From NCBI RefSeq assembly GCF_019175385.1, contig NC_083337.1:46476938-46540937 (forward strand): DNA of 64,000 bases. The letters are read 5' to 3'. The notes beneath the pieces were generated by a model that saw nothing but the letters and a program-made list of their open reading frames with translations, did no database searches and was not told the DNA's origin. The first letter of the stretch is position 1. Every line of letters starts with the position of its first letter. Of the stretch, positions 1 to 64,000 are shown in pieces. Source of the DNA: Lycium barbarum (lineage: Eukaryota; Streptophyta; Magnoliopsida; Solanales; Solanaceae). The translations under genes were made by a program, and so were the position numbers.

Positions 1-2368
1 GTGTTCCAAATTGCTTGCATCGGATTACCCATAACCGACTACTTAGGTCCGAATACATATATCAAAAGGGTTATGACGGAATGCTTATAGACATGTGGGG
101 GTCCAGAACGAGTTTCGGGTCAATCGGAGCTAGTATACAAAAGTTACGAGCGTTCGAAGTACAGAACGCTCTATAATCATTTCAGAAGCTTTTCTTGGAA
201 AACCAAAGCTGTAATTAGGTTAACTGCCTTTTAGACATGATTGTGGATCAAACCAAATAGAACTCTTGGAATCATACGTACGTCGGAACACTTAAGTCAG
301 AATAAATATATCAAAAGGGTTATGCCAGGATACTTAATTCCACATATTTATATCGGAATGTTCAGATCAGAGTACCTACTTGTATCGGAATTTCTCATAT
401 CGGAACACTTATGCCAAATACTTACGTCAGAACATTTGTGTTGGCATGATTAGCCCAGAAGGTTTACATCAAAATACTTAGATCACGATTCGCCTATCAG
501 GCTCATTTGACACTTAAGTTAGGGAAAACATACAGATCACAGACAGACTCAGAATTTCAGAATGGAGTAACCTCAAGATACATATCATATCATATCCTAC
601 ATGGCTCTAGGGCATGCCAAGGAAAGAAAGGTAAGCCTCACATACCTGAGTGACGACCAACTAGTTGCGCTTACGCATCCAACTTGTTTGCTTACATGCA
701 AGAGAGTTTATCCATCTTGTCAATCTACGTCCAAAAGGATTCATTCATTCGTTAGACTCGTTGTCACATACTTGCCTTAACCTTTCAAACACGTTTACTT
801 ATGTTCTGCCGGAATTTCGGCAGCATCTCCCCTGTAAATCTACCAACCCCGAGAATAAGGCTCGACCCCAAATCAACAACAACCCAACCAACAAGCAAAC
901 TATAGCATCATTAATCAATTCAAGAATACGTTTTAACATTAAGCGCTCTTTTTACATAATCCAACAACGTTCGCAATATTTCAACTAATATCAACGTTTA
1001 TACATCCGATTACTAATCCAAGACCATTCAATCAATATTCAATAATGCTTTAAACAATTCACACAATTCTCCAAACAATCCAATAACGCACCATAGAACC
1101 CGAAATCTTCCAACTTCCATAGGAGCCATCACAACACATTTCTTTCTTCAAAGTTCACAAACTACACCAACAAACCATACATTAACAACATTATTATCAT
1201 AATTACAAGAAACTACACTTGATTCAAATTAGCTTCCAAAACAGCCCACAACAATTACGACACCAACTAGGATCATTAAACTCTCATTTACATCACATAA
1301 CCCACAACACAATAACCCAAACATACTAAATAAATTAGTTCATTCTTAGACATGCAAAGCAGTCCATTTTCGGCCAGCCCCTTCAACACACAAATTCCAT
1401 GATTTTTCATTCATTCCACACTCCACAACATATACAACAATCAAATAACATTGAATAAAATTTGTTCATCATGTTTACACCAAGGAGACATACACACGGC
1501 CTCAACTTCCAACACACAACATCCTTATTTTCATGAGTTTTACCTATTCCAACACATAACAACATGTTTCAACATCCATAAAACACACAAGAAAGGATTG
1601 AATCTTACCTTCTCCACCCTATTCTTCCACATGGCTAGAAGTGTTTCCTTGCAAGATAAATGGTTTTCTCATTCTAACAACTACTCCATATGATAAAGGA
1701 CCTTCCAATTGGTATGAAAGCTTGAAGAAAACAATTTTCCATGAACAATTTATGGGGCTGGTTCGGCCAGCCCCTATTTCGTTTCCATCTTTTTTTTTTT
1801 TTTTTGTTCTTTGTTTTCTTTCCTTTCTTTCTAATTCTCCAACTTTTAAATAAAAGATGAACAAGTCATCTTCTCATATTTGCACCCTAGTCCCTCAATT
1901 ATGGTCACATGCCCCCTTTCTTTCTCTTCTAGACTTTTCTTCCAATTTCTTGATTTTTCTTGAATTGTTTTACTTGGTCAAAGAAGACCAAGTGTCTTCT
2001 CCCTTTTTTTTTTTTTTTTTGCCTTATTTGGTCAAAGAAGACCAAATATTTTTCCATGGTACACTTTAGCCCCTCACTTAATATGAAATAGCCACATGCT
2101 TCTTTCTTTATTTCCTAGAGAATTCTTCCATTTTCTTGAATACTTGTGAAATTACCATTTTACCCCTAGCCTTCCACATTATTTCCATTGACCACTTTGC
2201 GAATTCCCATTTTTATCCTTAACCTTTCTCAATATTTCCATGCAATAATATTCATAAATAATATTCATAACCAATTCGTGCATTAAAATAATTTTCAAAA
2301 ATGGTCTCGCCCTTGACTTTCCACGACGACTCCGGAATTTCCAATCGTACAAGATACGGGCTATAACA
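1..2368 (-). repeat. 3' LTR of family A copy 1, truncated by window edge
   Basis: The LTR begins on the minus strand with TGTTATAGCCCGTATC, directly after the polypurine tract. It runs leftward past position 1, so it exceeds 2.3 kb. A stretch near 600-640 (minus strand GGTATGTGAGGCTTACC) matches 54330-54350 in the other family A LTR and 4340-4360 in the truncated LTR next door. At about 40-80 and 270-480 it contains degenerate short repeats built around TCGGAACACTTA and TCAGAATA words. Small open frames here (for example 665-988 and 1619-1864) lack coding character. Confidence 0.7.
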
Positions 2369-2405
2369 TCCTCCCCCCCTTTAGAACATTCGTCCTCGAA
2401 TGTTC
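2369..2405 (-). promoter_or_regulatory. Polypurine tract with adjacent palindrome, family A copy 1
   Basis: On the minus strand a purine run (AAAGGGGGGGAGGA, 2382-2369) directly precedes the LTR start TGTTATAG. This is the expected primer site for plus-strand DNA synthesis. Just upstream is a perfect inverted repeat with arms GAACATTCG and CGAATGTTC (2384-2405). The same palindrome core occurs beside the PPT at 52726-52747 and at about 62907-62922. Confidence 0.8.
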
Positions 2406-4144
2406 AACTGACCTTATGGGGTTGTATAATACTTTGGGAGGGTCCGTCCTATAGACGCTCTTTCCTCTTTATGCCCGTTCTTCATCCTTTATCTCATTCT
2501 CCTTTAAGGGATTCCTTATACGTCAACAGTTCATTTCTTCGTCTCGGTGCACGACATAGCGAAATTTCTTCCATAAGTCTTCCTTTTACTTCCAGTCGAC
2601 GACATCATTCTCGTCAGCATTCTCATGTCTTGCCATCCACCATTGATCCTTTCGCACACTTAGTTCGCTTACTTACTTGGAAATTTCCTTAACCGTGCTC
2701 TTGCATCACGTTCCTTATCGTGGCCGTTATTCCTTTGGCTCTACTTATTCAGATCGGTCTTCAACCCTTACACACTTTTCCTTTGTTCATGCTGCCACAC
2801 TTGTTCTTTTTACGTACCTATACTTGCAATTTCACCTCAGATAATTCCGTGTGCTTCCAGTTATTCCCCTTTTTGGAAGTCTTGCCCATTCATGTTTCTT
2901 ATCTTTCGCTCCTTTCGGAGATTTAATCTCTTTATTTCCCACCTGCATACTCACTTTCTTCTTCAAACATCATAGTGCTCAGACTGTTCCGTCCTTAACC
3001 TGTAGCGAAGGTGGCAACTCATCTCATAGTACTTGCACCATTTGTTCCCTTACTACTGGTCAGGTTTCTGATGCCTTCTTTCTGCCATAGCATAGATCGT
3101 TAGGGCACACGTGTCCACTGACACCTTCACACATGAGAGATTACACACGTTCATACACACATACACACATAATCAATACCACTAATCCACCATACACTTC
3201 TAGACGCTATTTAAGCCTATCCGAATTCCCGAGCTATGAGGTACTCTTGTCCCTTCACCGGGCTAATCTGTCCCGTTCTACGCATCTTATTAAGGTTTCC
3301 AGTCATCCTACATACTATAGTTTTCACTCAGAATATTCTGGATTTCCATTTGCCTTTTATATCAAAATATGTAGAATTTCTTGAAGACTTCCCAGGGGGT
3401 CTCCCATCCCAGGATTGCTCCCACCTGAGCACGCTTAATTTTGAAACTTGGCTGGAATCCAATGCCTTAATGCCGATATTTTCGCGTCGACTTCCGCGCG
3501 TGACCTTTACTACATAATTTGAGGCTAATCGAGGTCTTACAGATCCCGGGACACCCTCGTAACATGTCTTTTCCTTCACAATTACCATTTTACCCTTTTT
3601 GGGCCTTAGAGCTCATCTTTCGCTTCCGCGTATAATTACTTTTCATCTTAGGTTCCCAGATTCCTGATAGCAACCGATGCTTCTTCGTTTCCCTTACTTC
3701 ATAATTGTCCGGATATCCGTCCGTTCGAATTTCTTACTCACCGCTTTTACATAATAATCTGTAGCGAAATTAGTTGTCAACTTTCTGAATCCTTCATCCG
3801 ACCTTGTTTTCCTTGTACAGAACAAATATCAGTAACGACTTACAGAACATACGGCTACATCACATTCTGGCCATCCGGAACTGCCAATTCCAGGTAACAG
3901 GGCAAATACGTCAATACTGCCCCCGGTGACCTTCCATATCTCCACTTACCTTTTGTGTCGTATGTGAGGCCCATATAAGAGATCTCATTTCCCATAGTTT
4001 GGCTCTATCGCACGATCTGAGACAGAAAGATGGTCAACAATTCCTAAATGCCCTGTAGTCTCCTGTTTATACATGTGGCCGGCAACACACCATAAACAGG
4101 ACTCTACTAGACACGACTTTGCAGACAACCCACGGATAGACCTT
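2406..4144 (-). other. Non-coding internal region of family A copy 1
   Basis: About 1.7 kb between PPT and PBS. I find no gag, protease, RT or integrase similarity in any frame. The 93-aa and 86-aa frames at 3236-3588 overlap the 5S-like module and are not credible genes. The PBS-proximal 500 bp are homologous to 49621-50100. Confidence 0.6.
3382..3490 (-). pseudogene. 5S rRNA-derived module inside family A copy 1
   Basis: Read on the minus strand this stretch follows the plant 5S rRNA gene almost end to end. It starts with a GCGAAAATATCGGC-like 5' part, then ATTAAGCGTGCTCAGG (A-box region), then GGGATGGGAGACCCCC and TGGGAAGTC (intermediate element and C-box region). Similarity to plant 5S as I know it is roughly 70-75% by eye. 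It lies about 670 bp downstream of the PBS. The copy at 50545-50665 occupies the comparable internal position. It is not a functional 5S gene: the 5' region has many substitutions and no T-run terminator follows at once. Confidence 0.75.
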
Positions 4145-4190
4145 GCTCTGATACCACTCTGTCACACCCTGCTTCCCCTAGGGTGTGACA
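4145..4190 (-). other. PBS and 31-bp terminal palindrome, family A copy 1
   Basis: The PBS reads GAGTGGTATCAGAGC on the minus strand (4159-4145), complementary to the 3' end of initiator Met tRNA. Directly upstream is a palindrome with arms TGTCACACCCT and AGGGTGTGACA around the 9-nt loop AGGGGAAGC (4190-4160). The next five bases on the plus strand are AAAAG, the expected target duplication. Its partner would lie left of the window. Confidence 0.85.
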
Positions 4191-5831
4191 AAAAGGAACT
4201 TCAGGAATCATAGACACGTATCGAGACAATATGAAATAACTTATGGAAATCAAGAACATTAAACACCCTAGTGTCTCTAAGAATAGGAGCTTATACATTC
4301 GTCGTTTGTTCATTTCATGTAAATCATGCCAAAAAGAAAGAAGGGTTAGCCTTACATACCTTTAACGCTTATCCGTGATACAATACGTATACGCTGCCCG
4401 AAGTGTCTCAACCTATATTAAAACGTCAAGACTATGGTTAAGCTACGGAAAGGCATAAAACGTACTTCATCGTTAGTAGCTTATTTCTAGTCAATTGGGC
4501 AGCACTTCCCCTATATCGCTCAATTCCCTCTCATTTAAGCCAACTATACAACAACCAACATAGCATCAACCAAGGCACGTCTAAGTTATCGTATCAAGAA
4601 TTAGTTAAAACAAGACCCAAGGACATCCAAACAGCCCACACCATTCCAACATTCAATAATCGCCACCATAACGACTACGACATATTCAAGTTATTCTTAA
4701 TAATCTATAGCCATAACACTTCATCGAAACGTTCTTATAACAGCCCAACAATTACAACAACACAATGCATAATCTTAACTACACTTAATCCTCCAATTCA
4801 ACAAGAACAACAACACGCCCAAAACAGCCTCTAATTACTCAAGTTCTTAAAACATCCCACTAAATAAATATAACTTCAACTTTAACCATCAAATTCCTTT
4901 ACTTTCATCATTTAATCCATGACAACAACAACAACAATACTAATTAAAATTAACCCATCATTTCTAAATTAAAACAGCCCCCCACGGCCCAAACAAAACC
5001 TCAACATCAACATACCATTTCTTACATCCAATTTCACATCTACCAATTTATGCAAAGTCCAAACCACCTCTAAAACATGCAAGCGGGAATTAAATCTTAC
5101 CTTAACAAGCTTGGCTCCTTAACGTTGCTAAAATTTGTAGCTTCAAATAACAAACGTTCTTGCTGCCCCCAATGGATTAATTCACGTTATTAATCACCTT
5201 GAAATGTGTAGAACACCTTAAAACTAACTTTTATTAACAAAAACTTGGACTCCCTCAAGATCAGCCATGGCCGTGAGTTGCCATGGCTGTTGTAATCTTT
5301 ATTTTTTTTCCCTCTAATTGGACTTGAAATTCATTAACTCAATTGTGTAGAAGGTGGGGGAGGAGCTGGCCGTGAGCTTCACTAGGTGGCTGCCATGGCT
5401 GGTCGTGACTCTCTCTAGCTCACTTTGTGAAGATGACATGCTTCTCTCTCCTATTTCACTTTGTGAATGAATAATGGTATCACTTAGTCATCAAATTGGA
5501 TTATATATGCTGCCTATGAAGTGGAAAAGTGTCCCACTATGGCATGGACCAATCAGATTTGGCCATGCTATAGTGGGGTCTATTTAGCACTACTTAGGCT
5601 TAATTAATCTTAATTAATTACTAATCCCCACTTAATAATTTAATCATGGTTAATTAATCCCTAATCTCTACTAGTATTTCTACACCAATTGAAATTTATA
5701 AGCAAGTCGTGCACTTATTAAAAATCGGGGATTAAAAGTCCTCATCTCAAAACCCCACAATTTATCTTGTCCTTGAACGTATATCGATTAGCTTACGAGT
5801 AATTCAATGTATAAAAATACGGGGTATAACA
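4191..5831 (-). repeat. Truncated gypsy LTR (TGTTATACCCC family)
   Basis: On the minus strand an LTR starts at 5831 with TGTTATACCCCGTATTTTTA. It runs to 4191, where the family A element interrupts it in LTR sequence equivalent to about 54430 of the other family A LTR. The shared stretch GGTATGTAAGGCTAACCC lies at about 4360. The missing last 0.85 kb could lie beyond the left window edge if copy 1 inserted here. No coding sequence. About 5260-5400 has repeated CCATGGCTG and GGCCGTGAG words. Confidence 0.65.
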
Positions 5832-8499
5832 AATACCAACTTTTCACGACCCATTTTTACATAAGCCGTGGGGGCATTTACCTTTTCCACCTCGGTAAGC
5901 GAACCCTTAACCCAAATATAAATAAAGACATAAATACCTCCACGGTCTAGTCTGAGTAATATAAGAGCATCTAAAAGGAAAATAATAAAAGTATGGAATA
6001 ATAATACATAAAGTGTCTATGTCTCTGAATAGAAATAGGATATAATGATATAGAAGTCTTCATGGCAGCGAACGTCCATGGTCATCCTAGAAACTCGAAG
6101 ATAATGATGAAGCGACTATCAGCCACGTATACCGGAAGCAGATCCAACCTGATACTCTGCATTCATAAAGGAATGAAGAAAGTGCAAGTCAGTACAAAAC
6201 AACAGTACCGGTAGGCATCATCGGTTGACGAAGCATAGCTAACACAATTCAAATAATAAAGCCAGATAGACAGATAAACCAATAAGTATAAATCAAACAT
6301 AATCGAAGCCAAATATGCGTTATCGCCTAAGTAGAGCTTCTAATCCCAAATGTGCCAAGTCTCAATATATCGAGTCTGAATCCAACATCACAAGTACAAT
6401 CACCAAAGCATCTCAAAGTAAGCGACGGTGCAATGCAATGCAATAATGTATGGATGCAATGCAATGCCAGGCAAATGTTGTGTACACATGTACTCCAGAC
6501 AGAAATATCGACATCTCGGTAGCACAACCCAGTGTGACTCGAGAAGTCTAAGTGCAACCCATCTCGGATCTTTGCCCAACAGACAGATCGGACCCCGGAT
6601 CTTTGCCCACGGGGGGTTCTCACCGGCACCACTCTGGGGGACCTGCAGAGTCCATTCACTCACTCAATCAATGCTTCCAGAACTAACATCGGATGTCGGC
6701 CTCTCACGTCACTCAAGTAAAAATCGATCCCAACTCATCAAATTGTTTCATCAAGTATCATCAGTATCTCAACAATATATCATGGAAATGAAAGTGCATA
6801 CAATGCATGTAACCACAGCAATAACCATGCTCAATATCACAAGTACCAACAATGGGTACGCCAACAATATATCTGAATCATAAGTACCAACAGTGGGTAT
6901 TCCAACAATATATCTGAATCACAAATACCAACAGTATCATAATCAAGATGGAATAACATATGTCAATATCTACTAATAACACGTGGCATCAATCCAACAC
7001 GATAGAATAATCAATCACAACACAACGGAATGGCTAGTCACAAATACACAACAAGGCCCAACCAAAGACAATATCCATCCCAACTTCATACCTGAAGGTT
7101 CACATGCTTTCTCCAATGATATAAACTAAATATATGCTTCGCTATGCGAAGTCTCACAAGGGTAAGCCATAACCTACCTGGATGGCCGAACAGCAACACC
7201 AACACATCACTCTATCACCTTCCTCTTTTCGCCAAGCCTCAATATCGGAAAAAGTCTAGGCGTAATAGAATTCTATATTAGAAATCATGAAGAACGATAC
7301 TAAGATTGCCATCATTCAATTTAGGTCAAATCTAACCCTAGAATTTGGGGAAACGGGCCCACAAGGTCAAAACGAGAAATTCGGAAGAAAAATATCAAAT
7401 TAAGCACTAGGTGATCATAACCCAATCACTAATTGCTAAATTAACTCATAGATATACCCACTTTCAAATTTGAAGCAAAACTCCAATTTTGGTATAAACC
7501 CTAACTCCTTGATTTCGAAATTCAACGCTAAAAATGGAAGATATATGATTAATAAGACTAGAGAAAAAAAAAACTAGCATAAACCCCATCAATTTCACCA
7601 CTTATAAGCTTAGAGAAAATGTTCATCAAAACCCACTTTCACCTTCCCTTACTAAGGGATTATCAACGGAAAGGGGGAATCTATGATGATAAGGATTAAT
7701 GGAATAGAAGAGGGATAGCAAGATTTACCTCCAAGAGTCTCCTCAAAATATCTCCAAGAATAGTTCCCCAAAGCTCTAATTTCAAAATGGAAATAAATGA
7801 GGGCCTAAAGGCTTTTAACACTTTATTAATTATACACACTGCCCATCACCCGCTTTGGCGACACTAGGACCGCCCCAGCGGAGCCGCTTCAGCCGGTCCC
7901 TCGACGGCTTCAGCGGTCAAGCCTAAAATGCTCTGACCGCTCCAGCGGCAGGGTCACCGCTCCATCGGTACAGCTGTCGTGTTGCTGGTATCGCCAAAGA
8001 GGGCACAAGACACCAGAAAACTCACCCAAGTTTCCCAATTCAATCGGATTTTTTGACTAATGTCCGAGGCCATATACTCGCAGACCATACACATAGACAC
8101 ACATAAAACACGCTACAATCGCGTTCGTCGCCTCAAAATTTCAAACGGAGGTCTCGTTGATCGAGTCAACCCTCGATGCCTTAATTCCAATTTCCCAACC
8201 CAAGTCCCAAAATGCATCGGAGTGCATTGGGAACCAAACCAAAGATACATACAAGTTCTAAACAACCATCCGGACCTCTCGGAATTGACGGAATTCCAAA
8301 ATAGATCCGTTTACTCAAAAGTTAACTTTGGGTCAACGCTTTTACACTTTAAGCCTATATTTCACAAAAGTTACCTGAATTTGGTCTAGACACCTTGGGA
8401 AGCATGCAAACGGTTCCCTCGGGTCAAAAATGAGCTAATCAATGCTCGGGAAAGGGCGAAAATGCCGAAAAGACTATAACGACCAAACGGGTCGTTACA
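5832..8499 (-). repeat. Gypsy LTR (TGTAACGACCCG family) with interrupted PBS
   Basis: The minus strand starts at 8499 with TGTAACGACCCGTTTGGTCG, a typical Solanaceae gypsy LTR start. It ends at about 5842 in GGGTCGTGAAAA, a decayed form of GGGTCGTGACA. It is followed by AGTTGGTATT (5841-5832), the first bases of an initiator-Met PBS. The PBS is cut at this point by the TGTTATACCCC LTR. At about 7860-7990 there is a GC-rich block with repeated CCGCTCCAGCGG-like words. The 151-aa frame at 6428-6883 and the 109-aa frame at 8060-8389 lie inside the LTR and are not genes. Confidence 0.7.
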
Positions 8500-9076
8500 G
8501 GCCAAAAATAAAATAAAATTAACCCTCTATTCAAATTAATGACACGACTATTTGTGTAAAGGGAATCAATTTTCAAATATAGACTTAATTGACTTAAACT
8601 ATGAAATTATCCTATTTCAATTATGGCCCCTCATTGACTAATTCAATTGATTATTTCAATTGTGGCCACAATTACTCATAATAAACCAATTGCAAAATCA
8701 AGACAATATTTAAATCTTATTAATGCAAAAATTAAAGTTTGAGGGGTAAAATGATTATTTATTCCAATTAATCAGTTTACTTGAATTAAATGGAGTAAAA
8801 TACTTGCCAATTTGGGCAATTAATTAAACAAGATAATTGTTATAAATTGCCTTTAATTTTAGAAAATACTCTAATTATTGCAATAATACGAAAATTAATT
8901 TCCAAATGATTTATAATATTATAGAAATTATTGTACCAAATAGGATGGTAAAATATTAGTTAAAAATTTTTATAAGAGCATTTTGACTTCTAAAATACGT
9001 GTTTTACTCCGTTTAATCTCCAAGGACTTTGGGTAATTAAAATAAATTACGGGAGGTCAAAAATTAGGTGTCAACA
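8500..9076 (-). repeat. Ogre-type LTR fragment
   Basis: On the minus strand it starts at 9076 with TGTTGACACCTAATTTTTGA, the same start as the plus-strand Ogre LTR at 44310. The match continues for over 500 bp of AT-rich sequence. It is cut at 8499/8500 by the TGTAACGACCCG LTR. No coding sequence. Confidence 0.75.
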
Positions 9077-9906
9077 CAGCGGAGATTGTATGTAAAGGGT
9101 TGATATGAAAGTCATCTCTGGGTTGTGTGCGGAGCGGCTAGTATTGTGAAAGTCATCTCTGAGTTGTGTGCAGAGTGACTGGTACATGGACTTCGCGAGT
9201 CCCCATGCATCAAGACTATCAAGACATGGAGGTTTTCCGTCTGTAGCCTGTGTTTACGATGACAAACTGTTGGCCAGTGTAATACATCGCATTGCATATG
9301 CACTCATTTACTTCATTCATCCATATCATTGATTCTGCTATGGCACTTATATCATGTGTATTGTTCCTGATCTTGGATTGTGGTGTAATTTTTACTTAAC
9401 TTCTTGCATGTTTCGATTTCTTTCTTCGTATACATGTTAACTAATTATTTTTGGCTTATGATACCTACTGGTACATGGTGTTTGTACTGATACTACCTTG
9501 TTATACTCTTTTCTGAGTGCAGAGTTCGTAGGAGGTTCCTCTTCCGCACCTCATGAGTGATCCCAAGGCTCAGTTTTGTAGTTTCTAGGTGAGCCCTTGA
9601 TGGATGCCGCAGCCCGGAGATTCTTCTATCTTTACTTGACTTTTTTTGAGTTCTGAGAAGGTATTTATATGTCAGACTTCTAGTCTTCAGACTTATAGTA
9701 TTTAGTGGCTCTTGTACTGATTTAGACTAGATTCCGGGGATGTTTTATTAGTATTACACACTTAGTAATTAATTTATATTTTGAGACTCCTTACATCTTT
9801 CTATTTACTTTTCATATTTTTGAAATGAATGTTGAACAAGGGAAGGCTTCGGCCACCGAAGGGGTTAGTGTAGGTGCCCGCTCGATCCACTAGGTTGATC
9901 GTGACA
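9077..9906 (+). repeat. 3' part of a gypsy LTR
   Basis: The stretch ends in GTGTAGGTGCCCGCTCGATC followed by a TTGATCGTGACA end, which matches the 3' terminus of common Solanaceae gypsy LTRs. Its 5' part is missing because the Ogre fragment abuts it at 9076. The usual PBS does not follow at 9907; Tat gag sequence on the other strand follows within about 30 bp. Confidence 0.5.
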
Positions 9907-9937
9907 CCGAACCACCACTGGTTGCTTCTTAAGGTGG

Positions 9938-11067
9938 CTAAGGTTGAAAAAAATTCTTTAAAGAATCCTGATCTGGATCGAACCCTTTGTCCACCTTCCT
10001 AAGGAGGTTCCCCGTGGGAGCCCCTAGCAAGTCGTCTTCCATGCGGATCTTTTTTTCATACCTGTTATGGACATCCTCCCATGTAGTAGCTTGAAATTCC
10101 AAGAGACTCTCTTTGAGCTTATGGGATGCTTTTGAACTTAAGGGGTTTAAGCCCTTAGTGAAAGCCTCGACAACCCACGCATTCGGTACCCCCGACAGGA
10201 GCATGTGTTCTCTCTGGAACCGGGTGACAAAGTCCTAAAGACGTTCTGACTCCCCTTGTGCGATGCGAAAGATGTCTGCCTTCCAGGTTTTTTCTTCTCT
10301 TACCTCCAAAGAGTACCACATTAGAGTCCCCTATGCGAGGGTCTCACCAAACTTTTTGATCAATACTAATTCAATTTCCTTTTCCTTCAAGTCATTCAAT
10401 TTAACCGCCATAGTGTACGCCAAGATATGTTCTTGCAGGTATGTAGTCCCGTCATATTTGAGAATGTCAGGCATCTTGAGTCTCTTCGGGATCAACTCCG
10501 GAGCGGCCTCAAGCTTATATGCTCGCTGGACGTATCTTTTTGCGTCTAGGCCTTCTAGTGATCTCTCTCATGAACCGTATGATCTGTGCTTGGAATGGAT
10601 CCTCCGGGACAGACTCACTGCCCGATACCTCTCCGTTCATTCCCACTATTTGTCTGCTGCCGGTGGCCGTATTACCATCGTTTGGAGTCTGAGGCATTGC
10701 GCCGGGAGCTACAACCCTATCCTGAGAAATGGAAACGAGAGAAGAGATGACTTGCCTGAACTGTTCCATTTCCATCCTTATGGTGTGGCCCTGCTTCCTA
10801 AGGATCTGCATCTACTCCTCAAGAATTTCATCGGTGGGAGTTTCTTCTTCGGTGTCGTGGCGTTCTTGCCTCCCTCATGTCTATGTTGCCTCGTTGGTGT
10901 TCTAAGGCTGCAGATCTATTGCAGGATCTCAGAGGGGTAGACCGTCCGGTCCAAGTTGATCGTTGTTCGTGGTCTTTCAAGTGTTGGTGTTGTTGTTTGC
11001 TACTGTCATACCTGTGACTAACACTGAGGCAAAAATGGAATTCACGAAGAGTTAATAAAACAAGCAA
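9938..11067 (-). pseudogene. Tat/Retand-type retrotransposon gag, broken
   Basis: The minus-strand translation gives a recognisable Ty3/gypsy Gag in several frames. About 10500-10205 contains pieces like LKMPDILKYDGTTYLQEHI and IELVLIKKFGETLA. These are followed by an open stretch (10204-9938) with WVVEAFTKGLNPLSSKASHK, TTWEDVHNRYEKKIRMEDD and LLGAPTGN. That last motif is typical of Tat-clade Gag just before the zinc knuckle. Internal stops lie after GETLA and ESERL. No zinc knuckle, protease or pol follows, because the reading breaks at 9938 near an unrelated LTR. The N-terminal part (10811-10515) is polar and poorly conserved. The 225-aa plus-strand frame at 10263-10940 is its shadow. Confidence 0.7.
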
Positions 11068-11097
11068 AGGTAACTGTGGCTACCACAACTATACTAA

Positions 11098-11116
11098 CCC
11101 CATGGTGGGCGCCAAA
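11098..11116 (-). other. Primer binding site of the Tat-type element
   Basis: On the minus strand TTTGGCGCCCACCATGGGG directly follows an LTR end (TAAACA). This is the PBS form seen in many Tat-type plant elements. It sits between the LTR (11118-11734) and the gag remnant, which fixes the element's orientation. Confidence 0.6.
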
Positions 11117-11117
11117 C

Positions 11118-11745
11118 TGTTTACCCGGAAAACGATTCAATTGAATTTGTGTTCGTGGTCAAGGACACGTGGTTCAAAATGACCAGTAAAGTAATGTGAT
11201 ATGCAATAAGGATTAATCTAAATGAAATATAATCAAAGTAGGCTTAATAATAGCATGAGCCTCGGTGAAGCCTGGTGCTTATTCTTCCGGCCAAGCTTGT
11301 TATCAGAATCGAAATAAAGTAAAGAAGAACTTAAAAACGGTGCAATTGTGTAATGTATGTTGTTTATTACTCTTGGATTTCGTGTTCTTTACAATGGAAT
11401 GACAAGCCTTATTTATACATAGGATATGGGGTACACATTCCATGAATTGTGCCCCTACTAATAATGTGTATTAATACCATAATAATGATAGGCAATTAAG
11501 CTGAAAATAAAGCTTATAAATGCTCCGTGGAAGGCGTGGAGCCTAATATGTAATGATTAACCATTTGTCTCTCTTCCAGAGCTATTCCAACGGCCTCCAG
11601 GACCTATTTGTATCTCCGGTATCACCAGGCTTCCTCCGGGAGTACTTCAAGCTGACTCATACTTGGATTAGGACTCTTGCCACGTGTCATCATAGTACAG
11701 GTCCACTTGTATTATACGAATTTAGCCCAATACATCCTTCCCCTC
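11118..11745 (-). repeat. Tat-type LTR (about 617 bp) with PPT-like flank
   Basis: The minus strand starts at 11734 with TGTATTGGGCTAAATTCG and ends TAAACA at 11118. A TATA-box-like TATAAATA on the minus strand near 11414 fits a U3 promoter. On the far side (11745-11735) the minus strand reads GAGGGGAAGGA, a polypurine tract directly before the LTR start. The LTR thus has internal-type sequence on both sides: PBS and gag on one, PPT on the other. The second copy at 36171-36595 keeps the PPT side but is cut within the LTR. Confidence 0.55.
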
Positions 11746-11997
11746 AATTCATAAAATAGATAATTGATAATTTTGAGAAGAAGTTATTTTTCTACAAGAA
11801 AGCAGAGAAATATTTGGTATTTGCTCCCTTTTCTCCAACATTTCTAAATGTGAACATTACAAGAGACGAGCTTTAAGAGAAAATGAACCTTAATTGCCAT
11901 TTCTCTTATTAACTAAGCTATAGTGTTTTCTCCTTAGCAATTGTAAGATCACTACTTATGTAGGTATAATTTGTAAGAGAACACACTTCTAATTATA

Positions 11998-12144
11998 ATG
12001 AAGATAATGGAATGGTGGTCCATTATTTTTGGTATTGCTATTATTGTCTCGCTTTATGTTTTTATCAAAATTGGGCTCTTTACAAGTTCTACTCGTGATC
12101 TTTACGAGACTTTAATCGATGCATCTAATTTTTTTTCTATGTAG
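11998..12144 (+). CDS. Hypothetical 48-aa membrane-anchor ORF (low support)
   Basis: A short frame starts MKIMEWWSIIFGIAIIVS. A hydrophobic stretch at about residues 5-25 could be a membrane anchor. The other segment copy has the same frame at 36858-37088, where one extra T in a T-run extends it to 76 aa. The two copies differ mostly outside the first 45 codons. It might be a broken first exon or chance. I do not recognise the family. Confidence 0.2.
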   Translation: MKIMEWWSIIFGIAIIVSLYVFIKIGLFTSSTRDLYETLIDASNFFSM

Positions 12145-12235
12145 TTAGACATCAATTGCAACTTTTTAAAAACAAGGTACACATATTCAGAAAGTACATA
12201 AAAGTACTAATATTTTATATCAATCATAATGTTAA

Positions 12236-12381
12236 TGTAGGAAATATTTTCCGTGTTTCCTTTCATTCCTTGACTTGGTTTATATACAAAATATGCTAAC
12301 CTAAAATAGGAGATTACAAAATATTCTAACCTAAAATAGGAGATTACAAAATATTCTAACTAATATTTACATAATCTATCA
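12236..12381 (-). repeat. 3' LTR of the Ale element
   Basis: 146 bp, beginning TGTAGGAAATATTTTCC and ending ATCTATCA. It contains about two and a half copies of a 30-bp unit built on TTCTAACCTAAAATAGGAGA. Target duplication GTTAA lies just to the left. Confidence 0.93.
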
Positions 12382-15300
12382 CACCCCCGCAGTCGAAACG
12401 GGAGGTTTACGAACGCTGAGACTGTCCCGAAAATCTTCAAATAAGACTTGTGGTAGTATCTTGGTGAAAATATCGGCAATCTGATAACGGGATGGAACAT
12501 GAAGGACACGAACCTGTCCTCCCGCAACCTTCTCGCGAATAAAGTGGATGTCCATTTCAATGTGCTTGGTGCGCTGATGTTGCACTAGATTTCCTGAAAG
12601 ATAAATGGCACTCACATTGTCACAATACACCATAATAGCCTTATGAATAGGACAATGTAATTCCAACAGAAGATTGCGAATCCAGTATGACTCGGAGACA
12701 ACATTAGCAACCTCCCTATACTCCGCCTCAGCACTTGAACGAGAGAGGGTAGGTTGGTGTTTCGAAGACCAAGATATCAAGTTATCTCCAAGGAAGACAC
12801 AATAACCAGACGTTGACCGACGTTTGTCAGGGCAGCCCCCCCCCCCCCCCCCCAATCCGCATCAGTATAGGAAAGGAGGTCAGTAACGCAGGATGGATAA
12901 ATATGCAAACCATAATTAAGTGTACCCTGAATGTAACGGATGATGCGCTTAAGAGCATGCATATGAACCTCTCTCGGAGCATGCATGTGTAAGCATACCT
13001 GTTGAACTGCATAAGAAATATCCGGCCTCGTGAAGGTAAGATACTGAAGTGCACCTGCGAGACTGCGATAGTGAGTAGGGTCATCATAAGGCGCACAAGA
13101 TGTGCTGCTCACCTTCGGTTTAGTATCAACCGGAGTAGAAGTAGCCTTATAAGAAGACATCCCAACTCGATCAATGATTTCTTCGGCATACTTGCATTGT
13201 GAAAGAAACATGCCATCCTTATGGCGAGTGACATGAATGCCAAGGAAATAATTCAAAGGACCCAGATCCTTCATAGCAAATTCCGAGGCAAGGAGAGCCA
13301 TAATGGAGCATCGGAGAGAATCTGAGGAAGCAGTAAGAATAATATCATCAACATAAAGTAAAATGTATGCCATATCGGACCCCTTTTTGTAGATGAACAA
13401 AGAATTGTCAGATCTGCTGTTTGAAAAACCAAGAGAAGAGACATAATCTGCAAAATGCTTGTACCATGCCCTCAGGGCCTACTTAAGTCCATATAAGGAC
13501 TTACGCAGTAAACATACATAATTCGGATGAGTGGGATCTCTGAAACCCAGAGGTTGATGCATATACACTATTTCCTTGAGCTCACCGTGTAAGAAAGCAT
13601 TCTTGATATCTAGCTGATGAATAAGCCACTTCTTTGATAATGAAAGGCTGAGAACAGTACGGATCGTAGCCGGCTTGACCACCGGACTGAAGGTCTCACC
13701 ACAATCAATGCCAACCTGTTGAGTCTTTCCATCACCGACAAGACGGGCTTTATGCCTCTCAAAATCTCCATTAGACTTTTCTTTATGAGTGAAAATCCAC
13801 ATAGAACGAATAACATTCACATTAGGCGGACGGGACACCAACGCCTACGTCTTATTTTTAATAAGAGCATCAAATTCATCATCCATAGCCATTTTCCAAT
13901 TCGGGTCACGAAGGGCAGTCACAGGGTTACGAGGGAGAGGGGATTTCGTAACCATGGTATTCAAGTTAAACGTATGTTTTGGCTTAAAAATACAATTTTG
14001 ACTCCGAGTCACCATTCGGGTCGGATTGGTAGAGTGGAGCGGCTGGGGTGATGTTTGTGTGGGTATGGGAGACGGAGGGGGTAGGGCGGCAGGGGAGGCG
14101 GCTGGCCCATACGCCGCTAATGGAGGGGAGGCGGCAGGACTTGGCACGGTGGGAGGGGGTGTAGTCAGCTGGGTCACGGGTGCAGCGGGGGATGGGCTGG
14201 GCTGGGCCGAGTATCCAGATCAGTGGCCATATGATGCAACCAAAATGGGGAAATCCCATCATCCAAAAAATCATAAGTAGTTACAGTGGGAGAATGTAAA
14301 TTGGAAAATGGGAAAACATTCTCATCAAAAATCACGTGACGACAAATAATGATTTTGTTGGACGATAAATCATAACACTTATACCATCTATGATTCGTAG
14401 GATACCCCAAAAATACACACGGTGTAGACCGGGCTTGCAATTTGTGGATAGTCGGAGAAGGAAAGAGGGGATAACATAAACACCCAAAAACCCGAAGATG
14501 AGAGTAAGATGACTTTCTTTGGTATAGCACTTGAAGAGGAGAGACATGACCCAATAATTTGCTTGGTAAAATATTAAGAAGATATGTTGCTATTTGTAGG
14601 GCATGATGCCAAAACGAAGGGGGAAGAGAGGCATGAGCAAGGAGAGTCACAGTGATATTATTAATAGATCGGATTTTTCTTTCGGCTTTCCCATTTGTGA
14701 TGACATATATGGACAAGAAAGACGAAAGGACATCCCATTAGACTCACAAAATTTCCCGAATTGTCCATTATCATATTCCCTCCCATTATCACATTGGACA
14801 TTTTTAATATGACGTTCAATTTGGGTATGAATGTGGGCTTTTAAAGCTAAGAATTTTGCATAAACATCGGATTTCTTAGCTAAAGGAAAAGTCCATAAAA
14901 ACTTCAAAAAAAGTACATAATACCGATGACCCAATGAACTTAACACGGGAAAGGTCCACAAATCACTATGAATAATATCGAATGGCATCAAAGTTTCGGA
15001 AATAGAAGAATCAAACGGCAACTTAACATGTTTACCAAGAACGCAAGAACGACAAATACTAGAATGACTAGATTTATTACATTCAATGATTTTATTAAGC
15101 CTAAGACAATCTAAAATAGAATTTCCCGGGTGACCCAAACGAGCATGCCAAAAAGGAGAGGACAATGCCGCAAAGGTTGATGGAGTGGTGGTTGGATATT
15201 TGACGGTGGTGATTGGATGAAGATCTCCCCGACTATCACAACGCATTAGTGCCATCCCCGTCTGAAAATCCTTCACAGAAAACCAATACGGATCAAAATC

Positions 15301-16689
15301 AACAGACATAGAATTATCAGTAGTAAACTTCTGTACAGAAATTAAATTCTTAATGAGTTTAGGCGCATGTAAGACATTCCGTAAGGATAAAGGGGGGTTT
15401 GGGGGAGGCAAAGTAGTATGACCACAACCACGAATTGGAATCGAATGACCATTTCCCACAACAATACCATTATTTTGATTGCTCAAATTAAAATAAGACG
15501 AGAGATTACCGTCCGAGGATGTCATATGAGAAGTGGCCCCGGTATCCATGTACCAATTTTGATCGGACGGATTCAAGGTCATGGTGCGCATTACGGACTC
15601 GATGTCGGTTGGAACATTCGACCCATGAGGTGCCACTGCTGCCGTGTAGAGCTGCTAGGCTAGAGGAGGGCCCAATATACCCTGCTGCCGCGGCGGGCAG
15701 GCGGGGGACGAGCCCAAGAAGTCGTCGGGTACGGGCAGGGGGGAGGAGCAGCCAACCAGCGAGGCTGCAGTACCCACTGCCAATGACCAAAATGGCCGGC
15801 AGTCCACTGCTGGGAAAAGGAGCCCGCTAGCGGCGCACCGCCGCTGCTACGGCCAGAACCACCGCGTTCGCCGGAGGTGAATTTTTCGCCGCCTGAGCCG
15901 CGGCCAGAACCACTGTTACGGCCAGTCCCAGAATTTTGGCGGTGGGAATTTTTTGTTTTCCCTCGGCGTGGGCGTGTGTTTTCAGAGGGCAGTGCTGCGT
16001 CGTCAACCGCGACTACCATAGCCGAACCAGACCCGTGAGACACCATTGCCGCAAGTTCACGTTCTTCCAACACAAGGGAAGACCGAGCCTCTGTGAATGG
16101 GGGGAGGCTTAGCATGGCGAATTTGTGTCCCAGCCCCTTTGTACGCTTCAGTGAGACCCGAAACCAATTGAAGGACAAGGTGTCTATTTGTCACGGGAGC
16201 CCCGACATTCTTCAGTTGATCCGCAGGGCTCTTTAGACGTTGACAATAAGCGGAGGCATTGGGAAAATCCTCCATTCGAGTCGTCGGGAATTCTTGTTCG
16301 AGAGTCACCGCACGCGAGGTTTGATGATCTTGGAACATATCACGCAAGCGAACCCAAGCATCCATGGCAGTAGCATCTGGTTCAATGATGGTGTTTAACA
16401 GATCATTCGAAATTGTCCAATATATCCATTGAAGCATGGTGGCGTCAATGGTCGTCCACAATTCGACTTCCTCGTCAGTTTTGGGAGCCGGCTTCTCCTT
16501 ACCTTTGGGTGGAGGAATGATGTGATGAAGGACCTTGTGAGAACGAGCATGAATTTTGAAAAGCTCGGCCCATGTTCCGCATTGTGAGTTCTCCATCTCA
16601 AGAGTAACAGAGATATGATTCTTGATATTCGAGACCGCGAGGGCCGGGTGGAACGAGGACTTAACCGGAGTGGGTGTTGCATCGGCCAT
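12379..16689 (-). pseudogene. Ale copia Gag-Pol polyprotein, lightly damaged
   Basis: Domains in order on the minus strand. Gag starts at 16689 ([19 protein letters not shown]). The protease has MDTGATSH near 15550. The integrase zinc region has HARLGHPGN and CRSCVLGKH. The integrase core has the first Asp in SDLW, the second in QCDNGREY, and the Glu in NGKAERK. RT has [12 protein letters not shown] and the catalytic YVDD near 13345. RNase H has SAEAEYREVA. Lesions seen: a frame change after about 16090, a single-base loss near 14700 that moves NGKAER into another frame, a stop replacing Gln in SLYGLKQ (about 13480), and a 17-base C run (12838-12854) that breaks the frame inside RNase H. All catalytic residues are still readable, so it is a recently inactivated copy. 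Confidence 0.9.
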
Positions 16690-16791
16690 GGCAGATGTAG
16701 TGGAGAAAGAAGGTGACGGAAAGAGGAAGAAGAAAGAGGGACTAGGGCGTAGCGGAAGGAGGAAGAAGAAAGAAACCCTAATCTGATACCA

Positions 16792-16937
16792 TGTAGGAAA
16801 TATTTTCCGTGTTTCCTTTCATTGCTTGACTTGGTTTATATACAAAATATTCTAACCTAAAATAGGAGATTGCAAAATATTCTAACCTAAAATCGGAGAT
16901 TACAAAATATTCTAACTAATAATTACATAATCCATCA
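16792..16937 (-). repeat. 5' LTR of the Ale element
   Basis: 146 bp, nearly identical to 12236-12381. It is followed on the minus strand by the PBS ATGGTATCAGATT and on the plus strand by the target duplication GTTAA (16938-16942). Confidence 0.93.
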
Positions 16938-17586
16938 GTTAAGTTTCTTAATATTACCATTGACCAAGCCATTTTGATTGTTTCTTAGTCGTCGTCCATC
17001 TATATCTAGCTATTCTTTTGTCATTGTCAATCCAAGTAAAATGTATATGCTAGTGTCAAATGGTCTGACGTGGAACAATGAATGAACTGTTTGGATAAAC
17101 ATGGTGAGATAGATGAATACGTTAAGTTATTGTTGAATTGCATGTAATATTTGGAACATTTGAAAAAAGAGCAGCCCGTGAGGTGGTTAATTATTGTTAA
17201 GTAATTTTATCTATATATATATATATATATATATATTTTCCGATATAAAAGAGCGGCCTATGAGGCGTCTGATTGAGTTTTTATTCTTTTATTCATCTCT
17301 ATTATTTACTCCTCCGTTTTAATTTATTTATCTGGTTTTGACTTGACACGAAGTTTAAACTAAAGATAGATAGAATGTACCAAAATATCATTTGATCATA
17401 TGATTTTAAACATGCCATGTGGAAAGTTGGAATTAAATAGTTGTCAAAAAGGAAAAGAGGCATTTTTTTTTAAACGGACTAAGAAAAGAAAGTAAGACAA
17501 AAAATTAAAACGAAAGGATTAATAGATTTAAGTTTTACACACAAACAATATCAATTTATTTATTTAATATAATATAAATAATATTT

Positions 17587-17837
17587 GTACGTAATATTTT
17601 CTTTGGTAAATTAGGGAATCCACAGCCGCTATTCTTTGGGTGCGCTGAGGATAAACTTCGCTTCTAGTGTAATAGCCCTGAAACCACATATGAGATGTAA
17701 ACCGCATTAGGCAATCGCCACGCGATGAGCTCAGGATGAGAAGGCAGTTGGTGATGGGAATCGATCACAGGTCTCCCATGTGGAAAACCAGCAGCCAAAC
17801 CAATTCAGCCATCTTTGCGGGTTCCGTACGTAATATT
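17587..17837 (-). repeat. tRNA-derived SINE with 12-bp target duplication
   Basis: The body is 17599-17825 on the minus strand, starting GGAACCCGCAAAGATGGCTG. An A-box-like TGGCTGAATTGG and a B-box-like GATCGATTCCC are spaced as in a tRNA-type Pol III promoter. It is flanked by GTACGTAATATT on both sides (17587-17598 and 17826-17837). The tail has no long poly-A. The same insertion lies in copy 2 at 37737-37974, so it preceded the segment duplication. Confidence 0.75.
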
Positions 17838-17992
17838 AGTGTATATAATTCAATCTCTTAATTCCTACCTTTTTGTAGAGTTATTGTGCATGAAATCTGT
17901 TATCTAAATACAACAATATTCTTTAATATTTATCCCATTCCAGAGCATTTGCGATGACTTGCAAACATGTAAGAATTACAGTTCAATTATTT

Positions 17993-18318
17993 CTAGGATG
18001 GAAAAGGAGTGACCAAAACAATGATGGTTAATTTGGTCTCTTTCACTAGTGTTGTTTCTTCTGTTAGACATTTGGTTTGTAATCACAAATTTGTACTCTA
18101 CAATACTGTTTGCCTATAACATATGAGTACGATAATTAGCAACTTTCTAATAATTCTAGGATGGAAAAGGAGTGATCAAAACAATGATGGTTAATTTGAT
18201 CTCTCTTACTAGTGTTGTTTCTTCCGTTAAACATTTGGGTTGTAATTACAAATTTGTTCTCTACAATACTGTTTGCGTATAACATATAAGTACGATAATT
18301 AGCAAATTTCTAAAATTT
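17993..18318. repeat. 163-bp tandem duplication
   Basis: Two adjacent units start CTAGGATGGAAAAGGAGTGA at 17993 and 18156 and carry the same order of words, such as ATGATGGTTAATTTG and GTACGATAATTAGCAA. Copy 2 shows the same duplication at 38132 and 38295. No coding content. Confidence 0.8.
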
Positions 18319-18744
18319 CAGTTACTTTACCACTTTGGTTCTCTCTTTTCTCTCTAATAATCCCTTCCACATTATATACAAATATTTCTTGTTTGTTTTT
18401 CTGATAAGTAGGCAAAAGTGGTAAGTTTACAGAATATATTTATGAATTATCCTTTCGTTGAAGAACTAGTTTATAGTAAAGTAGGGGGAAGATATGGTTT
18501 TAGATGTTGACCTATCATATAAGTAAAAATTACAAATGCCCAGGACGGAAAAGGGAAGAGAAAAAAAATTGAAACCATAATTTTTATTTGTTTCATAAAC
18601 TTTTAAAAGTAAGAACATTGAAATTTTTAAATAGCTAGGGGCAGACGAAAATCTAATTCTCGGAGCATTTATGCAATAAAAAACCAACAAATTATACACG
18701 AAGCTTCACAAATTCAAAGAGATGGAAAACATACATCTTTCTTA

Positions 18745-19331
18745 GGCTTAATGCATATGCGGCCCCCTAAACTTGTCCTTTTTTTTCATTTTGGTACCTC
18801 AACTAAGTGTTGTTTCTACTGAACTCCTGAACTTGGTCTCAAGTGTGTCTATCAAACACAATCCAACTTACATACATATATGGTGAGTTTTTTTTTTCAA
18901 CCTTGCACGTGAATATAAATCGCATCCTACGTGGAATGTATTAAATGTAAACTTTAATGTAAATACATTCCGAGTGTTAGCAAATCTGAGTGTCAATTCA
19001 ACAATGCGCAGTAGAATATTTTGGGACACATTAACATTAAATTTTACTCTGTTGATAGGCTGGAATGGGACAACCAGGAAGCTCAAGGCAACGAGCAAGC
19101 TCAGATTGTATTACATTAGATTTTGCATTAAATACATTCCACGTAGGATGCAATTGACATTCACGCGCAAGACTGAAAAAAGTGAAACTCACCATATATG
19201 CTATGTAAGTGGTACTGTGTTTGATCGACACACTTGAGGCCAAGTTCAGGGTTTCAATAGGAACAACACTTAGTTGAAGTGTCAAAATGGAAAAAAGGGA
19301 CAAGTTTAGGGGGTTGCATATGCATTAAGCC
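18745..19331. mobile_element. Mutator-type MITE with 9-bp target duplication
   Basis: A 587-bp element with long imperfect terminal inverted repeats: GGCTTAATGCATATGC at the left and GCATATGCATTAAGCC at the right. The pairing continues inward through AAACTTGTCC and GGACAAGTTT. It is flanked by the 9-bp direct repeat TCTTTCTTA (18736-18744 and 19332-19340). A 9-bp duplication with long TIRs is the signature of Mutator-like elements. It has no transposase, so it is non-autonomous. The 87-aa frames inside are not genes. Confidence 0.85.
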
Positions 19332-19652
19332 TCTTTCTTAATTCAACACCAACAACATACACAGTGAAATACCACAAAGTGGGTTTTGGAGAGGATAGAA
19401 TGTACGCTGATCTTACCCTTATCTTGAAAGATAGAGAGGTTGTTTCTGGTAGACCCTTGGCACATGGACAAACTAGTCACAGCCGTACAAAAAAAAAAAG
19501 AAATAACGGGAGCGACTAAGTCATGACAAAATACTATAAAAAAACATGATAAAGCAATCTGAAAAAAAAAAAGTGACTACCACAAGTCAATACGATAATC
19601 GAAGTACAAAAAATATTAGATAATAGCTGAAATTGAAGGAGAAGAAACTAGC

Positions 19653-21556
19653 AGAGTAATACCTAAGCCAAATATAACCATTGATCGTTGCAGCCTATCT
19701 AAAACTAAAATTGTGAGAATTTTCAAATTTCAGTTGTCAATAAGCAAAGATCATTGACCAGTTAATAAATCCAACGTGTCATCTTTATAAGGGTCAAAGG
19801 ATTTTAAATACACAACTCTTTACAATAATTTTTGTCTCAGTTCCTCTTTTAAAAAAACAGGAGCATGAACGATGAGATGTTGATGATAATGAAAAAGATA
19901 ATTGAGGATTTTAAGGAAAAGTTGTTATTCTATTATGTATACATTATACTAATGCATCTCTTCATTTATTTGAAATTACCAGACGGATAAGAAGATAACT
20001 ATTGAATTTTGCACTATGATCAACTACGTCTACTCCTATATGAAAGCAAGGAGGAATTCTTTTAACTGAAGACAATATATTTTTGCCTTACAAATAAATA
20101 CTATATAAATATTAGTATCCTTCTTAATTTGTGTAATCCCACAAATTAATTGAACTGCAAACTTTGAACATGTTATGTGTTTATTTCTCAGTCACGACAT
20201 AGCGGGAGTTTCTGGCACGACGGACATCATCATTTCCCGAATGAATTACGGGCATGTTCTTCTTTTCACACTTAATTGTTATTTATTTGATTAATGGATT
20301 ATTAGTTAGTGCTAGCAAAAAACCGATACAACTTATTCAAAATGAGGATAAATTATTTTCTTGGTGATCAGGTTAGTTTTATTACCAACACTTTTTAAAT
20401 TTTAGTGTAAAAAATTAGAAGAATAAGACTTAATAATTTGAGATGAGAAAGTTATTTGAATGAAAATGAGAAAAGCCACATTATGTATAAGATAGTAACT
20501 GAAATATTAATAAAGTTAAATATAAAAAATATTGAAAACTTGAAAGAACTCCAAGGAAAAAAACAACAGATTAAAAACATTATTTAAATTCTAAAAAAAC
20601 AAAGAATTTAAAATATAATTGAAATTCTCATAGAGCAATTTCAATAAGTAAAATTTAAAATTCAAAAGTTTGTATTGATAGAGAAAGAGAAAGAGAAGGA
20701 AATAGCGCTTATTGCACATAATAATATAATGAGAATTTATTTAAAATATCGATAGATGTTTTGACAGAATAATAAAAGAACTGCTTCATTAATAATTAGA
20801 CTTTGGACTAATTAAAAAATCATAATTCAGAATAATATGGTATTACTTTGATTGTGTTAACATAATAAATGAAAAACTAATTAAAATATCATAGAAAATA
20901 GAGATGGTGTGAGGGTGCGGATCGTAAGGAGGGAATGAGGTAAGTGGTAGTAGTTGGTGGTTTCTTCTTCTTTGATTTTTTTTTTTTTTTAATTTTTGAT
21001 AAAGACAATAAAAATCATTCAAACAAAAAACTATCCGTAAATCTAATTAGAGATGAGAAAGTTCTCCATTAAGACAAAAAGTTATACTATGTTTCAAGAT
21101 CGTGAATTGAAATCTTTATACAAAAAGTCAAAAAACCAAAAGATTGAATCTTAAAAATATTCAAGAAACAAAATAAATAAAAAATAATTATTGTTTATTA
21201 GGTAATTTCAATAATTGAAATTTAAACTCAAAATTATATTAAAAATAATCAGCAATAAAATTAAAACTGAAACAAAGGAGAGAAATTTTAATTTCTTATT
21301 GTATATAATACTAAATAATAATTATTAACTATACCGACAAATTCGATATAAGAGTAATACCTACGCCAAATATAGCCATTAATCGCTGCAGCCTATCTAA
21401 ACCTAAAATTGTGAAAATTTTCAAATTTCAGTTGTCAATAAGAAAAGATGATTGACCAATTAATAAACCCAACATGTCATCTTTATAGGGGTCTAAAGGA
21501 TTTTAAATACGCAACTCTTTACAATAATTTTTATCCCAGTTCCTCTTTTAAAAAAA
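19653..21556. repeat. Direct repeats about 1.7 kb apart
   Basis: Sequence starting AGAGTAATACCTAAGCC at 19653 recurs at 21351 (AGAGTAATACCTACGCC), with about 205 bp shared in this copy. In copy 2 the pair is 39783-40134 and 41472-41820, about 350 bp. The DNA between is AT-rich and non-coding. The pair could be LTRs of a small non-autonomous element or the edges of a tandem 1.7-kb unit. I found no PBS, PPT or target duplication to decide. Confidence 0.55.
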
Positions 21557-21995
21557 TATAAAAACAAAAAAATCCGCCTTAATTCGATTTCAGAAAGTAA
21601 TGATATTATAGGACTAAGATATTTTTTCTTGAAGATTCTTATGCTACTCTTCAAAGGAAATAATAAAAACTTATAGTTTTATGTAAAGATGAGGTTTCTT
21701 TATGCTTGATTTCATCTGATATTGCTGAATAAACTTTCAAAAACCAAATATCCTGTTTGGACAGGTTTTTGGTTTGTCTTGAAATATATATATATATATA
21801 TATCTTCTCTTTTGAAAACAATTTTGTGTTTGAATAGTTTTCCAAAGATAGTTATTTCAAAGAATGAAAATATAATTAAACACCTGTTTGAATTTCCAAA
21901 AAGATTTTGGAGTTATTTTCTAAAAACAATGTTAGATTTGTTTTTCAGATAAAACAAAACGATAGTTTGCATATTTTTTAAACTTCAGTGTGTAT
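21557..21995. other. AT-rich spacer, nothing recognised
   Basis: It lies between the end of the duplicated segment and the Tork LTR. It contains an (AT)n run at about 21786-21806. No coding sequence, and no similarity to the N-terminal half of the BBE-like gene that would be expected on this side of the Tork insertion. Confidence 0.5.
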
Positions 21996-22753
21996 TGTTG
22001 GGAAGAAAAAGCAATAATCAAATTGCACGACGAGGTAACAGCGGAAGAATTACCCAAGTCGAAACTTCCCACACTATTTGAACCGAGAGAAGACAATAAA
22101 CACTAGCACAAATGGAAATCTGGGCAGCAGCTATACCAACAATAAAATAGCAAAGCAAGCAAAAATAAATCGAATGGAAGAGACACCAAATTTACGTGGT
22201 AAAACCCCTTCAAGGTGAAGAGGAAACATCCACGGGACCCCCGGTCCACAAAAACTCCACTATAAACAACAAAAGTTACAACAATGTCCTCCAAATAGCT
22301 ACAACAACAAAGCCAAGCACAGAGCAATAATACATAAAAGATAGCACCAAAACTAGCGAAGAAAGGAGAGATATCACCCCAAAAATGAGCTACTGTTCGT
22401 ACTCGAAAATTGGAGCTACAGATCACAAAATCCAATCTCCTCCGTTGCAATCGAAGAACCAGATGTTTAGAACCCCCAGTTCAAATTGCCGCATGATCCA
22501 ACGGTTAACAAATCGGAAAACGTAATTTAAACCGGACTTCTGTAGCAGAAAATTTCTGGACGAAAATCTGCTTTCTCTCTCACGTTTTTCTCTCTCTATA
22601 TGGCTGCTATGAATTCACTCTTGTGTTCTCAAAATAAGACCTAAATTGATCCTATATATAGAGGAAATTTTAGGCAAAATTGTCCTGGTCCAAATTGGAT
22701 TGGGTTTTATTAATCTGATTCCACATAGGAAGGGAAAACCTAAAAACCTAACA
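21996..22753 (-). repeat. 3' LTR of the Tork-like element
   Basis: 758 bp, pairs with 25628-26373. The PPT lies directly to its right. Small open frames such as 22103-22450 recur in the other LTR (25733-26080) and are LTR sequence, not genes. Confidence 0.88.
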
Positions 22754-22769
22754 ATTCTCCCCCTCCCGA

Positions 22770-25351
22770 CTATGTGGAGGAAACCGCTATCCCGGCGATC
22801 AAGCAACAACACTCTAAATCTAGACTTGTAACCAAGCCCAGAACAACCTGAATGGATAACATCTTCACAACTGGAGAAAAGATTTCATCAAAATCAACTC
22901 CCTTCTTCTGATTAAAGCCCTTGACAACCAATCTAGTCTTGTATTGTGGAACTGGGTTACCATCATCATGTTTCACCCTAAAAACCCACCTGTTTTTCAA
23001 AGCTTTTCTGTCTCTAGGAAGCTAACCCAATCAAATGTATTATTATCATGCAAGGATTTAATCTCATCTTGCATAGCATCAAACCACCTTTCGTTTTTTT
23101 CACTATCCATGGCCTCATCAAAACTTTCAGGTTCTCCCCCATCAGTCAAGAGTACAAACTCATTGGGAGAATAACGAGATGAAGGTACTTTCTCTCTAAT
23201 AGATCTTCTGAGAGAACTCTCTGGAACATCAATAGCAACTGGTTGTTGGCCAACCACATCATCTTCCACTGGAGCATCAACAACATCATGCTAGTCATTC
23301 TGAACATGATCACTATCTTCATCATAAACTTGATCTTCATTATTTTGAAGATTTTCTTCAGGTGCAATAGTCACAGGAACTGGGTCAACATCAACTAAGC
23401 TTTTATGGCTCTGAGAATCAACCTTCTCAGCTTTGTCCAAATCTTCAATTGTCTGGTCTTCAAAGAACACGACATCACGACTTCTAACAAGTTTCTTCTC
23501 AACTGGATCATAGAAACGATAGCCAAATTCGTCTTGACCATAACCAATGAAGATACATTGCCTAGTTTTAACTTCCAGCTTTGACCTCTCATCCTTAGGA
23601 ACATGCACAAAGGCCTTACACCCGAAGACTCTCAGATGAGCATAAGAGACATCCTTACCAAACCAAACTCTGTCAGGGACATCACCATCCAAAGCAATAG
23701 TAGGAGATAAATTGATAACATAAGCAACAGTATTAAGTGCTTCTGCCCAAAATGAATCTGGCAGCTTAGCATCTGAAAGCAAGCATCTAACCCTCTCAAC
23801 TAGAGTTCTGTTCATCCTCTCTGCTAGACCATTTAACTGAGGAGTCTTTGGAGGAGTTTTCTGATGCCGAATACCCTGCTGTCTATAATAATTATCAAAG
23901 GGACCAATGTATTCACCACCATTGTCTGAGCGGATGCATTTTAGTTTCTTCCTTGTCTGTCTCTCAACCAAGGCCTGAAAAGTCTTGAACACATCAAGTA
24001 CTTGATCCTTGGACTTCAAAGAAAATACCCAGAGTTTGCGAGAATGATCATCAATAAAAGTCACAAAGTAAAGTGTACTACCACGAGAGCTTACTTTAAA
24101 AGGACCACACAAATCAGAATGTACCAACTGCAGCAAATCCAGCATTCTTGAAGGTGGGTGACTCTGAAAATAAACTTTTTTTTGTTTCTCGGCTAAGTAA
24201 TAAACATATCTTTTTAACTTTGCTTGTTTCACTCCAGAAAGCAAATTTTTCTTAGCCAAATTATCAATCCCCTTCTCACTCATATGACTCAGCCTTCTAT
24301 GCCATAATTCTGATGAAGTATCATTCTCCACCAAATTTACTGAGTCACCACAAGTGGAGCCCTGAAATAAGTACAAGTCAGTCATCTTGTAACCTCGAGC
24401 CACAACCATTGAACCTTTAAGAAGCTTCCACTGGCCACCACCAATGGTTTGATCATAACCATCATCATCAAGCTTTCCTACAGAAATTAAATTCAGCCGA
24501 ACATCTGGAGCATGCTTGACATTGTTAAGAACCAACCTCGAACCGTTCTTACTTTTCAAGCAAACTGTGCCAATACCAAGTACCTCAACCTCACTATCAT
24601 TGCCCATTCGTAAATTTTCAAAATTACCCGGAGTATAAAGAAAATAATTCCTTCTTTGGCGTGACATGAGAAGTGGCACCTGAATCCACAAACCAGGTAG
24701 ACTCATCACAAACAAGATTGATATCATTTTTACCACAAGCAACAAGAAGATCATTTTCAGCAACAACAGCAACACGATTTTCATTATCGCCTTCTTTCTT
24801 TTGCCTTTTCTGGTCACTCTTAAACTTGTAGCAATGTTTCTTGATATGCCCTTTCAAGTGACAATAGTCACATGTAAGATTCTTGTACCTGAAGGATCTT
24901 GACTTGCTTCTACTTTTTCCTCTGTCATTCTGACTTCTGAAGTTACTTCTTCCCCTTCTTCAGTAACCAAAACATCGGAGTGTGAAGTTGAAGAAGACGA
25001 AGCTTGAGATCTTCTTCTCATCTCTTCATTCAAAACACCACTCTTAGCATATTCCATAGTTACACCATCACTGGGAGCAGAATTAGTCAAAGATACTCGA
25101 AGATTTTCCCAAGAGTCTGGCAGAGTATTAAGAAGCCAATGTCCTTGTATTTCTTCATCAAACTTGACACCCATTCCAAACAACTGATCAAGGACACCCT
25201 GAAAATCATTGATATGATCAGAAATAGGGCTGCCCTCTTTGTATCTAATATTCATCAATTGTTTCAGTAGGAACAACTTATTATTTCTAGTTTTCGAAGC
25301 ATAAAGTGTCTCGAGCTTTTCCCACAAGCTTTTAGCATTTATCTCATTCAC
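22770..25351 (-). pseudogene. Tork-like copia Gag-Pol with RT and RNase H deleted
   Basis: On the minus strand, Gag (25351-24854) reads LWEKLETLYASKTRNNKLFL. A CCHC knuckle of form CDYC...GHIKKHC follows in a shifted frame near 24870-24830. The protease has FVDSGATSHV. Integrase (24817-23291) has LWHRRLSHMS and the catalytic triad in HSDLCGPF, IRSDNGGEY and LNGLAERMNR. The second half of its zinc site reads YVYYLAEKQ, where cysteines are expected. RT starts with WVFRVKHDD and IFSPVVKMLSI, then stops making sense after LGLVTSLDLE, close to the PPT. YVDD and the whole of RNase H are missing. It cannot reverse transcribe on its own. Confidence 0.88.
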
Positions 25352-25627
25352 ATTATGATTTCGAACGTTATCTTCAACCCATTGCCTGATATAGCCACAA
25401 ATCTGTAAGTGCTCAAATTCTCAATCCTCATCTTCAGTAGACTCGGGTTTCTTAGAAGCAAACACAGGTAAATGTAATTTCTTGACAAATAGAAGATCTT
25501 TCATCTAGCTTTTCCAAATATGGTAATTAATGTCATTTAAACAAACTATCTTGCTCATATGTGCTTCCATCATTCAAATAGACAATTGACACAACCAAAT
25601 ACAACCACAAGCTCTGATACCACTTTG

Positions 25628-26373
25628 TTGGGAAGAAACAAGCAATAATAAAATTGCACGACGAGGTAACAACGGAAGAAATACCCAAGTCGAAACTTCC
25701 TACACTATTTGAACTAAGAGAAGACAATAACACTAGCACAAATGGAAATCTGGGCAACAGCTATACCAACAATAAAATAGCAAAGCAAGCAAAAATAAAT
25801 CGAATAGAACAGACACCAAATTTACGTGGTAAACCCCCTTCAAGGTGAAGAGGAAACATCCACGGGACCTCCGGCCCACAAAAACTCCACTATAAACAAC
25901 AAGAGTTACAGCAATGTTCTCCAAATGGCTACAACAACAAAGCCAAGCACGGAGCAACAATACATAAAAGATAGCACCAAAACTAGCGAAGAAAGGAGAG
26001 AAATCACCCAAAAAATGAGCTACTGTTCGTACTCGAAAACTGGAGCTACAGACCAGAAAATCCGATCTCCACCGTTGCAACCGAAGAACCAGATGTTGAG
26101 AACCCCCAGTTAAAATTTCAGCACGATCTAACGGTTAACGAATTGGAAAATGCAATTTAAAGCGGACTGCTGTAGCAGAAAATTTCTGGACGAAAATGTG
26201 CTTTCTCTCTCACGTTTTTCTCTCTGCTATGAATTCACTCTTGTGTTCTCAAAATAAGACCTAAATTGATCCTATATATAGAGGAAATTTTGGGCAAAAT
26301 TGTCCTGGTTCAAATTGGATTGGGTTTTATTAATCCAATTCCACATAGGAAGGGAAAACCCAAAAACCTAACA
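25628..26373 (-). repeat. 5' LTR of the Tork-like element
   Basis: 746 bp, TGTTGGGAAG...CCTAACA. The PBS is directly to the left. Its right end lies inside the coding sequence of the BBE-like gene. Confidence 0.88.
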
Positions 26374-26375
26374 GT

Positions 26376-27098
26376 AACAACAAACAAACAATTGTAGCTT
26401 CATTCAAATCCATATTCTTCGGTAGAATCAATCGATTACTTTCCATCATGCAAGAAAATTTCTCTGAATTAGGGTTGAAAAGAGAAGATTGCATTGAAAT
26501 GAGTTGGATAGAGTCTACATTATACTTTGCAGGATTCCCAAGAGGTGAATCTATTGATGTCTTGCTAAGCAGGGCTCAACTCCCGACACGTTACTTCAAG
26601 GCAAAATTAGACTATGTATATCAGCCAATCCCGGAGGGAAGTCTTGAAGGAATCTGCAGATTGTTCTTTGAAGATGAAGCTGAATCAGCACAAGTGATAT
26701 TGAATCCATATGGTGGGAGGATGGATGAGATTGCATCATATTCTATTCCTTTCCCTCATAGAGCTGGGAATTTATACGAAATCCAACATTTAGTCTATTG
26801 GGATGAAGAAGGAGAAGAAGTAGCTGAAAGGCATATAAGGTGGATAAAAAGGCTTTATTCCTACATGACTCCTTTTGTTTCTATGTTTCCAAGAGCTGCT
26901 TATATCAACTATAGGGATCTTGATATTGGTGTGAATAACATCAAGGGATATACAATCTATGTGCAACCTAAGGTTTGGGGGATTAAGTATTTCCAGACTA
27001 ATTTCGATAGATTGGTTCATGTGAAGACTAAGGTGGATCCTTCAAACTTCTTTAGGAATGAACAAAGCATTCCTTCACTTTGTGAAAAACAAAGGTGA
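26376..27098 (+). pseudogene. BBE-like FAD-linked oxidase, C-terminal half only
   Basis: From 26376 the frame is open for 240 codons, starting NNKQTIVASFKSIFFGRINR and continuing through the internal Met at 26448. It matches the second half of plant berberine-bridge-enzyme-like proteins: MSWIES, NPYGGRMDEI, PFPHRAGNLY, YINYRDLDIGVN and the C-terminal VDPSNFFRNEQSIP (BBE C-terminal domain). Full proteins have about 530-560 residues. The signal peptide and FAD-binding half, with the flavin-linking His and Cys, are missing, and the Tork LTR ends directly upstream. The remaining frame has no stop, so truncation may be fairly recent. These secreted oxidases serve alkaloid or other specialised metabolism in some plants; the substrate cannot be told here. 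Confidence 0.88.
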
Positions 27099-28089
27099 AA
27101 GGAGTTCTGGCGGAAAGAGGCATCATTATACAAAAATTAATAAGAAAGAATTTATTATTTAATTTTTAAGCACATAGTTACTCTTTTTTAAATGTATAAT
27201 AAAGGATCATGCATGAGATCATGCCACCTTATATGACTTGTGTAGTAATTTTTGTATGTAATTTTCTTGTTCTTTTAAATTATTGTATTATTGATTGATA
27301 ACAAAGGTTATTTTAATTATTTTGATTGTTTTATTCATTATAAAATGATTTTGTTTTTTCTCAATATTAAATTATTAGAAATTTATTGAAAAATGACTGC
27401 GAGTTCTCGATTTCTTTTACTATAACATTGATTCCATTTGTTTTAAAATTTCGGGAGAAGTCTTTAAGATGTTTGGTGGTTAAATTACATGCTATACTTA
27501 AAGCTGTTATTAGTGATAAGGATGCTAAGTTTTTAAGTCACTTTTGGAGGGTTCTTTGGTGAAAGTTGGGAACTAAACTGCTATTTTCTACATCTTGTCA
27601 CGCGCAAACTGATAGGCAAACAGAAGTAGTTAATTGGACTTTAGGAAATATGTTGAGGGCTGTTTTTAAAGGAAAATTAACGTTTTGGAAAGAACATTTG
27701 GCCATGGTAGAGTTTGTCTTACTCTTGACGAGGGTATAATTGGATGACCAAAATTAAAGGAAATATGTTAATTTGATAAGGTGTAGTGACTTACTAAAAT
27801 TAACTATCATCTTTTATAGTAGCTTACCTAAGATATATTTATACGAAGTCCACTGAAAATGGTCTAGCCTTAATCAAGTACCTACTCTAAATACTTTTGT
27901 TTTGTTAAGGTCATTTTATGGATTTTACTGTTAAAATCTCGTGAATTATGAATTGGTCTCTGAATTGGGTGATTTCTTAAAATATCTATAGCTATGATCA
28001 CAAATCTCTATCGAGAATATTATTTGCTTATTTATTTTAGAAATTAAATTATATAAATTGACAGTATATTAATCAGATTACCCTTCCTT
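27099..28089. other. AT-rich intergenic DNA with a gypsy integrase scrap
   Basis: The first 350 bp would be the 3' untranslated side of the BBE-like gene. AATAAAGG at about 27198-27205 is a possible poly-A signal. Apart from the integrase scrap at 27484-27722 I see no feature. Confidence 0.5.
27484..27722 (+). pseudogene. Ty3/gypsy integrase fragment
   Basis: The plus-strand translation gives AVISDKDAKFLSHFWRVLW, a stop, then KLGTKLLFSTSCHAQTDRQ, TEVVNWTLGNMLRAVFKG and HLAMVEFV. This is the middle of a chromovirus integrase: the second catalytic Asp is in ISDKDAKF and the Glu in QTEVVN. One internal stop and no flanking domains make it a relic. It resembles the Reina-type arrangement more than the integrase at 63 kb. 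Confidence 0.8.
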
Positions 28090-28107
28090 GAAGACTATGC
28101 AACGTTA

Positions 28108-28578
28108 ATGTCAAAAGCATGGGAATTAAGAGGAAGGAACATACACTATCCACTAAGATTCTTGAAGTGGGATCCATGGTTCAACACGGATGAGGAGACT
28201 ATATCAATAGTTATTGCAAGGATTTCTTTCCCTGGATTGCCAACTAATTTGTTTGACAAGGAATCCATGTTTTCCTTAGCGAATGCAGTGAGGAAGCCAC
28301 TAGTGACAGACAAGGCCACTAATAATCAAACAATACCTAATTTTGCTAAGGTAAAAGTGGAAGTTGAACTTCTTAAAGATCTTCCAATGAGAGTACAGAT
28401 AAATTATTTAGATGAGGAAACTGGGACAATCAGGTCAAAGTGGCAATTTATACAATATGACAATTTGCCAAAATGTTGTACTCATTATAAACTGCAAGCA
28501 CACGACATGCTAGGATGTTGGGTTTTACACCCTGAGCACAGACCAGAGAAAGAAGAGCAAAAGGAAGATAAAGAATAA
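28108..28578 (+). pseudogene. LINE ORF1-like protein, DUF4283 and CCHC-type zinc finger
   Basis: 156 codons open. LRFLKWDPWFNTDEETISI and ISFPGLPTNLFDKE are diagnostic of the DUF4283 domain of plant LINE ORF1 proteins. YDNLPKCCTHYKLQAHDM is the following zf-CCHC_4 region, with one expected Cys replaced. The N-terminal start of the domain is missing. Downstream codons to about 28905 are lysine/arginine-rich, with stops. Such proteins bind RNA in the LINE ribonucleoprotein. Confidence 0.75.
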
Positions 28579-28887
28579 GAGAATAATGGAAAACATAAAA
28601 TCGAGGATAAAGACATCGCCAGGAGAACATACAGGAAAACGCCAAAGCAAAGAAGTAGGAAGAGGTGCAAGCCACAAAACAGGTCCCAGATAAGAGATAA
28701 AAACATGGGCAGAGATATGGGAAACCAAACAATCAAGCATAAAATATTTTTCAAAATAAGAAAGGGAACAACAAACATGATGCTACACCACAGGAGAATA
28801 CAAGCTCAAAAAATGTTAATAAAAACAAAGAGAGGAACATATATATGGAAGAAAATGCTGCAATGTAGGGATGAGATAAAAACACAA

Positions 28888-30177
28888 AATTTGGTGGCAA
28901 ACTAAGCAAGGAAATTCTTACTTTTGGCTAGACAATTGGACAGGACTAGGAGCACTTTACAAACTGATTCCAGCAGTTTTCAAAATGGTCAACACTATGG
29001 TATTAATAAATGAAGCGGTGGCTGATGGAAAATGGAAAGAAGATAGAGTAAAGGAACTGTTGCCAGAAACCTTAGCAGATCATATTATCCATAAATTGCA
29101 TCCACCTAGGCATGAAAAGGAGCTAGACAAATCCTTCTAGAAATCAACATATAGAGAGAAGTTCACACTTGGGTCAGCTTTTAACTTGATCAATCAAAGG
29201 TTGGAACCTAATATACTGTACAAGAAGATGTGGGTAAAGTGATTGCCTATCAAAATTTCATTCTTCTTATGGAGATTATGGGAAGAAAAGGTTCCATTGG
29301 ATGATTTGGTAAAGAGATGGGAAATGCAGTTCCTTTCCAGGTGTTATTGTTGTGACGAACAAAAAATTTAAACGATATCCCATGTGTTTCTACATTCACC
29401 AGTAGCTCAATACACCTGGAAGTGCTTTTGCAGATCTATGGACATTAATATTCAAAACCTACAGTTAAATCAGATTTTTAACTTATGGTGGGATGCTCAG
29501 GTGAATAATCATATGAAGTATATTTAGAGTGTTCCAGCCATCATAGTGTGGGAAATATGGAAAAGAAGAAATTCCATTAGACATGGAGATAAAATGTCGA
29601 GGGTGAAATTGATATATCAAATCATGCATAACATTATTATGTTCATGAAGGTGAGAAGAGGCAATTTCAAACATGCAACTTATAATTGGAATACATTAGT
29701 ACAAACTCTGCAAGCATATGCCCCACGAACAAAGGTGATTAAAGTGTGTTGGAAGCCACGTGATACTGGTTGGGTAAAGTGCAAAACTGATGGGTCTTTT
29801 AGAGGTAATCCTGGAAGAAGATCATAGCGATTTTGTGAAAGAAATGAGGCAGGAGACTTGATAGCTGTTAGGGATAAAGAGACAGATGATCCTAATTGTA
29901 ATAACACTCAGGCAGAAACTATGGCCATAGTACAAGTTATGAGGTACATGGAGGAGATTTAATATTAGCAGTTTGTAATTGAGACATATTCCCGTCTACT
30001 AAAGAATATCATTCTCAAAGTTTGGGAAGTCCCTTGGCGGATAATTGAAATAGTGGAGGAAATCTAGAGGCTAATGATTCATGAAGCAGTTAGGATGATG
30101 TATATAATGAGAGAGGGGAATATGATGGCAGATCACCTAGCTAATTTTGCTTTAGATCATAGAGAACTGGCTTCATA
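28888..30177 (+). pseudogene. LINE ORF2 C-terminus: zf-RVT and RNase H domains
   Basis: The translation starts WWQTKQGNSYFWLDNWTG (end of the RT region). It continues with the zf-RVT part (NLINQRLEPN, LPIKISFFLWRLWEEKVP, SRCYCCDEQK, HVFLHSPVAQYTW) and a plant RNase H domain (WVKCKTDGSFRGNPGR, NNTQAETMAIVQ, MREGNMMADHLANFALD). At least five in-frame stops break it. The Asp, Glu and final Asp of RNase H can still be seen. Confidence 0.8.
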
Positions 30178-30180
30178 ATC

Positions 30181-31482
30181 TTTCCAGTAGATTGAAACTC
30201 AAGGGAGGAGATTGATTAATAATGATAAGTTACAACTACCATACTTGAGAATCAGAAATTTCAAGAGATGAAAGGACTTTTCATATTCTCCATGTTCAAA
30301 TCCGGTCATGGGCAGAGAACATGGAGAATCATTATTATCTAACACTAGTTACTGGTTTTGCAGGTATTATATACATATGCATAAAAAGCAAGCAGAAGTA
30401 CTTCATGGATAAGTCACAGAACATGAAGGCCATGACAAATTTTTCTGACTTACTCCTATGTGGCATCAAATTAGGGAGCATCAATTGTTAGAAAAGGAAC
30501 ATACTCAACATAGAAATCAGAGCAATATCAGCAACATTGAAGGGAAACAACAAACACATTTCAATGGAAATCACATATACTGCAGCGACAGGCATAAATA
30601 ATGGATATTGAGGAGAATACATGTTTGTGGGATTATACTGAATTGATGGGAGATTGAGCGATGCGTGGTACTAACACTATCAGGTTCTCATTTCGTAGAT
30701 CGAAACCCTATTGTTTCAGTATCAACTCAAAATATGTGAACGCACAGTTAAGCTTGATAATTGAACTGTTGCTCCAAAACGCACACGTAAGTATACGCGG
30801 TCGTACAAATAATATAGGATTGAAGTCCAAATATCGTATCCATAGGGACTTATGATTAACTTCAAATAATTTATACTAATTCTAATTATCTAAACAAGAA
30901 ATAAAATACAAAGTTACATTTATAAACTTTCTAAAAATAAAAGAAAACAGACTAATGAACTTCAGCAGAGAAAGTGTGGAGTTTTATCAGAGAAGAGAAA
31001 GATTTAGGGCTATGACCACTAACAATCCAGTTGAGTCTTCTAATCATTCTACCTATTTATTTCCTGGGTTACTAGTTGATGGTTTGATAATTACTTTATG
31101 AGTATCTGTTGAATTGCCCACAAGTCTATGCAAGTTACTCTAACGTCTATATCTCTATGATCGTCAGAAAATAACAAGAACACATTTAAATCTTCGTATT
31201 CAATTAAGCGAGGCTAAAGAGTATATCTCTATCCTCATTAGTGAAACGATTACCCTAAGGGGATCATGAATAAGCTCTATTTATTCTTATTACGCATGCA
31301 AATTCTCTTTCTCAAGTTCAATTCAAACGCCATAGATAGTGTTCAACTGCTGGCAAGATAATCAAACAATTAAGAACAAGAATAAATAAATAACTCAGAA
31401 ATGGAAAATCAATAGATATAAATGATAATCAAACAATTAATACCAAGAATAAATAAATAACCCAAAAATGGAAAATCAATAG
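30181..31482. other. Non-coding repeat-like DNA left of the SIRE element
   Basis: No protein similarity. 30780-30850 contains a stretch (GCACACGTAAGTATACGCGG, then ATCGTATCCATAGGGACTTA) that I associate with common dicot repeats but cannot assign. About 31385-31480 holds two tandem copies of a unit with AAATGGAAAATCAATAG; SIRE inserted in the second. The sequence resumes at 43713. Confidence 0.4.
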
Positions 31483-32350
31483 TGATAGTTCCAAGTGCAT
31501 TCGTGTTTTGATGATTGTCAAACTGTTTTAGAACCAGATATAGACCTAGTCTGTAATCTGTTCTCTGTGCACCTTGCACAGTCGGCAGAAACAACTGTAA
31601 AGCCAAGCCACTTGCCGCACACAAGTACAACTATGAGTTGGCCCATGCTTTAGGTCAAAGTGAATGAGTGGTCTCTATCCATCCCACATGCTCCCACTAT
31701 ATATACAACATGATGGAAACATATTGAGTAGACTTGAAAACCTTATCTAAATTGTGCAAAGCTGCTAACACAAGTTCTCAAGATCTCTCAAGAACAAAGT
31801 CACCTACTGGGTGAAGAACCTAATCCGAACGCAAGTTTTAGTTTAAGTTCTTTATATTGTTGTGAGTCTTTGTTCGTTTGTGCTTAAATTTCATACCTAC
31901 TCTTCTGTGTTAAGACATTGGTTGTAGGTGTTGCTAAAAAGTCTCAAAGTGTACTTAATGGAAGTATATTTCCATAAGCTTTTGAGTGGTACAATAGGCT
32001 AGAGTTAGTCTAGGTGTATTAGTGGTCCTTGGCTAGGGTTAGTCAGGGGGAGTTGCTTGCAATCAGAGTATTGCACGTGTGGAGGGACTACGGGTTTATT
32101 TCCTAGGTTGTAAAAGCGTTATTGTAAGGGTGAGGGATTATGGGAGTTAGTTCCTAGCTTACGATAGAGTTGTAACATAAAGTTGCTCGGTTTAGTAGAG
32201 TTGAAATCCTACAGGGGTAGGTTGTGATTTTTAACCCCTTGAGCGAGGAGTTTTCCACGATAAAATCGTGCCTTCTTTACTTACTGTATAGGGAACTGGT
32301 ACACGACCGATTCCCTCACATATTGTTTAGTGGACGCACAACCTCTAACA
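31483..32350 (+). repeat. 5' LTR of the SIRE element
   Basis: 868 bp. A TATA-like CTATATATACAAC at about 31697 would start the transcript. The end CTCTAACA is followed by the PBS remnant. Confidence 0.9.
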
Positions 32351-32406
32351 AGCGGTGCCAGAACAGGTGCTTTCTAAAAGGTTAACACCTAGAAAAAAAT
32401 TGTAAA

Positions 32407-34344
32407 ATGGTAGCCCCACCCAATATGGAAGAAGGACAGTCTTTCACCAGGCCACCTAGATTTAATGAAAAATACTATGGGTGCTGGAAGACTAGAATGC
32501 ACGACTTCATCATCGCTGAAGACTCAGAGCTTTGGGATGTCATCTGTGATGGCCCCTATATTCTAGTACACACAAGTGAAGATGGTGTAAAAACTACTGC
32601 CAAAACAAAGAAAGAATACAATGATGCTGACAGGAAGGCGGTGGAGAAAAGTTATAAAGCTAAGAAGAACCTTGTGTGTGGAATAGGACCTAATGAATAC
32701 AATCGAGTCTCAGTGTGCTCTACTGCTAAAGAGATCTGGGAAGCTCTTCAAACCGCCCATGAAGGAACAACACAGGTGAAGAACTCCAAAATCAACATGC
32801 TCACCACAAAGTATGAAATGTTCAAAATGAAGGAGGGAGAAACTATTCATGATATGCACCCCAGAATCACCACTATTTTAAATGAGCTTCATTCTCTGGG
32901 AGAAGTCATCGCAACAACCAAACTTGTAAGAATGTTTCTTGGTGTGTTACCTGATTCCTGGGATAGCAAGGGAAATGCCATCTCCGAAGCCAAAGATCAC
33001 GGAACGTTGACCATCGATGAACTCATCGAGAACCTTAAGACTCATGAAATGAAGATGATCATGAAGAAGGTAGAAAAGAATGAAGTGAAGAAGGAGAAGA
33101 GCCTAGTCCTCAAAGCTACAAGAGGATACTGAAGTGATGACGAGTCAGAAATGGCCTATCTCACGTAGAAATTTCACAAAATGATCAAGAGAAGTAGGGG
33201 ATTTCCCAAAACAGGAGGCTCCAGTAGAAACTTCACGGGAAATGACTACTACTGTCATATATGTGGGAAACCTGATCATTTCATGAAAGACTGTCCTCAA
33301 AACAAGCAGGACAATTATGTCAGGACTACAAGGAGGAACCAGGTCCTCAACAGGAGTTTCAGAAGGATAGAGGCCGCGGATGAGATTGTGAAGCAAGCAC
33401 TTGCAGCCTGGGGATATTTCTCAAATGAGTCTGAGGATGAAAACGACAAAGGGGAATTGTATGTGATGGAAATTGATGATGGAGCAACTGAGGATAAGTC
33501 AGACCTTGCACTCACGGTTGAATCTGACATGGATGATGATGATGATAAGAACAAAGAGGTAAATTTCTTCGATATAAAGAAAAACCTGAGAGTTTACTCT
33601 CAAAGGAAACTCATATCACTGTCAGGCGTGCTGATTGATGCGTATCATGCCCTAGTCGCAGAGACACAGGAGTTAAATCTTACTTTTGATGAAATAAAAC
33701 TGGATAGGGAGGACTTGTGTGTGTTAGCTAAAGATATGAAGAATCAAGATCATGATACAAACCAACAAAATATTTTGTTGGAAATTCAATTGAGAAAAGA
33801 TGAGAAAATCCCCTTCAAAAGAAGAGGAGAAGGAAGCAAGACCTACTTGGAGCATGAAGAGGAGCTGAAGAAAGTAAAGCTGAACCTCACTGCTGAAACT
33901 AAAAAGAATGAGCAGCTCAAGAACGACTTAGAAAGGACTAAGTTCGATCTTAACAAAACTCTAAAATGGATCTGGTTGTCTGATGATTTTACTTCTAGAA
34001 ATGAGAGTAATGGAAACAACAAAAGAGGACTTGGTTTTGTAGAGAAGAAGGCGCCTTACAATCTTCAAAGCTATCATGTTTTCAATATGAATAACTGGGC
34101 ATACATACACGGTGGACAAGCTGATCACTACCAGGAAGCCTTTGAAACAAGGACTAAATTTGTTCAAACAGAAATGAACTTTGTTAGGAAGGGAACTAGA
34201 GAGAAAAGAACAGGTCCTCAAAAGAAAGGATCTCGAAGGAAGAAAAGGAACATGCTGCCCGAGTGGGCTAGAAATACCATAATCCATCCTTTATACAACA
34301 ACAAAGGACCCAAGCTGGTTTGGGTTCCTAAATCCAACTATTGA
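32407..34344 (+). pseudogene. SIRE Gag with two in-frame stops
   Basis: One frame runs from MVAPPNMEEGQSFTRPP to GPKLVWVPKSNY, about 645 codons, broken by TGA at 33130 and TAG at 33166. The N-terminal half (PPRFNEKYYGCWKTRM, IWEALQTAHEGTTQVKNSK, MLTTKYEMFKM) is the copia Gag (UBN2-like) fold. A CCHC knuckle CHICGKPDHFMKDC follows at about 33250. An acidic stretch (DMDDDDDKNKE) and a coiled-coil-like Lys/Glu-rich region lie at about 33800-33960. SIRE Gags are long like this. In related elements the GPKxxWVPK motif sits just before protease; here nothing recognisable follows. Confidence 0.88.
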
Positions 34345-34742
34345 CATCGCCTAAAGGGGCGGGAGAAAGAAGGAGCAGTCAACATATATCGATAAATTGT
34401 GACGGCTCCAAAATGCAAGATCAAAAGGTCTCCTTACAAAGCCCTTTTAGCAGGATATGTGTTGTATGGAGATGAGTTTTCTTTATAGTGCAGGAAGGGA
34501 TTTCTCAATGGCTACAAAAGAAGTTAAGTACATCGCTGGCAAGTGTTTTTTGGCTATATCTAACTCACGTTTGTACCATTACAAGTATACATACATGGGA
34601 GGATCAGGAGAACTTAAGTGCAAGCAATTCTACACAGTTCACAGTGGTTGCTGATACAGTCAAATTACCATACAGAGAGTTGATCTCCGTATCTTAGGTC
34701 AGCAATCCTTTTACTACTCATAAATGTATTTGAACTGTAAAA
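34345..34742 (+). pseudogene. Scrambled remnant of SIRE pol (RNase H end)
   Basis: ATKEVKYIAGKCF (near 34508-34550) recalls the STAEAEYIAAGSCF region of copia RNase H. The surrounding codons are frame-shifted and stop-rich. Protease, integrase and RT, about 4 kb in an intact element, are missing between 34345 and here. Confidence 0.5.
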
Positions 34743-35640
34743 TTGCCAAATAAATTATTTTTCCTTTCCTCTTCCAAGAATTTTCAAAATAGTGTTTGTG
34801 CCAAATCGTCACTTAAACCAATTCTTTATCCCCTGTTACACCTATTCCCAAAAAGTCACCTCAGCCTCTTCAAAATTTCGAACCACAGAGGCCAGATTCC
34901 TCCAAGAGGAGAAGTAGTAAAGAGAACCTACAAAATCAAAAGGTTCTGTTTGAGAGAGTTTTTGATGTCAAGATTGAGAGAGGAGCTAGAAATGAAGGAT
35001 TTGATAAAAATGGTAGAATTCCAAGAGCGGAGCTATCTTTTTACTCAACCACCAACATGTGTATATGAACGAAAAGTGGTTGAATTCTATAAGAATTTGT
35101 TCTGTGTAAGTGATAATGCTCTAGCCCTAACAATGAATCTGATAGAGTTTGTGCTCACTGAGTCGACACTTGGGAAAATCTTGAGAGTAAAGACAACGAG
35201 ACTGAGAGCTGTAGCAGATAAGAGACCTCTAAAATTCAAGAACATCAATGTTAAAGCTGCAGGGTCAGCAACAAAAGCTGGTCTTTGAAAGAGTGAGCTT
35301 AGACCCGAGCATCAACTATCTTTCGAGTTTGTCAGCAAGAGGCTTTTGCCAAGTATGGAGGGACGATCTACTTTCACGGTAGCAGAACTGGTTCTAATGG
35401 AAGATCTTACATATTTTGAACCAATCAACTTGCTGGACATCATGATAGAGAGAATGAATAAGGTGGCCCAAATTGTGCAAGGAGTACCTGGTCTCCCGTA
35501 TGGATTTTTCTTAACAAAAGTCCTTGCGCACTTTAATGTAAGAACTGGTAGAGCCTCCGTGGGAACTAAGGACCATGTGTTCTCTCTAGCCACCTTGAAG
35601 GAGTGAGAGTATGTGCCACAAGGACCAGGTGTTGACAGTC
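34743..35640 (+). pseudogene. Plant-mobile-domain-like ORF of the SIRE element, broken
   Basis: The first part (34743-35288) has MVEFQERSYLFTQPPT, YERKVVEFYKNLFCV and LGKILRVKTTRLRAVADK. After a frame change at about 35289 the second part reads EFVSKRLLPSMEGRS, INLLDIMIERMNKVAQIVQ and LPYGFFLTKVLAHFNV. Order and spacing match the plant 'putative plant transposon protein' (Transposase_32) domain. That domain is found as an extra ORF in plant retroelements and in aminotransferase-like/plant mobile domain proteins. It lies downstream of pol, where SIRE elements have their env-like or extra ORF. The role is unknown. The second half is repeated at 41832-42024. Confidence 0.6.
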
Positions 35641-36174
35641 CATGCATCCTCGAGAAGCAGAAAAAGAAATTAAAGAAGTACGGAAAGAGAGGGATCAGTT
35701 GAGAACTCAAGTGGACGCACCCAGATATGAGATGATGAAGGATCGGCAAGCCCATAGAAATTGACCTATACTTTTTCAGCCCCTTCAAGTCTCTAAACTG
35801 TCTAGAAAATCCTTCCTAGCCCCATCCCTTTTGCATAAAATTGAAGTCACCTTTTCCTAAATTTTGGCAGATTTGCAGTTTAACTATCATTTGTGTATAC
35901 TGAATTTCTTACTATCTGCACTTGTGCTGATCTATCTATTGACATATTGTTGTGTTCCTGTGAATTATTGCAAGCTTGCTTTCCTCTTTCTTACTCATGA
36001 TTATGCCGCCCATGTGGATCTGAGTTAATATTTTTGAACTTCTTGTTGGCTGTGCCTAATCCTTTTTATGGCGCCAAAAGGGGGAAGATGTATTTATGTA
36101 TAGTGAAAACGGGAACTAGTGAAAAAGTGAACTGAACTGAACATGCGGTGATTAAGGGGGAAGAGTCGAATAAA
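35414..36174 (+). repeat. SIRE 3' region, first copy of a 0.76-kb direct duplication
   Basis: It matches 41832-42594 from TTTTGAACCA through CATGCGGTGATTAA to AAGAGTCGAATAAA. It covers the end of the mobile-domain-like ORF and the non-coding tail. The foreign segment starts directly at its right end. Confidence 0.85.
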
Positions 36175-36857
36175 TAAAGTAAGGAAGAACTTAAAATGGT
36201 GCAATTGTGTAATGTATGCTGTTTATTTCCCTTGGATTTCGTGTTCTTTACAATGGAATGACAAGCCTTATTTATACATAGGATATGGGGCACACATTCC
36301 ATGAATTGTGCCCCTACTAATAATGTGTATTGATACCATAATAATGATTGGCAATTAAGATGACAATAAAGCTTATAAATGCTCCGTGGAAGGCGTGGAG
36401 CCTGATATGTAACGGTTGACCGTTGGTCTCTCTTCCAGAGATATTCCGACGACCTCCAGGACCTGGTTGTATCTCCGGTATCACCAGGCTTCCTCCGGGA
36501 GTGCTTCAAGCTGACTCATATTTGGATTATGACTCTTGCCACGTGTCATCATGGTACTGGTCCACTTGTATTATACAAATTTAGCCCAATACGTTCCTTC
36601 CCCTCAATGCATAAAATAGATAATTGATAATTTTGAGAAGAAGTTATTTTTCTACAAGAAAGCAGAGAAATATTTCGTATTTGCTCCCTTTTCGCCAACA
36701 TTTCTAAATGTGAACATTACAAGAGACGAGCTTTAAGAGAAAATGAACCTTAATTACCATTTCTCTGATGACCTAAGCTATAGTGTTTTCTCTTTAGCAA
36801 TTGTAAGATCACTACATATGTAGGTATAATTTGTAAGAGAACATACTTGTAGTTATA

Positions 36858-37088
36858 ATGAAGATAATGGAATGGTGGTCCATTATTTTTGGTATTGCTA
36901 TTATTGTCTCGCTTTATGTTTTTATCAAAATTGGGCTCTTTACAAGTTCTACTCGTGATCTTTATGAGACTTTAATCGATGCATCTAATTTTTTTTTCTA
37001 TGTAGTTAGACATCAATTGCAACTTTTTAAAAACAAGGTACACATTCAGAAAGTACATAAAAGTACTAATATTTTATATCAACCATAA
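36858..37088 (+). CDS. Hypothetical 76-aa membrane-anchor ORF (low support)
   Basis: Counterpart of 11998-12144. It starts MKIMEWWSIIFGIAIIVS, has a hydrophobic N-terminal stretch, then TSSTRDLYETLIDASNFF. A possible splice donor (AAG followed by GTACAC) lies at about 37036. It might be the first exon of a lost gene. Function unknown. Confidence 0.2.
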   Translation: MKIMEWWSIIFGIAIIVSLYVFIKIGLFTSSTRDLYETLIDASNFFFYVVRHQLQLFKNKVHIQKVHKSTNILYQP

Positions 37089-37724
37089 TGTTAAGTTTCT
37101 TAAAATTACCATTGACCAAGCCATTTTTATAGTTTATTAGTCGGCGTGCATCTATATCTAGCTATTCTTATTTCATTGTCAATCCAAGTAAAATGTATAT
37201 GCAAGTGTCAAATGGTCTGACGTGGAACAATGAATGAACTGTTTGGATAAACATGGTGAGATAGATCAATACGTTAAGTTATTGTTGAATTGCATATAAT
37301 ATTTGCAACATTTGAAAAAAGAGTAGCCCGTGAGGTGGTTAATTATTGTTAAGTAATTTTATCTATATATTTTTTTTCCGATATAAAAGAGCGGCCTATG
37401 AGGCGTATGATTGAGTTTTTATTCTTTTATTCATCTCTATTATTTACTCCTCTGTTTTAATTTATTTGTTTGGTTTTAACTTCATACGAAGTTTAAATTA
37501 AAGATAGATAGAATGTACCAAAATATCTTTTGATCATATGATTTGAAACATGCCATTTGGAAAGTTGGAATTAAATAGTTGTCAAAAAGGAAAAGGGGCA
37601 ATTTTTTTTAAACGGACTAAGAAAAGAAAGTAAGACAAAAAATGTAAACGGAAGGATTAATAGATTTAAGTTTTACACACATACAATATCAATTTATTAA
37701 TACAATATAATATAAATAATATTC

Positions 37725-37986
37725 GTACGTAATATTTTCTTTTTGTAAATTAGGGAATCCGCAGCCGCTATTCTTTGGGTGCGCTCAGGGTAAACATCGC
37801 TTCTAGTGTAATAGCCCTCAAACCACATATGAGATGTAAATCGCATTAGGCAATCCCCATGCGACGAGCTCAGGCTGAGAAGGTTGTTGGTGATGGGAAT
37901 CGATACCAGGTCTCCCATGTGGAAAACCACTAGCCGAACCAATTCAGCCACCTTTGCAGGTTCCGTACGTAATATTAGTGTATATA
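37725..37986 (-). repeat. tRNA-derived SINE, copy 2
   Basis: Body 37737-37974, flanked by GTACGTAATATT on both sides. Same insertion as 17599-17825, carried along by the segment duplication. Confidence 0.72.
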
Positions 37987-38883
37987 ATTCAATCTCTTAA
38001 TTCCTACCTTTTTGTAGAGTTATTGTGCATGAAATCTGTTATCTAAATACAACTATATTCTTTAATATTTATCCAATTCCAGAGCATTGGCGATGACTTG
38101 CAAACATGTAAGAATTACAGTTCAATTATTTCTACGATGGAAAAGGAGTGACCAAAACAATGATGGTTAATTTGGTCTCTTTCACTAGTGTTGTTTCTTC
38201 TGTTAGACATTTGTTTTGTAATCACAACTTTGTACTCTACAATACTGTTTGCGTATAACCTGTGAGTACGATAATTAGCAACTTTCTAATAATTCTAGGA
38301 TGGAAAAGGAGTGACCAAAGCAATGATGGTTAATTTGGTCTCTCTTACTAGTGTTGTTTCTTCCATTAGACATTTGGTTTGTAATTACAAATTTGTTCTC
38401 TACAATACTGCTTGCGTATAACATATGAGTACGATAATTAGCAAATTTCTAAAATTTCAGTTACTTTACCACTTTGGTTCTCTCTTTTCTCTCTAATAAT
38501 CCCTTTCATATTATATACAAATATTTCTTGTTTGTTTTTCTTATAAGTAGGCAAAAATGGTAAGTTTACAGAATATATTTATGAATTATCCTTTCGTTGA
38601 AGAACTAGTTTATAGTAAAGTAGGGGGAAGATATGGTTTTAGATGTTGACCTATCATATAAGTAAAAATTACAAATGCCCAGGACGGAAAAGGGAAGAGA
38701 AAAAAAATTGAAACCATAATTTTTATTTGTTTCATAAACTTTTTAAAGTAAGAGCATTGAAATTTTTAAATAGCTAGGGGCAGACGAAAATCTAATTCTC
38801 AGAGCACTTATGCAATAAAAAACCAACAAATTATACACGAAGCTTCACAAATTCAAAGAGAAGGAAAACATACATCTTTCTTA

Positions 38884-39462
38884 GGCTTAATGCATATCCG
38901 GCCCCCTAAACTTGTCTTTTTTTTCCATTTTGGCACCTAAACTAAGTGTTGTTTCTATTGAACTCCTGAACTTGATCTCAAGTACGTCTATCAAACACAG
39001 TCTAACTTACATACAAATATGGTGATTTTTTTTTAACCTTGCGCGTGAATATAAATCGCATCCTACGTGTTATGTATTTAATGTAAACTTTAATGTAAAT
39101 ACATTCCGAGTGTTAGCAAATCTGTGTGTCAATTCAATAATGCGCAGTAGAATAATTTGGGACATATTTACATTAAATTTTACTCTGTTGATAGGCTGGA
39201 GTGGGACAACCTGGAAGCTCAAGGCTACGAGCAAGCTCAGATTGTATTACATTAGATTTTACATTAAATACATTCCACGTAGGATGCGGTTGACATTCAC
39301 GCGTAAGACTGAAAAAAGTGAAACTCACCATATATGCTATGTAAGTGGGACTGTGTTTGATAGACACACTTGAGGCTAGGGGTTCAATAAGAACACCACT
39401 TAGTTGAGGTGTCAAAATGGAAAAAAAAGGGACAAGTTTAGGGGCTGCATATGCATTAAGCC
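38884..39462. mobile_element. Mutator-type MITE, copy 2
   Basis: 579 bp with the same terminal inverted repeats as 18745-19331 and a flanking TCTTTCTTA on both sides. It is the same ancestral insertion. Confidence 0.82.
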
Positions 39463-41831
39463 TCTTTCTTAATTCAACACCAACAACATACACAGTGAAA
39501 TACTACAAAGTGGGGTTTGAAGAGGGTAGAATGTACACAGATCTTACCCTTATCTTGAAAGATAGAGAAGTTGTTTCCGGTAGACCCTCGGCACAAGTAC
39601 AAACTAGTCAAAGCAGTACAAAAAAAGAAATAATGGGAGCGACTAAGTCATGACAAAATACTATAAAAAACATGATAAAGCAGTCTGAAAAAACAAGAAA
39701 CAGTTACTACCACAAGTCAATACGATAATCGAAGTACAAAAAATATTAGATAATAGCAGAAATTGAATGACAAGAAACTAGCAGAGTAATACCTAAGCCA
39801 AATATAGTCATTGATCGTTGCAGCCTATCTAAAACTAAAATTGTGAGAATTTTCAAATTTCAATTGTCAATAAGAAAAGATCATTGACCAATTAATAAAC
39901 CCAACGTGTCATCTTTATATGGGTCAAAGGATTTTAAATACGCAACTCTTTACAATAATTTTTGTCTCAGTTCCTCTTTTAAAGAAACAGGATCTTGAAA
40001 GATGATATGTTGATGATAATGACAAAGAGAATTGAGGATTTTAAGGACAAGTTGTTATTCTATACTGTATACATTATACTAATGCATCTCTTCATATATT
40101 TGAAATTATCTGACGGATAAGAAGATAACTATTGAATTTTGCACTATGATCAACTACGTCTACTCCTCTATGAAAGCAAGGAGGAATTCTTTTAACTGAA
40201 GACAATATCTTTATGTCTTATAAATAAATACTATATAAATATTAGTATCCTTCTTAATTTGTGTAATCCCACAAATTAATTGAACTGCAAACTTTAAACA
40301 TGTTATGTGTTTATTTCTCAGGCACGACATAGCGGGAGTTTGTTGCACGATGGACATCATCATTTCCCGAATGAATTACGGGCATGTGCTTCTTTTCACA
40401 CTTAATTTTTATTTATTTGAATAATGGATTATTAGTTAGTGATAGCAAAAAACCGATAAAACTTATTCAAAATGATTGTAAATTATTTTCTTGGTGATCA
40501 GGTTAGTTTTATTACCAACACTTTTTAAATTTTAGTGTAAAAAATTAGAAGAATAAGACTTAATAATTTGAGATGACAATGTTATTTGAATAAAAATGAG
40601 AAAAGTCACATTATGTATAAGATAGTAACTGAAATATTAATAAAGCTAAATATAAAAAATATTGAAAACTTGAAAGAATTTCAAGGTAAAAAACAACAGA
40701 TTAAAAACATTATCTAAATTCTAAAAAAACAAAGAATTTAAAATACAATTGATATTCTCATAGAGCAATTTCAATAAGTAAAATTTAAAATGCAAAAGTT
40801 TGTATTGATAGAGAAAGAGAAAGGGAAGGAAATAGCGCTTATTGCACATAATAATATAATGAGAATTTATTTAAAATATCGATAGATGTTTTGACAGAAT
40901 AATAAAAGAACTTCTTCATTAATAATTAGACTTTGGACGAATTAAAAAATCATAATTCAGAATAATATGACATTACTTGGATTCTGTTAACATAATAAAT
41001 GAAAAACTAATTAAAATATCATAGAAAATAGAGATGGTGTGAGGGTGTGGATCGTAAGGAGGGAATGAGGTAAGTGGGAGTAGTTGGTGGTTTCTTTTTC
41101 TTTGATTTTTTTTTTTTTGATAAAGACAATAAAAATCATTCAAACAAAAAACTGTCCGTAAATCTAATTGGAGATGAGAAAGTTCTCCATTAAGACAAAA
41201 ATTTATACTATCTTTCAAGATCGTGAATTGAAATCTTTATACAAAAAGTCAAAAAACCAAAAGATTGAATCTTAAAACTATTCAAGCAACAAAATAAATA
41301 AAAAATAATTATTGTTTATTAGGTAATTTCTATAATTGAAATTTAAATTCAAAATTATATTAAAAATAATCAGCAATAAAATTTAAACTGAAACAAAGGA
41401 GAGAAAATTTAATTTCTTATTGTATATAATACTAAATAATAATTATTAACTATACCGACAAATTCGATATAAGAGTAATACCTACGCCAAATACAGCCAC
41501 TGATCGTTGCAGCTTATCTAAAACAAAAATTGTGAGAATTTTCAAATTTCAGTTGTCAATAAGCAAAGATCATTGACCAATTAATAAAACCAACATGTCA
41601 TCGTTTTAGGGGTCAAAGGATTTTAAATACGCAACTCTTTACAATAATTTGTCTCAGTTCCTCTTTTAAAAAAAACAGGAGCTTGAAAGATGAGATGTTG
41701 ATGATAATGACAGAGAATTGAAGAATTTAAGGAAAAGTTGTTATTCTATTCTATATACATTATACTAATGCATCTCTTCATTTATTTGAAATTATCAGAC
41801 GGATAAGAAGATAACTATTGTGCGAATTATC

Positions 41832-42594
41832 TTTTGAACCAAACAACTTGCCGGCCATCATGATAGAGAGAATGAGTAAGGAGGCGCGAATTGTGCAAGG
41901 AGTACCTGGTCTCCCGTATGGATTTTTCTTAACACAAGTCCTTGCGCACTTTAATGTAAGAACTGGTAGAGCCTTCGTGAGAACCATGGACCATGTGTTC
42001 TCTCTAACCACCTTGAAGGAGTGAGAGTTTGTGCCACAGGGACCAAGTGTTGACAGTCCATCCACTCTCGAGAAGCCGAAAAAGAAATTGAAGAACTCCG
42101 GACAGAGAGGGATTAGTTGAGAACTCAAGTGGACGCACCCAGATATGAGATGATGAAGGATCGCCAAGCCCATAGAAATTGACCTATACTTGTTCAGCCC
42201 CTTCAAGTCTCTACACTATCTGGAAAATCCTTCCTAGCCCCCATCCCTTTTGCATAAAATTGAAGTCAACTTTTCCTAAATTTCGGCAGATTTGCAGTTT
42301 AACTATTATTTGTGTATACTAAATTGCTTACTATCTGCACTTGTGCTGATCTATCTATTGGCATATTGCTGTGTTCCTGTGCATTATTGCAAGCTTGCCT
42401 TCCTCTATCTTACTTATGATTATGCTTCCTATGTGGCTCTGAGTTAATATTTTTGAACTTCTTGTTGGCTTTGCTTTAATCTTTTTGATGACACCAAAAG
42501 GGGGAAGATGTATTTGTGTATAGTGAAAAAAGGAACTAGTGAAAAAGTGAACTGAACTGAACATGCGGTGATTAATGGGGAAGAGTCGAATAAA
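41832..42594 (+). repeat. SIRE 3' region, second copy of the 0.76-kb duplication
   Basis: Starts TTTTGAACCAAACAACTTGC and repeats 35414-36174 with scattered differences. Here the sequence continues into the normal SIRE 3' end and PPT. Confidence 0.85.
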
Positions 42595-42759
42595 TGATTG
42601 TGATGCTGAAAATTCACAACTGTGAGAAGATGTGCTGAGTAAGGGTGAAGAACTAGAAGAGTGATATTTAATGATATTGTGTCAATTTTTGTCTTCTAGT
42701 TAAAAATGGTATTATGTTGCTAACATGTTGCAGGTGCCTTCACAATGATGGTCTGCTTG

Positions 42760-42837
42760 GCAGGGGGAACAATTGGGAAGCTGGTTCTCAGGGGGAACAT
42801 CAGTCTATGATTTTGTCATCATCAAAAAGGGGGAAAT
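42760..42837 (+). promoter_or_regulatory. SIRE polypurine tract region
   Basis: Two CAGGGGGAACA boxes (about 42761 and 42790) and a final AAAAAGGGGGAAAT directly before the LTR start TGATAGTTCC. Multiple PPT-like boxes before the 3' LTR are typical of SIRE/Maximus elements. Confidence 0.75.
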
Positions 42838-43707
42838 TGATAGTTCCAAGTGCATTCGTGTTTTGATGATTGTCAAACTGTTTTAGAACCAGATAGAGAC
42901 CTAGTCTGTAATCTGTTCGCTCTGCACCTTGCACTATTGGTAGAGACAGCTGTAAAGCCAAGTCGCTTGCTGCACACAAGTACAGCTGTGAGTTGGCCTA
43001 TGCTTTATGTCAAAGTGAATGAGTGGTCTCTATCCATCCCACATGCTTCCACTATATATATAACATAATGGCAACATATTGAGTTGACTTGAAAGCCTAA
43101 TCTAAATCGTGCAAAGCAACCGAACAAGTTCTCAAGATCTCTCAAGAACAAAGTCGTCTACAAGTGGAAGAACCTAATTCGGACACAAGTTTTAGTCTAA
43201 GTTCTTTATATTGTTGTGAGCCTTTGTTCGTTTGTGCTTAAATTGCATACCTACTCTTCTGTGTTAAGAAGTTGGTTGTAGGTGTTTCTGAAAAGTCTCA
43301 AAGTGTACTTCCTGCAAGTGTGTTTCCGCAAGCTTTTGAGTGGTACACTAGGCTAGAGTTAGTCTAGGTATATTAGTGGTCCTTGGCTAGAGTTAGTCGA
43401 GTGGAGTTGCTTGCCATCGGAGTATTGCAAGTGTGGAGGGACTACGGGGTTAGGTCCTAGGTTGCAAAAGTGTTATTATAAGGGTGAGGAATTATGGGAG
43501 TTAGTTCTGAGCTTACGATAGAGTGGTAACCTAAAGGTCCTCAGTTTAGTATAGTTGAAATCCTACTGGGTAGGTCGTGGTTTTTAATCCCTTGAGCAAG
43601 GAGTTTTCCATGGTAAAATCGTGCCTTTTTTACTTACTGTATTGCATCAGGAAACTGATACACAACCGGGTCCCTCACATATTGTTTGGTGGATGCATCC
43701 TCTAACA
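42838..43707 (+). repeat. 3' LTR of the SIRE element
   Basis: 870 bp. It pairs with 31483-32350 and is followed by the target duplication AATAG. Confidence 0.9.
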
Positions 43708-43712
43708 AATAG

Positions 43713-44309
43713 ATATAAACGATAATCAAACGTCAATTGTCATGTTTGAGTCAAAACCCTAGAACTAAAGAGCTTAGCTCCATAGACATGGAGGAAAATC
43801 AAGAAATCATCCAAATAAAAACGTAAAAACGAGTATTACAAAGAAGAGGAGGTAAAACCCTGTAACTATGGCCTCCACGGCGGCTCCAAACAGAGCTAAG
43901 TCAAAAGTTCTAACTTGCTACGCTAATTTATTCTCCGAAGACAAATATATCTGGCAATTAAATATTATGAGTGCTCTTTAACTGACAATTCAAGGTAATG
44001 CAATAAAGGTTAATAGGAGTGATTAAAAGTCTAATTTCTATCTTCCCTCCGATTCCTTTTTATGAAAAATTATTCCCTCCCTCTACCGCCAAAAATTGCA
44101 ACACCATTTTCTCTGCCCGTAGTTTAATTTTAGTTATGCTCAATTTTTATTTATAATTTACAAGATATCATTTCAATGTTTCAATGACAGAGACGTACCC
44201 AACCAAATAGAAATAATAGGGCCAAGCAAAAGATGATCCACATAGGAGGATTCAAAAGTATTGATACCTTGATGGATGAGCAAGTAAGCCTGTTGAAATT
44301 ACCAACTAT
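43713..44309. other. Continuation of pre-SIRE DNA, nothing coding
   Basis: ATATAAACGATAATCAAAC here continues the repeat unit cut by SIRE at 31482. The rest, including CCTCCACGGCGGCTCC at 43870, is repeat-like but not assigned. It ends at the Ogre LTR start at 44310. Confidence 0.4.
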
Positions 44310-47300
44310 TGTTGACACCTAATTTTTGACCTCCCATAATTTATTTTAATTACCAAAAGTCCTTGAGTAATAAACAGAGTGAAATATGTATTTTCAGAAG
44401 TCAAAATGATTTTATAAAAGTATTTAGATAATATTTTACCATTTTTATTTGGTAAAATAATTTCCATAATGTTATAAATCATTTGGAAATTAATTTACCT
44501 ATTATGACACTTTTGTCAAATTTAACCAAGAAAGTAAATAATTTACAAATAATTATTTATTTAATTATTTAAATTGTTAAATTGTCAGTTAGTAAGTATT
44601 TTACCTAGTTTAGCTCAAGGAATCTGATCAATTAAGTAAACTAATCCTTTTACCCCTCAAGTCTTAATGTTGAATGCCCAATGGGCATTTGTGTAATTTG
44701 TTAGAATTAATCATAATTAGTTAAAGTATTTAATTGTGGTTAATTCCACAAATTACTCAAATATTGGCTAATTGTGGCTTTAATTGAAGCAGCTAATTTG
44801 CATGGCCTAAAGTTGATTAAGGTCACTATTGCAATACTAGCCTTTAATGGTTTGGTTGAGTTTAAATCTGGCCTTAATTAAAATGACCAATTTCATGGTT
44901 TAGAGTCAATTGAGGTTATATTTGCAACTTAAATCCATTAGCATAATAATCATGTTCATTAGATTGGTTAATTGGTTAATTAAGTCATACTTGGCCATTA
45001 AATTAAAGAATTTTTTATTTTTTCTAATTTTGTCCATTTAAATTTTGTCGTATACACACACATATACATGGATATACACGTCTATATATGTATACCATGT
45101 ATACATGTGTGTATACATATATACAAATGGGCGGCCCCTTTTATTTCCCTTTCAAATTGGCCAAGCCCAGCCCAAAATAGGGCTAGACCCAGCCCAAGTG
45201 GCAATACATATACTCCATCCTTCAGCCAAACGAACCCCTTAAGGGGTCATTTGTTTTTTGCCATGGTTTCTTTGTGAAACCCTAGCCTCCATGAGGCGAT
45301 ACCATCTCGCTCCTACGTCACTCGCCATTTTTGGCAAGCTTGTAGGCGTACGATGCCTCTCCCAGGTCTGGTATAACCAGATCAAGCAATGCATTAATTG
45401 TTCCAACCCCTTTTCACCAAACGCAGCCCAAACGCAGTATATCTTACTACTTTGTTTTGCTTTTTATGCGAGCCAACTTTAAAATGACTGAAAATCCTTA
45501 ATGGTTTTTGTTCTTACTCAGTTTGAATACTATGTTCTTATTGGTTCATGATGAACCAAGTATATTGACAACTTTTGGGTCAGATCTGGCCCTTGAATAC
45601 GTACTTGATTTAATCTCAACCTTTAACCTTTGACTGCTGTAAGGATATGCCAATTCTCAGAATTAGAGGTTGTCCCACATCGAAATCAAATTAGGGTTTG
45701 GGGATTTTTATTTAAAGGTCCTTATTCTCCGTTATTTGGACAAGTCTGAGCATATTGAAAACTCCATTACTCACAAAACTCAAAAATACCTAAGATTTAA
45801 AAATATTTGAGATCTTTAATCTTTTTTTGAGTTAAGTAAAATTTTAAGAGCTTATTTTCTCTTGTTTTTCTGGGTTTGTGTGTGGCTGAGTGTGATTGAG
45901 GAACGAAGGAATCATCCAAGTTCATTCTCAATCAAGGCTTTGCCCCAAAAAGGTAATTTTCTATCTTTTTGGCTTTTATTTTGTTTAATCATGTGTTAGT
46001 CGTTATATGCTTAGTCATTTAGTCTGTTTTTACTTATTTTGAAATTGTAGTTAGTTAGTGTAAAGCTGTGTAAGGTCATGTATTAGTTAAATGTTCATTA
46101 TTATGATATGTTAGTTTGTTTAGACTGTTTAACTTAGTTTAATGTTATAGTTAGTATAAAATCATGTGTTAGATAGATGTTTACTATACAAGTGTGATTA
46201 GAAGTGTGTTAAATGGCCTTTAGGTTAAATAATAGATGGTAAAAACATCCTTGTTAACAGTGTTGGTTGATATGGACTCTATATGATAAAAAATGATTTA
46301 TGTTGGGATTGTTGTTTTTGCTTTAAAAAAAGTAAGAGACTGTCCTTACATATATGTGCTTTGAACCATGATTAAGTTGTCTAAATCCCATTTTTTCGAG
46401 TCATAACAGCTTGAACAAGTAATTGCATTTTAAGACCTAAAACTGTTATGTTCCATATGTCCATTTATTGATTGATTAGAGAATATGGGAACTTGTCTAG
46501 CCTCTATCTAGTTTTCATGTTTGGTTTGGTTTAGCTTGTTTGTCTCTAACCACTTGTCTAAGGATGTAATAGAAAAGGTTTCAAAGCTGTTTTGTCTGTG
46601 TTTGTTGGAGTTTCATGAAACTGTAATGAGTTCTTACCATTCTAAAGTTGCTATAGTATGGTGTGGTGTCCAAACTATTGAGAGCACACATTTTAAAACC
46701 AACATTATAAGGTAATGATCTGGCACAATTTCCATTATGTATTAAGAGATGTTTCTTTTGTGTTGTGATTGGAACTTTGCTGTTTGAAAAGATTTTTAAC
46801 TCAATAGTGAACTGGACTTTAAATCCATGATCCATTCTATTTTTCACCCTTTGCTTGGGTACTGTTGAATTGAGTGCATTATTTTACCCAGGCCAGTTTG
46901 TTCCCCCGTTTGGTCATATATTTGTCTCTATTAAAAAAAGGGAGAGAAATCCTAAGTTCTTGATCTCATCTAGGAGGTTTTTGTGAATTATCTGCATACT
47001 TATGTTGTTGTCAGATTTTAAAGAAAGGTTGGTCCTGTTTCTTATGATCTTAAGTCTTGTTTGGTACTTGCGTTAGTCAACTGGTTTACTAGTTAAACTT
47101 TCATGATAGTTGGAGTCTTGCATTAGACTAATCACTGGTTAAACTTTAAAGGGATCAATCCAACACACAATTTTGAATTTTCAAATATCTTCACATTTAT
47201 ATGGTCTGTTGATATATGCAAAGTAAATGTGTAGGTGAATGGAAGCCTTATTTGCTTAAACTTTATCCTAGATAGCTGATTTAGCATTAGTATATAACTG

Positions 47301-49589
47301 TATTATAAGGAATAGTCCACCTAGTATACACAACCATTTGAGAATTCTATCAGGATTAAAGAGTCCTAGCTGATATTTGTGACTTTAATTGAGTAGTTAG
47401 CTGCATTATTTCTTCTCTATAAAATCCTTGGTTTACCTTTACTTGGGAATCTGTATAAAATGGGATATACTGAGTAAAAAATAATAGCCTGAAGTCTCTA
47501 GCCTGCCTTTATTTTGTGATCTGTTAAAAGTGTCAATGCTCCTCACACTTACAGGTTTTTAGTCTTTTCTTTGAAAACTTGTTTCACACTCTTTTTCCTT
47601 GTTTTTGTTGATATACATGCTATGTATACGAAATATACATGACTTGTGTACATCATGCTGTATACAAAAAGTATATTTTGAACTGTATTATAAGGAATAG
47701 GCCACCTAGTATACACAACCATTTGAGAATTCTATCAGGATTAAAGAGTCCTAGCTGATATTTGTGACTTTAATTGAGTAGTTAGCTGCATTATTTCTTC
47801 TCTATAAAATCCTTGGTTAACCTTTACTTGGGAATCTGTATAAAATGGGATATACTGAGTAAAAAATAATAGCCTAAAGTCTCTAGCCTGCCTTTATTTT
47901 GTGATCTGTTAAAAGTGTCAATGCTCCTCACACTTAAAGGTTTTGAGTCTTTTCTTTGAAAACTTGTTTCACACTCTTTTTCCTTGTTTTTGTTGATATA
48001 CATGCTATGTATACGAAATATACATGACTTGTATACATCATGCTGTATACAAAAAAGTATATTTTGAACTGTATTATAAGGAATAGGCCACCTAGTATAC
48101 ACAACCATTTGAGAATTCTATCAGGATTAAAGAGTCCTAGCTGATATTTGTGACTTTAATTGAGTAGTTAGCTGCATTATTTCTTCTCTATAAAATCCTT
48201 GGTTAACCTTTACTTGGGAATCTGTATAAAATGGGATATACTGAGTAAAAAATAATAGCCTAAAGTCTCTAGCCTGCCTTTATTTTGTGATCTGTTAAAA
48301 GTGTCAATGCTCCTCACACTTAAAGGTTTTGATTCTTTGCTTTGAAAACTTGTTTCACACTCTTTTTCCTTGTTTTTGTTGATATACATGCTATGTATAC
48401 GAAATATACATGACTTGTATACATCATGCTGTATACAAAAAAGTATATTTTGAACTGTATTATAAGGAATAGGCCACCTAGTATACACAACCATTTGAGA
48501 ATTCTATCAGGATTAAAGAGTCCTAGCTGATATTTGTGACTTTAATTGAGTAGTTAGCTGCATTATTTCTTCTCTATAAAATCCTTGGTTAACCTTTACT
48601 TGGGAATCTGTATAAAATGGGATATACTGAGTAAAAAATAATAGCCTAAAGTCTCTAGCCTGCCTTTATTTTGTGATCTGTTAAAAGTGTCAATGCTCCT
48701 CACACTTAAAGGTTTTGATTCTTTGCTTTGAAAACTTGTTTCACACTCTTTTTCCTTGTTTTTGTTGATATACATGCTATGTATACGAAATATACATGAC
48801 TTGTATACATCATGCTGTATACAAAAAAGTATATTTTGAACTGTATTATAAGGAATAGGCCACCTAGTATACACAACCATTTGAGAATTCTATCAGGATT
48901 AAAGAGTCCTAGCTGATATTTGTGACTTTAATTGAGTAGTTAGCTGCATTATTTCTTCTCTATAAAATCCTTGGTTAACCTTTACTTGGGAATCTATATA
49001 AAATGGGATATACTGAGTAAAAAATAATAGCCTAAAGTCTCTAGCCTGCCTTTATTTTGTGATCTGTTGAAAGTGTCAATGCTCCTCACACTTAAAGGTT
49101 TTGAGTCTTTGCTTTGAAAACTTGTTTCACACTCTTTTTCCTTGTTTTTGTTGATATACATGCTATTGTATACGAAATATACATGACTTGTATACATCAT
49201 GCTGTATACAAAAAAGTATATTTTGTATACCTTATAAATGAAATTCTGAAAACCTGTCTATTTACCCTAAGTACTGGGCCAAATCTGCCCCTTTAATTAT
49301 TTATCTTAGGGGCCTATGTGTGGATTGTGGTGACCTGGTCGTCAGTCCAAGTCATTTGGGCCCAATCATCCGTTCTCTCTGAGCTTTGAGGAAACCATGC
49401 TCATTTGTTTTTATCTAAAGTTCATTAAGAATATATATTGGCTGTATGTGTGTGCTTATGTATCCATGTCCACTTTAATGTTTCACTTACTCTTTAAATT
49501 TTCTCTTACTCTCACAAGATAGTTTAGGTACTCTCTAATCATTATCTTCTTTTTCCCGTTTGTGTTGCACATGATTTCTGCTAGGGTCA
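44310..49589 (+). repeat. Ogre 5' LTR, first part
   Basis: 5.28 kb before the family A insertion, continuing at 55509-56867, so the whole LTR is about 6.6 kb. The first 500 bp match the minus-strand fragment at 8500-9076. 45049-45125 is rich in TATACATG and GTATAC palindromic words. 47297-49226 is a tandem array. No coding sequence; frames at 45045-45482 and 46521-46715 have no family support. Confidence 0.75.
47297..49226. repeat. Five tandem repeats of about 386 bp in the Ogre LTR
   Basis: Units start near AACTGTATTATAAGGAATAG at 47297, 47682, 48068, 48454 and 48840, with spacing of 385-386 bp. Units 3 and 4 look identical over long stretches, unit 1 is the most diverged, and unit 5 has small changes. 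Each ends in a block with several GTATAC and TATACATG words able to form small hairpins. The repeated 94-aa minus-strand frames come only from the repeat period. Confidence 0.93.
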
Positions 49590-49637
49590 TGTCACACCCT
49601 AATCTCGCTAGGGTGTGACAAAGTGGTATCAGAGCTG
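49590..49637 (+). other. Terminal palindrome and PBS of family A copy 2
   Basis: Arms TGTCACACCCT and AGGGTGTGACA around the loop AATCTCGCT (49590-49620), then AAGTGGTATCAGAGCTG, the initiator-Met PBS. The 3' end of the element (55475-55503) has the same arms around AGCGAGATT, the loop in reverse orientation. Confidence 0.92.
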
Positions 49638-52600
49638 TTCGTCCTAGGGGTTGTCTGCAAAGTCGTGTCCAGTAGAGTCCTGTTTATAGGTGTGAAGCCG
49701 GCCACATTTATAAACAGGAGGCTGCAGGGCATCTAAGGATTGTTGACCTTCTTTCTGTCTTAGATCGTGCGATAGGGCCAAGTCATAGGAAAATGAGATT
49801 CCTTATACTAACTTTTGATTTCAACAGAAGCATAGTATCGACGGAAGAAGGTGAGTGGTGATATGGAAAGTCACAGGGGTAAGTTTTGGTATTTTCATTC
49901 TTCTACTTGAAATTGGAAGCTCTGGATGGCTGGGATGTGTCGTATAGCTGTATGCCCTGTGAGGCATTGTTGGTATTTGCTGCATGCAGATTCCGAATAG
50001 TAAGAATTGTAACAGAAGACTCTGCAAGAAATCTTTCAAAATCAGGCCATTTAGTTAGGTACGCCCAACAAGAGGAAGCGTGGGAAGGAAATATTGCAAA
50101 TAGACAACAAGTGAGGTGCGTTGTTTCAGAAGGGTTATGGATTTGGCATGGTATGAAGAACGATTGCGAGAAAGACGGTTAGTAGCCCGAAGGATTAAAA
50201 TGGATAACATTCGAGGTTTAGTAGGAGCAAGGTCTGTTGGGAGATTCAGGGAAAGTCGACAATCAGTTTTGTTGTAAATTATTATATAAGAGTGGCGAGC
50301 AGAAGCCCAAGAAGATGGATAATCGAGTATTTATAAGTAATGGCGACGAAGGTGTGTTCCCTACCATCGGGAATCTAGGAATCTAGGACGAAGGGTAGTT
50401 ATACACATAAGTGGAAGGTGAATATTAAGGATTGAAAAGGGTGAAATAGTAATTGCAAAGGGAAGGACGTGTTACAAAAATGTCTCGGAATCTGTAAGAC
50501 TTCGACTTGCTCCAGATCATGTAATGGAGGGCATGCGATGAGGTGGATGCGATTATATCAGCGCTAATGCACCGGATTTCATCGGAGTTTCAGGGTTAAG
50601 CGTGCTGGGGTGAGAGAAATCTTAGGATGGGTGACCCCTTAGGAAGTGCACTAAAAGTTCTGCAAAAGCAGACATAAAAGGAAAATGAGAAGCTAGAGTA
50701 GCCTAAGGGAAATTAGAGTATACGTAATGGTTGGAAACCTTAAGAGGTCGCGTAGGACGAGGCAGACTAGACCGGTGAAGAGAAAGAGAGTGCATCCTAA
50801 CTCTAGAACTAGGATGAGGTTGAATAGCGTTTGGAGATATTTTGTAGGTGAGATGGTAGTAATTATATATACATATATATGAATGTGTATGATATCCCAT
50901 ATGTGATTGTATCAACGGGTATGGGTACCCCAGCAACCGGGCTAGTGGTATATTGAAGGCATCGAAATTGGATCTAACCCTTATAAGTATTCTGAATGGA
51001 TACAAGACTGTAACTAGCAAGAGGATAAATAAGGCAGAACATACGGTGACGGAACCCCGACCTTAAGAAGATAGTGAAGGGCGGTAGATAATTGCCGAAG
51101 ACGATGGACATTTGGAGGCTATTGATGTATTATGACCTCCTTAATAAGGGGGAAGAACGTATTGGACTTGAAAAGAATTATGATGCTCTCAAGCTCCCGA
51201 AGGGAAATTTATTAGATAGGGGCCAGAGTTCGAAACCTATCGGTATATCAGGAAGGTATCAAAAAGAAGTAGAGACGGATGTGAATAATTGGGTAAGACA
51301 ACTTATGTGGTAAGTGTAATAGGGTCAGTCAGAAAGAATTACGGATTAAGTATGCTTACTCCATAAGGTTTATTCTGTCTTATAGGCACTGTTACAAATG
51401 AGAGCAAAAAGGTGGTACTTCATAGAATTGATTATGAGTGGGATGTGGTGAGAACGTAGCAAGAATGGTAATGCAAGGTAAATAAAGTATAGCGAGGAGA
51501 CGACTAAAGAGGTGACATGTCCTATATGAATAGAGAGTGGATGCAAGTGTGAAACCAATAAGCGAGCCATGAAGCAGTGGATAGGAAAGTTTATGAGACC
51601 TTGTTAGGGAAAGGATCAGCATAATAAGGATGAGAGGGAATGAGTAGGATGAGTGTGGGGAGCGAAGAATGGCTTATATAGAAGTAATATATTTTGAAGG
51701 ACAAAGCAGTACGGAGTTAAAGATAAGATCCCTTGTGCGAAGAATAAAGGATTAATTATAAAATGGAGTAAGTATGGGTATAGAGAGGAAAGGAAATATG
51801 TGAAGTACACAAGCTTAAGGAGTAGTCGTATTATGGGAAAAGGAGGATGCGTCTCCTATGGATACCCTATACTAAGAAAGGACAGATAAAGTACCTAAAG
51901 GAATAAACTGGGAGGAAACATGTGGATATGAGTTGCGAGTTCCAAACATGACAATAAGGCGATAAAGTAAGGATATCATCAATGACAAGTAAAGATATGA
52001 TTATGATTGTCGTTGAAATCAATGTTGAGTACAACATAAGAATAAAAGATTATGACGTACGAGGGGTGCATGAATTCAAGATTGGAGGTCAGGCAATGGA
52101 TTTGCGAATGATATAAGTGAGACCCTAAAAGGGGGGAAGCAAGTAAGGAAAGCGTAAGTGAAGAGATTGAAACGACGAATTCCAAGATGTGACAAGTATA
52201 GGCCCTAAAACAAAAGTGAAATTTATACGGAAATGATACAGCTGTTACCGATATGCATTTCAGTATGGACATTAAGGGAATCTATGAAAGGAACATATTA
52301 AGCTAAAAAAATTGAAAGTAAGGATTGAAAATTGAAGTGTGGATTTGTCTTGAAGGCACCGTAAGGTAAGACTCATAAGGAGAAAGCAAGTGAATAGAGC
52401 GCAAAGATTCTAAACGCACTCAAATATGACAAATAGATGTAGTCTGAAGCCAGAATGTCTGTAGAAACGAGTTCAATGAGATCCAGGGGTTAGTCAGCAA
52501 AGGGATAGAGTGGTTGAAGGGTATTTTTATGATCGGACTAAAAATAATTTGTGAGAAATAAAAGAATTGAGCGATATTCCAATGAAGGGGGGGGGGGGGG

Positions 52601-52725
52601 GGAATGTTAACAAGATATTGAAGTAACAAACATGCTTATTATGGTATAACCGCATTAAAGGAAGAATGATCCGATAACGGCATGTACCAGAGAATAGGAT
52701 TATGGACAGACTACAAGACTAGTTT
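49638..52725 (+). other. Non-coding internal region of family A copy 2
   Basis: About 3.1 kb with many short frames and no recognisable domain on either strand. The first 500 bp align with the reverse strand of 4144-3640. 52587-52602 is a run of 16 G. No gag or pol traces were seen, unlike a recently decayed autonomous copy. Confidence 0.65.
50545..50665 (+). pseudogene. 5S rRNA-derived module inside family A copy 2
   Basis: Starts GGATGCGATTATATCAGC, continues GCTAATGCACCGGATTTCAT, then GGTTAAGCGTGCTGGGGTGA and TTAGGATGGGTGACCCC, and ends near GGAAGTGCAC. Roughly 80% identical by eye to plant 5S rRNA over about 105 nt. The A-box, intermediate element and C-box are close to consensus. No T-run terminator follows within 150 bp on this strand. 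It lies in the internal region, whereas Cassandra elements carry their 5S sequence in the LTR. Confidence 0.85.
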
Positions 52726-52762
52726 GAACATTCGAGGACGAATGTTCCTAAGGGGGGAAGGA
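52726..52762 (+). promoter_or_regulatory. Palindrome and polypurine tract of family A copy 2
   Basis: The inverted repeat GAACATTCG / CGAATGTTC (52726-52747) is followed by AAGGGGGGAAGGA (52750-52762) and the LTR start TATTACACTCCGG. It matches the layout at 2369-2405. Confidence 0.85.
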
Positions 52763-55503
52763 TATTACACTCCGGAAATATTTCGCGTTACCAAAACTGT
52801 AGACGGCTTAGTATGGGCCAAAGGAAGAGTAAAGTTATGCCAGGATTAAGGAGGTTAAGCTTCCGAGGGTTTGAAAGAAAGTTAGGCAAGGTCTGATACG
52901 AAAATTTTAGTCTAAATGGAGGAAATGATATGTTCTAGTATATTGAGGGTTTTGAAGTAAAACAAAAGCTTAAAGTGAAGTTCAGGAAGTCTAGTTTCCA
53001 ACGGAATAAGTGGCTGCTCAATCGGACATCGGGATAAGGAAATATGGACATTACAAGTTGGATGGGCAAGCCAGGAAAGTGGTCTGCACGAACGCGCCAG
53101 GGAGTGGCGCGAACACACAGAAAGCCAAAGGGCCAATACAGCGTGAACGCGCCCCCACGTGGCGCGAACGCGCTGCACAAAAAATTGAAAATCAAGTTCG
53201 GAAGAAAGAAGGTGGTGTTATAAGAAGGTAATAATAACATATATACGACATTTGGAGACCATATGGTGTAAATTAGTTCATATGTTATTTGACGAAAAGC
53301 CCTTGCTGCGGCAAGCTAAGTAGGGGCCCACATACCGGAGCTTCATAAAGGACATATGATGAGACATATGAATAGTATATGGAAAGTTGAGCAAGTCCTA
53401 AGTAGGACCCTTAAGCCAAAAATGGGCATAAGCCCTCCAAAAGGGCGATTTAAGGAAACATTTTCGGATGATCTGACTTCGAGGGGCAAACACGGCATTA
53501 TAAGTTTAGAATTTAGGAAAACTCCCAAAAATAAAAGTTGTAGATAATTGAAAGGGATTTCCAAAAATAGGTCGTGGGCCCTCACACGATAGCGGGATCA
53601 AGCGTTATGACCTTTTTACTGAACGAAGGTCCAGTCAGAAAGTTTAACTCTGCGCGAACGCGCCCAAAGGGGGCGCGAACGCGCAGAAGGATTTTATGTC
53701 GGTTCTGGACAAAACCCAGAACCTTATAAAAAGGGGCCAAGCCCCTATTTTTCTTCATAAAACACTCAAAAACCTCTCCAAAATTCTGGAGAGTTCCCCC
53801 CCAACTCCCTAAACCAAATTTTTGCCCAAACCAGGTATAATTCCCAAATTTCGGTCCAGACGGCGTATAGCTGCAACTACAAAACTGTGTATTAACACGT
53901 TGTGGCTTAAGGTCAAGGTGGAGGAGTGAAGATATAGCATTATTATCAAGGGAAAGGTATGAATCTCTTTCTATTTGTTTTAATCTTAATTATTTACGGA
54001 GAATGAGCTGTTAAATTATTGTAAAATATATTCTGTTGGTGAAAATATGGGACGAACACCATATGGGCTGTTCTATGGAATAATTTGATATGTGAAATGA
54101 TGTTATCGATGTTGGTATTGTTATTGTTGTGTTGGTTGTTGAATTGAGAATTCGGGCTAGGCATATAAACAGGGGAGGTGCTGCCCGATTTTCGGCAGAA
54201 TATAAAATAGTATAATTTGAAGTATAGTACAAATGTACGATGAAAAGGCTAACATTAGTGTGAATCATCTTAAATGTAGACTTACGAGCTCGGGCACATA
54301 AGCATAGCCAATAGGAGGTGGAACAGGTATGTAAGGCTTACCCTTTCTTTCTTTTGGCATGTCCTAGAGCCAAAGAAGGTATGATGTGCACCTTGGGGGT
54401 TATTCTATTCTTTGATTCCGAATTTGTTTATGATTCCTATTAACTTTTTGATATGTTTTTAAAAGAGTTCTGTAAGTATTAATGTTCCTAACTTTCGTGG
54501 ACGGTCTCGGATTGCTTCGGAATGTTCGTAGAGGTTTCTGTACTAAAATGTCCATAACTTTCTTATACTAACTCGGATTGCTTCGAAACATGTTGTGATC
54601 CTTCAAGTGTCGTTTGTGTACTTATTCATCGAGTCTTAAAAATTGGTTTATGTGCATATAGTTTCTCACTACTCTGCTCGTGCATGCCTCAATGTATTCC
54701 TTCACTGCGTCCCGGGCCAGGATCTGTTATCGTGCGCCTTCCTCTGCATTGTTCACCGCATCCCTCACTAGAGGGCCGGGATCTGTTATATGTATATATG
54801 TATGTGATGATATGATGATATGGGGGTGGCGACCAAGATGGCATATGATGATTTTTTTCACCGCGTCCCTTGCTAGAGGGCCGGGATCTGTTATATGCAT
54901 ATATGATATATGATTTTGATATGCATGATTTGTGTTTTAAAAAGTAAGCATTTTGGTATTCTGAAAAACGCACTTACTTTCTGTACTTTGATTCTGTTTA
55001 TGGTTCTGTTTGATGTGTTCTATGCTTTACATACTCAGTACACATTCCGTACTGACCCCCTTTCTTCGGGGACTGCGTTTCATGCCACGCAGGTACACCC
55101 AGATGAGTAGAAGACTTTGCTAGAAGGTGTTCCAGCGGGATTGGCGAGCTCCACTTCCTTCTAGAGTGTTGCCGAGTCAGAATATATATATATATATATG
55201 TTATGATTTCTGATTAATGTTAGAGACTTTGCAGACAGAGTCGTGGGTATAGAATGTCAGTCTTGAAAGCGGCTCCATCAGCCGATGTGTCATTTTGCGT
55301 TATGTTATAAATTCCATATGATTACAGATTTACTTGCCTTGAGAACGATGAAAGAATGATTCTGCAAGCCCTTATTATGTAATTCATTTTTATTTGACTT
55401 AAGAGTCCAAAGTGATTATATGTGTAGTAAGAGTTAGTGGGTTCGCTCGGCCTTAAGTAAGGGTCGGGTGCCCATCACACCCTAGCGAGATTAGGGTGTG
55501 ACA
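52763..55503 (+). repeat. Single 3' LTR of family A copy 2
   Basis: 2741 bp. It starts TATTACACTCC (expected TGTTACACTCC) and ends AGGGTGTGACA. 53085-53175 and 53650-53690 carry repeated GCGCGAACGCGCC words. 54330-54350 is the GGTATGTAAGGCTTACCC box shared with other LTRs here. GGGCCGGGATCTGTTATATG-type repeats occur near 54720, 54775 and 54880. No coding sequence. Confidence 0.8.
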
Positions 55504-55508
55504 GGTCA

Positions 55509-56867
55509 TTTCTTACTTGCATGAACCTGTTGGGCCTGAGGCCCAACTATTTCCCTTGATCGAGTACGAATAAAGGAAAGGGAAGCTGATATTTGTGGAA
55601 GGCCCAACCATGGGTGAAAATGGCACTAGTGAGCTTGGGTAGGCCCATCAGATGAACAAATTTTTTACTTTCTCCCTCTTCTCTATTTTATATACCTGGC
55701 ACGTATATATATTGTATATGTATATGCACTGAATGTGCTAAATATTGAAACCCCCATGGATGTAGAGCTTAGGAGATAGTTAGTAATTTAGGAAAGTGGC
55801 CAAACTGGTTTTATACCCGGTTATTTTGTTGCATAAAATTTGGAGCTTAGCTATAAGATTTTGGGTTTTAAAAACTGCTTTCAAAACTGCGTTTGAATAT
55901 AAAGAACAAAGAAAAAATGGGATTTGGTTAAGTTTGAATTGGTTCAAGGTTTGAATGAGGCGAAAAACGATTTTTTTCAAATGTTAAGTAGCAGATTTTA
56001 GACCCTAAAGCCTGTGATGTAGATTATAAACAGTTGGATAATTTCACTTCAAAATAGAATTTTAGTTAATTGACTTCAAAAAACTTGTAAATTTTGTATA
56101 CTTAGGAGACAAAATTTTGGACTTGGGTGGCTTTAAGGATTGGCTTTGGACTTGCATAAATTTATGAACAGTATAAAGGTTATTTTGGGCCTGGAAGCCC
56201 CAAACGTATTTTGGACTGAAAAACAGACTTGTTGGAGTAAACTTGAGGCATGACGGATCTGGACTGAGAATGCGAAATTGATTCTATGGACTTCAACTAA
56301 TAAATTTGATCGAAATAACAAAGACTTGTGTTTATATATATATAGATACGTATAATAAAACCCGTAAGAACTAAACCCATTTTATAGGACTTGAATTGTA
56401 GGGACTCTACTCGGGAGAAATCTCGGGTGTTTCCTAGTCCGGCAATAATGTGAGTTGAACACTTAAGCGGACTTTCAAACCAAAACCCCTTTTTATATGG
56501 GGACTTTTGCTGATTTTTTTTGAAATTGTTATATGAATGTAATGGCACTTTGTGGAAACTTAAACAATTTTTAAGCAAATAAATACAGTAAATCACACAT
56601 TGAATTTTGTAGGTCAACCGTATTCTACGGATCTTTAACACTAGGGTGCATATAACCTTCCCAAGAGGATCACCAGAACCCTTACCTCGAACTTTGTTCC
56701 AAAAGACTTTTTTCTCTTATTTGGAAAAAAACTCTTTAAACCCGGTTTTCCTAGTTTTCCATAAATAAATTAGGTGGCAACTCTTAAATACTAAAATTCA
56801 ATTATAGCACCAACAACCTCATAGTAACTTTTAAGCCTTAACCCGCGTGAAAGCGAACCGTAATAGA
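55509..56867 (+). repeat. Ogre 5' LTR, second part
   Basis: Continues the LTR after the family A insertion and runs to the PBS at 56868. AT-rich, with a (TA)n tract near 56334. No genes. Confidence 0.65.
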
Positions 56868-56885
56868 TGACGACTCTGCTGGGGA
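56868..56885 (+). other. Ogre primer binding site (likely)
   Basis: TGACGACTCTGCTGGGGA differs by one base from TGGCGACTCTGCTGGGGA, the form I know from plant Ogre/Tat elements. It marks the LTR end. Confidence 0.6.
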
Positions 56886-57428
56886 TTTTCTAGGTTCTAA
56901 CCATAAGGGTTTCAATATAATGTGATTTTAACTGTACTTATTTGCTTATATGCTTAATTTTCGTAGTTATAACTGTCATTCATTTCATATCACAAACTCC
57001 GCCACTCCTGGCAAAAAGCATGGTTTCAAAGGGACACGCGGGATCGCAGTCTTGCCTTTAAAAAAATACTCGAAACACCCCTTCTTTGGAATACGTTGAA
57101 CGTTATGTTAGTTACGGTCACCCAACGACCGATAAGGGTTCACCCCGAGTAGTCCGCTCGGGTCCAAGGTCAATTCGAAAAAATCACTCTTGCATATGCC
57201 TAGGTTAGAGCTTCACCAAATCCAAATATGAAGTAGACAGGGTGGTTTGGATATTTTAGACATATCCAAACTTGATAGGAAGACTACCCCGGGTCCATGA
57301 CCCAAAAGACACTGCATGTCATACTATGTACTATTTGGAAACATGTAATATGCCTGTGAATGAAACCATTGCCTAATGGGTGGGTTGGGGGGGGGGGGGG
57401 GAAATTAACCTTGACTTGTGTTTTGTAG

Positions 57429-58983
57429 ATGTCGATAAACTTGAGTTTTGACATGGTCTTGACTACACCGGAGTTGCTACGTATTTGGTGGGGCCAAATG
57501 TGCCTGTGAAAGAAATTTGACATCCATTATGACGATGACGGGTAGCAAGGAATTAATAAAAGTAATTATCGGGTTTTTGGACAGAGATAGGATGGTTTTC
57601 AGATTCGGGGACGACATCGAGATGTCGCTGACTTTAGAGGAGTTAAGGGATATGTTGACTAGCGTAGGCTCGGGGTTGAAAAGAAGAATGAAACGCGACC
57701 AAAATGCCTTAATCCCAGAAAAACCCACCTACTCCCAAATTTGTAGAATGCTTTTCTTGAACTACGTCAATTTGGCCCATGGCCACACCATAACCTTTAT
57801 AGAGCTATACAAAAGGTTTAGAAGCCCGAATGGATTCGTGGAGCATCTCGGGGAATTCAAGAATTATGCTGAATGGACGGCCAGCAGAACATTAGCTTTT
57901 GCCATTTGCTTTCTGGGAACCATGGTTTTTCCCAAGGATTGTCCTTAGCCATAGACACCTGAGTCATTTCGGTCACCCATGCCATCTTTTACGGCTGAAC
58001 CCAACAAGAAGAAACCAAATACTTTGACGTAACCCCAATCATCCTAGCCAATTTATACCGAGCCTTGAGCCTCTGCCGAAACCATTACAAATACTTCCAG
58101 GCTTGTAACCTACTCCTACAATGGTGGGTCCTCAAGCACATGATCAAAGTTAGGGGTGAACAACACTTATGTAAGCTGACCGAAAAGGATGGTCTTCCGG
58201 ATTTCTATCCAAACGTCGGGGAATAAAATAGACAAAGTTAGACATTCACCTTTTCTAGGTTGAAAGAGGAAAGAATTCAATGGATGTTCCACGACTTCGT
58301 GTCCAGTGAGGTTTGGGTTAAGGGTAGAAAGTGTCCATTCTTACCACTTATGGGTATTCGAGGAATTCGCCCTTATGCGCCTTCTAGGGTCTTGAAAAAG
58401 TTTGGGAGGATTCAAGTCGTACCCTAGATCGGAGGTATGGGAGATTTTATCATTGACTATGACATCAATAGGTCGCCAAGGGATTTGGATTTCATACGAG
58501 AATGGAAGGGTCACATGATTTAGGGTCCCGATACCTTAGCCGAAGATATGTTTCGTCTGGGTTGTGTTGTGAAGTATAAAGATTGGTTGAGGGCCGACTT
58601 ACAAGGCACACATCCTTCTAGAACTATTCTCTACTGCTGTTTGCAAGACAGGGATTCGAAAGCCGAGATTTGAGGCCGTTTGGTTCAGAGGAGAGCTGAC
58701 TACAGAGTTGCCAAGTATTTAGAGAAGATTGAGCATGACAAAGCCATCATAGAAAGTCTAAGACATGAATTAGAGCTTATTAATGATTGTTTGATTGAGC
58801 TCGATGATCGGATGAAGAAGACTTTAGATGATGTCACTCCACTGACTTTCACACATAAGGGATTTCTGATGGAGGCCACTTTGACCTCGACCCATCTTCA
58901 TAACCAGACTACCCTCCGAAAAGCAAAAAAGGCCAGGACTGACTGGGATCGGGATTCATCATCCACTACCGGAGGGCGCTTTT
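57429..58983 (+). pseudogene. Ogre ORF1-type protein (DUF7745-like), broken
   Basis: Starts MSINLSFDMVLTTPELLRIW, the usual beginning of this family. A frame change at about 57510 leads into DRDRMVFRFGDDIEMSLTLE (57585-57645) and FLNYVNLAHGHTITFIELYK. After another shift come ILANLYRALSLCRNHYKYF, ACNLLLQWWVLKHMI, IQWMFHDFVSSEVWVKGRK and GIRGIRPYAPSRVLKKFGR. The C-terminal 100 residues (58680-58983) are a Glu/Lys/Leu-rich coiled coil, YLEKIEHDKAIIESLRHELE. At least five stops and two shifts. The protein is a frequent extra ORF upstream of Gag in plant Ogre/Tat elements; its function is unknown. Confidence 0.8.
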
Positions 58984-59280
58984 GCTGATTTATTTTATGC
59001 ACTGTCTTTACTTTTTCTTTTGTACCCCTTCGCAGAAGAATATTATTATTAATGATTATGGGGCAATGGTTTGATTCAAATGGTACATTTATGTTTCAAA
59101 CGATTAGTATGCTTAGGAATGCGAGTATTATAATTCTATAAACTGCTTTGTGTGACTTGCTTGCTTTCATATGTTTCTCTTAAATGCTTAATTGATGTCA
59201 AGTACTGCCCACTCACCCAAAGAAAAAAAATGAACAAAAAATACCCGCACTAAGTTTAGCAACCTTCTCAGAATCTGAAG

Positions 59281-60246
59281 ATGAACACCAAGAACGCACC
59301 AGAGCTGAAGGTTATGAGGAAGAATGAGGTCTCGTTTTGCCAAAATATTTAACATCTCAAAAAGCAGATCCGAGTAGTCAAGGCCAAGATCAAAGAGGCT
59401 GATGAGTTAATGGATTCGGTGGAGAGTCCCCCAAAGAATCCAGTTGAAGCTCAAGGAGAGAACGTCTTGGACAAGGCAAAAGGAATCCTCCCCGAATACA
59501 TCCTAGTAATGGAAGAATCCAAAGAGGAAGAAATGGAATTAGACCCGCAGGAGCTTACTTGGCCATCAAGAGAAGCTGCCTACACCACACCATCAAGCCC
59601 AAGAAGGGTTGTAGTTTCTGTCGTGCCATCAAGTCCCCAGGGGAGAGCCAGAGAAAGGAGTAGAGTATGTCGGACCAACCTTAAGGAGCTGGATTGTCCA
59701 TACTGTGTCTAGCCTAAGCACATAATGAGCGAGGAGATGATGATCATGTTTTGAAGCAAAGAGATAGTCAGTATCAGCTTCGACAGGTTGCCACCTTGTG
59801 CTCTGATCTTCGAGTAAGAGAGGTGCCCTTATCACCAGGATCAGGCAGGGGAAACCATCAATGAGTATTTGGCCTTCAAAAGAAGACTTATCGAGCAGAT
59901 AGATAAGAAAAGCATTACCAAGATGTAGGGCCCACATTCACTTTTGGTCTATGACAACATTACCCCACCGGAAGGGATTACGCTGAATACTCATATTTGG
60001 CATTATGACTTTATGGTATTTAAGGACTCTTACACCAGCATCTTCCAGAAGTTGGTCAGTACCGGGAAGATTAGCCCCATCAGAACTCGAAAGGCTCAAA
60101 CTGAAGGAGTTGGCCGCCGCAAAATGTGTCTGTACCATTCTGGAGCTATGGGGAACGACATAGAAGAGTGCGATGCATTCAAGTTTGAGGTGGAGAATTT
60201 GGTCCACAAAGGCGTCATTTGGTTGGTGCTCCCATCTCAGTATTAG
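59281..60246 (+). pseudogene. Ogre/Tat Gag remnant with zinc-binding motif
   Basis: Fragments in shifting frames: a proline- and glutamate-rich region (59410-59712), then GRRKMCLYHSGAMGNDIEEC at about 60113-60172, followed by FKFEVENLVHKGVIWL. The C-x2-H...C pattern followed by an amphipathic 'LKxxVQDLIxxGxI' segment is characteristic of Tat-clade Gag near its C-terminus. Protease and RT would follow but lie beyond the insertion at 60680. Confidence 0.7.
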
Positions 60247-60679
60247 GATTTGGGGCTTTTAGGGCCAGAAAAGGGTTGAACGGACAAACAACCTGTATTG
60301 ACCTCAAAAGAAAGGTCACCTTTTGGGTAGTTTTAGGCGATCCCATTTTTTGTACTTCATACAAATCCCCCCCGCCCCCCCAAATTTTATGTAAACGGAA
60401 CTGCGTTGACCTTATGTACCAAGGAGGGGTACGTAAGAAGCCCCTATCGGGTCTGGTCACGGGTAGGTTTTAAGGTAAGGAGTCTTATCTTATGTAAACT
60501 GAACTATGAAAGGTCTTGGCTTCCCGTGGAGGGATACGTAGGCAGTCTACATAAGACTCGGTCCCTATATATTATAAATATAATATTCCCCTCACTTAAT
60601 AAAGCCCAAGTACCCAAGACCCGGTACAAGAGATCAATTGAGCATTTAAATCAAACGTATGATTATTTATGTGGTAAGT
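60247..60679 (+). other. Ogre inter-ORF region with repeated motif
   Basis: Two diverged copies of a stretch with the order TATGTAAAC, GAACT, GGGATACGTA and a GGTCTGGTCAC/ACTCGGTCCC end lie at about 60390-60470 and 60493-60575. A C-rich run is at 60368-60382. No coding sequence. The region ends at TAAGT, the target duplication of the chromovirus. Confidence 0.45.
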
Positions 60680-62888
60680 TGTCACGCCCCAAAACCCACC
60701 CTAGACGTGACCGGCATTCGACGTCATGAACAACATTGGAAGAACCTAAACAACACAATAATAATACTTGAACCCGCCAGGTTCAACTTTCGCCTCCACC
60801 AGTTTATAAATTAAATGTAACAAATCCTGAATACATGAACTAAATCAGTGGAAGTCTTTAATATCATAAAAGTTAATCAAAACGTGACAGCGCCCAAAAG
60901 TTAAATAAACACAACAACTATCCACAAGAATGTATACTATGGAGCTTCTAGGATAAAGAGGTAATAGTTCGACTCCTCGGGACGCAGCCCAAAAACTAAT
61001 AATAAATGAGAAAAATAATAGGGTGTCCCACGAATGAACGTGTGGGCTCACCAAATCAGCAGCAACAGCAAGTCCTTCCTAAGCGCCTGAAGTATCAAGA
61101 ACCTGCTCTCCTCCGTTACCTAACATACCATCAAAAACAACAATGGTATGCCTGAGTACTTCGTACTCAGTGAGTGCCTCGGGGACAATAAGTAATATAA
61201 AAATAAAATATATTAGTACATACAGAAATCAGTTCTGAAAAGATAGTATAAAAACTGTCATTCCATTTTATGATTCTTAATATCGTTTGTTGAACAGTTT
61301 ATAAAGCCATTCCAAAATCTCGATTTCAATTGTGTTTTAAATCGATCAGGCATAAATATCAGTTCCATAATAAAGATGGATATCACAATCGCCCATATAG
61401 GCCCAACTCAATATCAACAACATTGCGTAATACACCGGAATATGGATTCACGGTGGCTACTCTTCCTCCCGAATAGCAAGGCACACTGCGCAATTCACCG
61501 GAATATGGATTGACGGTAGCTACTCTTCCTCCCAAATAGCAAGGCAATTAATACACCCCAGGTAGCGAACCCGGAAGTGGCCGCACTTCTTCCCGAATGG
61601 CAAGGAAATTAATACACTAGGATCCATAGTGGCTACTCTTCCTCCCGAATAGCAAGGCAAACACAACAACAAAGTCCATGGCATAGAAGCCGATTCACAA
61701 TTTGTCTCAAAGTAGTCACACCATCAATAACATTAAAGTTCATTGTGCCATATCGAAAGAATAAGTCATTCCAATCAAAGTTTTGAAAACGTATAACTTC
61801 TTTACAAAAGATTTCCATGTCCCAATTCATCAATGAGAATGTCATCACCAACTCTTAACCATCATTATTAAGCATCTCTCATAGATGAAAACATTCATAA
61901 TATCTTATACATATATAGGGTTTGTTACAATCTAGGGTTAAAGTGGGTTTGTCCCCTCACACACATTAACCACCATTTAGACATGAATTAGAGTCCAAGA
62001 AACGTGAAAAGATTACTTTTACTTTCATTCATTAAAGAATCTTGAATAAAATTTATGCTTCCAACAATGGTTTCATAAGTGATTTTCATTCAAAATAAGT
62101 TTTTAAAAGAGAGACATACCTTAATTTGTTAAATAAGGTTTAACAATTCACTTTTCTAATGAAGAGCACCCAAACCCTAGCTTGAATCACTTTGGGAAGA
62201 ATTTTGTTGCAAACCCTAGGTTTTGATCACACAAATCTTGTTAAGAATCATGGGTTTGATGTTAGAATGATTTAGTAATGTTAAGGATGCCCTTACCTTT
62301 GATTTGAAGACTTGGGGGAATGATTTTCTTCCTTAGGGTTGTTTAGGAAGTGGAGGAATAAACAAAACAAGGGTCTTATTTATATTTTTCTGGTGAAAAC
62401 GGGCCACAGGACGCCTCTGAAGGACGGACCGTCCCTTGGTGGAAATTTCCAGAGAGTTTCTGGAAATTTTTGAGACGTTACGGTTCATGTTATGGCCCGT
62501 AACACGTGTTACGGTCCGTAACGTCTCACCGTAACACAGGCAAAATTTCCAGCGAAGACAAGCTTCAGTGAAACGGGCATAACTTTTTGTAAGTAGCTTT
62601 GTTTGGGCTGGGTGACCTACCGTTGGAAAGCTATTTCAACGATCTACAACTTTCATCAAGGACGTTTTTCCAAATTCGCAACACATTTTCATGAAAATCG
62701 CCCAGAAGACAGACCTACCAAAACTTAGGCGAATTTAAGAGCCCTTAAGAATTTCACTAGTTGGTTTGACTTCAAAACGACCATCCTTCCCCCCGAATTC
62801 ATCAAGAATGGATTCATATAGATATAATATCATCTTAATACTAGATTTTTACACATTCACACCTAGTTCAAGTTTACGAGGTATTACA
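60680..62888 (-). repeat. 3' LTR of the Tekay-like element
   Basis: 2209 bp. 61420-61660 holds four diverged units of about 65 bp around GGCTACTCTTCCTCCCGAAT. 62400-62550 carries GC-rich palindromic words such as GTTACGGTCCGTAAC. Open frames within (60845-61054 and 61633-61851) are not genes. Confidence 0.85.
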
Positions 62889-62925
62889 TTATCCCCCCCT
62901 TAAGATCATTCGTCCTCGAATGAGG
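62889..62925 (-). promoter_or_regulatory. PPT and palindrome of the Tekay-like element
   Basis: On the minus strand CATTCGAGGACGAATG is followed by ATCTTAAGGGGGGGATAA and the LTR start TGTAATACC. It is the same palindrome core as at 2384-2405 and 52726-52747. Confidence 0.85.
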
Positions 62926-62999
62926 ATAGTATTCTAGGAAGGTTATTAATCAACACGAATTTATCCACACAATCACCTTGTGCGCGAATGGTTCAAAAA

Positions 63000-64000
63000 T
63001 TAACTCATACCTGAAATAGGGAACAAGTGCGGATATCTCTTCTTCATGTCCTCTTCCGCTTCCCAAGTAGCTTCCTTAGTATTATTATTTCGCCACAACA
63101 CTTTGACCGACGCAACATCCTTTGTTCTCAACCTTCTAACTTGGCGATCCAAAATCTAAACTTGTTTTTCTTCATAAGACAAGGATTCATCAATCTCAAC
63201 CTCTTCATAGTTCAACACATGAGAAGGGTCAGGTTTATACAACCTCAACATCGACATGTGAAACATCGGATGAACCATTGACATCTCAGCCGGTAATCTC
63301 AACTCATAAGCTACCTTCCTAACTCTTCTATTAATATCACAAGGACCAATGTAGCGAGTACTAAGCTTGCCCTTTTTGCCAAAACGCATTACCCCTTTCA
63401 TAGATGACACCTTCAAGAAAACCTTGTCACCAACAGCAAATTCCAATTCCCTACGCCTCGTGTCCGTATAAGACCTTTGTCTACTCTGAGCGGTCTTTAG
63501 TCGTTGCACAATAAGATTTACCTTTTCGATCGCCTCATGAATTGAATCAGGATCCAACAACTCTACTTCTGTTGGTTCAAACCAACCAATTGGAGACTGA
63601 CAACGCCTCCCATAAAGAGCCTCATAAGGAGCCATCTGAATACTAGCTTGATAGCTATTATTGTAAGAGAATTCCACCAAAGGTAGGTGTTCATCCCAAC
63701 TTCCCCCAAAATCGATTGCACAAGCACGCAATATATCCTCCAAAGTTTGAATAGTTCTTTCTGCTTGCCTGTCAGTTTGAGGATGAAAGGCAGTGCTCAG
63801 TTTCACTCTAGTCCCCAAACCTTCTTGAAACGTCTGCCAGAAATGAGTAGTAAATTGCGTACCTCTGTCAGATATGATAGATGTCAGAACACCATGCAAC
63901 CTAACAATCTCCTTCAGATATAACTTGTCGTACTCTGCAGCGGCATATGACGTCTTTACAGGAAGAAAATGGGCAGACTTCATGAGTCTATCCACGATCA
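63000..64000 (-). pseudogene. Tekay-like integrase and chromodomain end of Pol, one in-frame stop
   Basis: The frame enters from beyond the right window edge. The ORF from 63995 reads MDRLMKSAHFLPVKTSYAAA, with the second integrase Asp in IISDRGTQF and the Glu in DRQAERTIQT. Next come APYEALYGRRCQSPIGWFE and the GPY/F region RYIGPCDINRRVRKVAYEL. The end is VLWRNNNTKEATWEAEEDMK and YPHLFPISGMS with a stop at 63000-63002, the chromodomain-like tail of Tekay/Del elements. A single TAG at 63153-63155 (after SLSYEEKQV) splits it. Otherwise it is intact over 280 codons, so this is one of the younger insertions here. The first integrase Asp lies outside the window. Confidence 0.9.

Follow-up and report, generated by a model that had tools for sequence, protein, structure and literature searches.

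Element 1, which lies in the window (the whole 64,000-nucleotide stretch of DNA analysed), is an LTR element with a single full 3' LTR and an inverted terminal hairpin replacing its 5' LTR. Its 5' end is the terminal hairpin of the 3' LTR in reverse, with TG...CA borders and inside a 5-bp target-site duplication, and such ends recur in differing flanks, in family A as well as in two other families. We consider it likely that element 1 belongs to the non-autonomous LTR elements and that integrase inserted it from a cDNA lacking a finished 5' LTR, owing to a template switch at the U5 hairpin that we infer from these ends.

On re-reading the letters we saw all of the structure described in the sequence-only reading: the GGTCA flanks, the 31-bp palindrome, the 2.7-kb 3' LTR and the 29-nt ends that are exact inverses of each other. 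The palindrome reads TGTCACACCCT AATCTCGCT AGGGTGTGACA and the 3' LTR terminates in ATCACACCCT AGCGAGATT AGGGTGTGACA; positions 55475-55503 are the exact reverse complement of 49590-49618, and a repeat search returned a terminal inverted repeat of 29 nt at 100% identity (29/29). With up to 3 mismatches allowed, the 31-mer matched only itself and its own 3' end (reversed, 2 mismatches) in the window, with 0.00 matches expected in shuffles. The probability that two random 5-mers of the window agree is 0.0015. The LTR starts at 52763, where TG has changed to TA, and our LTR comparisons were run from 52764 instead of this first base. The two direct LTRs of an ordinary element are absent, as BLAST found no LTR copy in 45000-49589, where relatives carry LTR sequence. 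The same integrase site had also been claimed for both ends, and a CA end is indeed present on each terminus.

Table. Features of elements 1 and 2 in window coordinates
Feature	Position	Strand	Remarks
Element 1, 5' target-site duplication GGTCA	49585..49589	+	identical to 55504-55508
Element 1, palindromic 5' end, 31 bp	49590..49620	+	loop inverted relative to 3' LTR end
Element 1, spacer AAG and 12-nt PBS TGGTATCAGAGC	49621..49635	+	PBS at 49624-49635
Element 1, non-coding internal region	49636..52750	+	longest ATG/GTG/TTG ORF 105 aa
Element 1, polypurine tract AGGGGGGAAGGA	52751..52762	+	read directly; similar box in elements 2 and 3
Element 1, 3' LTR, 2741 bp	52763..55503	+	U3 start TATTACACTCC
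Element 1, U5-terminal hairpin TCACACCCT-AGCGAGATT-AGGGTGTGACA	55475..55503	+	normal orientation
Element 1, 3' target-site duplication GGTCA	55504..55508	+	read directly
Element 2, 5' target-site duplication CTTTT	4191..4195	-	3' copy at G000:C1:46475457-46475461, outside window
Element 2, palindromic 5' end, 31 bp	4160..4190	-	loop AGGGGAAGC, normal orientation relative to own 3' LTR end
Element 2, spacer and PBS	4145..4159	-	
Element 2, internal region and polypurine tract	2369..4144	-	
Element 2, 3' LTR	1..2368	-	runs beyond window to G000:C1:46475462

Element 1 bears the marks of an LTR retrotransposon, with a PBS (which we take to be of the initiator-Met type) adjoining its 5' end, a polypurine tract ahead of the 3' LTR, and relatives that also have a PBS. 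Neither a reverse transcriptase or integrase of its own nor the Ty3/Gypsy domain order was found among its interior ORFs of at most 105 aa, and neither of the two internal ORFs tested, a set outside which the 105-aa ORF fell, had a Pfam match. The one sign of kinship to Ty3/Gypsy is the polypurine box, through a neighbouring element that has a Tf2-1 SH3 domain. We liken element 1 to the LARD-type large non-autonomous elements, derivatives of Ty3/Gypsy elements, with which it shares a PBS, a polypurine tract, a long LTR, a non-coding interior and a 5-bp duplication; it differs from them in the 31-bp inverted U5 hairpin that replaces the 5' LTR and produces terminal inverted repeats. We rejected a TIR DNA transposon, as the relatives have LTRs, no ORF reaches transposase size, and a PBS and polypurine tract are present. 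Element 2 has a total length of 5666 bp, and its internal region matches element 1 at 69-76% identity in stretches of 694 and 373 bp.

All seven elements whose 3' end was located have a matching 5-bp duplication, six of them read (element 1 GGTCA, element 2 CTTTT, L087 GTATC, L074 ATCAC, L068 CTTAT, L078 AACTA) and the seventh, L083 (CTTGG), with a 3' end that was placed, 6986 bp downstream, solely by searching for the predicted end. TG...CA termini accompany the duplications in these seven, with AA for CA in L074. For L072 the predicted 3' end is GGGTCGTGACAGCAAT; searches for the 3' ends of L085 and L093 did not reach them.

We surveyed the relatives of element 1 by scoring 40 of 4216 candidates and fetching 30. 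A normal U5 precedes the PBS in all 29 other fetched relatives, and the U5 stem-loop is an ordinary feature of these LTRs. Short 5' ends beginning with TG ("mini ends") occupy 10 of 3324 exact family A sites (~0.3%), five with an inverted and five with a normal loop; flanks were read for eight of the ten, the copies at C9 and C12 being unread. The C9 copy, one of the normal-loop ends, could be an ordinary LTR carrying two substitutions. On these counts we rejected a one-LTR structure throughout the family; they equally dispose of the case that the sequence-only reading had set against itself, a unique deletion with a chance GGTCA, since mini ends recur. An LTR whose U3 start is itself the inverted hairpin, giving 30-bp ends, is also ruled out, because U3 begins with TATTACACTCC in element 1, TGTTATAGCCCG in element 2 and TGTTATATCCCGC in L097, which lies downstream of the L093 mini end.

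Two further LTR families, B and C, have the same PBS and a U5 hairpin and yielded 13 exact inverted matches; flanks were read for nine, two of which are one duplication. In most of the inverted ends the PBS-side arm is inverted too, in a search whose pattern selects for inversion of the whole hairpin including arm mismatches, and therefore homology of ~6 nt may suffice. Families B and C yielded no recognisable normal-loop mini end, which leaves family A (and L086) as the basis for the two-arm symmetry. In a flank test of 30 candidate rows, 26 lacked any match to normal U5 flanks on the upstream side and the remaining four had short matches only, none in register with the hairpin, whereas the PBS side matched normal copies in 29 of 30. 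By comparison, 51 of 53 normal copies matched another normal copy upstream. After merging one duplication, 24 differing flanks were counted. As a control, an exact-string search of the genome, covering three of the five inverted family A copies, found no inverted loop behind CA. The U5 ends of the families fold as hairpins in folding run without a shuffle control.

According to the reading that we prefer, the minus-strand 3' end would, after plus-strand transfer, copy the first U5 bases and meet the U5-terminal hairpin. There it would quit its template, and one hairpin arm would anneal to the complementary arm at a minus-strand 5' end, most simply and probably its own, closing a panhandle. Copying would then run to the 5' terminus of the partner strand. 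Entry through the first arm would copy the hairpin in reverse, as in element 1, whereas entry through the second arm would copy only the last two bases (CA) and leave the loop normal, as in element 2. Because both products end in GTGACA, integrase would receive two equivalent ends and could insert the product, after which the plus-strand LTR flap would be removed and the gap filled by host repair. Strand-switch intermediates were not observed. The panhandle switch first proposed from the sequence agrees with the inverted loop, the CA ends and the recurrence with duplications, but a single first-arm switch is insufficient because five of the ten family A mini ends have a normal loop (the C9 flank being unread).

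The partner strand might instead belong to another cDNA in the same particle, either as its minus-strand 5' end or as its strong-stop DNA. We think this unlikely. Both ends were read in six family A elements, and in five of these (element 1, L074, element 2, L068 and L078) the 5' loop equals the element's own 3' loop exactly, in either orientation, such as the inverted AGTGGAATT of L074 and the normal AGGGGAAGC of element 2. The sixth speaks for a foreign template: in L087 the 5' loop, AACCTTACT, departs at 2 of 9 positions from the inverted form of the element's own 3' loop, which may reflect age or another template, and its 31-mer is repeated at C12:10739682. Nor is the loop of element 1 private, as it also occurs in L007, L021 and L026 (3 of 29 fetched relatives). 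Among 28 listed family sites, taken in genome order and not as a random sample, the loops of element 1, L074, L078 and L068 appear once each and that of element 2 not at all. cDNAs from two sister RNAs would look identical, and the data do not separate intra- from intermolecular switches.

Two other routes would form the short end differently, and we judge both improbable. Reverse transcriptase could have jumped from the base of the U5 hairpin to the first U3 bases, losing nearly the whole 5' LTR and leaving a mini-LTR; this accounts for normal-loop ends such as that of element 2, where U3 starts with TGT and the mini end reads TGT joined to CACACCC, and PMC9278108 describes HIV-1 proviruses whose LTRs became asymmetric through deletions. 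Such a jump cannot invert the loop, as in element 1, L074, L087 and the 13 family B and C matches, and it needs one breakpoint shared by the normal-loop copies (both ends were read for three of them: element 2, L068 and L078) at 1-3 nt of homology. Alternatively, as in parvoviruses, the minus-strand 3' end could self-prime on the hairpin, with a nick resolving the product and refilling flipping some ends. Both loop orientations in family A speak for this, as do the whole hairpins of families B and C, inverted together with the mismatches of their arms (for which the search pattern selects), and the PBS-hairpin-PBS palindrome of L080, adjoining LTR-like sequence, which is what a snap-back product would give. 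However, this transfer requires a site-specific nick, for which we know of no enzyme here, and families B and C have inverted forms only. Finally, a two-LTR insertion that later lost its 5' LTR, or an assembly error, is highly improbable and was rejected: a 5' LTR end is found in 29 of 29 other fetched relatives, but a deletion would not leave the LTR terminus behind in inverted copy, TG...CA ends inside duplications in the seven located elements would not be expected, and the 24 differing flanks argue against misassembly.

Parvovirus terminal hairpins flip and flop, their palindromes occurring in two orientations through hairpin priming. Family A resembles them in having terminal palindromes in both orientations; parvoviruses use no reverse transcription, LTR or integrase, and the end described here is a rare by-product. 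Self-primed strong-stop DNA is a dead end. In minus-strand strong-stop self-priming, known from titles cited in PMC5198506, a hairpin likewise makes a retroelement 3' end self-prime, but this concerns strong-stop DNA and the first strand transfer, whereas the end of element 1 would form late, at U5, and was then integrated. In the passages covered of PMC9278108, asymmetric LTRs were present in 26 of 88 HIV-1 proviruses, with a proposed origin in reverse transcription; 24 of the 26 had 3' LTR deletions and the two 5' deletions were <100 nt. Like element 1 these proviruses have unequal LTRs and still integrated; those passages mention genome inversions and no inverted terminal hairpin replacing a 5' LTR.

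The insertions described here are a new variant among aberrant LTR-element insertions; a full-text word search of open-licence literature found no prior description of panhandle-ended insertions. They seem to preserve a natural record of template switching late in reverse transcription, with loop variants and arm mismatches as sequence tags pointing to the switch site, and they suggest that an end formed in the absence of a 5' LTR can serve integrase. As a tentative generalisation, the U5-end hairpin might give plant LTR elements a second, LTR-independent finish of reverse transcription, in which a panhandle with the own 5' end yields an integrase-ready terminus in two hairpin orientations. 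If true, this route would bypass 5' LTR synthesis and leave a diagnosable class of one-LTR insertions, which annotation seeking paired direct LTRs is expected to miss. At the frequency seen in family A, the rate and rules of the switch should be measurable in large plant genomes. Scans of a viral and a prokaryote collection gave one and three raw matches, respectively.

We confirmed the layout of element 1 proposed in the sequence-only reading: GGTCA borders the element at either end, a 31-bp palindrome precedes the primer-binding site (PBS), and there are a polypurine tract and a single LTR of 2741 bp, which closes with that hairpin, the loop turned round. A repeat search gave a terminal inverted repeat of 29 nt with no mismatches. 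The interior had no ORF longer than 105 aa, the two internal ORFs tested had no Pfam match, and BLAST found no LTR-like sequence to the left, at window 45000-49589. That side also holds about five head-to-tail copies of a ~385-bp repeat, 97-99% alike.

Searching the 1.67-Gb source genome (G000) with the first 311 bp of element 1 yielded 4216 candidates, of which 40 were scored and 30 fetched. In all 29 fetched loci other than the window itself, LTR sequence lay upstream of the PBS and ended in a U5 built in the normal way (...GTGCCCATCACACCCT-loop-AGGGTGTGACA). Because these relatives have a normal U5, the palindrome is the hairpin in which U5 ordinarily ends, and element 1 is exceptional in carrying it inverted, which contradicts a palindromic 5' end as the structure of the family. 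Nor is element 1 a unique case, as the same genome holds further mini ends, TG-started short hairpins that adjoin the PBS in place of a 5' LTR, without upstream U5.

One of these lies in the window itself. A scan for the terminal decamer revealed the same arrangement in element 2, whose 3' LTR extends beyond the window; the adjoining sequence places the end of the element 5666 bp from its 5' end, where the pentamer that stands ahead of the palindrome recurs. Compared with the element's own 3' end, the loop (AGGGGAAGC) is in normal orientation and the first arm differs by one base (ACCCT versus ACTCT). Elements 1 and 2, which lie on opposite strands with about 45 kb between them and differ in loop orientation (inverted and normal, respectively), are two of the ten mini-ended copies of their family (family A) in the genome; such proximity would probably be rare under uniform spread.

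Genome-wide, the pattern TGTCAC...GTGACA-PBS had 210 matches, and among 30 read in context 21 were normal U5 ends and nine lacked an upstream U5. Excluding C at position -2, a filter that also removes element 1, left 37 matches. Flanks read for 30 of these and classed by eye comprised five rows of normal U5, two of one palindromic locus (L080/L081) and 23 of mini ends, all with U5 absent upstream. Two of the 23 (L092 and L093), both inverted and 17 kb apart, have an identical flank with 70 upstream bases in common and probably stem from a single insertion that was duplicated locally. Scored against 44 normal hairpins, 18 of the 23 rows were inverted and five normal; scores were close for L070 (16 to 13), L074 (23 to 21) and element 2 (17 to 19), the last two being settled by their own 3' ends and the orientation of L070 tentative. 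Of 3324 family A sites that combine this hairpin with the PBS, the exact pattern picked out ten mini ends, five of each orientation; two substitutions in an ordinary LTR could account for the copy on contig C9. Families B and C, which have the same PBS and a U5 hairpin, had 13 exact inverted ends, with flanks read for nine.

We compared the flanks of 53 normal rows and 30 candidate rows, the latter including five loci entered twice under two ids and two rows of the L080/L081 palindrome; L009, L039, L054 and L069 were not parsed, and L005, L040 and L041 not included. Upstream sequence matched another normal copy in 51 of the 53 normal copies, whereas 26 of the 30 candidate rows had no upstream match to normal copies and the remaining four (three loci) had short matches only, none in register with the hairpin. 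On the PBS side, 53/53 normal and 29/30 candidate rows matched, with a match of only 31 nt at L079. The interior of this mini-ended copy resembles element 1 over only ~80 bp, with LTR-like sequence close after.

We located the 3' ends of seven elements, and each of the seven was followed by the 5 bp that also stand in front of its mini end; the 3' ends of L085 and L093 were sought and not reached. The predicted 16-mer for L083 matched the genome 108 times, including once on the correct strand 6986 bp downstream. L074 ends in GTGAAA in place of GTGACA. These target duplications indicate integrase-type insertion of mini-ended elements.

Coordinates, loop orientation and target duplications of the features described
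Feature	Location	5' loop	Duplication	Basis
Element 1 (family A)	window 49590-55503 (+)	inverted	GGTCA	3' end read
Element 2 (family A)	window 4190-4145 (-), 5' end	normal	CTTTT	3' end read
L087 (family A)		inverted	GTATC	3' end read
L074 (family A)		inverted	ATCAC	3' end read
L068 (family A)		normal	CTTAT	3' end read
L078 (family A)		normal	AACTA	3' end read
L083			CTTGG	predicted 16-mer search, letters not read
L075 (family A)		inverted
C12 copy (family A)		inverted		pattern only, flank not read
L085 (family A)		normal
C9 copy (family A)		normal		pattern only, flank not read
L092	G000:C8:70137780	inverted
L093	G000:C8:70154855	inverted
L079	G000:C5:70484604-70484651
L080/L081 palindrome	G000:C6:135485417-135485478
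~385-bp repeats	window 47296-49225
Ty3/Gypsy-like element	window 60680-63998 (-)

Both loop forms would follow from a single template, a minus strand copied at its 5' end. A nascent minus-strand 3' end with the first arm copied would pair with the complement of the second arm and copy the hairpin in reverse; one with both arms copied would pair at the outermost arm and add only CA. By either route synthesis would run to the 5' terminus of the minus strand and stop there, next to the CA needed by integrase. Flap removal, gap filling and the template switch itself are steps that we infer. Compared with the 3' loop of the same element, the 5' loop is exactly inverted in element 1 and L074, and inverted with differences at 2 of 9 positions in L087; it is identical and in normal orientation in element 2, L068 and L078. 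In L068 a single base separates the PBS-side arm from the 3' end. The hairpin of element 1 may instead have been copied from a sister template, a possibility since its loop recurs in three of the 29 fetched relatives (L007, L021 and L026). An exact pattern for an inverted loop behind the normal CA dinucleotide, covering the loops seen in element 1, L087 and the C12 copy and leaving out those of L074 and L075, had no match in the genome.

For a switch on the minus strand, families B and C suggest a position within about six bases, because in most of their inverted ends, found with a pattern that selects for an inverted PBS-side arm, this mismatched arm is inverted together with the loop. L069, L077 and C10:107855466 have kept the arm bases in their normal form and seem to have switched later. 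At L080/L081 the hairpin has the PBS on either side, once reversed, in a near-perfect palindrome; LTR-like sequence lies to one side and a normal interior to the other, with BLAST matches ending ~160 bp before the palindrome. Judged by this arrangement, L080 looks like the product of a longer snap-back in which the 5' LTR was retained.

Self-priming by a minus-strand DNA hairpin is already known in HIV-1, going by titles cited in PMC5198506, and integrated proviruses with unequal LTRs appear in PMC9278108. Word searches of open-licence papers turned up no description of target duplications around an element whose 5' LTR is replaced by an inverted U5 hairpin. Elsewhere in the window, the end of a Ty3/Gypsy-like polyprotein with a Tf2-1 SH3 domain is followed by a 3' LTR whose U5 end also folds, into a weaker hairpin. 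In a viral collection, a single contig (IMGVR_UViG_3300042301_002682, L001) gave a match to the GTGACA-PBS pattern.
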